From Candidatus Gastranaerophilales bacterium (lineage in GTDB: Bacteria > Cyanobacteriota > Vampirovibrionia > Gastranaerophilales > Gastranaerophilaceae), in NCBI GenBank assembly GCA_944326425.1, contig CALVDX010000016.1, forward strand, positions 1 through 43,009: DNA of 43,009 bases. Direction: 5' to 3'. Position 1 is the stretch's first letter; each line of letters begins with the position of its first letter. This document shows positions 1 through 43,009 of this stretch, in pieces. The notes below the pieces were generated by a model. The model was not told where the DNA came from. It ran no database searches and was given only the letters and a program-made list of their open reading frames with translations. Both the position numbers and the translations under genes were made by a program.

Positions 1-360
1 TTCTTCAGAAATATCGAAGTCGGGTTCCTCTATATCCAAAGCAGCATCGTCATCAACATTTACCAACGGAGATTCATTCAAAACATCCTCTGTTGCTGCT
101 CCTTCTTCAGAAATGTCGAAGCCATGTTCCTCTATATCAAAAGCAGCATCGTCATCAACATTTACCAACGGAGATTCATCCAAAACATCCTCTGTTGCTG
201 CTCCTTCTTCAGAAATATCGAAGTCGGGTTCCTCTACATCCATAGCAGCATCGTCATCAACACTTACCAACGGTGTTTCATCCAAAACATCCTCTGTTGC
301 TCCTCCTTCTTCAGAAATATCGAAGTCGAGTTCCTTTATGTTCAAAGCTACATCGTCATT
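1..360 (-). repeat. 102-bp (34-codon) tandem repeats inside the acidic protein gene
   Basis: The string ttcttcagaaat recurs at positions 1, 103, 205 and 307, an exact period of 102 bp, so each unit is 34 codons and keeps frame. Units 1-3 are nearly identical and the fourth is more diverged. The array continues past the left edge, so copy number is unknown. Confidence 0.9.
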
Positions 361-1983
361 ATGATTTACCGAGGGCTGCTCATCAAGAATATCGACGGAA
401 ATACTTTCTGTCTCGATAACTTCCGAAGAAGTATTATCCAATATTTCAATTTCATTCCCGCCAACCGGCTCCAAGTCTGAAATATTTGCCCCCGTTATCG
501 GGGCGGCAAGGTCATCCTGAACAGTATCAATTTCTTCAAGCTGTTCATCAATAATGTCTCCGGTAAAATCTTCTGTATTGATTTCCTGATTATTTTGAGC
601 CGTCATTACATCAGCCACGGGCACATCCGCATTATCTATATCCGCGAGTTTTTCCTGATTGAATAAACCAGCCTGCGATTTTGTATCTGTTTCTATATAT
701 TCTTCAATATCCGGCGTTTCCTGTTCATTGCTGAAACCCGAACTATCAAAATCGATAATCCCGGAATGTTCATCAGACAACCTTTCAATATCCAATGGTT
801 CTGAATCTAAACGATTATTTTCCTCCTCATATATAGAAGGGATTACCGGATCCGGCTCTATATCAACCAAATTATCAATAATTTCTAAACTTTCTGTCTC
901 TACTTCGGAAACTGAAGATGAAACAGAAGTCTCTTTAGGAAGTTCTATCGTAAAATAATCAGACTCTTCAACATCAGATATTATTTCCGGCTCTGTATAA
1001 GCAGGTTCTTTTTTCAAATCAAGAGAAAGGCCTTCTTCATTATAAGGTTTTTCAGGTTCCTGCGGAGTTTCTTCAACTATATCCAGGGCATCAATTTCTG
1101 CATCTTCTGCTTCACTTTCCGCTTCCGTTTCGGGACTTAATACATTCTCCTTACCGCTGCTGACCGAGGTTTCCGTAATAAATGTTTCTATATCAACGAC
1201 TTCTTCCTGCCCTGAAATATCACCACCCTCAGCAGCAAGCCCGTCCGCATATCCAAGATCAACTTCCGGAGGAATAACTACAGGTTTAACCTCTTCTTTA
1301 GAAATATTGTCAGTCTCTGCAAGGTCTTGTTCATCTAAGGAGATAGAACATGTCCGGATTATATCTTCCGCAAAACAATAGTCCAAAAGCATCTTTCTTG
1401 CTTTTTCATAGTTCATTAAATCACTATAAAACTCTTTTGTGTCAAGAAGCAGGTTATCAAGGTATAATATACATTTCTTTTTACAATTAAGCGGTAGCCC
1501 TGCTTTAGCCTTAGGAACCAATGAATCAAACAAAACTTCTAAGTTATTAGACAAAATGGCTTTGTTTTTAGAAACAATATAGTAGTAGTCATCATGCTGG
1601 GATTTATCTATCTTTTCAGGTTCCAAAAACCCGGCAACTTCGGTTTTCCCTGTGGTATCATCGTAATCTACAAACATATACAAGTCCGGTGTAACACCGA
1701 ATTCATAGTGTTTACAGGGGATAAGAAACACGTCCTGGGATGCCATTCCAAGCCGAACATCAAGCCTTAAACCGCCAATATACAAATCAGATATATCAAG
1801 CTCTTCAAATACTTTTCTTATTCTATGCGCTGCCGCTTCCATACGCGGCTCCAACCCGCATCTTCCGAAAAATTCAAAGGCTGCTTTCAGGGCAATGATA
1901 TTGGCTAAAGCGCAACTACGTTTTTTCTCATCAGCTATATATCCGCAAAACTCTTGTTCTTCAATCAAATTATTTGCTAACAA
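1..1983 (-). CDS. Acidic tandem-repeat protein, unknown function (3' end beyond window)
   Basis: The reverse strand is open without a stop from an in-frame TAG just above 1983 to the window edge, 661 codons so far. The start is taken as TTG at 1983, with a purine-rich AGAAGAG about 10 nt upstream; the first in-frame ATG is far inside (about 1840), so the start is uncertain. Residues 1 to about 210 look globular (mixed hydrophobic, for example FEFFGRCGLEPRMEAAAHRI). The rest is strongly acidic, Glu/Asp/Ser/Thr-rich and probably disordered. The last part seen consists of 34-residue tandem repeats (DFDISEEGAATEDVLDE and the rest of each unit). No signal peptide or known domain is recognised. It may be a scaffold or surface-linked protein; function is unknown. 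Confidence 0.75.
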   Translation of the reverse strand, partial: MLANNLIEEQEFCGYIADEKKRSCALANIIALKAAFEFFGRCGLEPRMEAAAHRIRKVFEELDISDLYIGGLRLDVRLGMASQDVFLIPCKHYEFGVTPDLYMFVDYDDTTGKTEVAGFLEPEKIDKSQHDDYYYIVSKNKAILSNNLEVLFDSLVPKAKAGLPLNCKKKCILYLDNLLLDTKEFYSDLMNYEKARKMLLDYCFAEDIIRTCSISLDEQDLAETDNISKEEVKPVVIPPEVDLGYADGLAAEGGDISGQEEVVDIETFITETSVSSGKENVLSPETEAESEAEDAEIDALDIVEETPQEPEKPYNEEGLSLDLKKEPAYTEPEIISDVEESDYFTIELPKETSVSSSVSEVETESLEIIDNLVDIEPDPVIPSIYEEENNRLDSEPLDIERLSDEHSGIIDFDSSGFSNEQETPDIEEYIETDTKSQAGLFNQEKLADIDNADVPVADVMTAQNNQEINTEDFTGDIIDEQLEEIDTVQDDLAAPITGANISDLEPVGGNEIEILDNTSSEVIETESISVDILDEQPSVNHNDDVALNIKELDFDISEEGGATEDVLDETPLVSVDDDAAMDVEEPDFDISEEGAATEDVLDESPLVNVDDDAAFDIEEHGFDISEEGAATEDVLNESPLVNVDDDAALDIEEPDFDISEE

Positions 1984-2072
1984 TTTAAAAAATCTCTTCT
2001 ATAAAACTACCACTCAGGAAAATAATACCATATATTACATTTTTTTTCCAGTAGTTTAATAAAATTAAAGAT

Positions 2073-2327
2073 TTAGTTCTTATCTCCGGCCTGAAAAGAC
2101 ATTTCCGCAAGAATTCTGGAAATATCACCGCCGCCAAATATAATTTCGAAGATTAGCTGAGCGTTAATAATCGCCGTTTCGCGATATTCCATCGTATCTA
2201 TGTCAATGATATTAAACTCTATATAATCATCACCAACATAATTTATACGACCGTAGTCATTACCGGTTGCCCAGCGTAAAAAAACGTATTGTTGTTCTAA
2301 ATTTTTTAGTCGGTTTATTAATTTCAT
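2073..2327 (-). CDS. Small conserved-looking protein, possible Sm-like beta-barrel
   Basis: An 84-residue protein preceded by a good Shine-Dalgarno (AAGGA, 8 nt before ATG). It has no signal peptide or membrane segment. The core alternates hydrophobic and polar residues (YVFLRWATGNDYGRINYVGDD, then YIEFNIIDID), as in a small strongly bent beta-sheet. The pattern recalls Sm/Hfq-like barrels, but this is only a shape impression. It lies about 50 bp downstream of the PilZ gene on the same strand and could be co-transcribed with it. Function is unknown. Confidence 0.65.
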   Translation of the reverse strand: MKLINRLKNLEQQYVFLRWATGNDYGRINYVGDDYIEFNIIDIDTMEYRETAIINAQLIFEIIFGGGDISRILAEMSFQAGDKN

Positions 2328-2378
2328 TTAACATCCTTCTTACATATATAGTATATTTTATTATTATTTTTTGTAAAG

Positions 2379-3071
2379 TCAAAATTCTTTCTTTGATTTG
2401 TTTTGATCTGTCAACTGTTTTATAAAACATTGTTTAGTAATATAATCAACATCCGCCGGATTTATACTTAGAAATTTAAAGGCGCACACTTTAATTTTTG
2501 CATTATCGGAAAGCTGCCGTTTGTGCACAAACTCTACTTTTGTTTTGATATCCTTATCCGGGAAGTGTAAACAAACTCCTATTTGTGCATATTTCTGCAT
2601 TGACGGACTTGAAACTAATTCTATAATGTTTTCATTGTTCAATAACGGTGTTATCAATAAACTTGTTCCATTTCCCGAAATATCAAAAGTTTGGGATTCA
2701 AAAACTTTTGTTTCGCCATTGTTATAGTATATTGTGAGTTCTGCCTTCAAGTTAAACCTTGTTCTAAAGAATTCACGCTGCTGGCGTATATCATAGTTTT
2801 CAGGAATTTTTATATAGCAAAAGGAGTATGGTGAATTAAAAACCAGATTTTTTACCTGTGTGTCCAGTAAAAATACTCCGTTAGTACAATAAATTGCAAC
2901 GCTGATATTTTCACCGGAGTGAGGAAAGTTTACCGACGCGCTCGAGGATATAAGCAAAATTTCATCTTCACCTATCTCCTTTAGCTCTATGCCCTCTGTG
3001 ATAATTGCACCGGACCACATTGCTCGTACATCTTTTACCTCACCTATGCGATCCTTTAAACCTTTTACCAT
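2379..3071 (-). CDS. PilZ-domain protein (probable c-di-GMP receptor, YcgR-like)
   Basis: A 230-residue protein. The N-terminal half resembles the YcgR-type flanking beta domain. The C-terminal half carries the two PilZ signatures: QQREFFR (the RxxxR c-di-GMP-binding arginines) around residue 105, and DISGNG (the D/NxSxxG motif) around residue 130. Known PilZ proteins bind c-di-GMP and alter motility, pili or exopolysaccharide. Here the partner is unknown; a type IV pilin-like gene lies 19 kb away. The ATG has no Shine-Dalgarno and sits 10 nt after a -10 box, so the mRNA may be nearly leaderless. Confidence 0.85.
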   Translation of the reverse strand: MVKGLKDRIGEVKDVRAMWSGAIITEGIELKEIGEDEILLISSSASVNFPHSGENISVAIYCTNGVFLLDTQVKNLVFNSPYSFCYIKIPENYDIRQQREFFRTRFNLKAELTIYYNNGETKVFESQTFDISGNGTSLLITPLLNNENIIELVSSPSMQKYAQIGVCLHFPDKDIKTKVEFVHKRQLSDNAKIKVCAFKFLSINPADVDYITKQCFIKQLTDQNKSKKEF

Positions 3072-3081
3072 ATATAATATT

Positions 3082-3110
3082 ATTTTAGCATTTTATTTTA
3101 TCTTTCGCAA
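3082..3110 (-). promoter_or_regulatory. Promoter of the PilZ gene (near-leaderless)
   Basis: On the reverse strand there is TTGCGA, a 17-bp spacer and TAAAAT, followed 10 nt later by the PilZ ATG. With initiation 6-9 nt after the -10 box the leader would be only 1-4 nt, matching the absence of a ribosome binding site. Confidence 0.5.
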
Positions 3111-3119
3111 TAAAATTAA

Positions 3120-3671
3120 TTATTTATTTATATTTTTTAAGTAGCTTTTAATCCCGCCTGTAATTATTAAATCCGGTTCAGCCGAACAAAATTCATCCAG
3201 CATTATTATCCCTTCTCTTTTTTGGCCAGATTCTATGAGCAAAAGCCCTTTTAGTACTTTATTGAACGGATTCGTTTTTATATCTAACGCATTTATTCTG
3301 GATTGTACCACACCCATACGTTTATAACATTCTGCAAGATTTATATAGTATTGCAAATTTAACCCGTACAATTTTAAAGCATTCAAATAACAATCCTCGG
3401 CAAGATTAGGATATCCTATTATCATATATGTATCTCCAAGGTTATTATAATAAACCGCACTTGCCTGAGTGTCCGGCTCCAATGATATTGCTATTTTAAA
3501 CTCTTGAATCGCGGCATAATAATACTTATCCTGCATATAATTAAGACCGAGATTATTATGGAAATACGCATTTTTTTCAGCTTCAATTGTATATGTATGA
3601 GGCTTTTTATAACCCGACACAACAAAAGCAACTATTATAAGAAGTATAACTGAAAACAGTTTTCTTATCAT
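3120..3671 (-). CDS. TPR-repeat protein with N-terminal signal/anchor
   Basis: A 183-residue protein. Residues 3-20 form a hydrophobic export signal or anchor (KLFSVILLIIVAFVVSGYKK) with no lipobox Cys. Residues about 35-140 contain TPR helices: FHNNLGLNYMQDKYYYAAIQEFKIAI and then YYNNLGDTYMIIGYPNLAEDCY, each with the G/A/Y spacing of the family. TPRs mediate protein contacts, so this is probably a periplasmic or envelope scaffold. The start overlaps the stop of the upstream MBL-fold gene by 4 bp, indicating translational coupling. Confidence 0.8.
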   Translation of the reverse strand: MIRKLFSVILLIIVAFVVSGYKKPHTYTIEAEKNAYFHNNLGLNYMQDKYYYAAIQEFKIAISLEPDTQASAVYYNNLGDTYMIIGYPNLAEDCYLNALKLYGLNLQYYINLAECYKRMGVVQSRINALDIKTNPFNKVLKGLLLIESGQKREGIIMLDEFCSAEPDLIITGGIKSYLKNINK

Positions 3672-4597
3672 AATAAGGAGATTTCCAATCCTTCGCGCGA
3701 CATTACTGCATCCGACGAAGCGTACATTTCTGCTAACTGATCAAGACGTTCATCATTATAAGTCGGTTCATAGTGGAAAAATACAAGTTTCTTTGCATTA
3801 ATCTGATTTTTTACTTCGAGTGCCATTTCAAAAGTTGAATGTCCAAACCCCTGTTTAGGAATATAAATATTCAAATAATCCTCAGTTGCATACTGGCTGT
3901 CATGAATGAGCAAATCGCAGTTTTTAGCGAATTTAACGAGTTTCTTATCCCCGCCCGGGTAACTTTCTTTATCTGTCGCATAAACCACTGACTTACCTTT
4001 ATACTCTATTTTATACACCAGAACACCGTTCTGCGGATGAGCATAAGACTTGTAGCATGTAATAACTACATCATCACTGCCGCAGTCGCCTTCTTCAAGT
4101 TCATCCACACGTTTAAGAAGCGGATCATTTTTGCCGGGTTTAAATATAATATAATTAGTTTCACTTACATTGTTTATATGAAGATTTGCCGCTATATCAC
4201 CCAGATCCAGCGGAAAAGATTTTGAAAAAAGAATATGGGATAACTCCTCTTTCAGAGTTTCATTATAATTAACTCCTCCAAACAAATGCATTTGCGTTGA
4301 TGCTAAATGCAAGGGTTTAAAAAATGTAAACCCCTGAATATGATCCAGATGTATATGGCTTAACAAAATACTTGCCTTTACGGGAGTTCTGTCTGTAATA
4401 GTAGTGCCTGACTCTATATACCTTTGCATCAACTCATTACCAAGTTCTATAATTCCGGTACCTGAATCTAAAATAATTAAATGCCCGCCTGCATTAATTT
4501 CAACACAGGCAGTATTGCCGCCATATTTCAAATAGTCGCCCTTTGCAACCGGATAACTTCCTCTTACTCCTCTAAACTTAATCTTAAATTCCGACAT
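3668..4597 (-). CDS. MBL-fold metallohydrolase (RNase Z-like subgroup)
   Basis: A 309-residue cytosolic protein starting at an ATG with AAGGAAG upstream. The metal-site motif HIHLDH is at residues 81-86. It is preceded by the typical opening strand with GGNTACVEI and LDSGTG, and followed by further ligand candidates (HDSQYA, GHSTFEM and the C-terminal FFHYEP). The layout matches the RNase Z/phosphodiesterase-like branch of metallo-beta-lactamase folds rather than beta-lactamases. The substrate is unknown; a nucleic-acid or cyclic-nucleotide phosphodiester is plausible. It lies 11 bp downstream of a metallophosphoesterase gene, so both are likely in one operon. Confidence 0.85.
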   Translation of the reverse strand: MSEFKIKFRGVRGSYPVAKGDYLKYGGNTACVEINAGGHLIILDSGTGIIELGNELMQRYIESGTTITDRTPVKASILLSHIHLDHIQGFTFFKPLHLASTQMHLFGGVNYNETLKEELSHILFSKSFPLDLGDIAANLHINNVSETNYIIFKPGKNDPLLKRVDELEEGDCGSDDVVITCYKSYAHPQNGVLVYKIEYKGKSVVYATDKESYPGGDKKLVKFAKNCDLLIHDSQYATEDYLNIYIPKQGFGHSTFEMALEVKNQINAKKLVFFHYEPTYNDERLDQLAEMYASSDAVMSREGLEISLL

Positions 4598-4608
4598 TTT
4601 ATACTTCC

Positions 4609-5583
4609 TTATTTTTCTAATTCATACGTTCCTGATTTATCACGTTCATCCCCCTCAAACATCCCGGGAAATATTACCCGAAGTCTGGAGCGTGATTGTA
4701 CATCTTTCAAACTGGTTTCTTTATAATATAAGTCTACAATTACTTTATCCTTTTGAGAATTAACATTAACAATCCTGAAGGCATTAGGGTATGAAATCAA
4801 AGCAGGAGAATTAATAAATAAAATTTTTCCGTCCTGCGTGACCTTTGTACCATGATAATGCCCGGCAAGAACAATTAACGGACGTTTATAACTATACAAG
4901 TGTTTTAGAACTTCCTTATCGTTAAGTAGTTTATGCTGTTCGTTTGAATAAGGCTCGACTACCGGAACATGCTGAAAAATTATAATCACTTCATTATCAG
5001 GAGTTTGTTTAACCTCCTTATCAAGCCATTCTAATTGTTCAGGAGTAATTTCACCATTTGCAGTAACCTGTGATGTAATCATTGTGTCCAAAACTATTAC
5101 TTTAAACCCTTTTTTTGGTTTAAATGAATAATACGGCTTAGTCTCGCTAAAATTAAGATTATGGGCACATATAATTTTCAGGAAATCTTCCTTTGTAAAT
5201 TTTCCGTCAAAATCTACATCATGATTACCAAATGCAATATACCACGGAGCATTTAATGTTTTTACAATAGAAATAAAGTCCATAAGCTGTGAGCGTTTAG
5301 GATTATCTATCAAATCGCCGGAGAACATAACAAAATCAATATCTTCAGTGGAATTAACCTGAAAAATCGCATCAGATAATAATTCGCCGCTATTTTCAAG
5401 CATTTTATATGAAGAATTTTTCTCTCCGGAAGCAAAATGAACATCACTAATTTGTGCAAATTTAAGATTATTCCCCGCGGCACCTATTACCTGCGTACCG
5501 ATAAAATATGCAACAAACAATGTTGCAATAAAATTAAAAGCTTTTGACACAAATTTTTCTCTCTTTTTGTACTGGTGCCCCAT
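4609..5583 (-). CDS. Membrane-anchored calcineurin-like metallophosphoesterase
   Basis: A 324-residue protein. Residues 15-36 form a single hydrophobic N-terminal segment, so the catalytic domain is probably outside the cytoplasmic membrane. The family motifs follow in order: DVH (D47, H49), GDLID (D90), GNHD (N120, H121), QHVP and the C-terminal GHYHG. These are the ligands of a dinuclear metal centre. Relatives include CpdA-like cyclic-nucleotide phosphodiesterases and purple-acid-type phosphatases; the substrate cannot be read from sequence. The ATG lacks a Shine-Dalgarno and follows a TATAAT by 10 nt. Confidence 0.88.
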   Translation of the reverse strand: MGHQYKKREKFVSKAFNFIATLFVAYFIGTQVIGAAGNNLKFAQISDVHFASGEKNSSYKMLENSGELLSDAIFQVNSTEDIDFVMFSGDLIDNPKRSQLMDFISIVKTLNAPWYIAFGNHDVDFDGKFTKEDFLKIICAHNLNFSETKPYYSFKPKKGFKVIVLDTMITSQVTANGEITPEQLEWLDKEVKQTPDNEVIIIFQHVPVVEPYSNEQHKLLNDKEVLKHLYSYKRPLIVLAGHYHGTKVTQDGKILFINSPALISYPNAFRIVNVNSQKDKVIVDLYYKETSLKDVQSRSRLRVIFPGMFEGDERDKSGTYELEK

Positions 5584-5593
5584 AATAAAAAAA

Positions 5594-5599
5594 ATTATA
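5594..5599 (-). promoter_or_regulatory. -10 box of the metallophosphoesterase gene
   Basis: A perfect TATAAT on the reverse strand lies 10 nt before the ATG, and no ribosome binding site lies between. No convincing -35 was found, so this is weaker than the other leaderless-type promoters here. Confidence 0.4.
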
Positions 5600-5653
5600 C
5601 TTAGCGTATTGTAAAATTTCTACAACCATTTGATGGAAATTTTTACCTGTATT

Positions 5654-5683
5654 CAAAAAGGGACAGATAAAACTGTCCCTTTA
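5654..5683 (-). terminator. Rho-independent terminator
   Basis: A 10-bp stem AAAGGGACAG / CTGTCCCTTT with a 6-nt loop. Read on the reverse strand the stem is followed by a T-run (CCCTTTTTG). It sits just after the stop of the secreted-protein gene that ends at 5697. Confidence 0.8.
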
Positions 5684-5696
5684 AATTTTTCTGTTA

Positions 5697-6443
5697 TTAC
5701 TCTTTTTGAGTTTTTTCTGCGGCTTCTGTTTCTGCAGGTTTTGTCTCAGATGCTTCAACCACATTTCCATTGTCAGCGTCCTGTACTTTTTCTGCGGATG
5801 TCTTTTTTTCTTCTTTTACCTGAACTTCATCCGATGATACGTTACCGTCGCCTAATACGGGAGTTTCCTCATCATCCTCAATAATCATATTCATTTTAAA
5901 TACCTGTCCTTTTTTAAAGACAAGGTCATTACCGTATTTGTAATACGAAAGCGGAGTTGCATCAACAGCAGCAACAGCACCTGATTTCAGACGGTTGCCT
6001 TCTTCATTTTTATAAACGCCTTCTACGACCTGATAACAAGGGCTTATACCCTGAACTACCAGATTACCGGCAGTAAGAATACCTGTTTTTAGCAGTTTTT
6101 TCGCTTCAAGCTTTGCTAATGCATCATATTTACCTTCAATATGGTATTTAATTTCATATTTATTACCATCTACGTCATAAAACATAATTGGCACAAAAAC
6201 AAACGAGGCATCGCGTTTTAATCGTTTAGGCTGCACAACATCAACTATACGTCCCTCAATAACAGAACCTGCCTTAAGCACCTGTCCTGCTTTAGTTGTA
6301 ACATCTTCAACCAGACTTACTTTCCAGGTTTCCGGCGGATCAGCGGTAGTAAAGTTACTTTCCGCAGCCACTTTCACAATTCTGGCATCTGCAGAAGGTA
6401 CTATCACACACGCCATTGCCAATAAAATCAATAATTTTTTCAT
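5697..6443 (-). CDS. Secreted protein of unknown function with acidic tail
   Basis: The start is placed at the second in-frame ATG (6443). GGAG lies 8 nt before it, and the earlier ATG at 6458 overlaps that ribosome binding site. The protein of about 248 residues opens with a clear signal peptide (MKKLLILLAMACVIVPSADA). The middle has a beta-rich segment (VTTKAGQVLKAGSVIEGRIVD) reminiscent of pore-edge or VirB10/TrbI-like barrels in rhythm only. The last 55 residues are Glu/Lys-rich and disordered. It is monocistronic, closed by a strong terminator. Family not recognised. Confidence 0.75.
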   Translation of the reverse strand: MKKLLILLAMACVIVPSADARIVKVAAESNFTTADPPETWKVSLVEDVTTKAGQVLKAGSVIEGRIVDVVQPKRLKRDASFVFVPIMFYDVDGNKYEIKYHIEGKYDALAKLEAKKLLKTGILTAGNLVVQGISPCYQVVEGVYKNEEGNRLKSGAVAAVDATPLSYYKYGNDLVFKKGQVFKMNMIIEDDEETPVLGDGNVSSDEVQVKEEKKTSAEKVQDADNGNVVEASETKPAETEAAEKTQKE

Positions 6444-6565
6444 TAGTAAAATCTCCATTCTTATCAGACAATTTTAATTTACCATGCGAATCGATACTCA
6501 GTCAATGAACAAGGTGGTTTATATTTTTTTGATATACAATATTTAATAGAAGAAAGATAAATAAG

Positions 6566-7576
6566 ATGAGAACAGTAATTTTAACTGCTGACAATTTAGG
6601 TATTGATATCCCCTCTAACCGGGCTATTTTTGAAACATTCCATGCCGGAAACATACAAAACGCAGCTCTTATTGCAAACGGAGAAAGTTTTGATGATGCA
6701 GTAGAGAATGTTATAAAACAGTGTCCGGAATTGGATATTGGTATACAGTTAAATATTATGGAAGGAAAATCTCTTATTACCAGTTATGATTCTTTTCTTA
6801 CAGCAAATGACGGATACTACAACCTGAGTGTTGAAAAATTAATATTCGTCTCTAACAATAATAAATACCTAAACCAAATAGAAGCGGAGTTTTGCTCTCA
6901 AATTGACCGTGTTTTGTCGCAAGGTGTAAAACCAATATTTCTATCATCACATTTTAATATACATGCAATCCCTAAAATCTTTGATATCGTCTGCCGTCTT
7001 GCCTTAAGATACCAAATTTCCTGTGTCCGCACACAAACAGAACTCCCGTACTTCGTAAAAGAATTTTACAGACATGCCGAAAGTAAATATATCAGTAATG
7101 CCGGAAAAAATCTTTTACTTAATACTGCAACCTGGATTAACCAGACAACACTAAAAAAATATGACATTAATACAAATGACTATTTTATAGGGGTGCTTTA
7201 CGCAGAGCAGATGGATAGAAATACCATTTTATCCGGAATTAAGCAGCTTCCTGATAACACAATTACCGAAATTGTATTCCACCCTACAACAAACAAATGG
7301 AAACACTTGAAATATCTTGAATATAAAACTCTTGTCGAAACTTCATTAAAAGACGAAATTCATAATCTTAATGCAAATATTTCACCCTGGAGTAAAATAA
7401 AATTAAATACAGAAGATACCACTCCAACATCAGAGCCCAAAGAAGATACTCCCGCAGAACAGGATACCACTAACGAAGAAACCCTTCCTCAACACAGGTA
7501 CGAAACAGTAGTTCATTCAATTAAAGTTTCAGAGGAAGAAAACAATACTCAAAACCGGAACGAGTCTAACGAATAA
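6566..7576 (+). CDS. YdjC/ChbG-like carbohydrate deacetylase homologue with altered metal site
   Basis: A 336-residue protein with AGAAGAAAG before the ATG. The N-terminal strand TADNLGID (residues 7-14), GIQLNIMEG (59-67) and PIFLSSHFNIHAIP (123-136) align in order with the three YdjC/ChbG motifs (ADDFG, GLHLN and the HxHVH block). Active members deacetylate chito-oligosaccharides using an Asp-His-His metal site. Here the metal Asp is Asn10, the GLHL His is Gln61, and only His129 and His133 remain of the last block. It may bind sugar without hydrolysing it or use another chemistry. Residues 290-336 are a Thr/Glu-rich disordered tail. Monocistronic. Confidence 0.7.
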   Translation: MRTVILTADNLGIDIPSNRAIFETFHAGNIQNAALIANGESFDDAVENVIKQCPELDIGIQLNIMEGKSLITSYDSFLTANDGYYNLSVEKLIFVSNNNKYLNQIEAEFCSQIDRVLSQGVKPIFLSSHFNIHAIPKIFDIVCRLALRYQISCVRTQTELPYFVKEFYRHAESKYISNAGKNLLLNTATWINQTTLKKYDINTNDYFIGVLYAEQMDRNTILSGIKQLPDNTITEIVFHPTTNKWKHLKYLEYKTLVETSLKDEIHNLNANISPWSKIKLNTEDTTPTSEPKEDTPAEQDTTNEETLPQHRYETVVHSIKVSEEENNTQNRNESNE

Positions 7577-7620
7577 TTTTCATAACTTTGTAATATTATA
7601 AACCTCAAATAAAAACCTGC

Positions 7621-7649
7621 TTGACATAAATGTATGTTCTTAATAGAAT
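7621..7649 (+). promoter_or_regulatory. Sigma70-type promoter of the tRNA-Thr/Thr/Tyr operon
   Basis: TTGACA, a 17-bp spacer and TAGAAT, ending 9 nt before the first base of tRNA-Thr. This is a consensus-like vegetative promoter. Confidence 0.8.
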
Positions 7650-7658
7650 AAACATTGT

Positions 7659-7730
7659 GCCGGTATAGCTCAACGGTAGAGCAACGGTTTTGTAAACCGT
7701 AGGTTGTAGGTTCGATTCCTATTACCGGCT
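7659..7730 (+). tRNA. tRNA-Thr (anticodon TGT)
   Basis: A complete 72-nt cloverleaf. The acceptor GCCGGTA pairs with TACCGGC, discriminator T. The D-arm is GCTC/GAGC, the anticodon stem ACGGT/ACCGT has loop TTTGTAA, and the T-arm GTAGG/CCTAT has TTCGATT. No CCA is encoded. Confidence 0.95.
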
Positions 7731-7892
7731 TTTTATCCCCCGGCGGAACAGAGGACCTGACAAAGGGCGGAGTAAAGGGCAGAACAAAGGTAAGTAAACC
7801 TTGCAAATTAAACGAGAGGCCGGCCTAGAGTTAAGCCGCTTGAAATTTGTAAAAGGACCGGAGCTAAAGTAAACGCAACGGAAGTACCAGAA
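7731..7892 (+). other. Purine-rich spacer between the two tRNA-Thr genes
   Basis: A 162-bp spacer with no gene. It is unusually rich in GGG/GGA and AAAGG words (AAAGGGCGGAGTAAAGGG and similar) and less AT-rich than its surroundings. It contains no terminator, so the three tRNAs are probably co-transcribed and processed. Confidence 0.6.
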
Positions 7893-7964
7893 GCCTTTGT
7901 GGCGCAGGGGTAGCGCACTCCCTTGGTAAGGGAGAGGCCATGGGTTCAAATCCCATCAAAGGCA
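7893..7964 (+). tRNA. tRNA-Thr (anticodon GGT)
   Basis: A 72-nt cloverleaf. The acceptor GCCTTTG pairs with CAAAGGC, discriminator A. The anticodon stem CTCCC/GGGAG has loop TTGGTAA and the T-arm is TGGG-TTCAAAT-CCCA. No CCA is encoded. Confidence 0.95.
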
Positions 7965-7984
7965 AATTTTTGAAAACTTAATAC

Positions 7985-8067
7985 GGGTAGGTGGCCGAGT
8001 GGCTAAAGGCGACAGACTGTAAATCTGTTCACGAGAGTGTACGGTGGTTCGAATCCACCCCTGCCCA
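7985..8067 (+). tRNA. tRNA-Tyr (anticodon GTA)
   Basis: An 83-nt class II tRNA with a long variable arm. The acceptor GGGTAGG pairs with CCTGCCC (one wobble), discriminator A. The anticodon stem ACAGA/TCTGT has loop CTGTAAA. It lies 20 nt after tRNA-Thr(GGT). A Thr-Thr-Tyr grouping is also known from other bacteria. Confidence 0.95.
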
Positions 8068-8074
8068 ATTCTTT

Positions 8075-8099
8075 AAGACTCCCGAACGGGAGTCTTTTT
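8075..8099 (+). terminator. Rho-independent terminator of the tRNA operon
   Basis: A 10-bp perfect stem AAGACTCCCG / CGGGAGTCTT with an AA loop, running into a T-tract. Confidence 0.92.
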
Positions 8100-8649
8100 G
8101 TTAGTCAAATGGGCAGATAGAGTATCACTCAATGTGTTTTAGCAAATTTTAGAACTGATGCAAGCAAGGAATGGAATAGCCTCCGCCACCATCACTACCC
8201 TGTCTGTCTCCGTACTACTGTCCAATAAAAAGCCCAATTAAAATGGCAACTGTTTATGATTTTTATATCTGCAGCGCTGGTATTTTCGTTTTTTTAAGTA
8301 TAGAACACATTGTTACCGATAATTTTTAACAAATTTTTCATTGGAATTTCACAGTATACCTGTTTTAATTTTCTTATTAAATGTATTAAACAAAACTTAA
8401 TCCGGTTACATATTAACAGCCGGTATCAAAATATAATTCCACCAATTATAATTCATATACCTTCTAATAGTAGGTGCACTCTTTTATCTGACCTATTTTT
8501 ACCTGTTACTATATCATTACATCTACATCTTCTACTTTCCATTTACTATACAAAATACTACATCCACTCAATATAAACATATCTTTTACTACAATGAAAA
8601 AGTTTTATTTTTGCGGTAAAATCAAACTGTAAGAAAAGGAAAACAAATT
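8100..8649 (+). other. Gene-free 0.55-kb region upstream of nifU
   Basis: No convincing coding region on either strand; the longest plus-strand frame (8310-8576) has no ribosome binding site and a composition typical of AT-rich noise. The reverse strand at 8149-8251 has a short peptide-like stretch interrupted by TAG (see findings). Just before nifU there is ATGAAA, a 17-bp spacer and TAAAAT (8594-8622), a weak promoter candidate, then AAGGAAAA before the nifU ATG. Confidence 0.5.
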
Positions 8650-9456
8650 ATGTGGGATTATTCAGAAAAAGTACTAGACCATTACAGGAATCCAAGAAAT
8701 GTAGGAAGCATAGATGACGCGGATGCCATCGGCGAAGCCGGCTCACTTGCCTGCGGTGATTCTCTAAAAATATACTTAAAAATAGATAACGGTATTGTTA
8801 CGGACGCCAAATTCCAAACTTTCGGCTGCGGCTCTGCAGTTGCCAGTTCAAGTATTTTAACTGAGATGATTATCGGAAAACCGATTGAAGAAGTAAGAAA
8901 AATCACAAACAAAGATATTGCAGATGCCCTTGACGGACTCCCACCCGAAAAAATGCACTGCTCGGTTATGGGACATGAAGCATTGGAAGATGCTCTTAAA
9001 CACTATTTTAAAGAAGAAGCTGCACAGCAGGAAAAAATTGTATGCACCTGCTTTAACGTAACCGAAAAACAAATTTGGGACGCTATTAAAGATAACGGAC
9101 TTAAAACAGTGGAAGAAGTTACAAACTACACAAAAGCAGGCGGCGCCTGCGGAAGATGCAAAGGGATTATTCAGGATATTTTGAATACCTATAATAAAAA
9201 AGCCGTTGAAGAAGCAAAAATGACTTCAACACAGATGGTTTTAAAAGTTAATAAAATTATTGAAACCGTTATTGCGCCGGAACTTGAAAAAGACGGCGGC
9301 GGCATTGAATTAATAGATGTCTCCGGCAATAAAGTCATGGTTAAGCTTTACGGCCGCTGCTCCTCATGTAAAAATTCGCTCGTAACTTTAAAATCGTTTG
9401 TTGAAACAACGTTAAGAGAGAAAGTTAGCAAGGATATAGAAGTTATACAGGTATAA
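8650..9456 (+). CDS. nifU: Fe-S cluster assembly scaffold NifU (three-domain form)
   Basis: A 268-residue full-length NifU. The IscU-like N-terminal domain has the three cluster-assembly cysteines at C35, C60 and C104, near the positions in Azotobacter NifU. The central BFD-type [2Fe-2S] domain has CTCFN and GGACGRCKG. The C-terminal Nfu domain has GRCSSCKNS. It assembles Fe-S clusters from sulfur supplied by NifS and passes them to apoproteins in the cytosol. The next gene, nifS, starts 2 bp after its stop. With no nitrogenase gene in view, a general housekeeping role is likely, as in other anaerobes that use a NIF-type system. Confidence 0.97.
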   Translation: MWDYSEKVLDHYRNPRNVGSIDDADAIGEAGSLACGDSLKIYLKIDNGIVTDAKFQTFGCGSAVASSSILTEMIIGKPIEEVRKITNKDIADALDGLPPEKMHCSVMGHEALEDALKHYFKEEAAQQEKIVCTCFNVTEKQIWDAIKDNGLKTVEEVTNYTKAGGACGRCKGIIQDILNTYNKKAVEEAKMTSTQMVLKVNKIIETVIAPELEKDGGGIELIDVSGNKVMVKLYGRCSSCKNSLVTLKSFVETTLREKVSKDIEVIQV

Positions 9457-9458
9457 AA

Positions 9459-10655
9459 ATGATTTACTTAGACAATAATGCAACCACAAAAGTAGACGAA
9501 AAAGTGCTTGAAGAAATGCTGCCATATTTAAAAGATGAGTATGCAAACCCTTCAAGCATGTATGATTTTAGCAGAAGAGCACACAATGCAATAAAAGAAG
9601 CACGAGGTAAAATAAAAGATTTCCTTAATGCTGTAAACGAGCGGGAAATAATATTCACCTCCTGCGGCTCCGAAAGTGCTAATATGGCAATAAAAGGAGT
9701 TCTTGCTTACAATAATTCCAAACGCCATATAATAACAACCAAAGTAGAACATCCCTGTGTATTAAACACTTATAAAGAATATGAAAAACAAGGGTATGAT
9801 GTCGATTATATCGGGGTTAATAATTCCGGTGAACTGGATCTGGAAGAACTGAAAACAAAAATTCGCAAAGATACGGCTTTAGTATCCATAATGTGGGCAA
9901 ACAACGAAACAGGAGTTATTTTCCCTATAAAACAAGTCTCGGAAATAATAAAAAGCAGAAATCCTGAAACAAAATTTTTTGTTGACGCAGTTCAGGCAGC
10001 AGGGAAAATTCCTATTGATGTACAGGAAAACGGCATAGATATGTTAGGAATTTCAGGACACAAGTTCCATGCACCAAAAGGTGTCGGGGCACTGTATATT
10101 AATTCAAAAACATCAATACTGCCGCTTATCACCGGCGGACATCAGGAAAGAGGTTTAAGAGCCGGAACAGAAAATGTTCCATACATTGCAGGGCTGGGAA
10201 AAGCAGCAGAACTAGCCGCCGCCGGATTGGAATATGAAGCAAAAGAAGTAAAACGACTGCGTGATAAACTGGAAGCCGGTATTTTGAGCAGTGTATTTAA
10301 TGCCCGCCTGAACACTGCAATTACAAACAGGGTCCCCAACACAACAAACATTGGATTTGAATATATTGAAGGAGAACTCATTTTGCTTCACCTGAGCGAC
10401 CTTGGTATCTGCGCGAGTTCCGGCAGCGCCTGCACATCAGGCTCATTGGAACCAAGCCACGTTTTGAGAGCTATGGGAACACCGTTTACGTCACTCCACG
10501 GAAGTATCAGATGGAGTCTTAGCAAGTTTACTACAGAAAAAGAAATTGATTATGTCCTGGAAAAACTTCCGGTCGTAATCGAAAAACTAAATAAAATTTC
10601 TCCGTTCCAAAAAGAATTAGAACACCTTAAAGCCTGCAAGGGGGGGGGTAAATAA
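9459..10655 (+). CDS. nifS: Cysteine desulfurase NifS
   Basis: A 398-residue PLP enzyme that takes sulfur from cysteine and hands it to NifU. The PLP lysine is K202 in SGHKFHAPKG. The persulfide cysteine is C325 in SSGSACTSGSLEPSHVL, the short group I (NifS/IscS) loop. Both positions are as in Azotobacter NifS. Translation is likely coupled to nifU (2-bp gap). The last codons (KGGGK) are encoded by a nine-G tract that belongs to the downstream repeat array, so the C-terminus could change length by slippage without touching the catalytic core. Confidence 0.97.
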   Translation: MIYLDNNATTKVDEKVLEEMLPYLKDEYANPSSMYDFSRRAHNAIKEARGKIKDFLNAVNEREIIFTSCGSESANMAIKGVLAYNNSKRHIITTKVEHPCVLNTYKEYEKQGYDVDYIGVNNSGELDLEELKTKIRKDTALVSIMWANNETGVIFPIKQVSEIIKSRNPETKFFVDAVQAAGKIPIDVQENGIDMLGISGHKFHAPKGVGALYINSKTSILPLITGGHQERGLRAGTENVPYIAGLGKAAELAAAGLEYEAKEVKRLRDKLEAGILSSVFNARLNTAITNRVPNTTNIGFEYIEGELILLHLSDLGICASSGSACTSGSLEPSHVLRAMGTPFTSLHGSIRWSLSKFTTEKEIDYVLEKLPVVIEKLNKISPFQKELEHLKACKGGGK

Positions 10656-10840
10656 TTCCGCCGTGCAGAAATAGGAACTACCGGCTTTACGCAAGGGGGG
10701 GGGGTAAATAATTCCGCCGTGCAGAAATAGGAACTACCGGCTTTACGCAGGGGGGGGGAAATAGTTCTGCCGTGCAGAAATAGGAACTATAAGCTTTATG
10801 CAAGGGGGGTAAATAGTAAATAGTTCTGCCGTGCAAAAAT
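10640..10840. repeat. 55-bp tandem repeats with poly-G tracts and an internal palindrome
   Basis: There are four copies. G-tracts begin at 10640 (9 G), 10695 (10 G), 10750 (9 G) and 10804 (6 G), spacing 55, 55 and 54 bp. After each tract comes TAAATAA or AAATAG, then a palindromic core TTCYGC-CGT-GCAGAA (a perfect 6-bp stem in copy 3), then AATAGGAACTA and, in copies 1-3, a CTTTAYGCA segment. The period is not a multiple of 3, so it is not a coding repeat. It lies between convergent genes. Confidence 0.9.
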
Positions 10841-10932
10841 TCTTGACGCACTTGGCTAAAATCAGAGGTAAAAACAGGCCGCACGCAGTTAATGCCAATT
10901 AAAACGCCTCCGGTTTACAACAAAAAATGCTG

Positions 10933-11556
10933 CTATTCTTCGGGCAGCATTCTTGGTTTAATAACTGCAATTGCGCACGCAAGTCCCATCCCGACATAAG
11001 GAAGTGATGCCATCGCCATTCTGGTCATGCGCGATACAAATCTGGCACTATTTATAACATACTCAGGCTGGTTTAATATCATACGCCTGTAACTTAAGCG
11101 TCCGTCGCGCATCATTTCTTTCATTCCCATAATAAAGCTGTTATCATCAATTTTTTGTACAGAGCCGGTAATCCCCCTGCCAACTTTAGGATATTTTTCC
11201 GAAAAAGCCTCTCCCGCTCCTTTAAGCAGATAGTAGCCACCAACAGAAGCAGCCCCGACGCCCGCCATTGCCGCTATACCATGATTGTATTCAAATTCCC
11301 TGAATTTTTGTGAATTTCTTGCCAAAAATTTATTTACTCCCATCATTGAACAAAGCGACAATAAAAATGCCCCCCATTTCATACCGCTCTTTGCACCCTC
11401 TAAAAGCATTTTAGAAGGCATCCCCCTGCGATTTTTATATCCCGCGCTCAAAGCCGCAAGAGCCGGCGTAGACAAAAGTATTTTATCCTTCTGGTCTAAA
11501 CGCTCGTTATAAGAAGTAAAATTTGTATAATGCAAGACATTATTCGGGATACGCAT
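10933..11556 (-). CDS. Membrane protein of unknown function (lineage-type)
   Basis: A 207-residue protein with a strong AAAGGAG ribosome binding site. It has Gly/Ala-rich hydrophobic segments near residues 56-72 and 92-112 and a C-terminal one near 184-200; the rest is basic. There is no signal peptide cleavage site. It is divergent from the HEAT-repeat gene at 11716. The third protein of this cluster (12554) has a comparable make-up of soluble part plus Gly/Ala-rich helices. No named family recognised. Confidence 0.75.
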   Translation of the reverse strand: MRIPNNVLHYTNFTSYNERLDQKDKILLSTPALAALSAGYKNRRGMPSKMLLEGAKSGMKWGAFLLSLCSMMGVNKFLARNSQKFREFEYNHGIAAMAGVGAASVGGYYLLKGAGEAFSEKYPKVGRGITGSVQKIDDNSFIMGMKEMMRDGRLSYRRMILNQPEYVINSARFVSRMTRMAMASLPYVGMGLACAIAVIKPRMLPEE

Positions 11557-11715
11557 ATCTTTATTAACTCCTTTAAAAAACTCCCTTTATTTTAACATCT
11601 TAACGAAAATTTTTCTGCTCTCATAGACAAATTGTATTTACATAACTTTACAATTAAGCAACTTTTCAATAGTTTTCGACTTTATATAATTGTAGTAGGT
11701 GAATAAGGTTATATT

Positions 11716-12570
11716 ATGGCTGAATATCTTGACAGACAATTACAGGTTCCAAATTATTCCGGAGTAAACATCCAAATAATAAACCCTGCCGTAAATATGG
11801 GAGGACACGGAAACCTGCCTGCAATAAAGACAGGAACACAAACAGACAGTGCAACAATACCTGTACCTGAACAAGCACAACAACCAGAACCGGTTACAAA
11901 TCCAATAAACGGACAAGCGCAGCAAGCCGGTAATCCGTGGGCAAGTATTCCACAGGGGTCGATTTATAATAACAATAATAATGAAGTAAACAACAATATT
12001 CAGTACCCGCAGCAACCGTCATACCAAGGGTATCCTTATCCTGCCCCTTATATGGCTTATCCGCCTTATCCTCCATATCCCGGATATCCGCCTTATCCGG
12101 CCGCACAGCAGCCGGAACAGCCCGCCGAAGAAAAAAAAGAACAACCAACGGGCAAAAAACGTATAGTTGCATTAACAGATGATTATATAAAATCACTTGA
12201 AAATTACTTAAACAATCCGAATAAAGAAGTAAGACTTCAGGCAGCAAAAGATATTGTAAGAAGGTTTGAAGAAGATGTAACAAGATACAATGATCCGGCC
12301 CTCAACGCATTGGTAAATAAAATGCTTCAGGATCCGCAAGGCTCAGTAAGAGGTATTGCACTAAGCCTCCTTAGTACAGGAACGGCTCAGGGAAACAATT
12401 ATACCGTTACTTTATTGAATAATATGAAAAATGACCAGGTAAATAAAGAAGACGCTCTTCAAGCGGCAGAAGCATTACTTAGGATGTCTGCAAAAACGGA
12501 AGTTGTAAGTTATCCGCTATCGCCTGAGGAAGCAAAAAAAGAGGCTGTAAAACATGGCAATCGCACTTAA
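11716..12570 (+). CDS. Pro/Gln-rich protein with C-terminal HEAT-like repeats
   Basis: A 284-residue protein. Residues 1-150 are low complexity, with Asn/Gln/Pro runs and a Tyr-Pro tract (YPYPAPYMAYPPYPPYPGYP), probably a disordered linker. Residues 155-270 are helical repeats of HEAT type (NPNKEVRLQAAKDIVRRFEED, then DPQGSVRGIALSLLSTG). No export signal. A TATAAT is at 11685-11690 and AGGTGAATAAGG precedes the ATG. It overlaps the next gene by 17 bp, so the two are coupled. Likely a protein-interaction adaptor; function unknown. Confidence 0.8.
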   Translation: MAEYLDRQLQVPNYSGVNIQIINPAVNMGGHGNLPAIKTGTQTDSATIPVPEQAQQPEPVTNPINGQAQQAGNPWASIPQGSIYNNNNNEVNNNIQYPQQPSYQGYPYPAPYMAYPPYPPYPGYPPYPAAQQPEQPAEEKKEQPTGKKRIVALTDDYIKSLENYLNNPNKEVRLQAAKDIVRRFEEDVTRYNDPALNALVNKMLQDPQGSVRGIALSLLSTGTAQGNNYTVTLLNNMKNDQVNKEDALQAAEALLRMSAKTEVVSYPLSPEEAKKEAVKHGNRT

Positions 12571-13000
12571 AAACATTTTAATAAAAACAGCCGGTGCCGG
12601 CGGCATAGGGCTCGGGGTTTATGATGCCCACTCACGCGGCAGACGCGATTCTATCCGGTATGGTAAAGTTCAGATGGCCGATTCTACACTTGATGCCTGG
12701 CTTGATTCTAACAGACTTTCTAAGGAAAGCGATGTTGAAAACATGATGAAAAGAGGCGCATTCAAATGGAGACTGGACAGTCCGATAGCGAAAATGTGGG
12801 GAAATATTAAAGGATATGCAAGCGGCTTTTGCTCCTCCCTTGCAGATAATGTTGTACCAGTAGGATTATCTGCAGGAACATTTATATCAAAAGGCGGAAG
12901 TATATTGCAAAAAATATTTGCAGGAAGCTTAGGAATATATGCTCTGTATGCGATAGTAAAAGCTTTTACCGGAATCGACAGAACAAATAAAATGAACTAA
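12554..13000 (+). CDS. Small membrane protein, partner of the HEAT protein
   Basis: A 148-residue protein starting inside the end of the HEAT-repeat gene (17-bp overlap). It has a Gly-rich N-terminal segment and a C-terminal Gly/Ser/Ala-rich hydrophobic stretch (about residues 103-140: GLSAGTFISKGG and IFAGSLGIYALYAIVKAF), resembling a helical hairpin. Its stop overlaps, tail to tail, by 4 bp with the stop of the convergent solute-binding protein gene. Family unknown. Confidence 0.75.
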   Translation: MAIALKNILIKTAGAGGIGLGVYDAHSRGRRDSIRYGKVQMADSTLDAWLDSNRLSKESDVENMMKRGAFKWRLDSPIAKMWGNIKGYASGFCSSLADNVVPVGLSAGTFISKGGSILQKIFAGSLGIYALYAIVKAFTGIDRTNKMN

Positions 13001-14844
13001 TTCCCTTTGTCTATAAAGATTTCATCAAGATTGTAACCAATGCCGGATAACGATGTAGGATATAAATTTTTCAAATACTTACGCGCAGCAATTATTCTCG
13101 TCGGAGAATAAAGGTAAATCATAGGTTTTTCATCATAAATAATTTCCTGATACCGGTCATAGAGTTTTTTCCGCTCATCAAAAGTTGTTTTTAAAGCCGC
13201 TTCGTCAAAAATATAATCAAGTTCTTTTTCCATATCCAATCTATCATCCGTATTATATCCGGCAGGACGCTGGTTAAACATGTGCAAAGGGCCTGAAGAA
13301 TACCAGACATTTTTCCCGCTGTGCGGTTCTAATGGCGACCCGGTAAGCCCCATTATAGCCATATCGTAGTCATAAGTATTTACAAGTTTATTTACAAGTG
13401 AATTAAACTCTACAGGTTTAAAATTAACTTTTATCCCTAAATCCTCTATATCCTGTTTAACCATAACCCCGAGTGCTTCGCGTTCTGTATTTCCTGCATT
13501 GGTAAATAGGTCAAATTCGACATAGTTTGTATTTTTATCCCTTAATTTCCCTTTCTCATCATAATAAAACCCGCCCTGCAAAAGGATTTCACGCGCCTTA
13601 TTTAAATCACGTTCATGACCCGTGATAGATTTGTTCAGGTAAATAGAATTAAGACTCTCTGCCGTAAACAGCGGAACACCAAGCCCGTTAGCAATATTCA
13701 TTACCATACTTTTCCTGTCAAGCGCATAATCAACTGCTGTTCTGAAGTTCTTATTACCAAACCATTCCTGCTTAATCGGGCTTACATTATACTTACCCTC
13801 TTTATTTTTGCGGTTATTCAAATTAATTGTAATAAACATTGTTCCGGTATCAGGGCCAAGGTTATAAACAGTATAATCAGAATTCGGCTCTTTAGCTTTA
13901 TATCTGGCAACATTAGATCCGCGAAGAGTTATCATATCAATTTCTTTTGCTTCAAATTTTAAAATCTCATTATTTAAATCCGCGACAATAAAATACACAA
14001 TTTTATCAAGATACGGCAATTTTTCATTATTGCCATTAACTTTGTAATAGTTGGGGTTACGTTCATACACAACTCTTTGGGCCGGAACATACTCTTTAAG
14101 TCTGAAAGCTCCGCTTGTAACTAAATCTTTCGGGTTAATATCGGTAGAAAGAAAAGTATTAAACGCATCCGCGCCTTTATCCGATACAGGTTTAAAAACA
14201 TGTTTTGGCGCAATCGGGGTTGATAGCTGCCTTAAAAACGGAGCAAAAGGCTCTGATGTTATAAATTTAACTGTATAATCATCAATTTTTACAACCTCCG
14301 GCAATTTGCCGTCAATAACCATCATATCACGGGTCGAAGTATTACCGAGGCCGGCAAAAATGATTTCTTTATAAGTATAAATAACATCCTCCACGGTAAT
14401 CGGCTGCCCATCCGACCACTTAATCCCTCTTCTAAGATTTATAGTATACTCTCTGCCATCAGGGCTTATTGAAAAACTTTTCGCAAGAAGCGGTATCACT
14501 TCTCCTGTTGCAGGGTCTGAGGTTAATAATCCGTCATACATAATTCCGCCCATCGTAGAAGAAGTTGCATCCATCGCATTAAACGGATTAAAAGTTTTAG
14601 GCCCCTCACCTATCGTAGAGACAAAAAACTCGCCGCCAAATTTTCCGTTCTGCGCCCCTGACTTATAATAATCCACACCGTCAATCGTTATTGTCGTATC
14701 CTGTTCCCTTTGCGGCGTTTTAACAACGGGAGAAGGTTTGTAAGAATGCTTTTTCCCTACATCAGGAACATCTTTATGGAATATAAGCGCCATAAAAAGC
14801 AGAACAATAAAAAATCCGGACAGTATGCCAAACAACCTCTTCAT
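12997..14844 (-). CDS. Peptide ABC transporter substrate-binding protein (SBP_bac_5, OppA/DppA-like)
   Basis: The start is taken at ATG 14844, giving MKRLFGILSGFFIVLLFMALIF as signal-anchor; TTG 14871 and ATG 14868 are in-frame alternatives, and none has a clear ribosome binding site. The protein of about 615 residues shows the family's landmark order: FNPFNAMDATSS near the start of the mature protein, then MYDGLLTSDPATGEVIPLLAKSF in pieces, YTINLRRGIKWSDGQPITVEDV, and the C-terminal domain with DYDMAIMGLTG. It captures oligopeptides or nickel-like ligands outside the membrane. No permease or ATPase genes adjoin it, so it must pair with a transporter encoded elsewhere. There is no lipobox cysteine. 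Confidence 0.88.
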   Translation of the reverse strand: MKRLFGILSGFFIVLLFMALIFHKDVPDVGKKHSYKPSPVVKTPQREQDTTITIDGVDYYKSGAQNGKFGGEFFVSTIGEGPKTFNPFNAMDATSSTMGGIMYDGLLTSDPATGEVIPLLAKSFSISPDGREYTINLRRGIKWSDGQPITVEDVIYTYKEIIFAGLGNTSTRDMMVIDGKLPEVVKIDDYTVKFITSEPFAPFLRQLSTPIAPKHVFKPVSDKGADAFNTFLSTDINPKDLVTSGAFRLKEYVPAQRVVYERNPNYYKVNGNNEKLPYLDKIVYFIVADLNNEILKFEAKEIDMITLRGSNVARYKAKEPNSDYTVYNLGPDTGTMFITINLNNRKNKEGKYNVSPIKQEWFGNKNFRTAVDYALDRKSMVMNIANGLGVPLFTAESLNSIYLNKSITGHERDLNKAREILLQGGFYYDEKGKLRDKNTNYVEFDLFTNAGNTEREALGVMVKQDIEDLGIKVNFKPVEFNSLVNKLVNTYDYDMAIMGLTGSPLEPHSGKNVWYSSGPLHMFNQRPAGYNTDDRLDMEKELDYIFDEAALKTTFDERKKLYDRYQEIIYDEKPMIYLYSPTRIIAARKYLKNLYPTSLSGIGYNLDEIFIDKGN

Positions 14845-15034
14845 AACAATAGGATAGCATAAATCCATCAATTTGCCATACCCGTCAGGACGAATGAAAA
14901 GGACAAATCATAGACATATCGGCGCAGACTCCGAAAAGGAGCTGCAATCATTTTAGACCATTAAATAAATTTTTTCTTTTAATCCATTAAATCAGTGTTT
15001 ATCTTGTAATATATTTTTAATACAGACGCCTTTT

Positions 15035-16616
<1,582 letters not shown>

Positions 16617-16810
16617 AATCTCTCCTTAATCTGTCTCCTTGTGTTATTACACCATAAAGAAATTTTTTTGTAAATAAAACTATTTAAAAGCAGCAAGAGA
16701 GTTTTTTAATTAGCACAATCATTGTAAATTTTTGTTAATAACTTTTTAATTTTATTAAAGTTTCTAGATTTTTTGACGTTATTAATATCAGATATTAGCG
16801 GAGAAACATA

Positions 16811-18421
16811 ATGGTTGATAAGATTAATCCTGCAAACATGCCTGATTATAAACCAATTACTTTAAACGAACTTACCAAAATGGATGAGGCAAGTATCTTC
16901 AATAAACTTGATAAGGATAAAAGCGGTACAATTTCCGATAAAGAACTGACAATGGCCGGTTTGGTTGAAGAAAATCTGTTAAAAGCCAAAGACTATTTAC
17001 TCCAAAAGTTTGGTATTAAAAAGATAACAAACAACACCCCCGGAGAAAATTATTTTGAATACTCACCGGCTAATACTAAAGTAACGACAGCACATACGAT
17101 CGATGAGCTGCCAACAAGGGGGAGTTGGATTAGAGATGCCAGAGGTTACGATATAAGCAATTTAGAACTCCCGGAAACAGAACTGTTAAACCTGTGTATT
17201 GACAACACTACCATCCTTTCACCCGAACAAAAAGCTATTATTGAATTTTATACTGAAAAATGTAAAGATCCGGGATTAGGTATACGGACATTGCATGAGC
17301 AGGGTATAACAGGCAAAGGTGTCCATATGGCAATTATTGACCAGCCGCTTGGGAAACATCAAGAATATGCGGCAAATATAAGAAGCCATACAGACGTAAA
17401 CGCGACAGAAATGAGATGGTGTGAAGCCTCAATGCATGGTGCCGCTGTAACATCCATAGCCGTCGGCAAATCTGTCGGAGTAGCACCCGATGCAACTGTT
17501 GATTATTACTCAGCCGTAAATATGACACAGGATCCGGAGGCTAATAAAGATTACATAGAATATCTGGAATTATCAATTGAAAAAGAGTCGATTTATCTTG
17601 ATGAATGCTCAAACGATTTAAAAGTTAAAGAAGAACGACGAATAGCCCTGCAGGAGAAACTTAGCAGCGGGAATAATTCCCGATTACAAAATGAACTTAA
17701 AATTGTTGAAGAGGATATAAGAGCAATACAAGAATACCTTAAAGCAGCTAAGGACAACATAAGCAGCTTGCAAGAAGAAATTGAACATATTAAAAAATAC
17801 GGACAAAGCTCATCAAATTCATCTTACGCAAACGCTATAAATAAAATTCTTGATAAAAACCACACCCTTCCGCCCGATGAACGGATTTCGGTTATATCCG
17901 TAAGCTGGGGATTTGATAAGCACGCCGAAGGGTATGAGGATTTAGTACAGGCTATAGCGCGCGCCAAAAAAGAAGGCGTTTTTGTAGTATCAACCGCCCT
18001 GTATGAACATTACGGAATGAGAACCTGCGGAGCCAATCGCGCTCCCAAGGGTGATTTAAATTCACCGGAATCGTACGAAGCCGGGGCGTTCTTCAAACAT
18101 AATTCAGAAATACGCTCCAAGGAATATAAAAACAATTTACTGCTGATCCCCATGGATCATAGAACAACCGCAGATTACACAGACGAAACTTCATACAGAT
18201 ATGAAGGTAATGACGGCGGAATGAGCTGGTCAACCCCGTGGCTTGCGGGAATGTATGTCCTTGCCAAACAAACAGATCCTGACATTACCCCTCAAAAATT
18301 TTGGGAAATTGCGCTTAATACATCTGATGAATGTACCAATAACGATTCCGGCGTATATGTCGGCAGGATAATTAATCCCCGGGAATTGATAAAAGCAGTG
18401 AAAGAAGGAAAAGAACAGTAA
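16811..18421 (+). CDS. EF-hand subtilisin-like (S8) peptidase with coiled-coil insertion
   Basis: A 536-residue protein with a GGAGAAAC ribosome binding site. A perfect EF-hand loop, DKDKSGTISDKE, is at residues 34-45. The S8 triad is Asp177 (GVHMAIIDQPL), His209 (SMHGAAVTSIAVG, followed by GVAPDATV) and Ser472 (GGMSWSTPWLAG). Residues 235-330 between His and the next core strand are a Lys/Glu coiled coil, an insertion in the catalytic domain. The usual oxyanion Asn (AAGN) is replaced by VVSTALYEHYG. There is no signal peptide, so it is cytosolic or exported by a route not visible here. Calcium probably tunes activity. Monocistronic. Confidence 0.88.
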   Translation: MVDKINPANMPDYKPITLNELTKMDEASIFNKLDKDKSGTISDKELTMAGLVEENLLKAKDYLLQKFGIKKITNNTPGENYFEYSPANTKVTTAHTIDELPTRGSWIRDARGYDISNLELPETELLNLCIDNTTILSPEQKAIIEFYTEKCKDPGLGIRTLHEQGITGKGVHMAIIDQPLGKHQEYAANIRSHTDVNATEMRWCEASMHGAAVTSIAVGKSVGVAPDATVDYYSAVNMTQDPEANKDYIEYLELSIEKESIYLDECSNDLKVKEERRIALQEKLSSGNNSRLQNELKIVEEDIRAIQEYLKAAKDNISSLQEEIEHIKKYGQSSSNSSYANAINKILDKNHTLPPDERISVISVSWGFDKHAEGYEDLVQAIARAKKEGVFVVSTALYEHYGMRTCGANRAPKGDLNSPESYEAGAFFKHNSEIRSKEYKNNLLLIPMDHRTTADYTDETSYRYEGNDGGMSWSTPWLAGMYVLAKQTDPDITPQKFWEIALNTSDECTNNDSGVYVGRIINPRELIKAVKEGKEQ

Positions 18422-18428
18422 CTTGTCC

Positions 18429-19019
18429 CTAATTTTTCTTAAATATTGCAAGCCTGCGGACGTGATTTTCGGCGGTAGGCAAAGTGTATTCAATAGTATC
18501 AACCTGCACAAAACCGTTTTTTTTCATGATTTTTTGGGCGCTTTTAAGTTCATCCTCGAGTAACCGTGATTTGTAGGCAACAAAATAGCCGCCATCCTTT
18601 AATAGCGGTGCCGCATACAAAAACAATTTGTCAAGCGATGCCAGAGCGCGTGAGGTAACGACATCAAATGTTTTTTCTTTAAAGTTTTCTATCCTTGAAC
18701 AAACAGGATACAGATTTTCTAAATCGAGTTTTTGTTTAATATTTTCTATCGCGCGGATTTTCTTAGCAATACTGTCAATCGCCCAGACCTGTATATCAGG
18801 ATATGCAACTGCCACCGGCACGGCGGGAAAGCCGCCGCCTGTTCCTATATCCAGAAGGGTCTCCGGAACAATGTATTTGTCAAAAAATGTCGAAATCGCA
18901 AGAGAATCCGTTATGTGTTTTTCGTAAAGATATTTTTCTTCATTTTTAGATATAAGATTAATCTTTGAATTTTCTTCAAGAAAGACCTTCATATACGGTT
19001 CAAAATTATTTCTATCCAT
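18429..19019 (-). CDS. rsmG: 16S rRNA (guanine527-N7) methyltransferase
   Basis: A 196-residue SAM-dependent methyltransferase, also called GidB. Landmarks: NLISKNEEKYLYEKHITDSL near the start, the SAM loop LLDIGTGGGFPAVPVAV, then VTSRALASLDKL and the C-terminal RRLAIFKK. It modifies G527 in the 530 loop of 16S rRNA; loss gives low-level streptomycin resistance in other bacteria. Its start overlaps the end of the STAND-like ATPase gene by 8 bp, so the two are translationally coupled. Confidence 0.96.
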   Translation of the reverse strand: MDRNNFEPYMKVFLEENSKINLISKNEEKYLYEKHITDSLAISTFFDKYIVPETLLDIGTGGGFPAVPVAVAYPDIQVWAIDSIAKKIRAIENIKQKLDLENLYPVCSRIENFKEKTFDVVTSRALASLDKLFLYAAPLLKDGGYFVAYKSRLLEDELKSAQKIMKKNGFVQVDTIEYTLPTAENHVRRLAIFKKN

Positions 19020-21261
19020 ACTTTTTCATAATCTCCGTATATTTTTCCGGTCCCAGACGGATTTCCATATCTTTAATTCTTGCAGTAATCTTGTCTATGT
19101 TTTCCCTTGAAAAATCATCTTTGACACTCATATAAACACTGACATATTCTTTAAGTGCATTTTCATTATCATTAATCCTGTAATAATAATCTCCCGCAAG
19201 CAAATGCGCCTGTGCAATATAAAAAGAATCATTTAAAGTTTCTGCGCTATTTTGCGCCATTTTTATATATGGCAGCGATTTTGCCGGAGCTTTTTCAAAA
19301 TAAAGGTTTGCAAGATGGGTTGAAGCATAATAAATCCCGTCATAATTATTTTTAGCCATATCGATATCATAAGCTTTTTTAAAATATTCTTCCGCTTTTT
19401 TTAAATCTCCGGCTTCTTCAAGCATTGTCCCAAGATTACAGAATACAGATGATAAATAAGTTTGCGCCCCTGACTCTATATACTTATAATAATAGGAGAT
19501 AGCTAATTCCTTTTCACCGTGCTCGTCGAGCGCCACCGCATACCTGAAATAAAGTTCATCTGCAGTTTCTTTTGGAGTTGTTTCATCTATAGAATCAACT
19601 CCCTGCTTGTAATAAACAAAAGCCTCTTCATAATTTTGGGCATAATCTTCTATATTTCCAAGCTGCAAACACGCATCTATCATAAGACCTTTGGGTGAAT
19701 CCTGCGAGAATATAACTTCCTTTAAAGTATTGCGTGCCGCCTCAAGATTAAACATATTATAGTATACGTTTGAAATTTCAAACTTAATGTAATTAACATT
19801 TATAGGTTCATTATTCCTGTTAAAAAAATCTTCTACTAAAAGATAATAATGAAGCGCTTTTGACCAATCCGAGGTTTTAGAATAAAGTCTGGCAAGCGAT
19901 GTATAAACATCTGTCAGCTTCATACAATTATCAGACATTGCTAATATACTATTATACACATCTATTGCTTCAGTGTACTTATGAAGGGATGTTAGTTCTT
20001 CAGCCTTTTTTATCAATTCGTCTTCATTAGCTTTACCGGATTTAGAGTTACTAACCTCCGAAACTTTAATAACAACAGACTGTTCTTGTTTCACCTCCTC
20101 TGCTGCCGGAATATCATCAACAAGCTCTATATTACTTTCAGATTTTGCAGCATGATACTCTATTTCTGCATTTAAAGACTGTCTAGAAAGCTTTAACACT
20201 CTGTTTTCCGGTTTTTCTTTCAGCTGCGACTTATAAATATCCGCCAGATATTTATGAAGTTTCTGCTTAATCTTTACCGGAATAATAATTTCTACAGAAG
20301 AGTGGAAATAATCGCTCACATAAATAACTCCCGAAGCTTCATAAATATATCCGTTTTTCAAAAGATATTTTACAGACATTTCGTCATACAAATCCAAAAC
20401 GCTCAGTGCGTCATAAGATATACCATGTCTTAACAGGAGTAAAAACCAGAAAAAATTCCTTATGGGAAGCGGCAGGACAGATATAGCCGCATCACACAAA
20501 TATTTATCAAATATTTTACCCGCATTTTTGCATCTTAATAAAAACTCCTTAAGCGAAATACCCAGATTACTAATTACGTTTGATGTAAGTTTTGCATAAT
20601 AATAATATCCACGTGTAAGTTTATATAACTCCTCAATTTCAGACTCATTAAATTCAATATTTTTAGAGCGGATATATTCTGTAAATAAAGCCCTGTTTAA
20701 TGCCTTTGATATAATTTTTGTGTATTCAATGCCGGGGGGAATTAATGAGGAGTCAAAAGTTTTAGCAGTAATAATTATTTTTACTTTGTCATAATTAACT
20801 ACAGAAAATAGAAAATCAAGAATAAGTTTTGAATTTTTCTTCTGAACATTATCAAAAGTATTAATAAAAATTAAAACAGGAAAAGTGCTTACACTTATAT
20901 ATCGGTTAAGAGTTTTAGCGAAATTTTCAATTTTAGGGGAAAATATTTTTTTAGCATCCGGAGTTTTTTGCATCACCTCAATAAAATGCATAAGAATATC
21001 ATCACAAACCGTAGCGGCTTTACAATCAAACCCGACTCTTAAAACATTTGGGGCAAGAAAGCCTTCAGAATGTTCTATTATCAGCCTTTTCCCTGTGCCG
21101 CCAAAGCCCGTAAGCAGGAGTATTGACTGTTCTGAAGCATAAAAATCATATATCTTTTTCAGTTCGGTTATACTATTTTCCTGCAAAAATGTACTTATGT
21201 GAGTAGATTTGATATTTACAATATCATTTTTATTGATATTATTATTTACAAACTTAACCAT
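19012..21261 (-). CDS. STAND-like P-loop ATPase with C-terminal TPR array
   Basis: The start is placed at ATG 21261. The in-frame TTG at 21297 is itself the -35 box of a promoter whose -10 lies 7 nt before this ATG. The protein of about 749 residues has a P-loop GFGGTGKR around residues 52-59, a Walker B-like strand FPVLIFINTFDNV, and KIIITAKTF, which matches the sensor strand of NB-ARC/STAND ATPases. A helical region follows. The second half, from about residue 420, is a run of TPR helices (SLARLYSKTSDWSKALHYYLL, then CNLGTMLEEAGDLKKAEEYFKKA). STAND proteins act as ligand-triggered switches in signalling, regulation or defence; the effector here is not evident. Confidence 0.82.
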   Translation of the reverse strand: MVKFVNNNINKNDIVNIKSTHISTFLQENSITELKKIYDFYASEQSILLLTGFGGTGKRLIIEHSEGFLAPNVLRVGFDCKAATVCDDILMHFIEVMQKTPDAKKIFSPKIENFAKTLNRYISVSTFPVLIFINTFDNVQKKNSKLILDFLFSVVNYDKVKIIITAKTFDSSLIPPGIEYTKIISKALNRALFTEYIRSKNIEFNESEIEELYKLTRGYYYYAKLTSNVISNLGISLKEFLLRCKNAGKIFDKYLCDAAISVLPLPIRNFFWFLLLLRHGISYDALSVLDLYDEMSVKYLLKNGYIYEASGVIYVSDYFHSSVEIIIPVKIKQKLHKYLADIYKSQLKEKPENRVLKLSRQSLNAEIEYHAAKSESNIELVDDIPAAEEVKQEQSVVIKVSEVSNSKSGKANEDELIKKAEELTSLHKYTEAIDVYNSILAMSDNCMKLTDVYTSLARLYSKTSDWSKALHYYLLVEDFFNRNNEPINVNYIKFEISNVYYNMFNLEAARNTLKEVIFSQDSPKGLMIDACLQLGNIEDYAQNYEEAFVYYKQGVDSIDETTPKETADELYFRYAVALDEHGEKELAISYYYKYIESGAQTYLSSVFCNLGTMLEEAGDLKKAEEYFKKAYDIDMAKNNYDGIYYASTHLANLYFEKAPAKSLPYIKMAQNSAETLNDSFYIAQAHLLAGDYYYRINDNENALKEYVSVYMSVKDDFSRENIDKITARIKDMEIRLGPEKYTEIMKKYG

Positions 21262-21268
21262 CCAGTTA

Positions 21269-21297
21269 ATTTTACAGTATTTATTAAGTTTTTTCAA
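21269..21297 (-). promoter_or_regulatory. Promoter of the STAND-like ATPase gene (leaderless)
   Basis: On the reverse strand: TTGAAA, a 17-bp spacer and TAAAAT, then 7 nt to the ATG. No Shine-Dalgarno is present. This places the transcription start at or next to the A of the start codon. Confidence 0.65.
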
Positions 21298-21455
21298 GAG
21301 GATTTACTCTGCCGAATAAAGCTGCCCTTTATGAAAACAGCGTATACCCCGCCGTTAATGCCAGTACGGGGAGAAATACCTTCCCTCTTGTCATAACCGG
21401 AAAAATAAAATAGAATTAAAACAGAGAACAAATCAACATATAAATGAGGAAAATT

Positions 21456-22004
21456 ATGAAGAGAAAAGCTTTTACATTAATGGAAATACTTTTAACTATA
21501 TGTATTATCGGTATTATAGGAACAATCCTTGCAAAAGTAATAGGCGGTGTTATGCCGGATATTTATAAAGCCCAGTTTCTAAAAGCATACAACGCATCAA
21601 AAATGATAGTACATGACATGATAAATGACTCCTCTTTATATCCGGACGAAGATACTTCCAGTCCTTTATACGGTTTTGGAAACAAAGAAGCCCCGCCCAG
21701 AGGTATTTATGCAAACGGACCATACAGCGGGGAAAATAAATTTCCTTTAATTTTTGCGGATAAACTTGGAGTTTCCGCAAATAATGTTTCAGGCGGTACT
21801 TTTTATTCCACAAGAGATAACCTTGAATATGAAATCACCGGTTCAGGCGCCTATACAATAACATTCTACGCAACTATAAAAGATGAAAGGACCGCGCTCG
21901 GGGGCCTAAATGTAACCCAGGACGGCAAAGTCAGCTGCTTTTCAGCCAGAGACTATTGCGGAGACAAAATGACCGATCTTAAACGAGACTTTGGAGATGA
22001 CTAA
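21456..22004 (+). CDS. Type IV pilin / pseudopilin-like protein
   Basis: The start is moved to ATG 21456 (MKRKAFTLMEILL); GAGGAAAATT just before it is the ribosome binding site and overlaps the earlier ATG at 21444. The 182-residue protein has a class III prepilin signal: a short basic leader, cleavage expected between Ala and Phe in KA/FTLME, the conserved Glu at +5, then about 20 hydrophobic residues (ILLTICIIGIIGTILAKVIGG). The residue before the cleavage site is Ala instead of Gly. The C-terminal domain has two late cysteines (CFSARDYC). It may be a minor pilin or DNA-uptake/secretion pseudopilin; no assembly genes are nearby. Confidence 0.88.
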   Translation: MKRKAFTLMEILLTICIIGIIGTILAKVIGGVMPDIYKAQFLKAYNASKMIVHDMINDSSLYPDEDTSSPLYGFGNKEAPPRGIYANGPYSGENKFPLIFADKLGVSANNVSGGTFYSTRDNLEYEITGSGAYTITFYATIKDERTALGGLNVTQDGKVSCFSARDYCGDKMTDLKRDFGDD

Positions 22005-22022
22005 AAATAAGAAACTCTCAAA

Positions 22023-22054
22023 ATAAATGCAGGCTGATTTCAGCCTGCATTTAT
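22023..22054. terminator. Bidirectional terminator between convergent genes
   Basis: A perfect 15-bp stem, ATAAATGCAGGCTGA / TCAGCCTGCATTTAT, with a 2-nt TT loop. It closes the pilin gene on the plus strand and includes the last codons and the TGA stop of the flavoprotein gene on the minus strand. Confidence 0.85.
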
Positions 22055-23200
22055 AGTTTCTGCTATTGCAAATGCGCCGCTCCAACAGTTTTGTAGATTA
22101 AATCCGCCGCAAAAACCGTCTATGTCTAACACTTCACCCGCGAAGTACAAACCGTAAACAACTTTATGCTCAAAACTCTTTGAATTTATAAATGCCAAAT
22201 CAACCCCGCCAGCCATAACGGTTTCGCCATCCGGCTTCGGCTCCGTAACCGTTATTTCATAATTTTTCAAGTCATTAAAAATACTGTCTCTTACAAGCGC
22301 GTTTACCGAACATGCCGGAACATCAGGAGAATATCCCTTTTCACGACAGAAAAAATTAACAAAATTTCTTGGCAAAAATAAAGATAATACATTCTTTAAC
22401 TCTTTTTTAGAATTCTTATCAAGTATCTGCTGAAACGATTTTGAAGAAGGTATACTATCACTTATTAAATCGAAATGAAGGTTGTAAGGATAATTATCCC
22501 TTGCTTTAATAGATGAAATTTTAAAAATAAGAGGACCCGATACACCAAAATGCGTAAACAACATGTCTCCAACCTCTCCAATTTCTTCATTATAAATATT
22601 TTTCAATACTACTCCGCTAAGACTGCTATAATCTGTTTTTGTCACCAAACCGGTTAAGGAAGGCTTCACCGGTATAATTTTTACCTGCAAAGACTTTAAA
22701 AAATCAAAATTACAGTGCCCGCCGGATGCAACAACAACTTTATCGAAAAAGTACTTTGACCTGCCGGATATAACCCAAAAACCATTATCAACTTTTTGTA
22801 TATCAGTAACCAGTGTTTTTTCTATATTACAATGCTTTATTTGTGCAAGCATTCTTTCACGCACAAACTTTGCACTCATTTTTTCCGGAAAAACTTTTCC
22901 GTTTTCAACGACTACAGTTTTTACACCAATACTGTCAAAATAATTAATAATATCAACTGATGAGTATCTGGAAAGCGCTGAATATAAGAATTTTCCTCCC
23001 CTTGGATAATTAGCGGCAAAACTTCTGTAATCAGTTTCAGAATTAGTAATATTACACTTGCCACCGCCTGTAGGCAGCAAAGTTACCAGAAGCGTTTTAG
23101 TATCAAAGATTGTTATATCAAACCTCTTGTCCAGAAGCGCAGCCGTCATCACACCGGCAGGGCCGCCGCCGATTATACCGATTCTACAAGCGCGTTCCAT
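22040..23200 (-). CDS. YhiN/HI0933-family FAD-dependent oxidoreductase
   Basis: The start is taken at ATG 23200 (MERACRIGIIGGGPAG), which puts the dinucleotide-binding glycines at the usual place; ATG 23233 is the alternative. The protein of about 386 residues has the N-terminal FAD motif GIIGGGPAGVMTA, then LLPTGGGKCNITN, ASGGHC and the C-terminal family signature GLYFAGEVLDIDGFCGGFNLQ. Members of this family are poorly characterised flavoproteins. The gene overlaps the end of folK by 17 bp and is co-transcribed with it. Confidence 0.9.
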   Translation of the reverse strand: MERACRIGIIGGGPAGVMTAALLDKRFDITIFDTKTLLVTLLPTGGGKCNITNSETDYRSFAANYPRGGKFLYSALSRYSSVDIINYFDSIGVKTVVVENGKVFPEKMSAKFVRERMLAQIKHCNIEKTLVTDIQKVDNGFWVISGRSKYFFDKVVVASGGHCNFDFLKSLQVKIIPVKPSLTGLVTKTDYSSLSGVVLKNIYNEEIGEVGDMLFTHFGVSGPLIFKISSIKARDNYPYNLHFDLISDSIPSSKSFQQILDKNSKKELKNVLSLFLPRNFVNFFCREKGYSPDVPACSVNALVRDSIFNDLKNYEITVTEPKPDGETVMAGGVDLAFINSKSFEHKVVYGLYFAGEVLDIDGFCGGFNLQNCWSGAFAIAETINAG

Positions 23201-23690
23201 ACAGACAGACCATTTCCGGATTTTCAAGTTCATCGTACAGTTTAGACACTGTCTTATTATACAAAGGATGAATAAAATCCTGTGCTATTTCAAGCATAGG
23301 CACAATCATAAATGCCCGTTTATGAAAATGCTGGTGCGGAATAACTAAATCAGGTTCATTAATTACTTTGTCATCATAAAAAATAATATCAATATCAATA
23401 CATCTGTCCAAATAAATGCCATCCTGCGTTTTTTCATTAATCCGGCCTAAAGTTTGCTCTATCAATTTAATAGCTTTTAAAAGTGCTTCCGGCGAAAGGG
23501 TTGTACTTATCTGCATAACAGCGTTTACAAAGAGATTATCACTATCCATTCCCCATGGTTCCGTCTCATAGAAAGAAGACGTCGTCACAATACTAACACC
23601 GTCCGTCCCCTTAAGAAGCGAGGCCGCCTGTTGTATATATCCTATTCTGTCGCCCTGATTTGAGCCCAAACATAAATACGCTGTTGACAT
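23184..23690 (-). CDS. folK: 2-amino-4-hydroxy-6-hydroxymethyldihydropteridine pyrophosphokinase
   Basis: A 168-residue HPPK that transfers pyrophosphate from ATP to the pterin in folate synthesis. Motifs: YLCLGSNQGDR at the N-terminus, SSFYETEPWG, FVNAV, and the metal/ATP block LDRCIDIDIIFYDD followed by IPHQHFHKRAFMIVPM. Length is typical. The ATG has no Shine-Dalgarno and lies 8 nt after the -10 box of a strong promoter, so the mRNA is probably leaderless. The flavoprotein gene follows with overlap. Confidence 0.96.
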   Translation of the reverse strand: MSTAYLCLGSNQGDRIGYIQQAASLLKGTDGVSIVTTSSFYETEPWGMDSDNLFVNAVMQISTTLSPEALLKAIKLIEQTLGRINEKTQDGIYLDRCIDIDIIFYDDKVINEPDLVIPHQHFHKRAFMIVPMLEIAQDFIHPLYNKTVSKLYDELENPEMVCLYGTRL

Positions 23691-23698
23691 AAATCAAT

Positions 23699-23726
23699 TT
23701 TATATCTTATTTAATCCCTTTGTCAA
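23699..23726 (-). promoter_or_regulatory. Promoter of folK (leaderless)
   Basis: On the reverse strand: consensus TTGACA, 16 bp, TATAAA (or 18 bp to TAAAAT), then 8 (or 6) nt to the folK ATG. No ribosome binding site fits between. Confidence 0.75.
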
Positions 23727-23739
23727 TTAAGTAATTATG

Positions 23740-23880
23740 TTATGAAACCGTTTTAAATCTCCTTTCCCGCACTCCATTATTCACTTCCGTCATTTCCGCT
23801 TGCGTATTTCCGCTATTTATCCATCAGCAGCCTTATTACCCGCACGCTCTACCATTTTCCCCCCTTATTTACCCCCCGTC
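23740..23880 (+). other. C/T-rich intergenic tract ahead of prfA
   Basis: About 140 bp almost free of G runs on the plus strand and rich in TTCCG, CCGC and C-tracts. It ends in TTTTCCCCCC-TTATTTACCCCCC (23855-23877). The last 13 bases are the exact complement of the G-tract junction in the 10640 repeat array. It contains no coding sequence. Confidence 0.55.
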
Positions 23881-23886
23881 TGTTTC

Positions 23887-23895
23887 TGGTATAAT
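23887..23895 (+). promoter_or_regulatory. Extended -10 promoter of the prfA operon
   Basis: TGGTATAAT: a perfect -10 with the upstream TGn element. No good -35 is present, as expected for an extended -10 promoter. GGTGAGGAA follows as ribosome binding site before the prfA ATG. Confidence 0.6.
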
Positions 23896-23922
23896 AAAAT
23901 TACTTGGTGAGGAATTAGTATT

Positions 23923-25005
23923 ATGCAAGATATGTTAGATAAAATAAAACAGATAGAAAAAAAATACATAGAACTTGGCGAAACATTAATGGATCCTAAT
24001 GTTATAGCCGATTATAATAAATTTCGCGACCTGTCAAAGCAAAGAAAATCAATGGAGGAAACCGTTGAACTATATTACGCCTGGCAGAAAGCGACAAAAG
24101 AGATTGAAGAAGCAAAAGAATTAATGTTTGCGGAAAACGACCCCGAGATGAAGGCTTTTATGAAAGCAGACATTGAAGAGAATGAAAACAAAATCAAAGA
24201 ATACGAAGAAAAAATGAAAGTTCTGCTTCTCCCGCGCGACCCGATGGATGATAAAGATATTATGTTAGAAATCAGAGGCGGCGCAGGCGGCGATGAGGCA
24301 AATATTTTTGCGGGCGACCTGATGAGAATGTACCTTAAATATGCTGATAAACAGGGCTGGCAAACCCAGATACTTTCAAAGAATGAATGTGAAGCCGGCG
24401 GGGTTTCGGAAGTAATCATTTCAATGAAGGGTGACAGCATTTATTCAAAGCTAAAATATGAATCAGGAGTCCATCGTGTTCAAAGGGTTCCTGAAACAGA
24501 ATCCCAGGGAAGAGTGCACACTTCAACAGCTACAGTTGCTGTTATGCCGGAAGTTACAGATGTAGAAGTAAACTTAAATCTTAACGACTGTGAGATTTCA
24601 ACTGCCCGTTCGGGCGGCGCAGGCGGTCAAAACGTTAACAAAGTAGAAACTGCAGTCCGCGTGTTCCACAAACCTACAGGAATAATGATTTTCTGCACGG
24701 AGGAACGTTCCCAATTACAAAACAAAGAACGCGCGTTAGAAATCCTTAAGGCAAAACTTTATGATTTGGAACTCCAAAAACAAACGAAAGAAATAACAGA
24801 CTTAAGACGTTCACAGGTTGGAACAGGCGACCGGAGTGAACGAATCAGAACTTACAACTTCCCACAGGGAAGGCTGACAGACCACAGGATTAACCAGAAC
24901 CTCAACGTATGGACAGTTATAGAGGGGGATTTGGATGAGTTGATAAACCTTCTGATAGAGTACGATCAAAAACTTAAACTTGAAAAACTGGCAGCAGGTG
25001 TATAA
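23923..25005 (+). CDS. prfA: Peptide chain release factor 1
   Basis: A 360-residue class I release factor recognising UAA/UAG. The GGQ motif is at residues 234-236 in [14 protein letters not shown]. The codon-reading tripeptide is PET in [14 protein letters not shown], the PxT form of RF1 rather than the SPF of RF2. It is first in a prfA-ylxR-infB-rbfA-truB cluster; the ylxR ATG follows the stop directly. Confidence 0.97.
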
Positions 25006-25254
25006 ATGTTGCGAAAATGTGTTGGTTGTGGCAAACTGGAAGAAGCAGATAAAATGATTAAGCTGACAAAAGAGTACAAATCCGGCAAAGTCATTATCTC
25101 GCCTGATTCAAAGGTATTTGGCAGATCAGCATATCTTTGTTATAATCAAATGTGTATAGTGAAATCTTTTAAGAAAAATAAATTAAATAAAGCCTTGAAG
25201 ACTTCACAGGAATTGAAAGGATTATTTAATAATGGAGAATACCAGAGTAAGTGA
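25006..25254 (+). CDS. ylxR: YlxR/RnpM-family RNA-binding protein
   Basis: An 82-residue basic protein with RKCVGCGK at the start and VFGRSAYLCYNQMC in the middle, the DUF448/YlxR pattern. Family members bind RNA and have been linked to RNase P regulation in Firmicutes. Its position next to infB is conserved in many phyla. It overlaps infB by 23 bp; nusA and rimP, often found upstream, are absent here and replaced by prfA. Confidence 0.92.
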   Translation: MLRKCVGCGKLEEADKMIKLTKEYKSGKVIISPDSKVFGRSAYLCYNQMCIVKSFKKNKLNKALKTSQELKGLFNNGEYQSK

Positions 25255-27793
25255 ATTAGCAAAAGAACTTGGAATGACAAGTAAAGAAGTGATAGAAAAA
25301 TTTGCGGAAATATCTATCACAGTTAAGTCGCATTCCAATGTGGTAACTCCACAGCAAATAAGACGCTTAAAAGAACATCTTGGGCAAGCAAGCGGTGCTC
25401 CGGCGAAAAAACCAAAAGCCTTTGTAGTAAAGAAAACTAAACCGGCAGAACAGGCTGAAAACGATAAATCAGAAGAAGCAGACGAACAGCCAAAACAACA
25501 AAAAAAGACAGCAAATAAACCGCTCATTGAAATTGTTAAAAAGAAAGAACAACCGCAATCAATAAAACAAGCCGAAACAGAAAAGCAAAAAGAAGAAGCC
25601 CCGGCAGAGATAAAACCGGAGAAGAAAACAGTAAAGGTTGAACACACTAAAATCGAATATCCGGATAAAAGAACAAGCCGAATTGAAATTGTACGCAGAG
25701 CTCCGCAAAAACCTTTGATAGAAAAAGTTGAACGTAAACCCGCCGATGGAGAAAAACGTTCGTCAGATGGAGAAAAGCGTCAACTCAAAAAAGAAAATAA
25801 TCCGGAGAAAAAACTGGTTGAAAGACGTATTATTCCTCAGGAAATATATGATAATAAAGGTTTTTCAAAGAAAAAGGCAGACAGAAAAAAAGATAAAGAC
25901 TACAATTCGAAACAAGAAGAACAGGAACGCATTTCTTTAGAGAAAACAGCCGCACACAAACACAAGAAAAAAGTTCATAAAGAAAATGAAGAGGCCGAAG
26001 TAACACAACTGGTAGTCAATCATGCAATGACAATCAATGAACTTGCTGAGAAAATCAAAAAAACACCTGCTGAAATTGTTAAATTTTTAATGTTCCAGGG
26101 CATTATGGCTACAGTTAACCAGCTTATTGATGTGGATGTAATCAAAAAAGTTTGCGCAGAATACGGCCTTGAAGTACTCGATGAAGACCTTGAAGCCTAC
26201 ATTGAAGAAGAAATGGAAAAAGAAGAAAAAAATAAGGCTTTAAGTGAAGTAGATAAGAAACTGCTGAAGAAACGCGCGCCGGTAGTCAGTATTATGGGAC
26301 ACGTTGACCACGGAAAAACCACATTGCTTGATAGTATCCGTGCTTCAAAGCATAAAATCGTTGCAACCGAAGTTGGCGGAATTACCCAATCAATCGGGGC
26401 TTATACGGTATATCTTGACAACAAAAAAGAAAAGAAAATCGTGTTTGTAGACACTCCGGGACACGAAGCATTTACAGAAATGCGTGCAAGAGGAGCAAAA
26501 GCTACAGACATTGCTATCCTTGTTGTTGCAGCAGATGACGGTATAATGCCGCAGACAATTGAAGCAATCAATCACGCAAAAGCAGCGGATGTGCCTATTA
26601 TTGTTGCGGTCAATAAAATAGATAAACCAGGTGCAGACCCATCTAAAGTTCTGCAGCAGCTAACAGAACACGGACTTGTTCCCGAAGAATGGGGCGGAGA
26701 TACAATTGCTGTTAAGGTTTCTGCTCTGCAGGGACAGGGAATTGATGAATTATTAGAGTACATTCTTCTGTTGGCCGATGTACTTGATCTCAAAGCAAAT
26801 CCGAAAGCTGAAGCAAGCGGTGTAGTTATTGAAGCAGACTTAGACAAAGGTAAAGGGCCTGTTGCAACACTACTTGTTCAGAACGGAACATTAAGAACGG
26901 GCAACTGTATAGTTGTTGGGACAGCATGCGGCAGAGTAAGAGCATTGTTATCAGATTCAGGCGAAAGAATTACCAAAGCGGAACCATCAACACCGGTCGA
27001 GGTTTTGGGCTTAACAGAAGTTCCGCAAGCCGGTGATTATTTTGAAGTCGTTCAAAATGAAAAAGAAATGAAAACTATTGTCGAAAAACGTAAAGAAAAA
27101 GAACGCAACAAACGATTAGATGCAATGCTTCCGGCACATATACGGAAAGAAGCCGTACAGGGTAAAGAAGGTGATATACCTCAGCTTAACCTTATTATTA
27201 AAGCAAATACTTTTGGTGCAGCGGAAGCTGTTTCTCAGGCTATTGCCCAACTTGAATCTAAAGAAATTATTACAAAAATTATTCACGTTGGTGTCGGCGA
27301 CATTTCCGAAGCAGATGTAATGTTAGCTTCTGCATCCGGCGCACTGATTTTAGGCTTTACAGTAAAAGAAGATTCAAACGCACTGGCTGCCGCAGAACGC
27401 GAAGGAGTTACAATCAAGAAGTATGATATCATTTACCAAATACTTGAAGATATTGAAAAGACAATGATTTCACTCCTCGATCCGGAAGTAAAAGAAGTTG
27501 CTCTCGGGAAAGCCGAAGTACGTCAGGTGTTTACTATTGGCAAAACAACAAAAATTGCCGGATGTTACGTTACGGAAGGTAAAATTGTCCGGGCTAAAAA
27601 TGCAATACTTTTAAGAAACGGTCAACAAATATTCAAAGGGGCAATTGACCAGCTTAAACGTTTCAAGGATGATGTTAAGGAAGTTGCCCAAGGCTTTGAA
27701 TGCGGTGTTTCATTCAGCAAATGGAACGACATTGAAGTAGGTGACATCATTGAAGTTTCAACAACCGAAGAAGTTGAAAGGACAAGTCTGTAG
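25232..27793 (+). CDS. infB: Translation initiation factor IF-2
   Basis: An 853-residue GTPase that brings initiator tRNA to the 30S subunit. An N-terminal IF2_N helix ([18 protein letters not shown]) is followed by a long charged Lys/Glu linker (residues 50-260) and a second IF2_N ([20 protein letters not shown]). The G domain has GHVDHGKT at about 356, VDTPGHEAF, and NKID. The C-terminal C1/C2 domains end near TTEEVER. Starts inside ylxR. Confidence 0.98.
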
Positions 27794-27821
27794 TTACGGC
27801 TTTTTAGAGGAGTAATAAACA

Positions 27822-28166
27822 ATGTCTCTCAGAAATGAACGTGTAAGAAAAGAGTTAATGCGTGATATATCGGAAATCTTAAGAAAAGAAATCAGAGGTT
27901 TGTCCGGAGTTGTATCAATTGTTGATGTAGAAGTTTCACACGACAACTCTTATGCCAAAGTTATTTACAGTGTATTGGGCTCACCCGAACAAGTTGAAAA
28001 AGACAAAGAGATTATTGAAAAAAACACTTCAAAAGTTCGTTACGAAGTAGGAAAACGTATCAGACTGCGCTTAACTCCGGAAATCAAATTTGTATATAGC
28101 GACGGCTTAGAAAAAGGTTCAAAAGTTACAGAATTGATAGATAAAATCTCAAAAGGTGAGATTTAG
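27822..28166 (+). CDS. rbfA: Ribosome-binding factor A
   Basis: A 114-residue KH-type 30S maturation factor. It shows the family features: a LRNERVRKELMRDISEILRKEI start, the DVEVSHDNSYAKVIYSV strand, and RIRLRLTPEIKFVYSDGLEKGS near the end. It has a TTTAGAGGAG ribosome binding site. The last base of its TAG stop is the first base of the truB GTG. Confidence 0.96.
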   Translation: MSLRNERVRKELMRDISEILRKEIRGLSGVVSIVDVEVSHDNSYAKVIYSVLGSPEQVEKDKEIIEKNTSKVRYEVGKRIRLRLTPEIKFVYSDGLEKGSKVTELIDKISKGEI

Positions 28167-29020
28167 TGTTCGGATTTCTCAATGTCTACAAACCTTCAGG
28201 GATAACATCACACGATGTAGTCGCAAGATTACGCAAGCTTACCTGCATTAAACAAATAGGGCACACTGGAACACTAGACCCCTTTGCAGAGGGTGTTTTG
28301 CCTGTCTGCATAGGCAAAGCAACACGGCTTATTGAATACCTGGCGGATGATAAGGCGTACGAAGGAATAATTCAATTAGGAGAAGCTACAACAACTTACG
28401 ACAGAGAAGGGGAAGTTACTAAAACCGGCAGCAAGTTAATTACTGAAGCAGAGCTGCTGCCTGCGCTTGACCGTTTCAGCGGAGAAATAGAACAGAAACC
28501 GCCAATATTTTCCGCAATAAAATTAAAGGGGAAAAAACTTTATGAGTACGCGCGTGAAGGGAAAGAGGTAGATGTTCCCGCAAGAAAAGTAACTATATAT
28601 AAACTGGAACTTTTAAACTTTGATTATGATAAGCAGCAGGCAAGAGTTTATATAGAATGCTCAAAAGGTACCTACATTCGTTCGATTGCAAATGATTTAG
28701 GTATTTTCCTCGGCTGTTACGGATATCTTGATAAGCTTATACGGGTTAAGGCGGGGAAATTTACAATTGACAGAACTTATCCGCTTGATAGTTTGACCGG
28801 AGAGGCAATCGAACAGGCGTTAATAAACCCGCTTGATGTATTAGACTATAAACAAATTGAGATTAATGAAACAGAATTTGCAATGGTTAAAAACGGAATG
28901 AAACTAAAAAACCATGGGATTAACGAGGCTGAAACGGCTATTTTAACTTACAAAGGGACTCTCGTCTCTATAGCGGAAATCCGCAGCGGAGAAATTATCC
29001 AGAAAAAAGTGTTTATATAA
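28166..29020 (+). CDS. truB: tRNA pseudouridine-55 synthase
   Basis: A 284-residue enzyme making the T-loop pseudouridine. It starts at GTG overlapping the rbfA stop (TAGTG), which suggests stop-start re-initiation. The catalytic Asp38 is in GHTGTLDPFAEGVLP; also visible are KPSGITSHDVV at the start and CSKGTYIRSIANDLG. It closes the translation cluster. Confidence 0.97.
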   Translation: MFGFLNVYKPSGITSHDVVARLRKLTCIKQIGHTGTLDPFAEGVLPVCIGKATRLIEYLADDKAYEGIIQLGEATTTYDREGEVTKTGSKLITEAELLPALDRFSGEIEQKPPIFSAIKLKGKKLYEYAREGKEVDVPARKVTIYKLELLNFDYDKQQARVYIECSKGTYIRSIANDLGIFLGCYGYLDKLIRVKAGKFTIDRTYPLDSLTGEAIEQALINPLDVLDYKQIEINETEFAMVKNGMKLKNHGINEAETAILTYKGTLVSIAEIRSGEIIQKKVFI

Positions 29021-29213
29021 TATTTTTGCCTGTTCTGATGCTCTACCGTTTCTGCCGTAAGATAGTACTATAGAAAGAGAAACAAAAATTATTTTTAAGT
29101 AAAAAGCCTGCCCCCCTTTACAAAAAAAAATCAGCATATTATAATAACTTTGCAGGTGGTTGACCTGTAGAAATGCTGAAATATAAAGTGCTATTGTTGT
29201 TAATACGGCGTAG
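29021..29213 (+). other. Gene-free stretch between truB and the tRNA-Ala array
   Basis: No coding sequence. It contains a C6 tract and an A9 tract (29111-29129) and, further on, the tRNA promoter listed separately. Confidence 0.5.
29160..29187 (+). promoter_or_regulatory. Promoter reading into the tRNA-Ala array
   Basis: TTGACC, a 16-bp spacer and TATAAA. Initiation near 29194 would transcribe both 100-bp units and then tRNA-Ala. Confidence 0.55.
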
Positions 29214-29443
29214 TACAACCATTATGGGGGCTTAGCTCAGCTGCCCCAGGAACCGGTAAGGTTCCGAATAGAGATATAATGCTCTACCTGCTGAGCAGTG
29301 ATAATTGAATATTTACAACCATTATGGGGGCTTAGCTCAGCTGCCCCAGGAACCGGTAAGGTTCCGAATAGAGATATAATGCTCTACCTGCTGAGCAGTG
29401 ATAATTGAATATTTACAACCATTATGGGGGCTTAGCTCAGCTG
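29214..29443 (+). repeat. Two exact 100-bp tandem units carrying tRNA-Ala 5' fragments
   Basis: Unit 1 is 29214-29313 and unit 2 is 29314-29413, identical throughout. A 30-bp partial third copy (29414-29443) runs into the real tRNA. Each unit has a 30-bp segment (TACAACCATTAT plus the first 18 nt of tRNA-Ala) and a 70-bp core. The core holds hairpins GGAACC-GGTAA-GGTTCC and TAGAG-N8-CTCTA, then ATGCTCTACCTGCTGAGC, the antisense of the tRNA D-arm with one mismatch. GCTCAGC of the fragment pairs perfectly with GCTGAGC of the core. Confidence 0.95.
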
Positions 29444-29498
29444 GTAGAGCATCTGTTTTGCACGCAGAGGGTCAGGAGTTCGAATCTCCTAGCCTCCA
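29426..29498 (+). tRNA. tRNA-Ala (anticodon TGC)
   Basis: A complete 73-nt cloverleaf. The acceptor GGGGGCT pairs with AGCCTCC (one G-T), discriminator A. The D-arm is GCTC/GAGC, the anticodon loop TTTGCAC carries TGC, and the T-arm is AGGAG-TTCGAAT-CTCCT. No CCA is encoded. Its first 18 nt are duplicated twice upstream. Confidence 0.96.
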
Positions 29499-29505
29499 AA
29501 AATAT

Positions 29506-29533
29506 AAAAAAGAGCCTTCTAAGGCTCTTTTTT
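29506..29533 (+). terminator. Rho-independent terminator of tRNA-Ala
   Basis: Stem AAAGAGCCTT / AAGGCTCTTT extended by flanking A and T runs, 2-nt loop CT, then a T-tract. Confidence 0.9.
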
Positions 29534-29597
29534 ATTACGTTTTAGTCTATTTTAATATTTCAAAATACAACCCGCTAACACTTCTCCACACGCCCCA

Positions 29598-30533
29598 TCA
29601 AAACAACTTTTGCTGTTCAAAATTTAACAGAAAAGATTTCTGATTGCCGGCTTGTATTTCATCGGTATCCTTTAAATCCCCAAGTATAAACGCTGAATCA
29701 GGGTTATATTTTTCATAATTTGCCCGGGCAATCTCCGGATTCTGGTTGGCGTAACAATATTTACACCCGTTAGGGCAGGTATCGTAATCCCCTATATTAC
29801 GACTTTCCATACATTTACAGTTTTTACGGTTTCCGGAATGCCGCATCGGCTTAAAGGTAATACCATTAGCCCGCTCTAAAATTTCTGCTGTCAAACAACC
29901 CGAGTTTAATATCCCGAATTGTTCATAATCCTCATCAGAAGCGCAGGTTTGTATAAGCATATTATATCTCTTAGAAATCGCACCAATGTTTTTCACTAGT
30001 TCTATTTTATCTTTCGGGGTAAGCGGTATAATTTCCGGCATATTCTTTTCCAGTTTCTTATACATTTCCACAAAACTAAAAATACACCTGTCTATATACG
30101 GAGAAATCCGTTCCGCCATATAGTTAAAAGTTCGGTAATGACGTGCTTTTGTATACTTATCCGTTAAAAGTATCGGGTCATACCGCCACGCAATCCTCTG
30201 TCTGCCGACTATATCGGACAATTTAATTAAAGTTTCAATGCTTTTATCAATATTCGGCACATTTGGCTCAATATCTCTGTCATAGGCGGTTATTGTGTAA
30301 TAAAAATATGTATTAAACTTCTTTGTAATCCGCGCTATATACGGCAAAATCGGTTCGTAATTTTTTGAACAAAAAATAACACAATCCACCACCGCCGGAT
30401 TTAATTCGTATCTTGTTACCTTATCAGTAAACATAGGATTTCTGGAGTAGACAAAACCCTCTTCAAACCGTTTTAACAGCCATTCCGTATAATACTGGAC
30501 AGTATCTGTCCTTGAACCTGTATTTATTATCAT
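29598..30533 (-). CDS. DUF1848-family protein with C-terminal cysteine cluster
   Basis: A 311-residue protein matching the DUF1848 pattern. It opens with MIINTGSRTDT, has SKNYEPILPY and TITAYDRDIEPNVP, IAWRYDPIL around residue 120, and a C-terminal cluster CKCMESRNIGDYDTCPNGCKYCYAN. The last block looks like a metal or Fe-S site related to radical-SAM enzymes. Biochemical function is unknown. The ATG lacks a Shine-Dalgarno; a TATAAA/TAAAAT lies 6-8 nt before it. Confidence 0.9.
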   Translation of the reverse strand: MIINTGSRTDTVQYYTEWLLKRFEEGFVYSRNPMFTDKVTRYELNPAVVDCVIFCSKNYEPILPYIARITKKFNTYFYYTITAYDRDIEPNVPNIDKSIETLIKLSDIVGRQRIAWRYDPILLTDKYTKARHYRTFNYMAERISPYIDRCIFSFVEMYKKLEKNMPEIIPLTPKDKIELVKNIGAISKRYNMLIQTCASDEDYEQFGILNSGCLTAEILERANGITFKPMRHSGNRKNCKCMESRNIGDYDTCPNGCKYCYANQNPEIARANYEKYNPDSAFILGDLKDTDEIQAGNQKSFLLNFEQQKLF

Positions 30534-30541
30534 AATTGTAT

Positions 30542-30547
30542 TTTATA
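30542..30547 (-). promoter_or_regulatory. -10 box of the DUF1848 gene
   Basis: TATAAA on the reverse strand, 8 nt before the ATG, with no ribosome binding site; no clear -35. Confidence 0.35.
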
Positions 30548-30650
30548 CTAAACAACGCCAGAAAATCACTATATTTTTGATAAAACTTCCTTTAGGATTT
30601 GTTATATAATATAATATAATAATCATAAACTTTAGTTTCAGTGAGAAGAA

Positions 30651-33380
30651 ATGAGCGATATAGAAAAATATCTTAAAGAAAATATGATTAACTCGAGGTT
30701 AGAATATTTGAAAAAACTAATCGGAGACAAAACCGTCATTATATATGGCAGCGGGCTGTTGTTCCAAACAGTAAATAAACTGTATGATTTATCAAAATTT
30801 AATATCACAGGTATTTCTGATAAAAAATTTACATTAGAAGATGCCGGTAAAGATTTTACGGGGTATAAAATAATCCCGTTTATAAAACTTGCAGAGACAA
30901 ATGCGGACTACATCATCGTTGCTATACAAAATTATTTCCCTGTAATTGCCGAATTAAAAAACTTCATAAGCACTTCTAATATTATTCCTCTTGTAGACCC
31001 GGATTTTTCAAAAAATAAAAGTTTGGCAAAACAAGAGTTTATTAGCGAATTATTTTCAATAAGGGATACCGCTGCATCCAAAATTGTTACGATTTTTGGG
31101 AGAAAATTTATATTTGAAAACGAAACAAAGAAACTTGCAAATAAATACAAGCTTTTAGAAACACAATTGGCACATAATCAGGATTTGTTAAATAAAATTG
31201 TCCGGGCTATGTCCAGCGGTATAAATTATGCCATAACAGAACACAAAATTGAACAAATGACAGAACCAGGAGTATCTGATACTCCGAGAGAACCGCGGCT
31301 TATAGTTTCATTAACTTCCTACCCTGAAAGAATGTATGATATTCATTATTGCCTATATTCACTTTTAACCCAGAGTGTTAAACCGGATAAATTAATTTTG
31401 TGGCTGGCGGAGGAAGAATTTCCAAACAGAGAAAAGGATATACCGCAAAAAGTTTTAAGACTGCAAAATTTTGGACTTACAATAAAATGGTGTAAAAACC
31501 TAAAATCATACAAAAAACTCATACCTGCATTAAAAGAGTATCCGCGAGATATTATCGTAACTGCAGACGATGATGTTTTTTATCCGCCAAACTGGCTTGA
31601 AAAATTGTACAACGCCTACCTTGATGATATAAAGGACAATATATATATATATATGCCGATATATGCTAACAGAGTCCACAAAATTACTTTCAATGGCGAA
31701 ATTATGAAACCCTACGCAGACTGGCAAAAATCAATTGATGACAATTCGTCCGATTTTATAAATGTTGCTGTTGGCTGCGGAGGAATATTGTATCCTCCGG
31801 GTGTTCTTTATAAAGATGTTTTAGATGAAGAGACCTTTGTACAGGCAGCTCCAAGTGCTGATGATTTATGGTTCTGGGCTATGGCCGTTCTCAACAATAC
31901 ACAAATAAAAGTGATTAAAAACCCGATTAATGAGATTACATATACAAATCCGACAAGGGAATTCGGTTTTAGCAGAGAAAAAACTTTAGCAAGTTCCAAT
32001 ATAAACGGCGGTAATGATTTACAACTAAATAATATCATTAAAAAATACCCTGAGATAAAAGCAAAATTAAGAGATTATCATTATGTATTTGAATTATATA
32101 ATGATAATATTTATGATTATATACTATTTTTAGACCACAAATTTGCCTATGAGTACGTTACAAAATACTTAGATAGCAATTCCTCTGTTTTAGAAATCGG
32201 CTGCGGGGACGGATACGGAACGTCCTGTCTTGCCAAACACTTTAGAGAAGTAGAAGCCGTTGATATTTCTAAAGAGGCCGTTGAAAAAGCTAAAACAATT
32301 TATAAACTTAATAACTGCTCTTTTAAATCCTACCCGGGCGGCAAGCTTAACTATCCGGATAAATCATTTGATGTTGTAGTCTCTTTCCACGTCATTGAAC
32401 ACGTTAACGATGTTAACCTCTATCTAAAGGAAATAAAGCGGGTTTTAAAAGATAACGGAACATTTATTATTACAACCCCTTCCAGAACATACCGCCTTGC
32501 GCCGGAACAAGCACCGTGGAATAATGAACACCTCAGGGAGTACGATTCAAAAACCTTAGACACCACTTTTTCAGAAGTATTTAAAAATTATAAAATATTC
32601 AGCGTTACAGCCAAACAGGAAATACTGGATATTGAGTTTACGCGTGTTGCCCCGAAGCGTCTGGATTTTGACGGCAAAAACAAAAACATAAACACTAATA
32701 TTGATTATAAAAAAGAATTTTCTGCGGAGGATTTCAGGTTATCAGAAAGCAATCTTGATGGCGGTATAGATTTAATGGTTACAAACTTGGAGTTTAACTC
32801 CGGAATATATTGGGAAAACAGATATAGAAGCTGCGGAAACTCCGGTGCAGGAAGTTTTGGCCCGCTTGCACAATTCAAAGCTGATATTATAAACAAATTT
32901 GTTGCAGAACATCATATTGAAAGCATTATTGAATTCGGATGCGGCGACGGGAACCAGCTTGAGTTATTCAGTTTTAAAAACTATACAGGTTTTGACGTTT
33001 CTGATACAGTTTTAAACATTTGCAAAAATAAATTCCAGAACATTCCGCAATACAAATTCAAAAATATATCTGAGTATAATAATGAAAAAGCGGAACTTAC
33101 ATTATCTCTGGACGTAATATATCACCTGGTAGAAGATAATATTTATGAACAGTATATGAATCAACTGTTTGGCGCGGCCGAAAAATATGTAATAATTTAC
33201 GCTTCAAACAAAGATGAAGAGCAATGCATCCATGTAAAACACAGAAAATTTACGGAATGGATAGAGAAAAACAAACCTGACTGGGAATTACTGGAATTTA
33301 TCCCGAACAAGTACCCCTATTCACCTGATAAAAACATAATCAGTTCATTTGCAGATTTCTACATATTTAAAAAATTATAA
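30651..33380 (+). CDS. Glycosyltransferase fused to two SAM-methyltransferase domains
   Basis: A 909-residue protein with GTGAGAAGAA before the ATG. Domains in order: a Rossmann-like N-terminus (KTVIIYGSGLLFQTV, residues 25-130); a GT-A-like glycosyltransferase, about 210-450, with LIVSLTSYPER and a metal-binding DDD in TADDDVFYPPNW near 303; a class I methyltransferase with LEIGCGDGYG near 513 and FHVIEHV; and a second methyltransferase with IEFGCGDGNQ near 759. It probably builds and methylates a surface glycan on one polypeptide. It stands alone, with no polysaccharide operon around it. Confidence 0.85.
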   Translation: MSDIEKYLKENMINSRLEYLKKLIGDKTVIIYGSGLLFQTVNKLYDLSKFNITGISDKKFTLEDAGKDFTGYKIIPFIKLAETNADYIIVAIQNYFPVIAELKNFISTSNIIPLVDPDFSKNKSLAKQEFISELFSIRDTAASKIVTIFGRKFIFENETKKLANKYKLLETQLAHNQDLLNKIVRAMSSGINYAITEHKIEQMTEPGVSDTPREPRLIVSLTSYPERMYDIHYCLYSLLTQSVKPDKLILWLAEEEFPNREKDIPQKVLRLQNFGLTIKWCKNLKSYKKLIPALKEYPRDIIVTADDDVFYPPNWLEKLYNAYLDDIKDNIYIYMPIYANRVHKITFNGEIMKPYADWQKSIDDNSSDFINVAVGCGGILYPPGVLYKDVLDEETFVQAAPSADDLWFWAMAVLNNTQIKVIKNPINEITYTNPTREFGFSREKTLASSNINGGNDLQLNNIIKKYPEIKAKLRDYHYVFELYNDNIYDYILFLDHKFAYEYVTKYLDSNSSVLEIGCGDGYGTSCLAKHFREVEAVDISKEAVEKAKTIYKLNNCSFKSYPGGKLNYPDKSFDVVVSFHVIEHVNDVNLYLKEIKRVLKDNGTFIITTPSRTYRLAPEQAPWNNEHLREYDSKTLDTTFSEVFKNYKIFSVTAKQEILDIEFTRVAPKRLDFDGKNKNINTNIDYKKEFSAEDFRLSESNLDGGIDLMVTNLEFNSGIYWENRYRSCGNSGAGSFGPLAQFKADIINKFVAEHHIESIIEFGCGDGNQLELFSFKNYTGFDVSDTVLNICKNKFQNIPQYKFKNISEYNNEKAELTLSLDVIYHLVEDNIYEQYMNQLFGAAEKYVIIYASNKDEEQCIHVKHRKFTEWIEKNKPDWELLEFIPNKYPYSPDKNIISSFADFYIFKKL

Positions 33381-33530
33381 CTGTCCGGCAAAAAATAACC
33401 CTTTAGGGCAGTAATTAATGCTGCGCTTTTATCTCCCTAAATATGCCTTTAAGGTATCTATACTGATACGATATAAGTATTTGCTATTTTTAGAAAATGG
33501 TAAATAATAGAAGAATAGAAAGGATTTTGT
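33381..33530 (+). other. Intergenic region, imperfect hairpins only
   Basis: 150 bp with no gene. A short CCCTTTAGGG hairpin lies just after the methyltransferase stop, without a convincing T-run. Confidence 0.35.
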
Positions 33531-33752
33531 ATGGACTTAAGTAAAAACGAAAACTTAATACAAAATCTTAGGGATGCAGATTGCTCCGCAGAATTTATAA
33601 AAGAGTTTTTAAAGATAAAAAATTCCGGTACTACAAAGCAGCTTTTGCAGCTTCTTTATAAGCATAAATCCGGTCTGCTTGAAAATCTGCATTGCGTACA
33701 AAAGAAAATAGACTGTCTTGATTACCTGATGTTTCATATCAATCAGATTTAA
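33531..33752 (+). CDS. Small helical protein preceding the DUF3737 gene
   Basis: A 73-residue protein with AGAAAGGATTTT ribosome binding site. It is all-helical, with CLDYLMFHI at the end. The pattern (residues 15-70: ADCSAEFIKEFLKIKNSG, then KSGLLENLHCVQKKIDCLDYL) resembles the C-terminal helical half of MerR-type regulators without the DNA-binding domain. It starts what looks like a five-gene operon. Function unknown. Confidence 0.75.
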   Translation: MDLSKNENLIQNLRDADCSAEFIKEFLKIKNSGTTKQLLQLLYKHKSGLLENLHCVQKKIDCLDYLMFHINQI

Positions 33753-33804
33753 TCAAATATTATTACCAAGATTTGATATAAAAAGCAGAAGGAATATAAG
33801 AATT

Positions 33805-34665
33805 ATGAAAAAACAAATTTTTAACCAAACATTTGATGCAGAACGTTCACTGTATAATATCAAAAATACAGATGTTATTAACTGTAAATTTGAAGGCCCC
33901 GCAGACGGAGAGTCAGTCTTAAAAGAATGCAGAAATATCAATGTATTAAATTCTTCGTTTTCACTCCGTTATCCCGTCTGGCACGCAAAAAAATTCCTGC
34001 TTAAGAACTCCGCAATGGATGAGAAAACAAGAGCTCCGCTCTGGTATTGCAAAGACGGGGAAATCTCTGACAGCAATATTAACGGTATTAAATGTTTAAG
34101 AGAATGTAAAAACATTGCCGTCAATAACTGCAGCATTGTGTCACCGGAGTTTGGCTGGAGATGCCGCTGTGTAAACATAACAAACTCAACAATTGATTCA
34201 ATGTACTTTTTATTTGAATCAAGGGACGTTGAAATAAATAATCTTACAATGAGCGGCAAGTATTCTTTTCAGTATATGAACAACCTCCATATAAAAAATT
34301 CCAACCTCGATACAAAAGATGCATTCTGGCACAGCAAGAATATTGTAGTGGAAAACTCCGTTGTAAAAGGTGAGTATCTCGGATGGTTCAGTAAAAATCT
34401 GACGTTTATCAACTGCAAAATTATAGGCACACAGCCATTATGCTACTGTAAAAATTTAAAATTAATCAACTGCACTATGGAAGATACAGATTTATCTTTT
34501 GAGTACTCTGATGTTGAGGCAGATATTAAAGGTAATATTCTTTCCGTTAAAAACCCTAAATCAGGAACGATAATAGCAGACTCGGTCGGTGAAATTATAA
34601 TGGAAGATGCAATAATGAAATGCAGCGAAGAAATTTTACTAAGGGAAGAAAGGCTTTCAGCATAA
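33805..34665 (+). CDS. DUF3737-family beta-helix protein
   Basis: A 286-residue protein with AGAAGGAA ribosome binding site. It is built almost entirely of short Asn-ladder repeats (ITNSTID, IKNSNLD, VVENSVVKG, FINCKIIG) that predict a right-handed parallel beta-helix, as in the DUF3737 family. No signal peptide. The family's activity is unknown. Its TAA stop overlaps the next ATG (TAATG). Confidence 0.88.
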   Translation: MKKQIFNQTFDAERSLYNIKNTDVINCKFEGPADGESVLKECRNINVLNSSFSLRYPVWHAKKFLLKNSAMDEKTRAPLWYCKDGEISDSNINGIKCLRECKNIAVNNCSIVSPEFGWRCRCVNITNSTIDSMYFLFESRDVEINNLTMSGKYSFQYMNNLHIKNSNLDTKDAFWHSKNIVVENSVVKGEYLGWFSKNLTFINCKIIGTQPLCYCKNLKLINCTMEDTDLSFEYSDVEADIKGNILSVKNPKSGTIIADSVGEIIMEDAIMKCSEEILLREERLSA

Positions 34666-35261
34666 TGGATAATAAGGTTAATATAAACGAGTTTTTAGAA
34701 TATATGGCATCAGGCAAGGTAGTAGAAGCCGGCTCCCCGATGAGTCTTTATTTTCACGAACTCAGTCAGGAAGCAATAAAAATAACCACGGAATTAAACA
34801 ACAAATACCATACACCGGAAGAAATCGTAGAGATTTTCACAACTCTTACGGGTAAAAAAGTTGATAACACTTTCCGTCTGTTTCCACCGTTTTATACCGA
34901 CTGCGGGAAGAATATCACTTTAGGAAAAAATGTTTTTATAAACGCAGGCTGCAAATTTCAGGATCAGGGCGGAATTACAATCGGCGACGGGTGTCTTATC
35001 GGGCACAACGTTATTATTACAACGCTTAACCACATGCCGGAGCCTGAAAAACGCCAGTCACTAATCCCTAAGCCCGTAAAAATAGGGAAAAACGTCTGGA
35101 TTGGGGCAAGTGTTACAATTGTCCCGGGAGTAACCATCGGCGACAATGCAATAATCGGAGCTGGAAGTATTGTAGTAGACGATGTTCCTGCAAATGCGGT
35201 TGCTGTTGGAACACCGTGCAAAGTTATAAAGTATGTAGACAGCGAGGTGAAGAATGTTTAA
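34665..35261 (+). CDS. Hexapeptide-repeat sugar O-acetyltransferase (maltose/galactoside acetyltransferase-like)
   Basis: The start is ATG 34665, sharing one base with the upstream stop codon. The 198-residue protein has a helical N-terminus and then a left-handed beta-helix with repeated hexapeptides (ITLGKNVFINAGC, IGDGCLIGHNVII, IGKNVWIGASVTIVPGVTIG). The catalytic His is in TTLNHMP. Family members acetylate sugars with acetyl-CoA in the cytosol. The acceptor is unknown. It overlaps the following hydrolase gene by 8 bp. Confidence 0.92.
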   Translation: MDNKVNINEFLEYMASGKVVEAGSPMSLYFHELSQEAIKITTELNNKYHTPEEIVEIFTTLTGKKVDNTFRLFPPFYTDCGKNITLGKNVFINAGCKFQDQGGITIGDGCLIGHNVIITTLNHMPEPEKRQSLIPKPVKIGKNVWIGASVTIVPGVTIGDNAIIGAGSIVVDDVPANAVAVGTPCKVIKYVDSEVKNV

Positions 35262-36291
35262 AAAGTTTTTAATTTTAACCGTTACATTTTTATTAATCAT
35301 AGGAGGTGCATGTATGGCAAAAAGTAATGATTGGGACAAAACTTTCAAACAAAGCGATAAGGTTGATGTAAAAAAAGTAAACTTTAAAAACAGATACGGC
35401 ATCACTCTTGTCGGGGATATGTACACACCGAAAAATAAACCTGCGGCAAAAATGGCAGCAATAGCCGTTGCAGGGCCTTTTGGAGCAGTAAAAGAGCAGG
35501 CATCGGGATTATATGCGCAAACAATGGCGGAAAGAGGATTTGTAACGCTGGCGTTTGACCCGTCGTATACGGGAGAAAGCAGCGGAGAGCCAAGAAATGT
35601 GTCCTCTCCCGAAATTAATACGGAGGATTTTAGCGCGGCAGTCGACTTTTTGAGCGTTCAGCCGGATGTTAATCCTGATGAAATAGGGATTATCGGAATT
35701 TGCGGTTTCGGCGGGTTTGGTTTAAATGCAGCAGCAATCGATACAAGAATTAAAGGGACTGTAACCATTACAATGTATGATATGACAAGGGTTACGGCAA
35801 ACGGATATTTTGATTCAATGGATGAGAATGCGCGGTATGAATTAAAAGAAAATTTAAACAAACAAAGAACGGAAGACTTTAAAACCGGTACTTACGCAAA
35901 AGCGCCCGGACTGCCTGAAAAATTAACGGGTGAAGAACCGCAGTTTGTAAAAGATTACTACGGATATTACAAAACTCCGCGCGGATTCCATAAACGTTCA
36001 ATCAACTCTAACGGCAACTGGAACACTACCGCATCTTTAGCCTTAATCAATATGCCGATTTTAGCCTACAGTGATGAGATTAGAAACGCGGTTTTAGTGA
36101 TACACGGAGAAAAAGCGCACAGCAGATATTTCTCGGAAGATGCGTTTAAAAAACTTAAAGGCGATAACAAAGAGCTTTTAATAGTAGAAGGCGCAAACCA
36201 CGTGGATTTGTATGACAATCTTGAAAAAATCCCGTTTGATAAAATCGAAAGCTTTTTCAACACTTATTTAAAGGAAGGCGGTAAAAAATAA
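35254..36291 (+). CDS. Alpha/beta hydrolase with export signal (YcjY/dienelactone-hydrolase-like)
   Basis: A 345-residue protein. The N-terminus MFKKFLILTVTFLLIIGGAC is a signal sequence, with a Cys at residue 20 but a weak lipobox. The nucleophile elbow GICGFGGFG carries Cys rather than Ser, as in dienelactone-hydrolase-like enzymes. Asp/Glu and His candidates are in VLVIHGEKAH and EGANHVDLYD. GAGGTGAAGA precedes the first ATG, but a perfect AGGAGG also lies 7 nt before an internal ATG at 35314 that would give a signal-less form. Overlaps the CMD gene by 1 bp. Confidence 0.88.
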   Translation: MFKKFLILTVTFLLIIGGACMAKSNDWDKTFKQSDKVDVKKVNFKNRYGITLVGDMYTPKNKPAAKMAAIAVAGPFGAVKEQASGLYAQTMAERGFVTLAFDPSYTGESSGEPRNVSSPEINTEDFSAAVDFLSVQPDVNPDEIGIIGICGFGGFGLNAAAIDTRIKGTVTITMYDMTRVTANGYFDSMDENARYELKENLNKQRTEDFKTGTYAKAPGLPEKLTGEEPQFVKDYYGYYKTPRGFHKRSINSNGNWNTTASLALINMPILAYSDEIRNAVLVIHGEKAHSRYFSEDAFKKLKGDNKELLIVEGANHVDLYDNLEKIPFDKIESFFNTYLKEGGKK

Positions 36292-37136
36292 TGCTGAATT
36301 TTATAAAACGCGGACTTGCGCTCTTTATAATAGTATTACTGGCGCAAAATACGATTTTAGCAAAAACAGAGGATAATAAAATGACAAGAACAGATATTTG
36401 CAAAGAAAACTACAAAATACTTTTTGGCGGCGAAGCACTGACACCGGCCGGCGATGATCCGGAAATGATGGCGATTTTGCAGAAATATATTTTTGGCGAA
36501 GTGTTTACCGTCGGTGAACTTGATATTAAAACAAGAGAAATGATAACAGTAACCTCTCTTGCAGTACAGCAGACACTTCCGCAGTTAAAAGCACATATTA
36601 ACGGGGCATTGAACGCGGGCGCAACGCCGGTAGAATTAAGAGAAGTTATTTACCAGCTTGCACCGTTTATCGGTTTCCCGAAAACTCTTAATGCACTCGG
36701 TGTATTAAACGAAGTGTTCAAGGAAAGAGGAATTAAAACTCCGCTGCCGTCAACCGCTACAATAAAGGAAGAAGAACGCTACGCAAAAGGGCTTGAAATC
36801 CAGACACCGTTGTACGGCGATGAAATCAAACAGGCATTGAGCGGACTGCCTGAAGATATGGGCGCTGATGCTGCAAGATTCTTAACCGAAGTATGTTTTG
36901 GCGATTTCTATACCCGAGAAGGGCTTGATATTAAAACAAGAGAATTATTGTTTGTCGCAGCACTTGCAACGACAGGTAATACCGCAACTTTAAAAAGCCA
37001 TATTAAAGGGAATTTAAAAGCCGGCAATTCTAAAGAAACCATTACCGCCGCAATGATTCAATGTCTGCCATACATCGGGTTTCCAAATACAATAGCGGCA
37101 TTAAAAACACTTAAAGAAGTGTTAAACGAAAAATAA
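36291..37136 (+). CDS. Secreted tandem carboxymuconolactone-decarboxylase-family protein
   Basis: A 281-residue protein starting at an ATG that overlaps the hydrolase stop (TAATG). It has an N-terminal signal (IKRGLALFIIVLLAQNTILA) followed by two CMD domains, residues about 50-145 and 180-275. The repeated motif is LDIKTRE, LAVQQTLPQLKAHINGALNAGAT, IYQLAPFIGFP in the first, with the same order in the second. The AhpD-type CxxC is absent, so it is not a peroxidase partner; the activity is unknown. Such CMD/hydrolase/DUF3737/acetyltransferase neighbourhoods recur in gut bacteria (general knowledge, not checked here). Confidence 0.88.
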   Translation: MLNFIKRGLALFIIVLLAQNTILAKTEDNKMTRTDICKENYKILFGGEALTPAGDDPEMMAILQKYIFGEVFTVGELDIKTREMITVTSLAVQQTLPQLKAHINGALNAGATPVELREVIYQLAPFIGFPKTLNALGVLNEVFKERGIKTPLPSTATIKEEERYAKGLEIQTPLYGDEIKQALSGLPEDMGADAARFLTEVCFGDFYTREGLDIKTRELLFVAALATTGNTATLKSHIKGNLKAGNSKETITAAMIQCLPYIGFPNTIAALKTLKEVLNEK

Positions 37137-37157
37137 CTTAATTAATAGAGCTATAGA

Positions 37158-37198
37158 ATAAACACCGGGGGGCGACTGAAGGCGCCCCTGGTATTTAT
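37158..37198 (+). terminator. GC-rich hairpin after the CMD gene
   Basis: A long imperfect stem, ATAAACACCGGGGGGCG against CGCCCCTGGTATTTAT, loop ACTGAAGG. The T-rich tail is inside the stem, so termination is probable but not textbook. The XRE remnant begins exactly at its right edge. Confidence 0.5.
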
Positions 37199-37399
37199 AC
37201 AAGATTTTCATACAAAATCAGAATAGAACGGCTAAAGAAGAAATTGTCACAGGAAGAACTTGCAGAATTAGCAGGAATCGGCGTAAACTCTGTCGGCGGG
37301 ATAGAACGCGCAGAGCAGTCACCAACTGTTGAAACAGTCGCAGCCATAGCAAGGGCGCTTGATATAGAACTCTATAAATTATTTATTTTCGATATATAA
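37199..37399 (+). pseudogene. XRE-type helix-turn-helix regulator, no start codon
   Basis: The frame 37199-37399 encodes RFSYKIRIERLKKKLSQEEL, then AELAGIGVNSVGGIERAEQS and PTVETVAAIARALDIELYKL, a near-complete XRE HTH domain (about 65 residues). Upstream, the frame runs only through the GC-rich hairpin to a TAG with no ATG, GTG or TTG. It is therefore a 5'-truncated remnant, or it uses a non-canonical start such as ATT. It is followed by the C-tract region and the damaged efflux gene. Confidence 0.7.
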
Positions 37400-37478
37400 A
37401 CCCGTTTTTTATTTACTTTTACACAAACCGTTGAGTTGCAATTGGTGGCTCCATTTATTCCCCATTGTACCCTTTGCA

Positions 37479-38422
37479 TCATTTACCCCCCGGGTCGGTG
37501 TCAACGTTCAAATAGAACGCAAGCGGAATAAGCAGAAACGCGGCAAGCGCACAATAGTTGAAAATACCAGCATATTAACCGAAGCGCTTAAAATCGTTCC
37601 TATAAAAAAGTTTTTGTCTTTAAATAACCTTAAATTAATAAGCGGGCTTTTGTTTTCAAGCTCCCATACAATAAAAAATCCAAGCGCGCAGGCTGAAAAT
37701 CCCGCAAGCCACGAAATCCACGCACAATCAAACCAGTTATACTGCTGCCCTTTATCAAGTACTATTTGCATTGATAAAAGCCATAAAACAAGTGCTATCA
37801 TGCCGGGATAATCCGGTTTCTCAATTTTAGTACGCGTTTCCTGATCATCAATATTTGCGTGAACAAGTGCGATTGAGAGTATACCGACCGGAATGTTAAC
37901 GTAATAAATCCACTGCCAGTCAGCATTATCAACAATAAACCCGCCAAAAGTCGGCCCTAATATTGCAAAAACCATAACGGCAAGCCCGTAAAGGCTCATA
38001 GCAATTCCTTTTTTGTCCGGCGGAAACGCCGCAAGCAGGATTGACTGGGAAATAGGTGTCATAGGCCCGCCGCCAATCCCCTGTATCAAACGCCCGAGCA
38101 CCATAATGTTAAGATTTGGCACAATTGCACAAATAAGCGAACCTACTGTAAATATTGTTATAAACACTTTTAATAGTAAAGAGCGCCCCATCAGGTTTTC
38201 AAGCCAGCCGGACATCAGTATCAAACAGGCATTTGCAATCATATATGATGTGATAATCCAGTTTGCTTCGTTAACAGTGGAGCCAAAATATCCTGATATA
38301 TGGGGAATAGCAACATTTGTCGCGGAGGTTGCAAGACAGGCAAAAGATGTCGGTAAAAGTATTGATAACGCTACAAGCCATAACGGTGAATTGTGGGGTT
38401 TTGTATTAACGGCAATATTCAT
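37479..38422 (-). pseudogene. DHA2-type MFS drug-efflux transporter with internal deletion and frameshift
   Basis: The first 290 residues are a normal DHA2/EmrB-type start: motif A/C features (GWLENLMGRSLLLK, RLIQGIGGGPMTPIS, ILGPTFGGFI), about nine membrane helices, ending at NLRLFKDKNFFIGT and ASVNMLVFSTI. The annotated frame then ends in VRLPRFCLFRLRSI with stop near 37508. A neighbouring frame over the same bases reads CALAAFLLIPLAFYLNVDTD and ends PGGK-stop at 37479, just like the last helix of such transporters. About 190 central-to-late residues are therefore missing and the join is out of frame. It is probably non-functional, downstream of its MarR regulator by 11 bp. Confidence 0.75.
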
Positions 38423-38433
38423 TTATTCTCCTT

Positions 38434-38889
38434 TTATATTTGAAGCTTTACCTTATCCCTTACGGTTGAATATATTTTTTCAAGGGTATTCAATGTATTG
38501 TTTAGTTCTTCTTCGGAAATATTTTTCTTTATGGTTTCCCTTAGTTCTATATCAGTAGGGAAAATTTTATCGCTAAGCGCTTTTCCCTTTTCCGTAACGA
38601 CTATTTTATAGATTCTTCTCCCGTTTGAATCGGGGATTTTTTCAATGAGTTCTTTATCTTCAAGTATTTTGATAATCCGTGCAATGTTTCCTCTGTCTTT
38701 GAGGGTAATTTCGGCAAGCTGCCTTTGGTACATTGCACCGTTTTCGACAAGCAGCGCAAGGATAAGATACTGTTCCGGAGTGATTTCAAAACCTTTCTCA
38801 GCAAAAGTCTGGGAGGACAAGCCCCTAATCAAAACACCGGTCATAAAAATCATTGACCCGAATCTGCCATGCAAAATATCTTTATACAT
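38434..38889 (-). CDS. MarR-family transcriptional regulator
   Basis: A 151-residue winged-helix repressor: EITPEQYLILALLVENGAMYQRQLAEITLKDRGNIARIIKILE in pieces for the HTH, then the wing DSNGRRIYKIVVTEKGKAL. It is first in a MarR-MFS operon, the usual arrangement for ligand-inducible efflux. AAGGAAAA precedes the ATG. A perfect 40-bp palindrome over the promoter is its likely operator, implying autorepression. Confidence 0.93.
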   Translation of the reverse strand: MYKDILHGRFGSMIFMTGVLIRGLSSQTFAEKGFEITPEQYLILALLVENGAMYQRQLAEITLKDRGNIARIIKILEDKELIEKIPDSNGRRIYKIVVTEKGKALSDKIFPTDIELRETIKKNISEEELNNTLNTLEKIYSTVRDKVKLQI

Positions 38890-38907
38890 ATTTCCGTTTT
38901 CCTTAAC

Positions 38908-38947
38908 AACCGTTTCTTGTGCTATAATTATAGCACAAGAAACGGTT
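38908..38947. promoter_or_regulatory. Perfect 40-bp palindrome, probable MarR operator/promoter
   Basis: Half-site AACCGTTTCTTGTGCTATAA is followed directly by its exact reverse complement, with no spacer or mismatch. TATAAT occurs at the centre on both strands and can serve as the -10 for marR, whose ATG is 19 bp away. Repressor binding would cover the promoter. Confidence 0.85.
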
Positions 38948-38981
38948 TATAAACAGTGTGAGAAATAATAGAACAAACTGA

Positions 38982-39749
38982 TTACAATCCGGCTTTTTGC
39001 CAAAAATCTTTCACTTTATTTCCTGCAGAAAGCTCATTTATATTAATCTCAGCAGCTTTTTGGAGATTCGATATTGGTATCTCCGCGCCGTATAGATATT
39101 CTAAAGGATAATTATGAATTTTTTTTAAGTTTTCAGACTCAAAATCGGCAAAGGAATTCCAAATTCCGTCAGTTTTTTCAGCTTTATCACCGGCAAACCT
39201 GATTCTGCGCCAGCTTATCATTTTTTCATTTTCCGGAGTAAGCGGCAGTTTCAGCAAAACAATCGTTCCTTTGGATATCGGCCCGCCCTGCCCTGCGCAC
39301 TTTCCGCCGTACCAATCAAGCATCCCTTCAAAAGCTTTGCTTTTATACTTATTTTTTAAGTCCTCAATATTAGATAAAAATACACCATCACCATACATTG
39401 ATTTTTTAACCTTACCGTCCTTTATCATAGAATTGTAGTTTTCAAGCGTTGTCATATGATAAAGATATTTAGGACGAACTATCTCTTTACCGGAATTATT
39501 TTGCGGGCGAAATATACCGGTAATCCGTGCTATTAAAGAATTACCCTTTCCGAATTTGATATATAAGCCGATTCCGGCGGCGGCAACAGCAGTACCAATA
39601 ATTGAAGCAGGAAGTAGTTTTCCATTTTTTCCGGTATCGCTATTATCATTTTTTGCAGAAATCCTTGCCCGATTTTCTACAGGTATACTATTTGCAGAAA
39701 AAGCAAATTTATTTATATTGCTGCAATTACTAACCGAAAATATTCTCAT
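38982..39749 (-). CDS. Membrane-anchored protein with putative ADP-ribosyltransferase-like fold
   Basis: A 255-residue protein. Residues 1-45 are polar and disordered, 46-64 are one Ala/Gly-rich membrane helix (LLPASIIGTAVAAAGIGLYI), and 95-235 form a soluble domain. That domain opens with YLYHMTTLENYNSMIKDGKV (95-114) and GVFLSN (122-127), the YHxT-N-I-G pattern shared by DarT/KptA-type ART folds. It has late glutamates in YPLEYLYGAEIPISNL (E218, E223) that could be catalytic. This fold assignment is inference from motif spacing. It is divergent from a macrodomain ADP-ribose hydrolase 75 bp away, which supports an ADP-ribose theme. Confidence 0.55.
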   Translation of the reverse strand: MRIFSVSNCSNINKFAFSANSIPVENRARISAKNDNSDTGKNGKLLPASIIGTAVAAAGIGLYIKFGKGNSLIARITGIFRPQNNSGKEIVRPKYLYHMTTLENYNSMIKDGKVKKSMYGDGVFLSNIEDLKNKYKSKAFEGMLDWYGGKCAGQGGPISKGTIVLLKLPLTPENEKMISWRRIRFAGDKAEKTDGIWNSFADFESENLKKIHNYPLEYLYGAEIPISNLQKAAEININELSAGNKVKDFWQKAGL

Positions 39750-39783
39750 ACTTCTATCAAACCCGTGCAGAATATTTTTTTGC

Positions 39784-39806
39784 TGTAACGGGTAATAAAT
39801 GTTACA
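39784..39806. promoter_or_regulatory. Inverted repeat between the ART-like and macrodomain genes
   Basis: TGTAAC, 11 bp, GTTACA: a perfect 6-bp inverted repeat with half-sites one helical turn and a half apart, directly upstream of the macrodomain -10. A plausible shared operator for the divergent pair. Confidence 0.4.
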
Positions 39807-39809
39807 TTT

Positions 39810-39818
39810 TGTTATAAT
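39810..39818 (+). promoter_or_regulatory. Extended -10 promoter of the macrodomain gene (leaderless)
   Basis: TGTTATAAT (TGn plus perfect TATAAT). The ATG begins 7 nt after the -10, which is the expected transcription start itself. No ribosome binding site. Confidence 0.6.
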
Positions 39819-39824
39819 ATACTT

Positions 39825-40331
39825 ATGACAGAAATAAAAGTAATCAATGGCGATATAACAAAACTGGAAGTTGATGTAATAGTAAATGCCGCAAACAACT
39901 CACTTCTTGGAGGCGGCGGAGTTGACGGCGCAATCCACCGTGCAGCCGGACGTGAGTTATATAAAGAATGTCTGGAGTTAAACGGATGTAAAACAGGAGA
40001 AGCAAAAATTACAAGGGGATATAACCTTCCGGCAAAATACATCATTCACACAGTAGGACCAATCTGGAGAGGCGGTAAAAATAATGAGAGAGAACTTCTC
40101 TCATCCTGCTACAAAAACTCACTTAATCTTGCAAAAGAATACAATCTGGAATCAATAGCTTTCCCTGCCATATCCTGCGGAGTATACGGATTTCCGATAG
40201 AACAAGCATGTAAAATCGCAGTAAAAACAGTGAAAGACTATATCGCAACTACAAACAGCTTTAAAACAATTATTTTTGTTGATATTAACGATTTTGTTAT
40301 AAGTACTTACAGGGAAATATTAGAGCAATAA
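39825..40331 (+). CDS. Macrodomain ADP-ribose hydrolase (MacroD/YmdB type)
   Basis: A 168-residue stand-alone macrodomain. The signature is complete: INGDITKLEVDVIVNAANNS, then LLGGGGVDGAIHRAAG, and AFPAISCGVYGFP for the second ADP-ribose loop. Enzymes of this class remove ADP-ribose from acidic residues or deacetylate O-acetyl-ADP-ribose. The divergent neighbour may be an ADP-ribosyl writer, in which case this would be the eraser or immunity partner; the substrate is not known. Probably leaderless. Confidence 0.93.
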   Translation: MTEIKVINGDITKLEVDVIVNAANNSLLGGGGVDGAIHRAAGRELYKECLELNGCKTGEAKITRGYNLPAKYIIHTVGPIWRGGKNNERELLSSCYKNSLNLAKEYNLESIAFPAISCGVYGFPIEQACKIAVKTVKDYIATTNSFKTIIFVDINDFVISTYREILEQ

Positions 40332-40477
40332 AAAATCTCATTTAACCCAAGGATTGGATATTTTTTTTAAATCATTCATAATAAAGGTAGGTAAACTGAC
40401 TGCAGTTACAAACATAACGTGTACGGGCTATAAATTTAGCCAAAGGCTTAAGCTATGAGTTGTGAAGGATATAAAGT

Positions 40478-41410
40478 ATGACAAAGAGAGAGTACTACAA
40501 AATGCGTATATATTGTAATTTAGCATTGATTGCAATGGCCGTCATATCAGGGCTGTCGTTTGTTGCGCAAAAACTAGGAATGCTGTATATCGGGCCCTTC
40601 ACTTTTAATACTCTAAGATGCTTTATCGGGTGCATATGTTTGATACCTTCCGCTTTTATAATGAAAAGTCTTGAACCACGTAGAAAAAATAGACACAATA
40701 TAAAAAATTTGCTTAAAGGCGGTTTTTGGGCAGGTGTAGTTATATTTATCGCTTTTACCATAAACCAGTACTGTATGATTTATGCACCCGCCGGAAAAGC
40801 AGGTTTCATAACATCACTTTATATTCTTTTTGTGCCCATCCTTGCTGTTTTTATGAAACACAAACTCCATAACAACGTAAAAATTAGTATTATAATTGCA
40901 ATTATCGGATTATACCTTCTCTGTTTTGAGGGAAGCGCCCGGTATGAATTAGAGGATTTATTCCTTTTAATAAGTGCCTTTTTCTTTGCCTTGCACATAA
41001 TGGTGGTAAACAAATACACAAAAAACACAAATGTCATAAAACTCTCCTGTTTGCAATTTCTCGTGGCCGGTATGCTTTCACTACCGTTCACACTAATTTT
41101 TGAACATCCTGAAATCACCTCTATACTTGCAGGCTGGAAACCCGTATTATTTATCGGTATTATTGTTACAGGAGTTGGATATACCCTCCAAATTTTCGGG
41201 CAAAAGGCTACCAAACCTGTCGTAGCAGCTTTTATTTTAAGCAGTGAAGCGGTATTTGCCGTCCTTGGCGGTATGTTGCTGCTCGGGGAAACCCTTTCTA
41301 TCAGAGAAATAGCCGGTTGTATTATGATGTTTACGGCAATTATACTTGCCCAATCACCTTACAAACTTAAAAAGAAAATTTCCTATAAAATAAACCCGCA
41401 ATATCAGTGA
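40478..41410 (+). CDS. DMT-superfamily (EamA) transporter
   Basis: A 310-residue integral membrane protein with ten predicted helices in two EamA halves. The first half has the family start (LALIAMAVISGLSFVAQKLG, then IGPFTFNTLRCFIG). The second half has FILSSEAVFAVLGGMLLLGE, the conserved tail motif with the proline-free SSEAV/LGE form. AAGGATA precedes the ATG. Substrate unknown; this family exports amino acids or metabolites. Stands alone. Confidence 0.92.
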   Translation: MTKREYYKMRIYCNLALIAMAVISGLSFVAQKLGMLYIGPFTFNTLRCFIGCICLIPSAFIMKSLEPRRKNRHNIKNLLKGGFWAGVVIFIAFTINQYCMIYAPAGKAGFITSLYILFVPILAVFMKHKLHNNVKISIIIAIIGLYLLCFEGSARYELEDLFLLISAFFFALHIMVVNKYTKNTNVIKLSCLQFLVAGMLSLPFTLIFEHPEITSILAGWKPVLFIGIIVTGVGYTLQIFGQKATKPVVAAFILSSEAVFAVLGGMLLLGETLSIREIAGCIMMFTAIILAQSPYKLKKKISYKINPQYQ

Positions 41411-41429
41411 TAATAAAACTGCCGGCTTA

Positions 41430-42014
41430 TCATTTACAAAACCAGTCCAGCAAAGGTTTTTTCTCTCCAAAAACAATGTTAAAACCGCGCTCAAAATCAG
41501 GATTTGTCAGAAACTCATAACTAAGATTAAACCCTAACGGATTCTCTTTATAGCCGTACTCTTTAACTTTTTCATCAGATAACTGCTTTGTTTCAGAATC
41601 AAAAACTTTAGAATAATTCAAACCTTTAAAACAACAAAACGGGGTTTTAACAGTACCATCCGGACTCTGGGAAAGCAATCCGAATGTTCTGCATACCACA
41701 CCGCGATATTCATAAACCGAACAACAATTATCTATCAAAAACGGGCAGTCATAAAGAAATACCCCGCCATTAAATGTCTTTTTTTGCTCACCCAGTTCGT
41801 AAAAACGTTTTTCTATCAGTTCTTGTAACTTTTCCTCCAGAGTAAAAAATCCTACCGCCAGATACTGCACCTCGAGCTGTGAGTATGGAAATTCCGCGTT
41901 ACGGCAGCACAAAGAACATCCTTTATGACAGCAAATGTATTCTTTTTGCATTTCAAAAAAAGCTGTTAATTTCTCTTCTAAAAATTTTAAGTATGTTTCG
42001 TAGTTCTTTTGCAT
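41430..42014 (-). CDS. YkgJ-family cysteine-cluster protein
   Basis: A 194-residue protein with CCHKGCSLCC near residue 28 and a second cluster CPFLIDNCCSVYEYRGVVCRTFG near 100, the YkgJ CxxxCxxCC plus C-Y-RP/VVCR pattern. It is thought to bind zinc or an Fe-S cluster; role unknown. It is convergent with the DMT transporter gene (19-bp gap). Confidence 0.9.
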   Translation of the reverse strand: MQKNYETYLKFLEEKLTAFFEMQKEYICCHKGCSLCCRNAEFPYSQLEVQYLAVGFFTLEEKLQELIEKRFYELGEQKKTFNGGVFLYDCPFLIDNCCSVYEYRGVVCRTFGLLSQSPDGTVKTPFCCFKGLNYSKVFDSETKQLSDEKVKEYGYKENPLGFNLSYEFLTNPDFERGFNIVFGEKKPLLDWFCK

Positions 42015-42064
42015 ATACCTTCAATACTTCTAAAATAACACAACAATGTACTAAGCGCATATTG

Positions 42065-42093
42065 TTTACATAAATTACCCTGTGAATTATAAT
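42065..42093 (+). promoter_or_regulatory. Promoter of the GNAT gene (leaderless)
   Basis: TTTACA, a 17-bp spacer and TATAAT, then 7 nt to the ATG. No ribosome binding site. Confidence 0.7.
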
Positions 42094-42100
42094 TATCATT

Positions 42101-42664
42101 ATGAAATTATTAGAAACAGGGTTAGAAAATTTTGATACAATATATGCGGATATGAAACAGCAGTTCCCGCAGGAAGAGCTTAAAGATTACACTGCTTTTC
42201 TCAACTTGCTAAAATCTCCCTGTTATAAACTTCTCTGCTTATATGAAAATGAATCTTTATGCGGTTACATAATTGTTTATACCGGAGAAAAATATCTGCT
42301 TGTCGATTATATAGCCATACTAAAAAGCACTCAGTCAAAAGGGCTTGGCTCAAAAATTATTCAATTATTACCGCAAATTTTTAAAGACAAAGCCGGATGT
42401 TTATTTGAAGTTGAAAAAATCTCGGATTTAAATCCGCAAACCCGAAGGCGCGTAAATTTTTATTTAGCTAATGGTGCCCAAAAACTTGATATTAACTACA
42501 TTTATCCCAATAGTAACGGCGGACTGCCAATGGATTTATATTATATGAACTTTACCGGCAAAAATCCTATCAGAGATAATATCCTTAAGTTTATAAAAGA
42601 ATTTTTTGACTTTCTTCACAAAGATATAGTAGATATTGATGAAATATACTCTAAAATAATTTAA
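42101..42664 (+). CDS. GNAT-family N-acetyltransferase
   Basis: A 187-residue protein with the GNAT core order: LLCLYENESLCGYIIVYTGE (strands 2-3), KYLLVDYIAILKSTQSKGLGSKII (strand 4 and the acetyl-CoA loop, QSKGLGSK), then LFEVEKISD and RRVNFYLANGAQKL (the substitution for the strand 5-helix 4 region). The target is unknown. The mRNA is probably leaderless. Confidence 0.85.
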   Translation: MKLLETGLENFDTIYADMKQQFPQEELKDYTAFLNLLKSPCYKLLCLYENESLCGYIIVYTGEKYLLVDYIAILKSTQSKGLGSKIIQLLPQIFKDKAGCLFEVEKISDLNPQTRRRVNFYLANGAQKLDINYIYPNSNGGLPMDLYYMNFTGKNPIRDNILKFIKEFFDFLHKDIVDIDEIYSKII

Positions 42665-42732
42665 ACTACCGACCCGGGGAATATAAAATCTTACCCTCCT
42701 ATGCTAATTTTAAGTCAAAGCAGGGAGACAAA

Positions 42733-42924
42733 ATGATAAAAGAAAAAACATTATGCCTGAAAGATTACAGAATAATTAAAGTAATGCTTTCCGGCAAAAA
42801 ACCGCTTAATTGTACAGAAGAAATAGGATTGCCGGCAGGAGAAATAGCGGAACGCATTGACAGAATAAAAGTTACAGTCCCGGGATTATATAAATTAAAA
42901 GCATTACAATGTAACGAAATGTAA
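42733..42924 (+). CDS. Small basic protein, unknown function
   Basis: A 63-residue protein with CAGGGAGACAAA before the ATG (good ribosome binding site). It is predicted helical; GLPAGEIAERIDRIK could be the recognition part of a small winged helix of Lrp type, but the match is weak. About 70 bp after the GNAT gene. Confidence 0.6.
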   Translation: MIKEKTLCLKDYRIIKVMLSGKKPLNCTEEIGLPAGEIAERIDRIKVTVPGLYKLKALQCNEM

Positions 42925-42971
42925 CAAAAAACAGAGAAAAAATTAAAGATTTTAGAAAAGATGCCGTAAAC

Positions 42972-43009
42972 ATGAATACAAGGGAACTAAGACCAAAAAG
43001 GGAAAAGCA
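42972..43009 (+). CDS. Possible start of a gene cut by the right edge
   Basis: ATG at 42972 opens a frame (MNTRELRPKREK) that runs off the window. The same frame is open back to a TAA at 42912 but has no earlier ATG. Too short to identify. Confidence 0.25.
   Translation, partial: MNTRELRPKREK

Follow-up and report, generated by a model that had tools for sequence, protein, structure and literature searches.

The DNA analysed here (the window) is a stretch of 43,009 nt from a Gastranaerophilales MAG, a short-read assembly from an order of gut bacteria within the non-photosynthetic Cyanobacteriota. Immediately upstream of its tRNA-Ala(UGC) gene, a repeat search found two exact 100-bp copies of one sequence (29214–29313 and 29314–29413), as a first-pass annotation had described. 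The shorter 30-bp repeat of that annotation (12 nt of leader plus tRNA nt 1–18) also proved real, with a third, partial copy of 30 nt at 29414–29443 that extends into tRNA-Ala. The unit is most naturally framed from tRNA nt 1, which gives units at 29226–29325 and 29326–29425. From 5′ to 3′, each unit comprises a sense copy of tRNA nt 1–18, CCCC, a hairpin (GGAACC-GGTAA-GGTTCC), GAA, TAGAG, an antisense D-arm ATGCTCTACCTGCTGAGC, a box TGATAATTGAATA and a short leader. The antisense arms (29279–29296 and 29379–29396) are complementary at 17 of 18 positions to the tRNA stretch 29435–29452, in agreement with the single mismatch first noted in both units. ARAGORN places the tRNA gene at 29425–29499 and Rfam at 29426–29498. 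The features of the locus are as follows.

29117–29145, + strand: promoter TTTACA-N17-TATAAT, 11 of 12 matches
29226–29325, + strand: unit 1, framed from tRNA nt 1 (repeat search)
29226–29243, + strand: unit 1 sense copy of tRNA-Ala nt 1–18 (sequence match)
29249–29265, + strand: unit 1 core hairpin GGAACC/GGTTCC, covarying in Ala/Ile units
29279–29296, + strand: unit 1 antisense of the tRNA D-arm, 17 of 18 complementary
29299–29311, + strand: unit 1 box TGATAATTGAATA, boxA-like (sequence match)
29326–29425, + strand: unit 2, identical to unit 1 and adjoining the tRNA (repeat search)
29326–29343, + strand: unit 2 sense copy of tRNA nt 1–18 (sequence match)
29349–29365, + strand: unit 2 core hairpin, covarying in Ala/Ile units
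29379–29396, + strand: unit 2 antisense of the tRNA D-arm (complementarity; folding)
29399–29411, + strand: unit 2 box TGATAATTGAATA (sequence match)
29412–29425, + strand: short leader, whose final 12 nt recur before each copy of nt 1 (repeat search)
29426–29498, + strand: tRNA-Ala(UGC) (ARAGORN, Rfam)
29504–29535, + strand: predicted intrinsic terminator of the transcription unit

The promoter listed replaces one originally proposed at 29160 (TTGACC-18-TAAAGT), which matches at only 9 of 12 positions. Together, promoter and terminator place the units within the 5′ leader of the tRNA transcript. The number of units assembled from short reads is provisional, but the junction between one unit and the tRNA is unique and recurs in many independent assemblies. 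Elsewhere in the window, a tRNA-Thr, tRNA-Thr, tRNA-Tyr cluster (7659–8067) carries no units.

The search for the core at other tRNAs that the first-pass annotation had proposed was positive, with the architecture present at about 18–19 isoacceptor types. Among fetched stretches around tRNAs, we detected 135 units, of which 120 are distinct, at 94 of 269 tRNA genes, a proportion that depends on the detection threshold and is not a genome-wide frequency, since the fetched set is enriched for unit-bearing genes. These genes encode tRNAs for Ala, Val, Phe, Gly, Lys, Met, Asn, Pro, Leu, Ile, Arg and Trp, under 19 isoacceptor labels that include one ARAGORN mis-call of tRNA-Lys. The combination of sense copy and antisense occurred in 94 of 269 real tRNA leaders and in 0 of 269 shuffled leaders, which excludes chance. 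The window's own genome has units at 8–10 of its 40 tRNAs (Val(TAC), Met, Phe, Asn, Pro(TGG), Pro(CGG), Leu(TAA), Leu(GAG) and Ala(TGC)), with an array of 3 × 130 bp at Val(TAC).

We found the tRNA-Ala unit in sister species and in another family of the order by DNA search of relatives, and a degenerate pattern scan of named genomes gave matches in Candidatus Gastranaerophilales, with the same design at tRNA-Lys and tRNA-Gly. A strict pattern of anti-D-loop plus box matched 99 of the family's 383 genomes, spread over 21 of 41 genera, and gave about 6 hits when reversed; in its forward form it also matched further families of Gastranaerophilales. Without the box, matches within the phylum were confined to Gastranaerophilales (31 of 386 genomes; reversed control, 0), and the pattern scan gave no match in the other Vampirovibrionia and photosynthetic Cyanobacteria that were sampled. 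A single match in viral contigs lacks a tRNA and was dismissed as chance, and matches in Erythrobacter and SKS1.bin72 look like chance or antisense-tRNA arrangements. Contig JAQVGD010000095.1, whose MAG bears the label Lutibacter, has Gastranaerophilales-type units for tRNA-Lys and tRNA-Arg and is probably mis-binned.

Copy number differs among sister species (1–5). The largest array that we found, at a tRNA-Phe gene in another family of the order, consists of five tandem 84–87-bp units with a minimal core. Units are missing from many genera and from most tRNA genes, and some units are decayed, which indicates that the element is dispensable. At one tRNA-Val gene (genome G004), for example, the sense copy is kept and the antisense and box are lost, and the Val-type units of the sister genomes G000, G001 and G006 are intact. 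The genomes are short-read MAGs of uncultured hosts, and their contigs frequently break off within a unit or within the tRNA beside it (loci L239, L251, L264, L281, L288, L290, L307, L312 and L313), suggesting that the arrays break assemblies and that our unit counts are likely to be too low.

Across the family, a unit of about 80–130 bp consists of a sense copy of nt 1–13, a variable core, an antisense segment best conserved opposite the D-loop (nt 14–20) and a box TGAAAATTGAATA; the last unit mostly ends 22–35 nt before the tRNA. In the 120 distinct units, sense-copy identity was 0.93–1.00 at nt 1–10, fading after nt 13 to about 0.2–0.3 from nt 19, figures that are biased because the sense copy was among the detection criteria. 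When leaders were picked by antisense alone, 85 of 90 also had the sense copy. Antisense identity in the same units was maximal at nt 14–20 (0.88–0.98). Since the sense D-loop is mostly absent from the unit, only the tRNA offers the anti-D-loop a complete pairing partner. Measured against 42 tRNA types, the antisense of 109 of the 120 distinct units fitted none better than its own tRNA. Related cores are common to different tRNAs (Leu and Lys-CTT, Val and Gly, Phe and Met, Ala and Ile); thus the core behaves as a module spread or exchanged among tRNA genes. Two further arrangements were seen. Upstream of tRNA-Arg(TCT) in genome G002, a T-armless pseudo-tRNA-Arg with acceptor pairing is followed by box and leader and then by the true tRNA, and may be a transitional form on the way to a unit. 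Just downstream of a unit-bearing tRNA-Lys (L029) lie degenerate copies of the tRNA-Lys 3′ half (CCTTTTAAGGGATAGGTCGCGCGTTCGAATC...), rtT-like and on the 3′ side, with similar remnants at L035, L036, L040 and L042.

Between species, the tRNA-Ala unit is 75–84% identical and the promoter 62–80%, whereas the spacer between promoter and unit is 30–57% and the sequence past the terminator 47–58% identical. In the core hairpin of the Ala/Ile units, all 60 cells were paired and 18 changes were two-sided; covariation was 0.967 compared with 0.261 in shuffles, although the arms of the hairpin were chosen by eye as hairpin halves, which favours pairing. Stems A and B of the Ala/Ile alignment were paired in 86% of cells with zero double changes, and we do not count them as support for this reason. 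The GCTCAGC/GCTGAGC stem of the first-pass annotation does pair in 87.8% of cells (13 Ala/Ile units), but it too shows zero double changes, so covariation backs the core hairpin and not this stem.

A strict match to the box was present in 76 of 94 unit-bearing leaders and in 17 of 175 others. The box TTTGAAAATTGAATA also occurs in the 16S leaders of two relatives (G041 and G046), with a second, similar copy beside it; 16S rRNA was not found in the window's genome, and the comparison is therefore drawn from these relatives. We take the box in their 16S leaders to resemble the boxA region of Bacillus rRNA leaders. A TTTACAAAAAAAA...TATAAT-like element similar to the window's promoter is present at the tRNA-Ala loci of G004, G256 and G138, and promoter-like sites (score ≥10.5) occurred upstream of the first unit at 63 of 92 loci compared with inside units at 1 of 92.

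We folded the last unit together with its tRNA. In the minimum free energy structure (MFE) of all 51 distinct tRNA genes, the upstream antisense was base-paired to the D-arm, and the tRNA had lost its own acceptor stem; in 44 of the 51, the unit's copy of nt 1–7 replaced the tRNA's own strand on the 3′ acceptor strand. The mean ΔΔG was −11.2 kcal/mol for cognate pairs, compared with −2.8 for non-cognate pairs and −2.1 for leaders of tRNAs without a unit, and the mean gain in controls was 4.5 kcal/mol with scrambled antisense and 2.2 kcal/mol with shuffled leaders. Acceptor exchange occurred in 86% of cognate pairs, 8% of non-cognate pairs and 1% of leaders without a unit. In the window, the trapped fold lies below an enforced cloverleaf by 12.5 kcal/mol with one unit and by 10.0 kcal/mol in the whole transcript; here and at several other Ala loci, the MFE shows the D-arm trap only, with no acceptor exchange. 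These energies concern secondary structure only, as ViennaRNA takes no account of tertiary structure in the tRNA, of proteins or of the order of folding during transcription, and the trap follows in part from the built-in complementarity, which any MFE would show. In ensembles of the unit alone, the antisense was mostly paired, with an unpaired probability of 0.32–0.49 opposite nt 16–18 and 0.12–0.2 in the flanks; in this model, the least-paired part is a possible toehold. The computations thus yield two mutually exclusive, cognate-specific folds that are both energetically accessible, as in a bistable switch.

The units may be cis-acting, tRNA-specific bistable leaders that control folding and maturation of the precursor tRNA, a reading that we judge about evenly poised between right and wrong. 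Its basis is the architecture, the matching to individual tRNAs, the conservation, the core covariation and the computed exclusive folds, from which we infer the folds in cells, the control of maturation and the trigger. In one state, the unit would fold on itself, with the sense copy paired internally, the core hairpin formed and the antisense largely sequestered, and the tRNA would adopt a cloverleaf open to RNase P. In the second state, the antisense would invade the tRNA D-arm starting at the D-loop, the tRNA's own acceptor stem would open and the unit's copy of nt 1–7 would occupy the 3′ acceptor strand, sequestering the true 5′ end. RNase P would see a cloverleaf in the first state and be misled or blocked in the second, so that the ratio of the two states would set the amount of mature tRNA; tandem copies might shift this ratio. 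The presence of an rRNA-type, boxA-like box beside each unit suggests the Nus elongation complex or transcription speed as the switch, and the box could couple the choice of fold to the elongation complex. The first-pass annotation had offered cis-acting control of maturation, with competing 5′ halves, as one of its readings; it is the one that fits best, given the capture of the 3′ acceptor strand by the nt 1–7 copy in most MFEs. More tentatively, the leaders may form a genome-wide, riboswitch-like class that adjusts tRNA supply isoacceptor by isoacceptor through strand exchange, with a 5′-strand mimic and an anti-D-loop competing against the cloverleaf, and that re-adapts to each new tRNA it reaches and tunes its strength by tandem copies. 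We identified no conserved ligand-binding core common to all tRNAs among the units.

Against a bistable leader stands the dispensability of the element, and sense and antisense segments may be homogenized by recombination between repeats. The latter idea is central to an explanation that we consider unlikely but deserving of weight, in which the units are neutral or selfish tandem repeats that arose by duplication of the leader and the 5′ part of the tRNA with snap-back template switching, their similarity to the tRNA being kept by recombination. The variation in unit number among sister species, the decay or absence of units in many genomes, the pseudo-tRNA-Arg ahead of tRNA-Arg in G002 and the way in which sense copies track changes in tRNA sequence all fit such an origin. 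However, neutral repeats would not be expected to be conserved as the promoter is while the adjacent spacer is not, to acquire compensatory changes in the core hairpin or to have similar cores at different tRNAs, and no part of the antisense is better preserved than the D-loop complement, even though this lies outside the sense repeat. Two origins in the first-pass annotation, a tiny insertion into the D-loop and a one-off template-switch duplication, are disfavoured because each leaves the conservation across genera, the tRNA-matched D-loop antisense and the covarying core unexplained. An artefact of assembly, or a single insertion event at the D-loop of tRNA-Ala, is scarcely credible as the source of the repeats: exact repeats in a short-read MAG, and contigs that end in such arrays, do invite suspicion, but the presence of diverged, non-identical units at so many isoacceptor types in dozens of independent assemblies refutes an artefact as the source of their presence.

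Two functional alternatives share parts of the evidence. A small RNA of about 100 nt might be excised from the leader, for instance at the AU-rich box, and act in trans as a sponge, guide or stability factor by binding the D-arm of its own tRNA or of that tRNA's precursors at other places. Within the antisense, pairing in unit-only ensembles is locally weakest at the D-loop complement, tandem copies would raise dosage and the box offers AU-rich, probably single-stranded sites; yet confirmed units always lie 5′ of and adjoin their own tRNA at tight spacing, and pattern matches elsewhere look like isolated chance sites or fall at contig ends, making this role quite improbable. We give slightly less credence still to a folding aid, that is, a co-transcriptional chaperone or insulator that guards the 5′ region of the nascent tRNA against mispairing and hands it over to Nus or RNase P, with the trap as a side effect. 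The boxA-like element common to units and rRNA leader speaks for it, as does the finding that boxA and leader helices aid pre-rRNA maturation in E. coli (PMC10250234), but the antisense lowers the predicted stability of the cloverleaf and other tRNA genes of the same genome manage without a unit.

The leaders look like an undescribed RNA switch on tRNA production. We know of no cis-acting RNA switch on tRNA genes themselves, and Rfam and the papers that we searched yielded none. Should the proposed mechanism hold, individual tRNAs across a whole bacterial order would be controlled by folding rather than by transcription start, and tRNA levels could become tunable per codon. The design, a copy of an RNA's own 5′ end plus an anti-D-loop, could serve as a tool for controlling structured RNAs, and the arrays account for some of the broken MAG contigs at tRNA genes.

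We compared the units with known systems. At permissive thresholds, a cmscan comparison of Rfam with the window region and with 17 loci that bear units detected tRNA only, plus an SRP RNA on the opposite strand upstream of tRNA-Met; bacterial large SRP RNA lies divergently upstream of unit-bearing tRNA-Met at L051 (687–941) and L170 (261–515). ARAGORN and the Rfam tRNA model detect only the downstream tRNA and not the unit, and a literature search found no description of such tRNA leaders. Self-cleaving ribozymes (HDV-like, hammerhead, pistol and twister) were considered because GGGG/CCCC and GCTCAGC/GCTGAGC would form a pseudoknot, and were rejected since Rfam gave no match and units such as those of Asn, Lys and Pro place the acceptor complement elsewhere.

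The rtT repeats of the E. coli tyrT locus lie downstream of the tRNA, copy its 3′ end and occur at one tRNA only. Like the units, they are tandem repeats in a tRNA transcription unit that each carry a piece of tRNA, but they have no antisense D-arm, whereas the units lie upstream with nt 1–13 in sense and the D-loop in antisense; no rtT-type match appeared in the Rfam scans of the window region and the 17 loci. Integrative elements at tRNA genes likewise restore a tRNA segment as a direct repeat and can form tandem arrays. The units, at about 80–130 bp, carry no gene and leave no room for an integrase gene, and they copy the 5′ end and leader, not the 3′ end. T-boxes control amino-acid genes and recognize, in trans, the anticodon and 3′ end of a tRNA. 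They too are leader RNAs that pair with a specific tRNA, and such pairing could switch folds here as well, but the partner is the D-loop of the tRNA encoded just downstream; the T-box covariance model gave no match by cmscan in the window region and 17 unit-bearing loci, and the units mostly stand 22–35 nt upstream of tRNA genes and not of amino-acid or aminoacyl-tRNA synthetase genes. The comparison with boxA/Nus rRNA leaders rests on the box of the 16S leader, which recurs beside the units as a boxA-like sequence, with NusB–NusE binding putative, and on the help that leader RNA gives to precursor maturation; to our knowledge, rRNA leaders do not combine a duplicate of the 5′ domain of their own product RNA with its antisense in this way. 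With attenuators and other bistable leaders, the units share mutually exclusive pairings of sense, antisense and anti-antisense, and they differ in having no terminator inside the unit and in that the competing fold is the tRNA cloverleaf itself.
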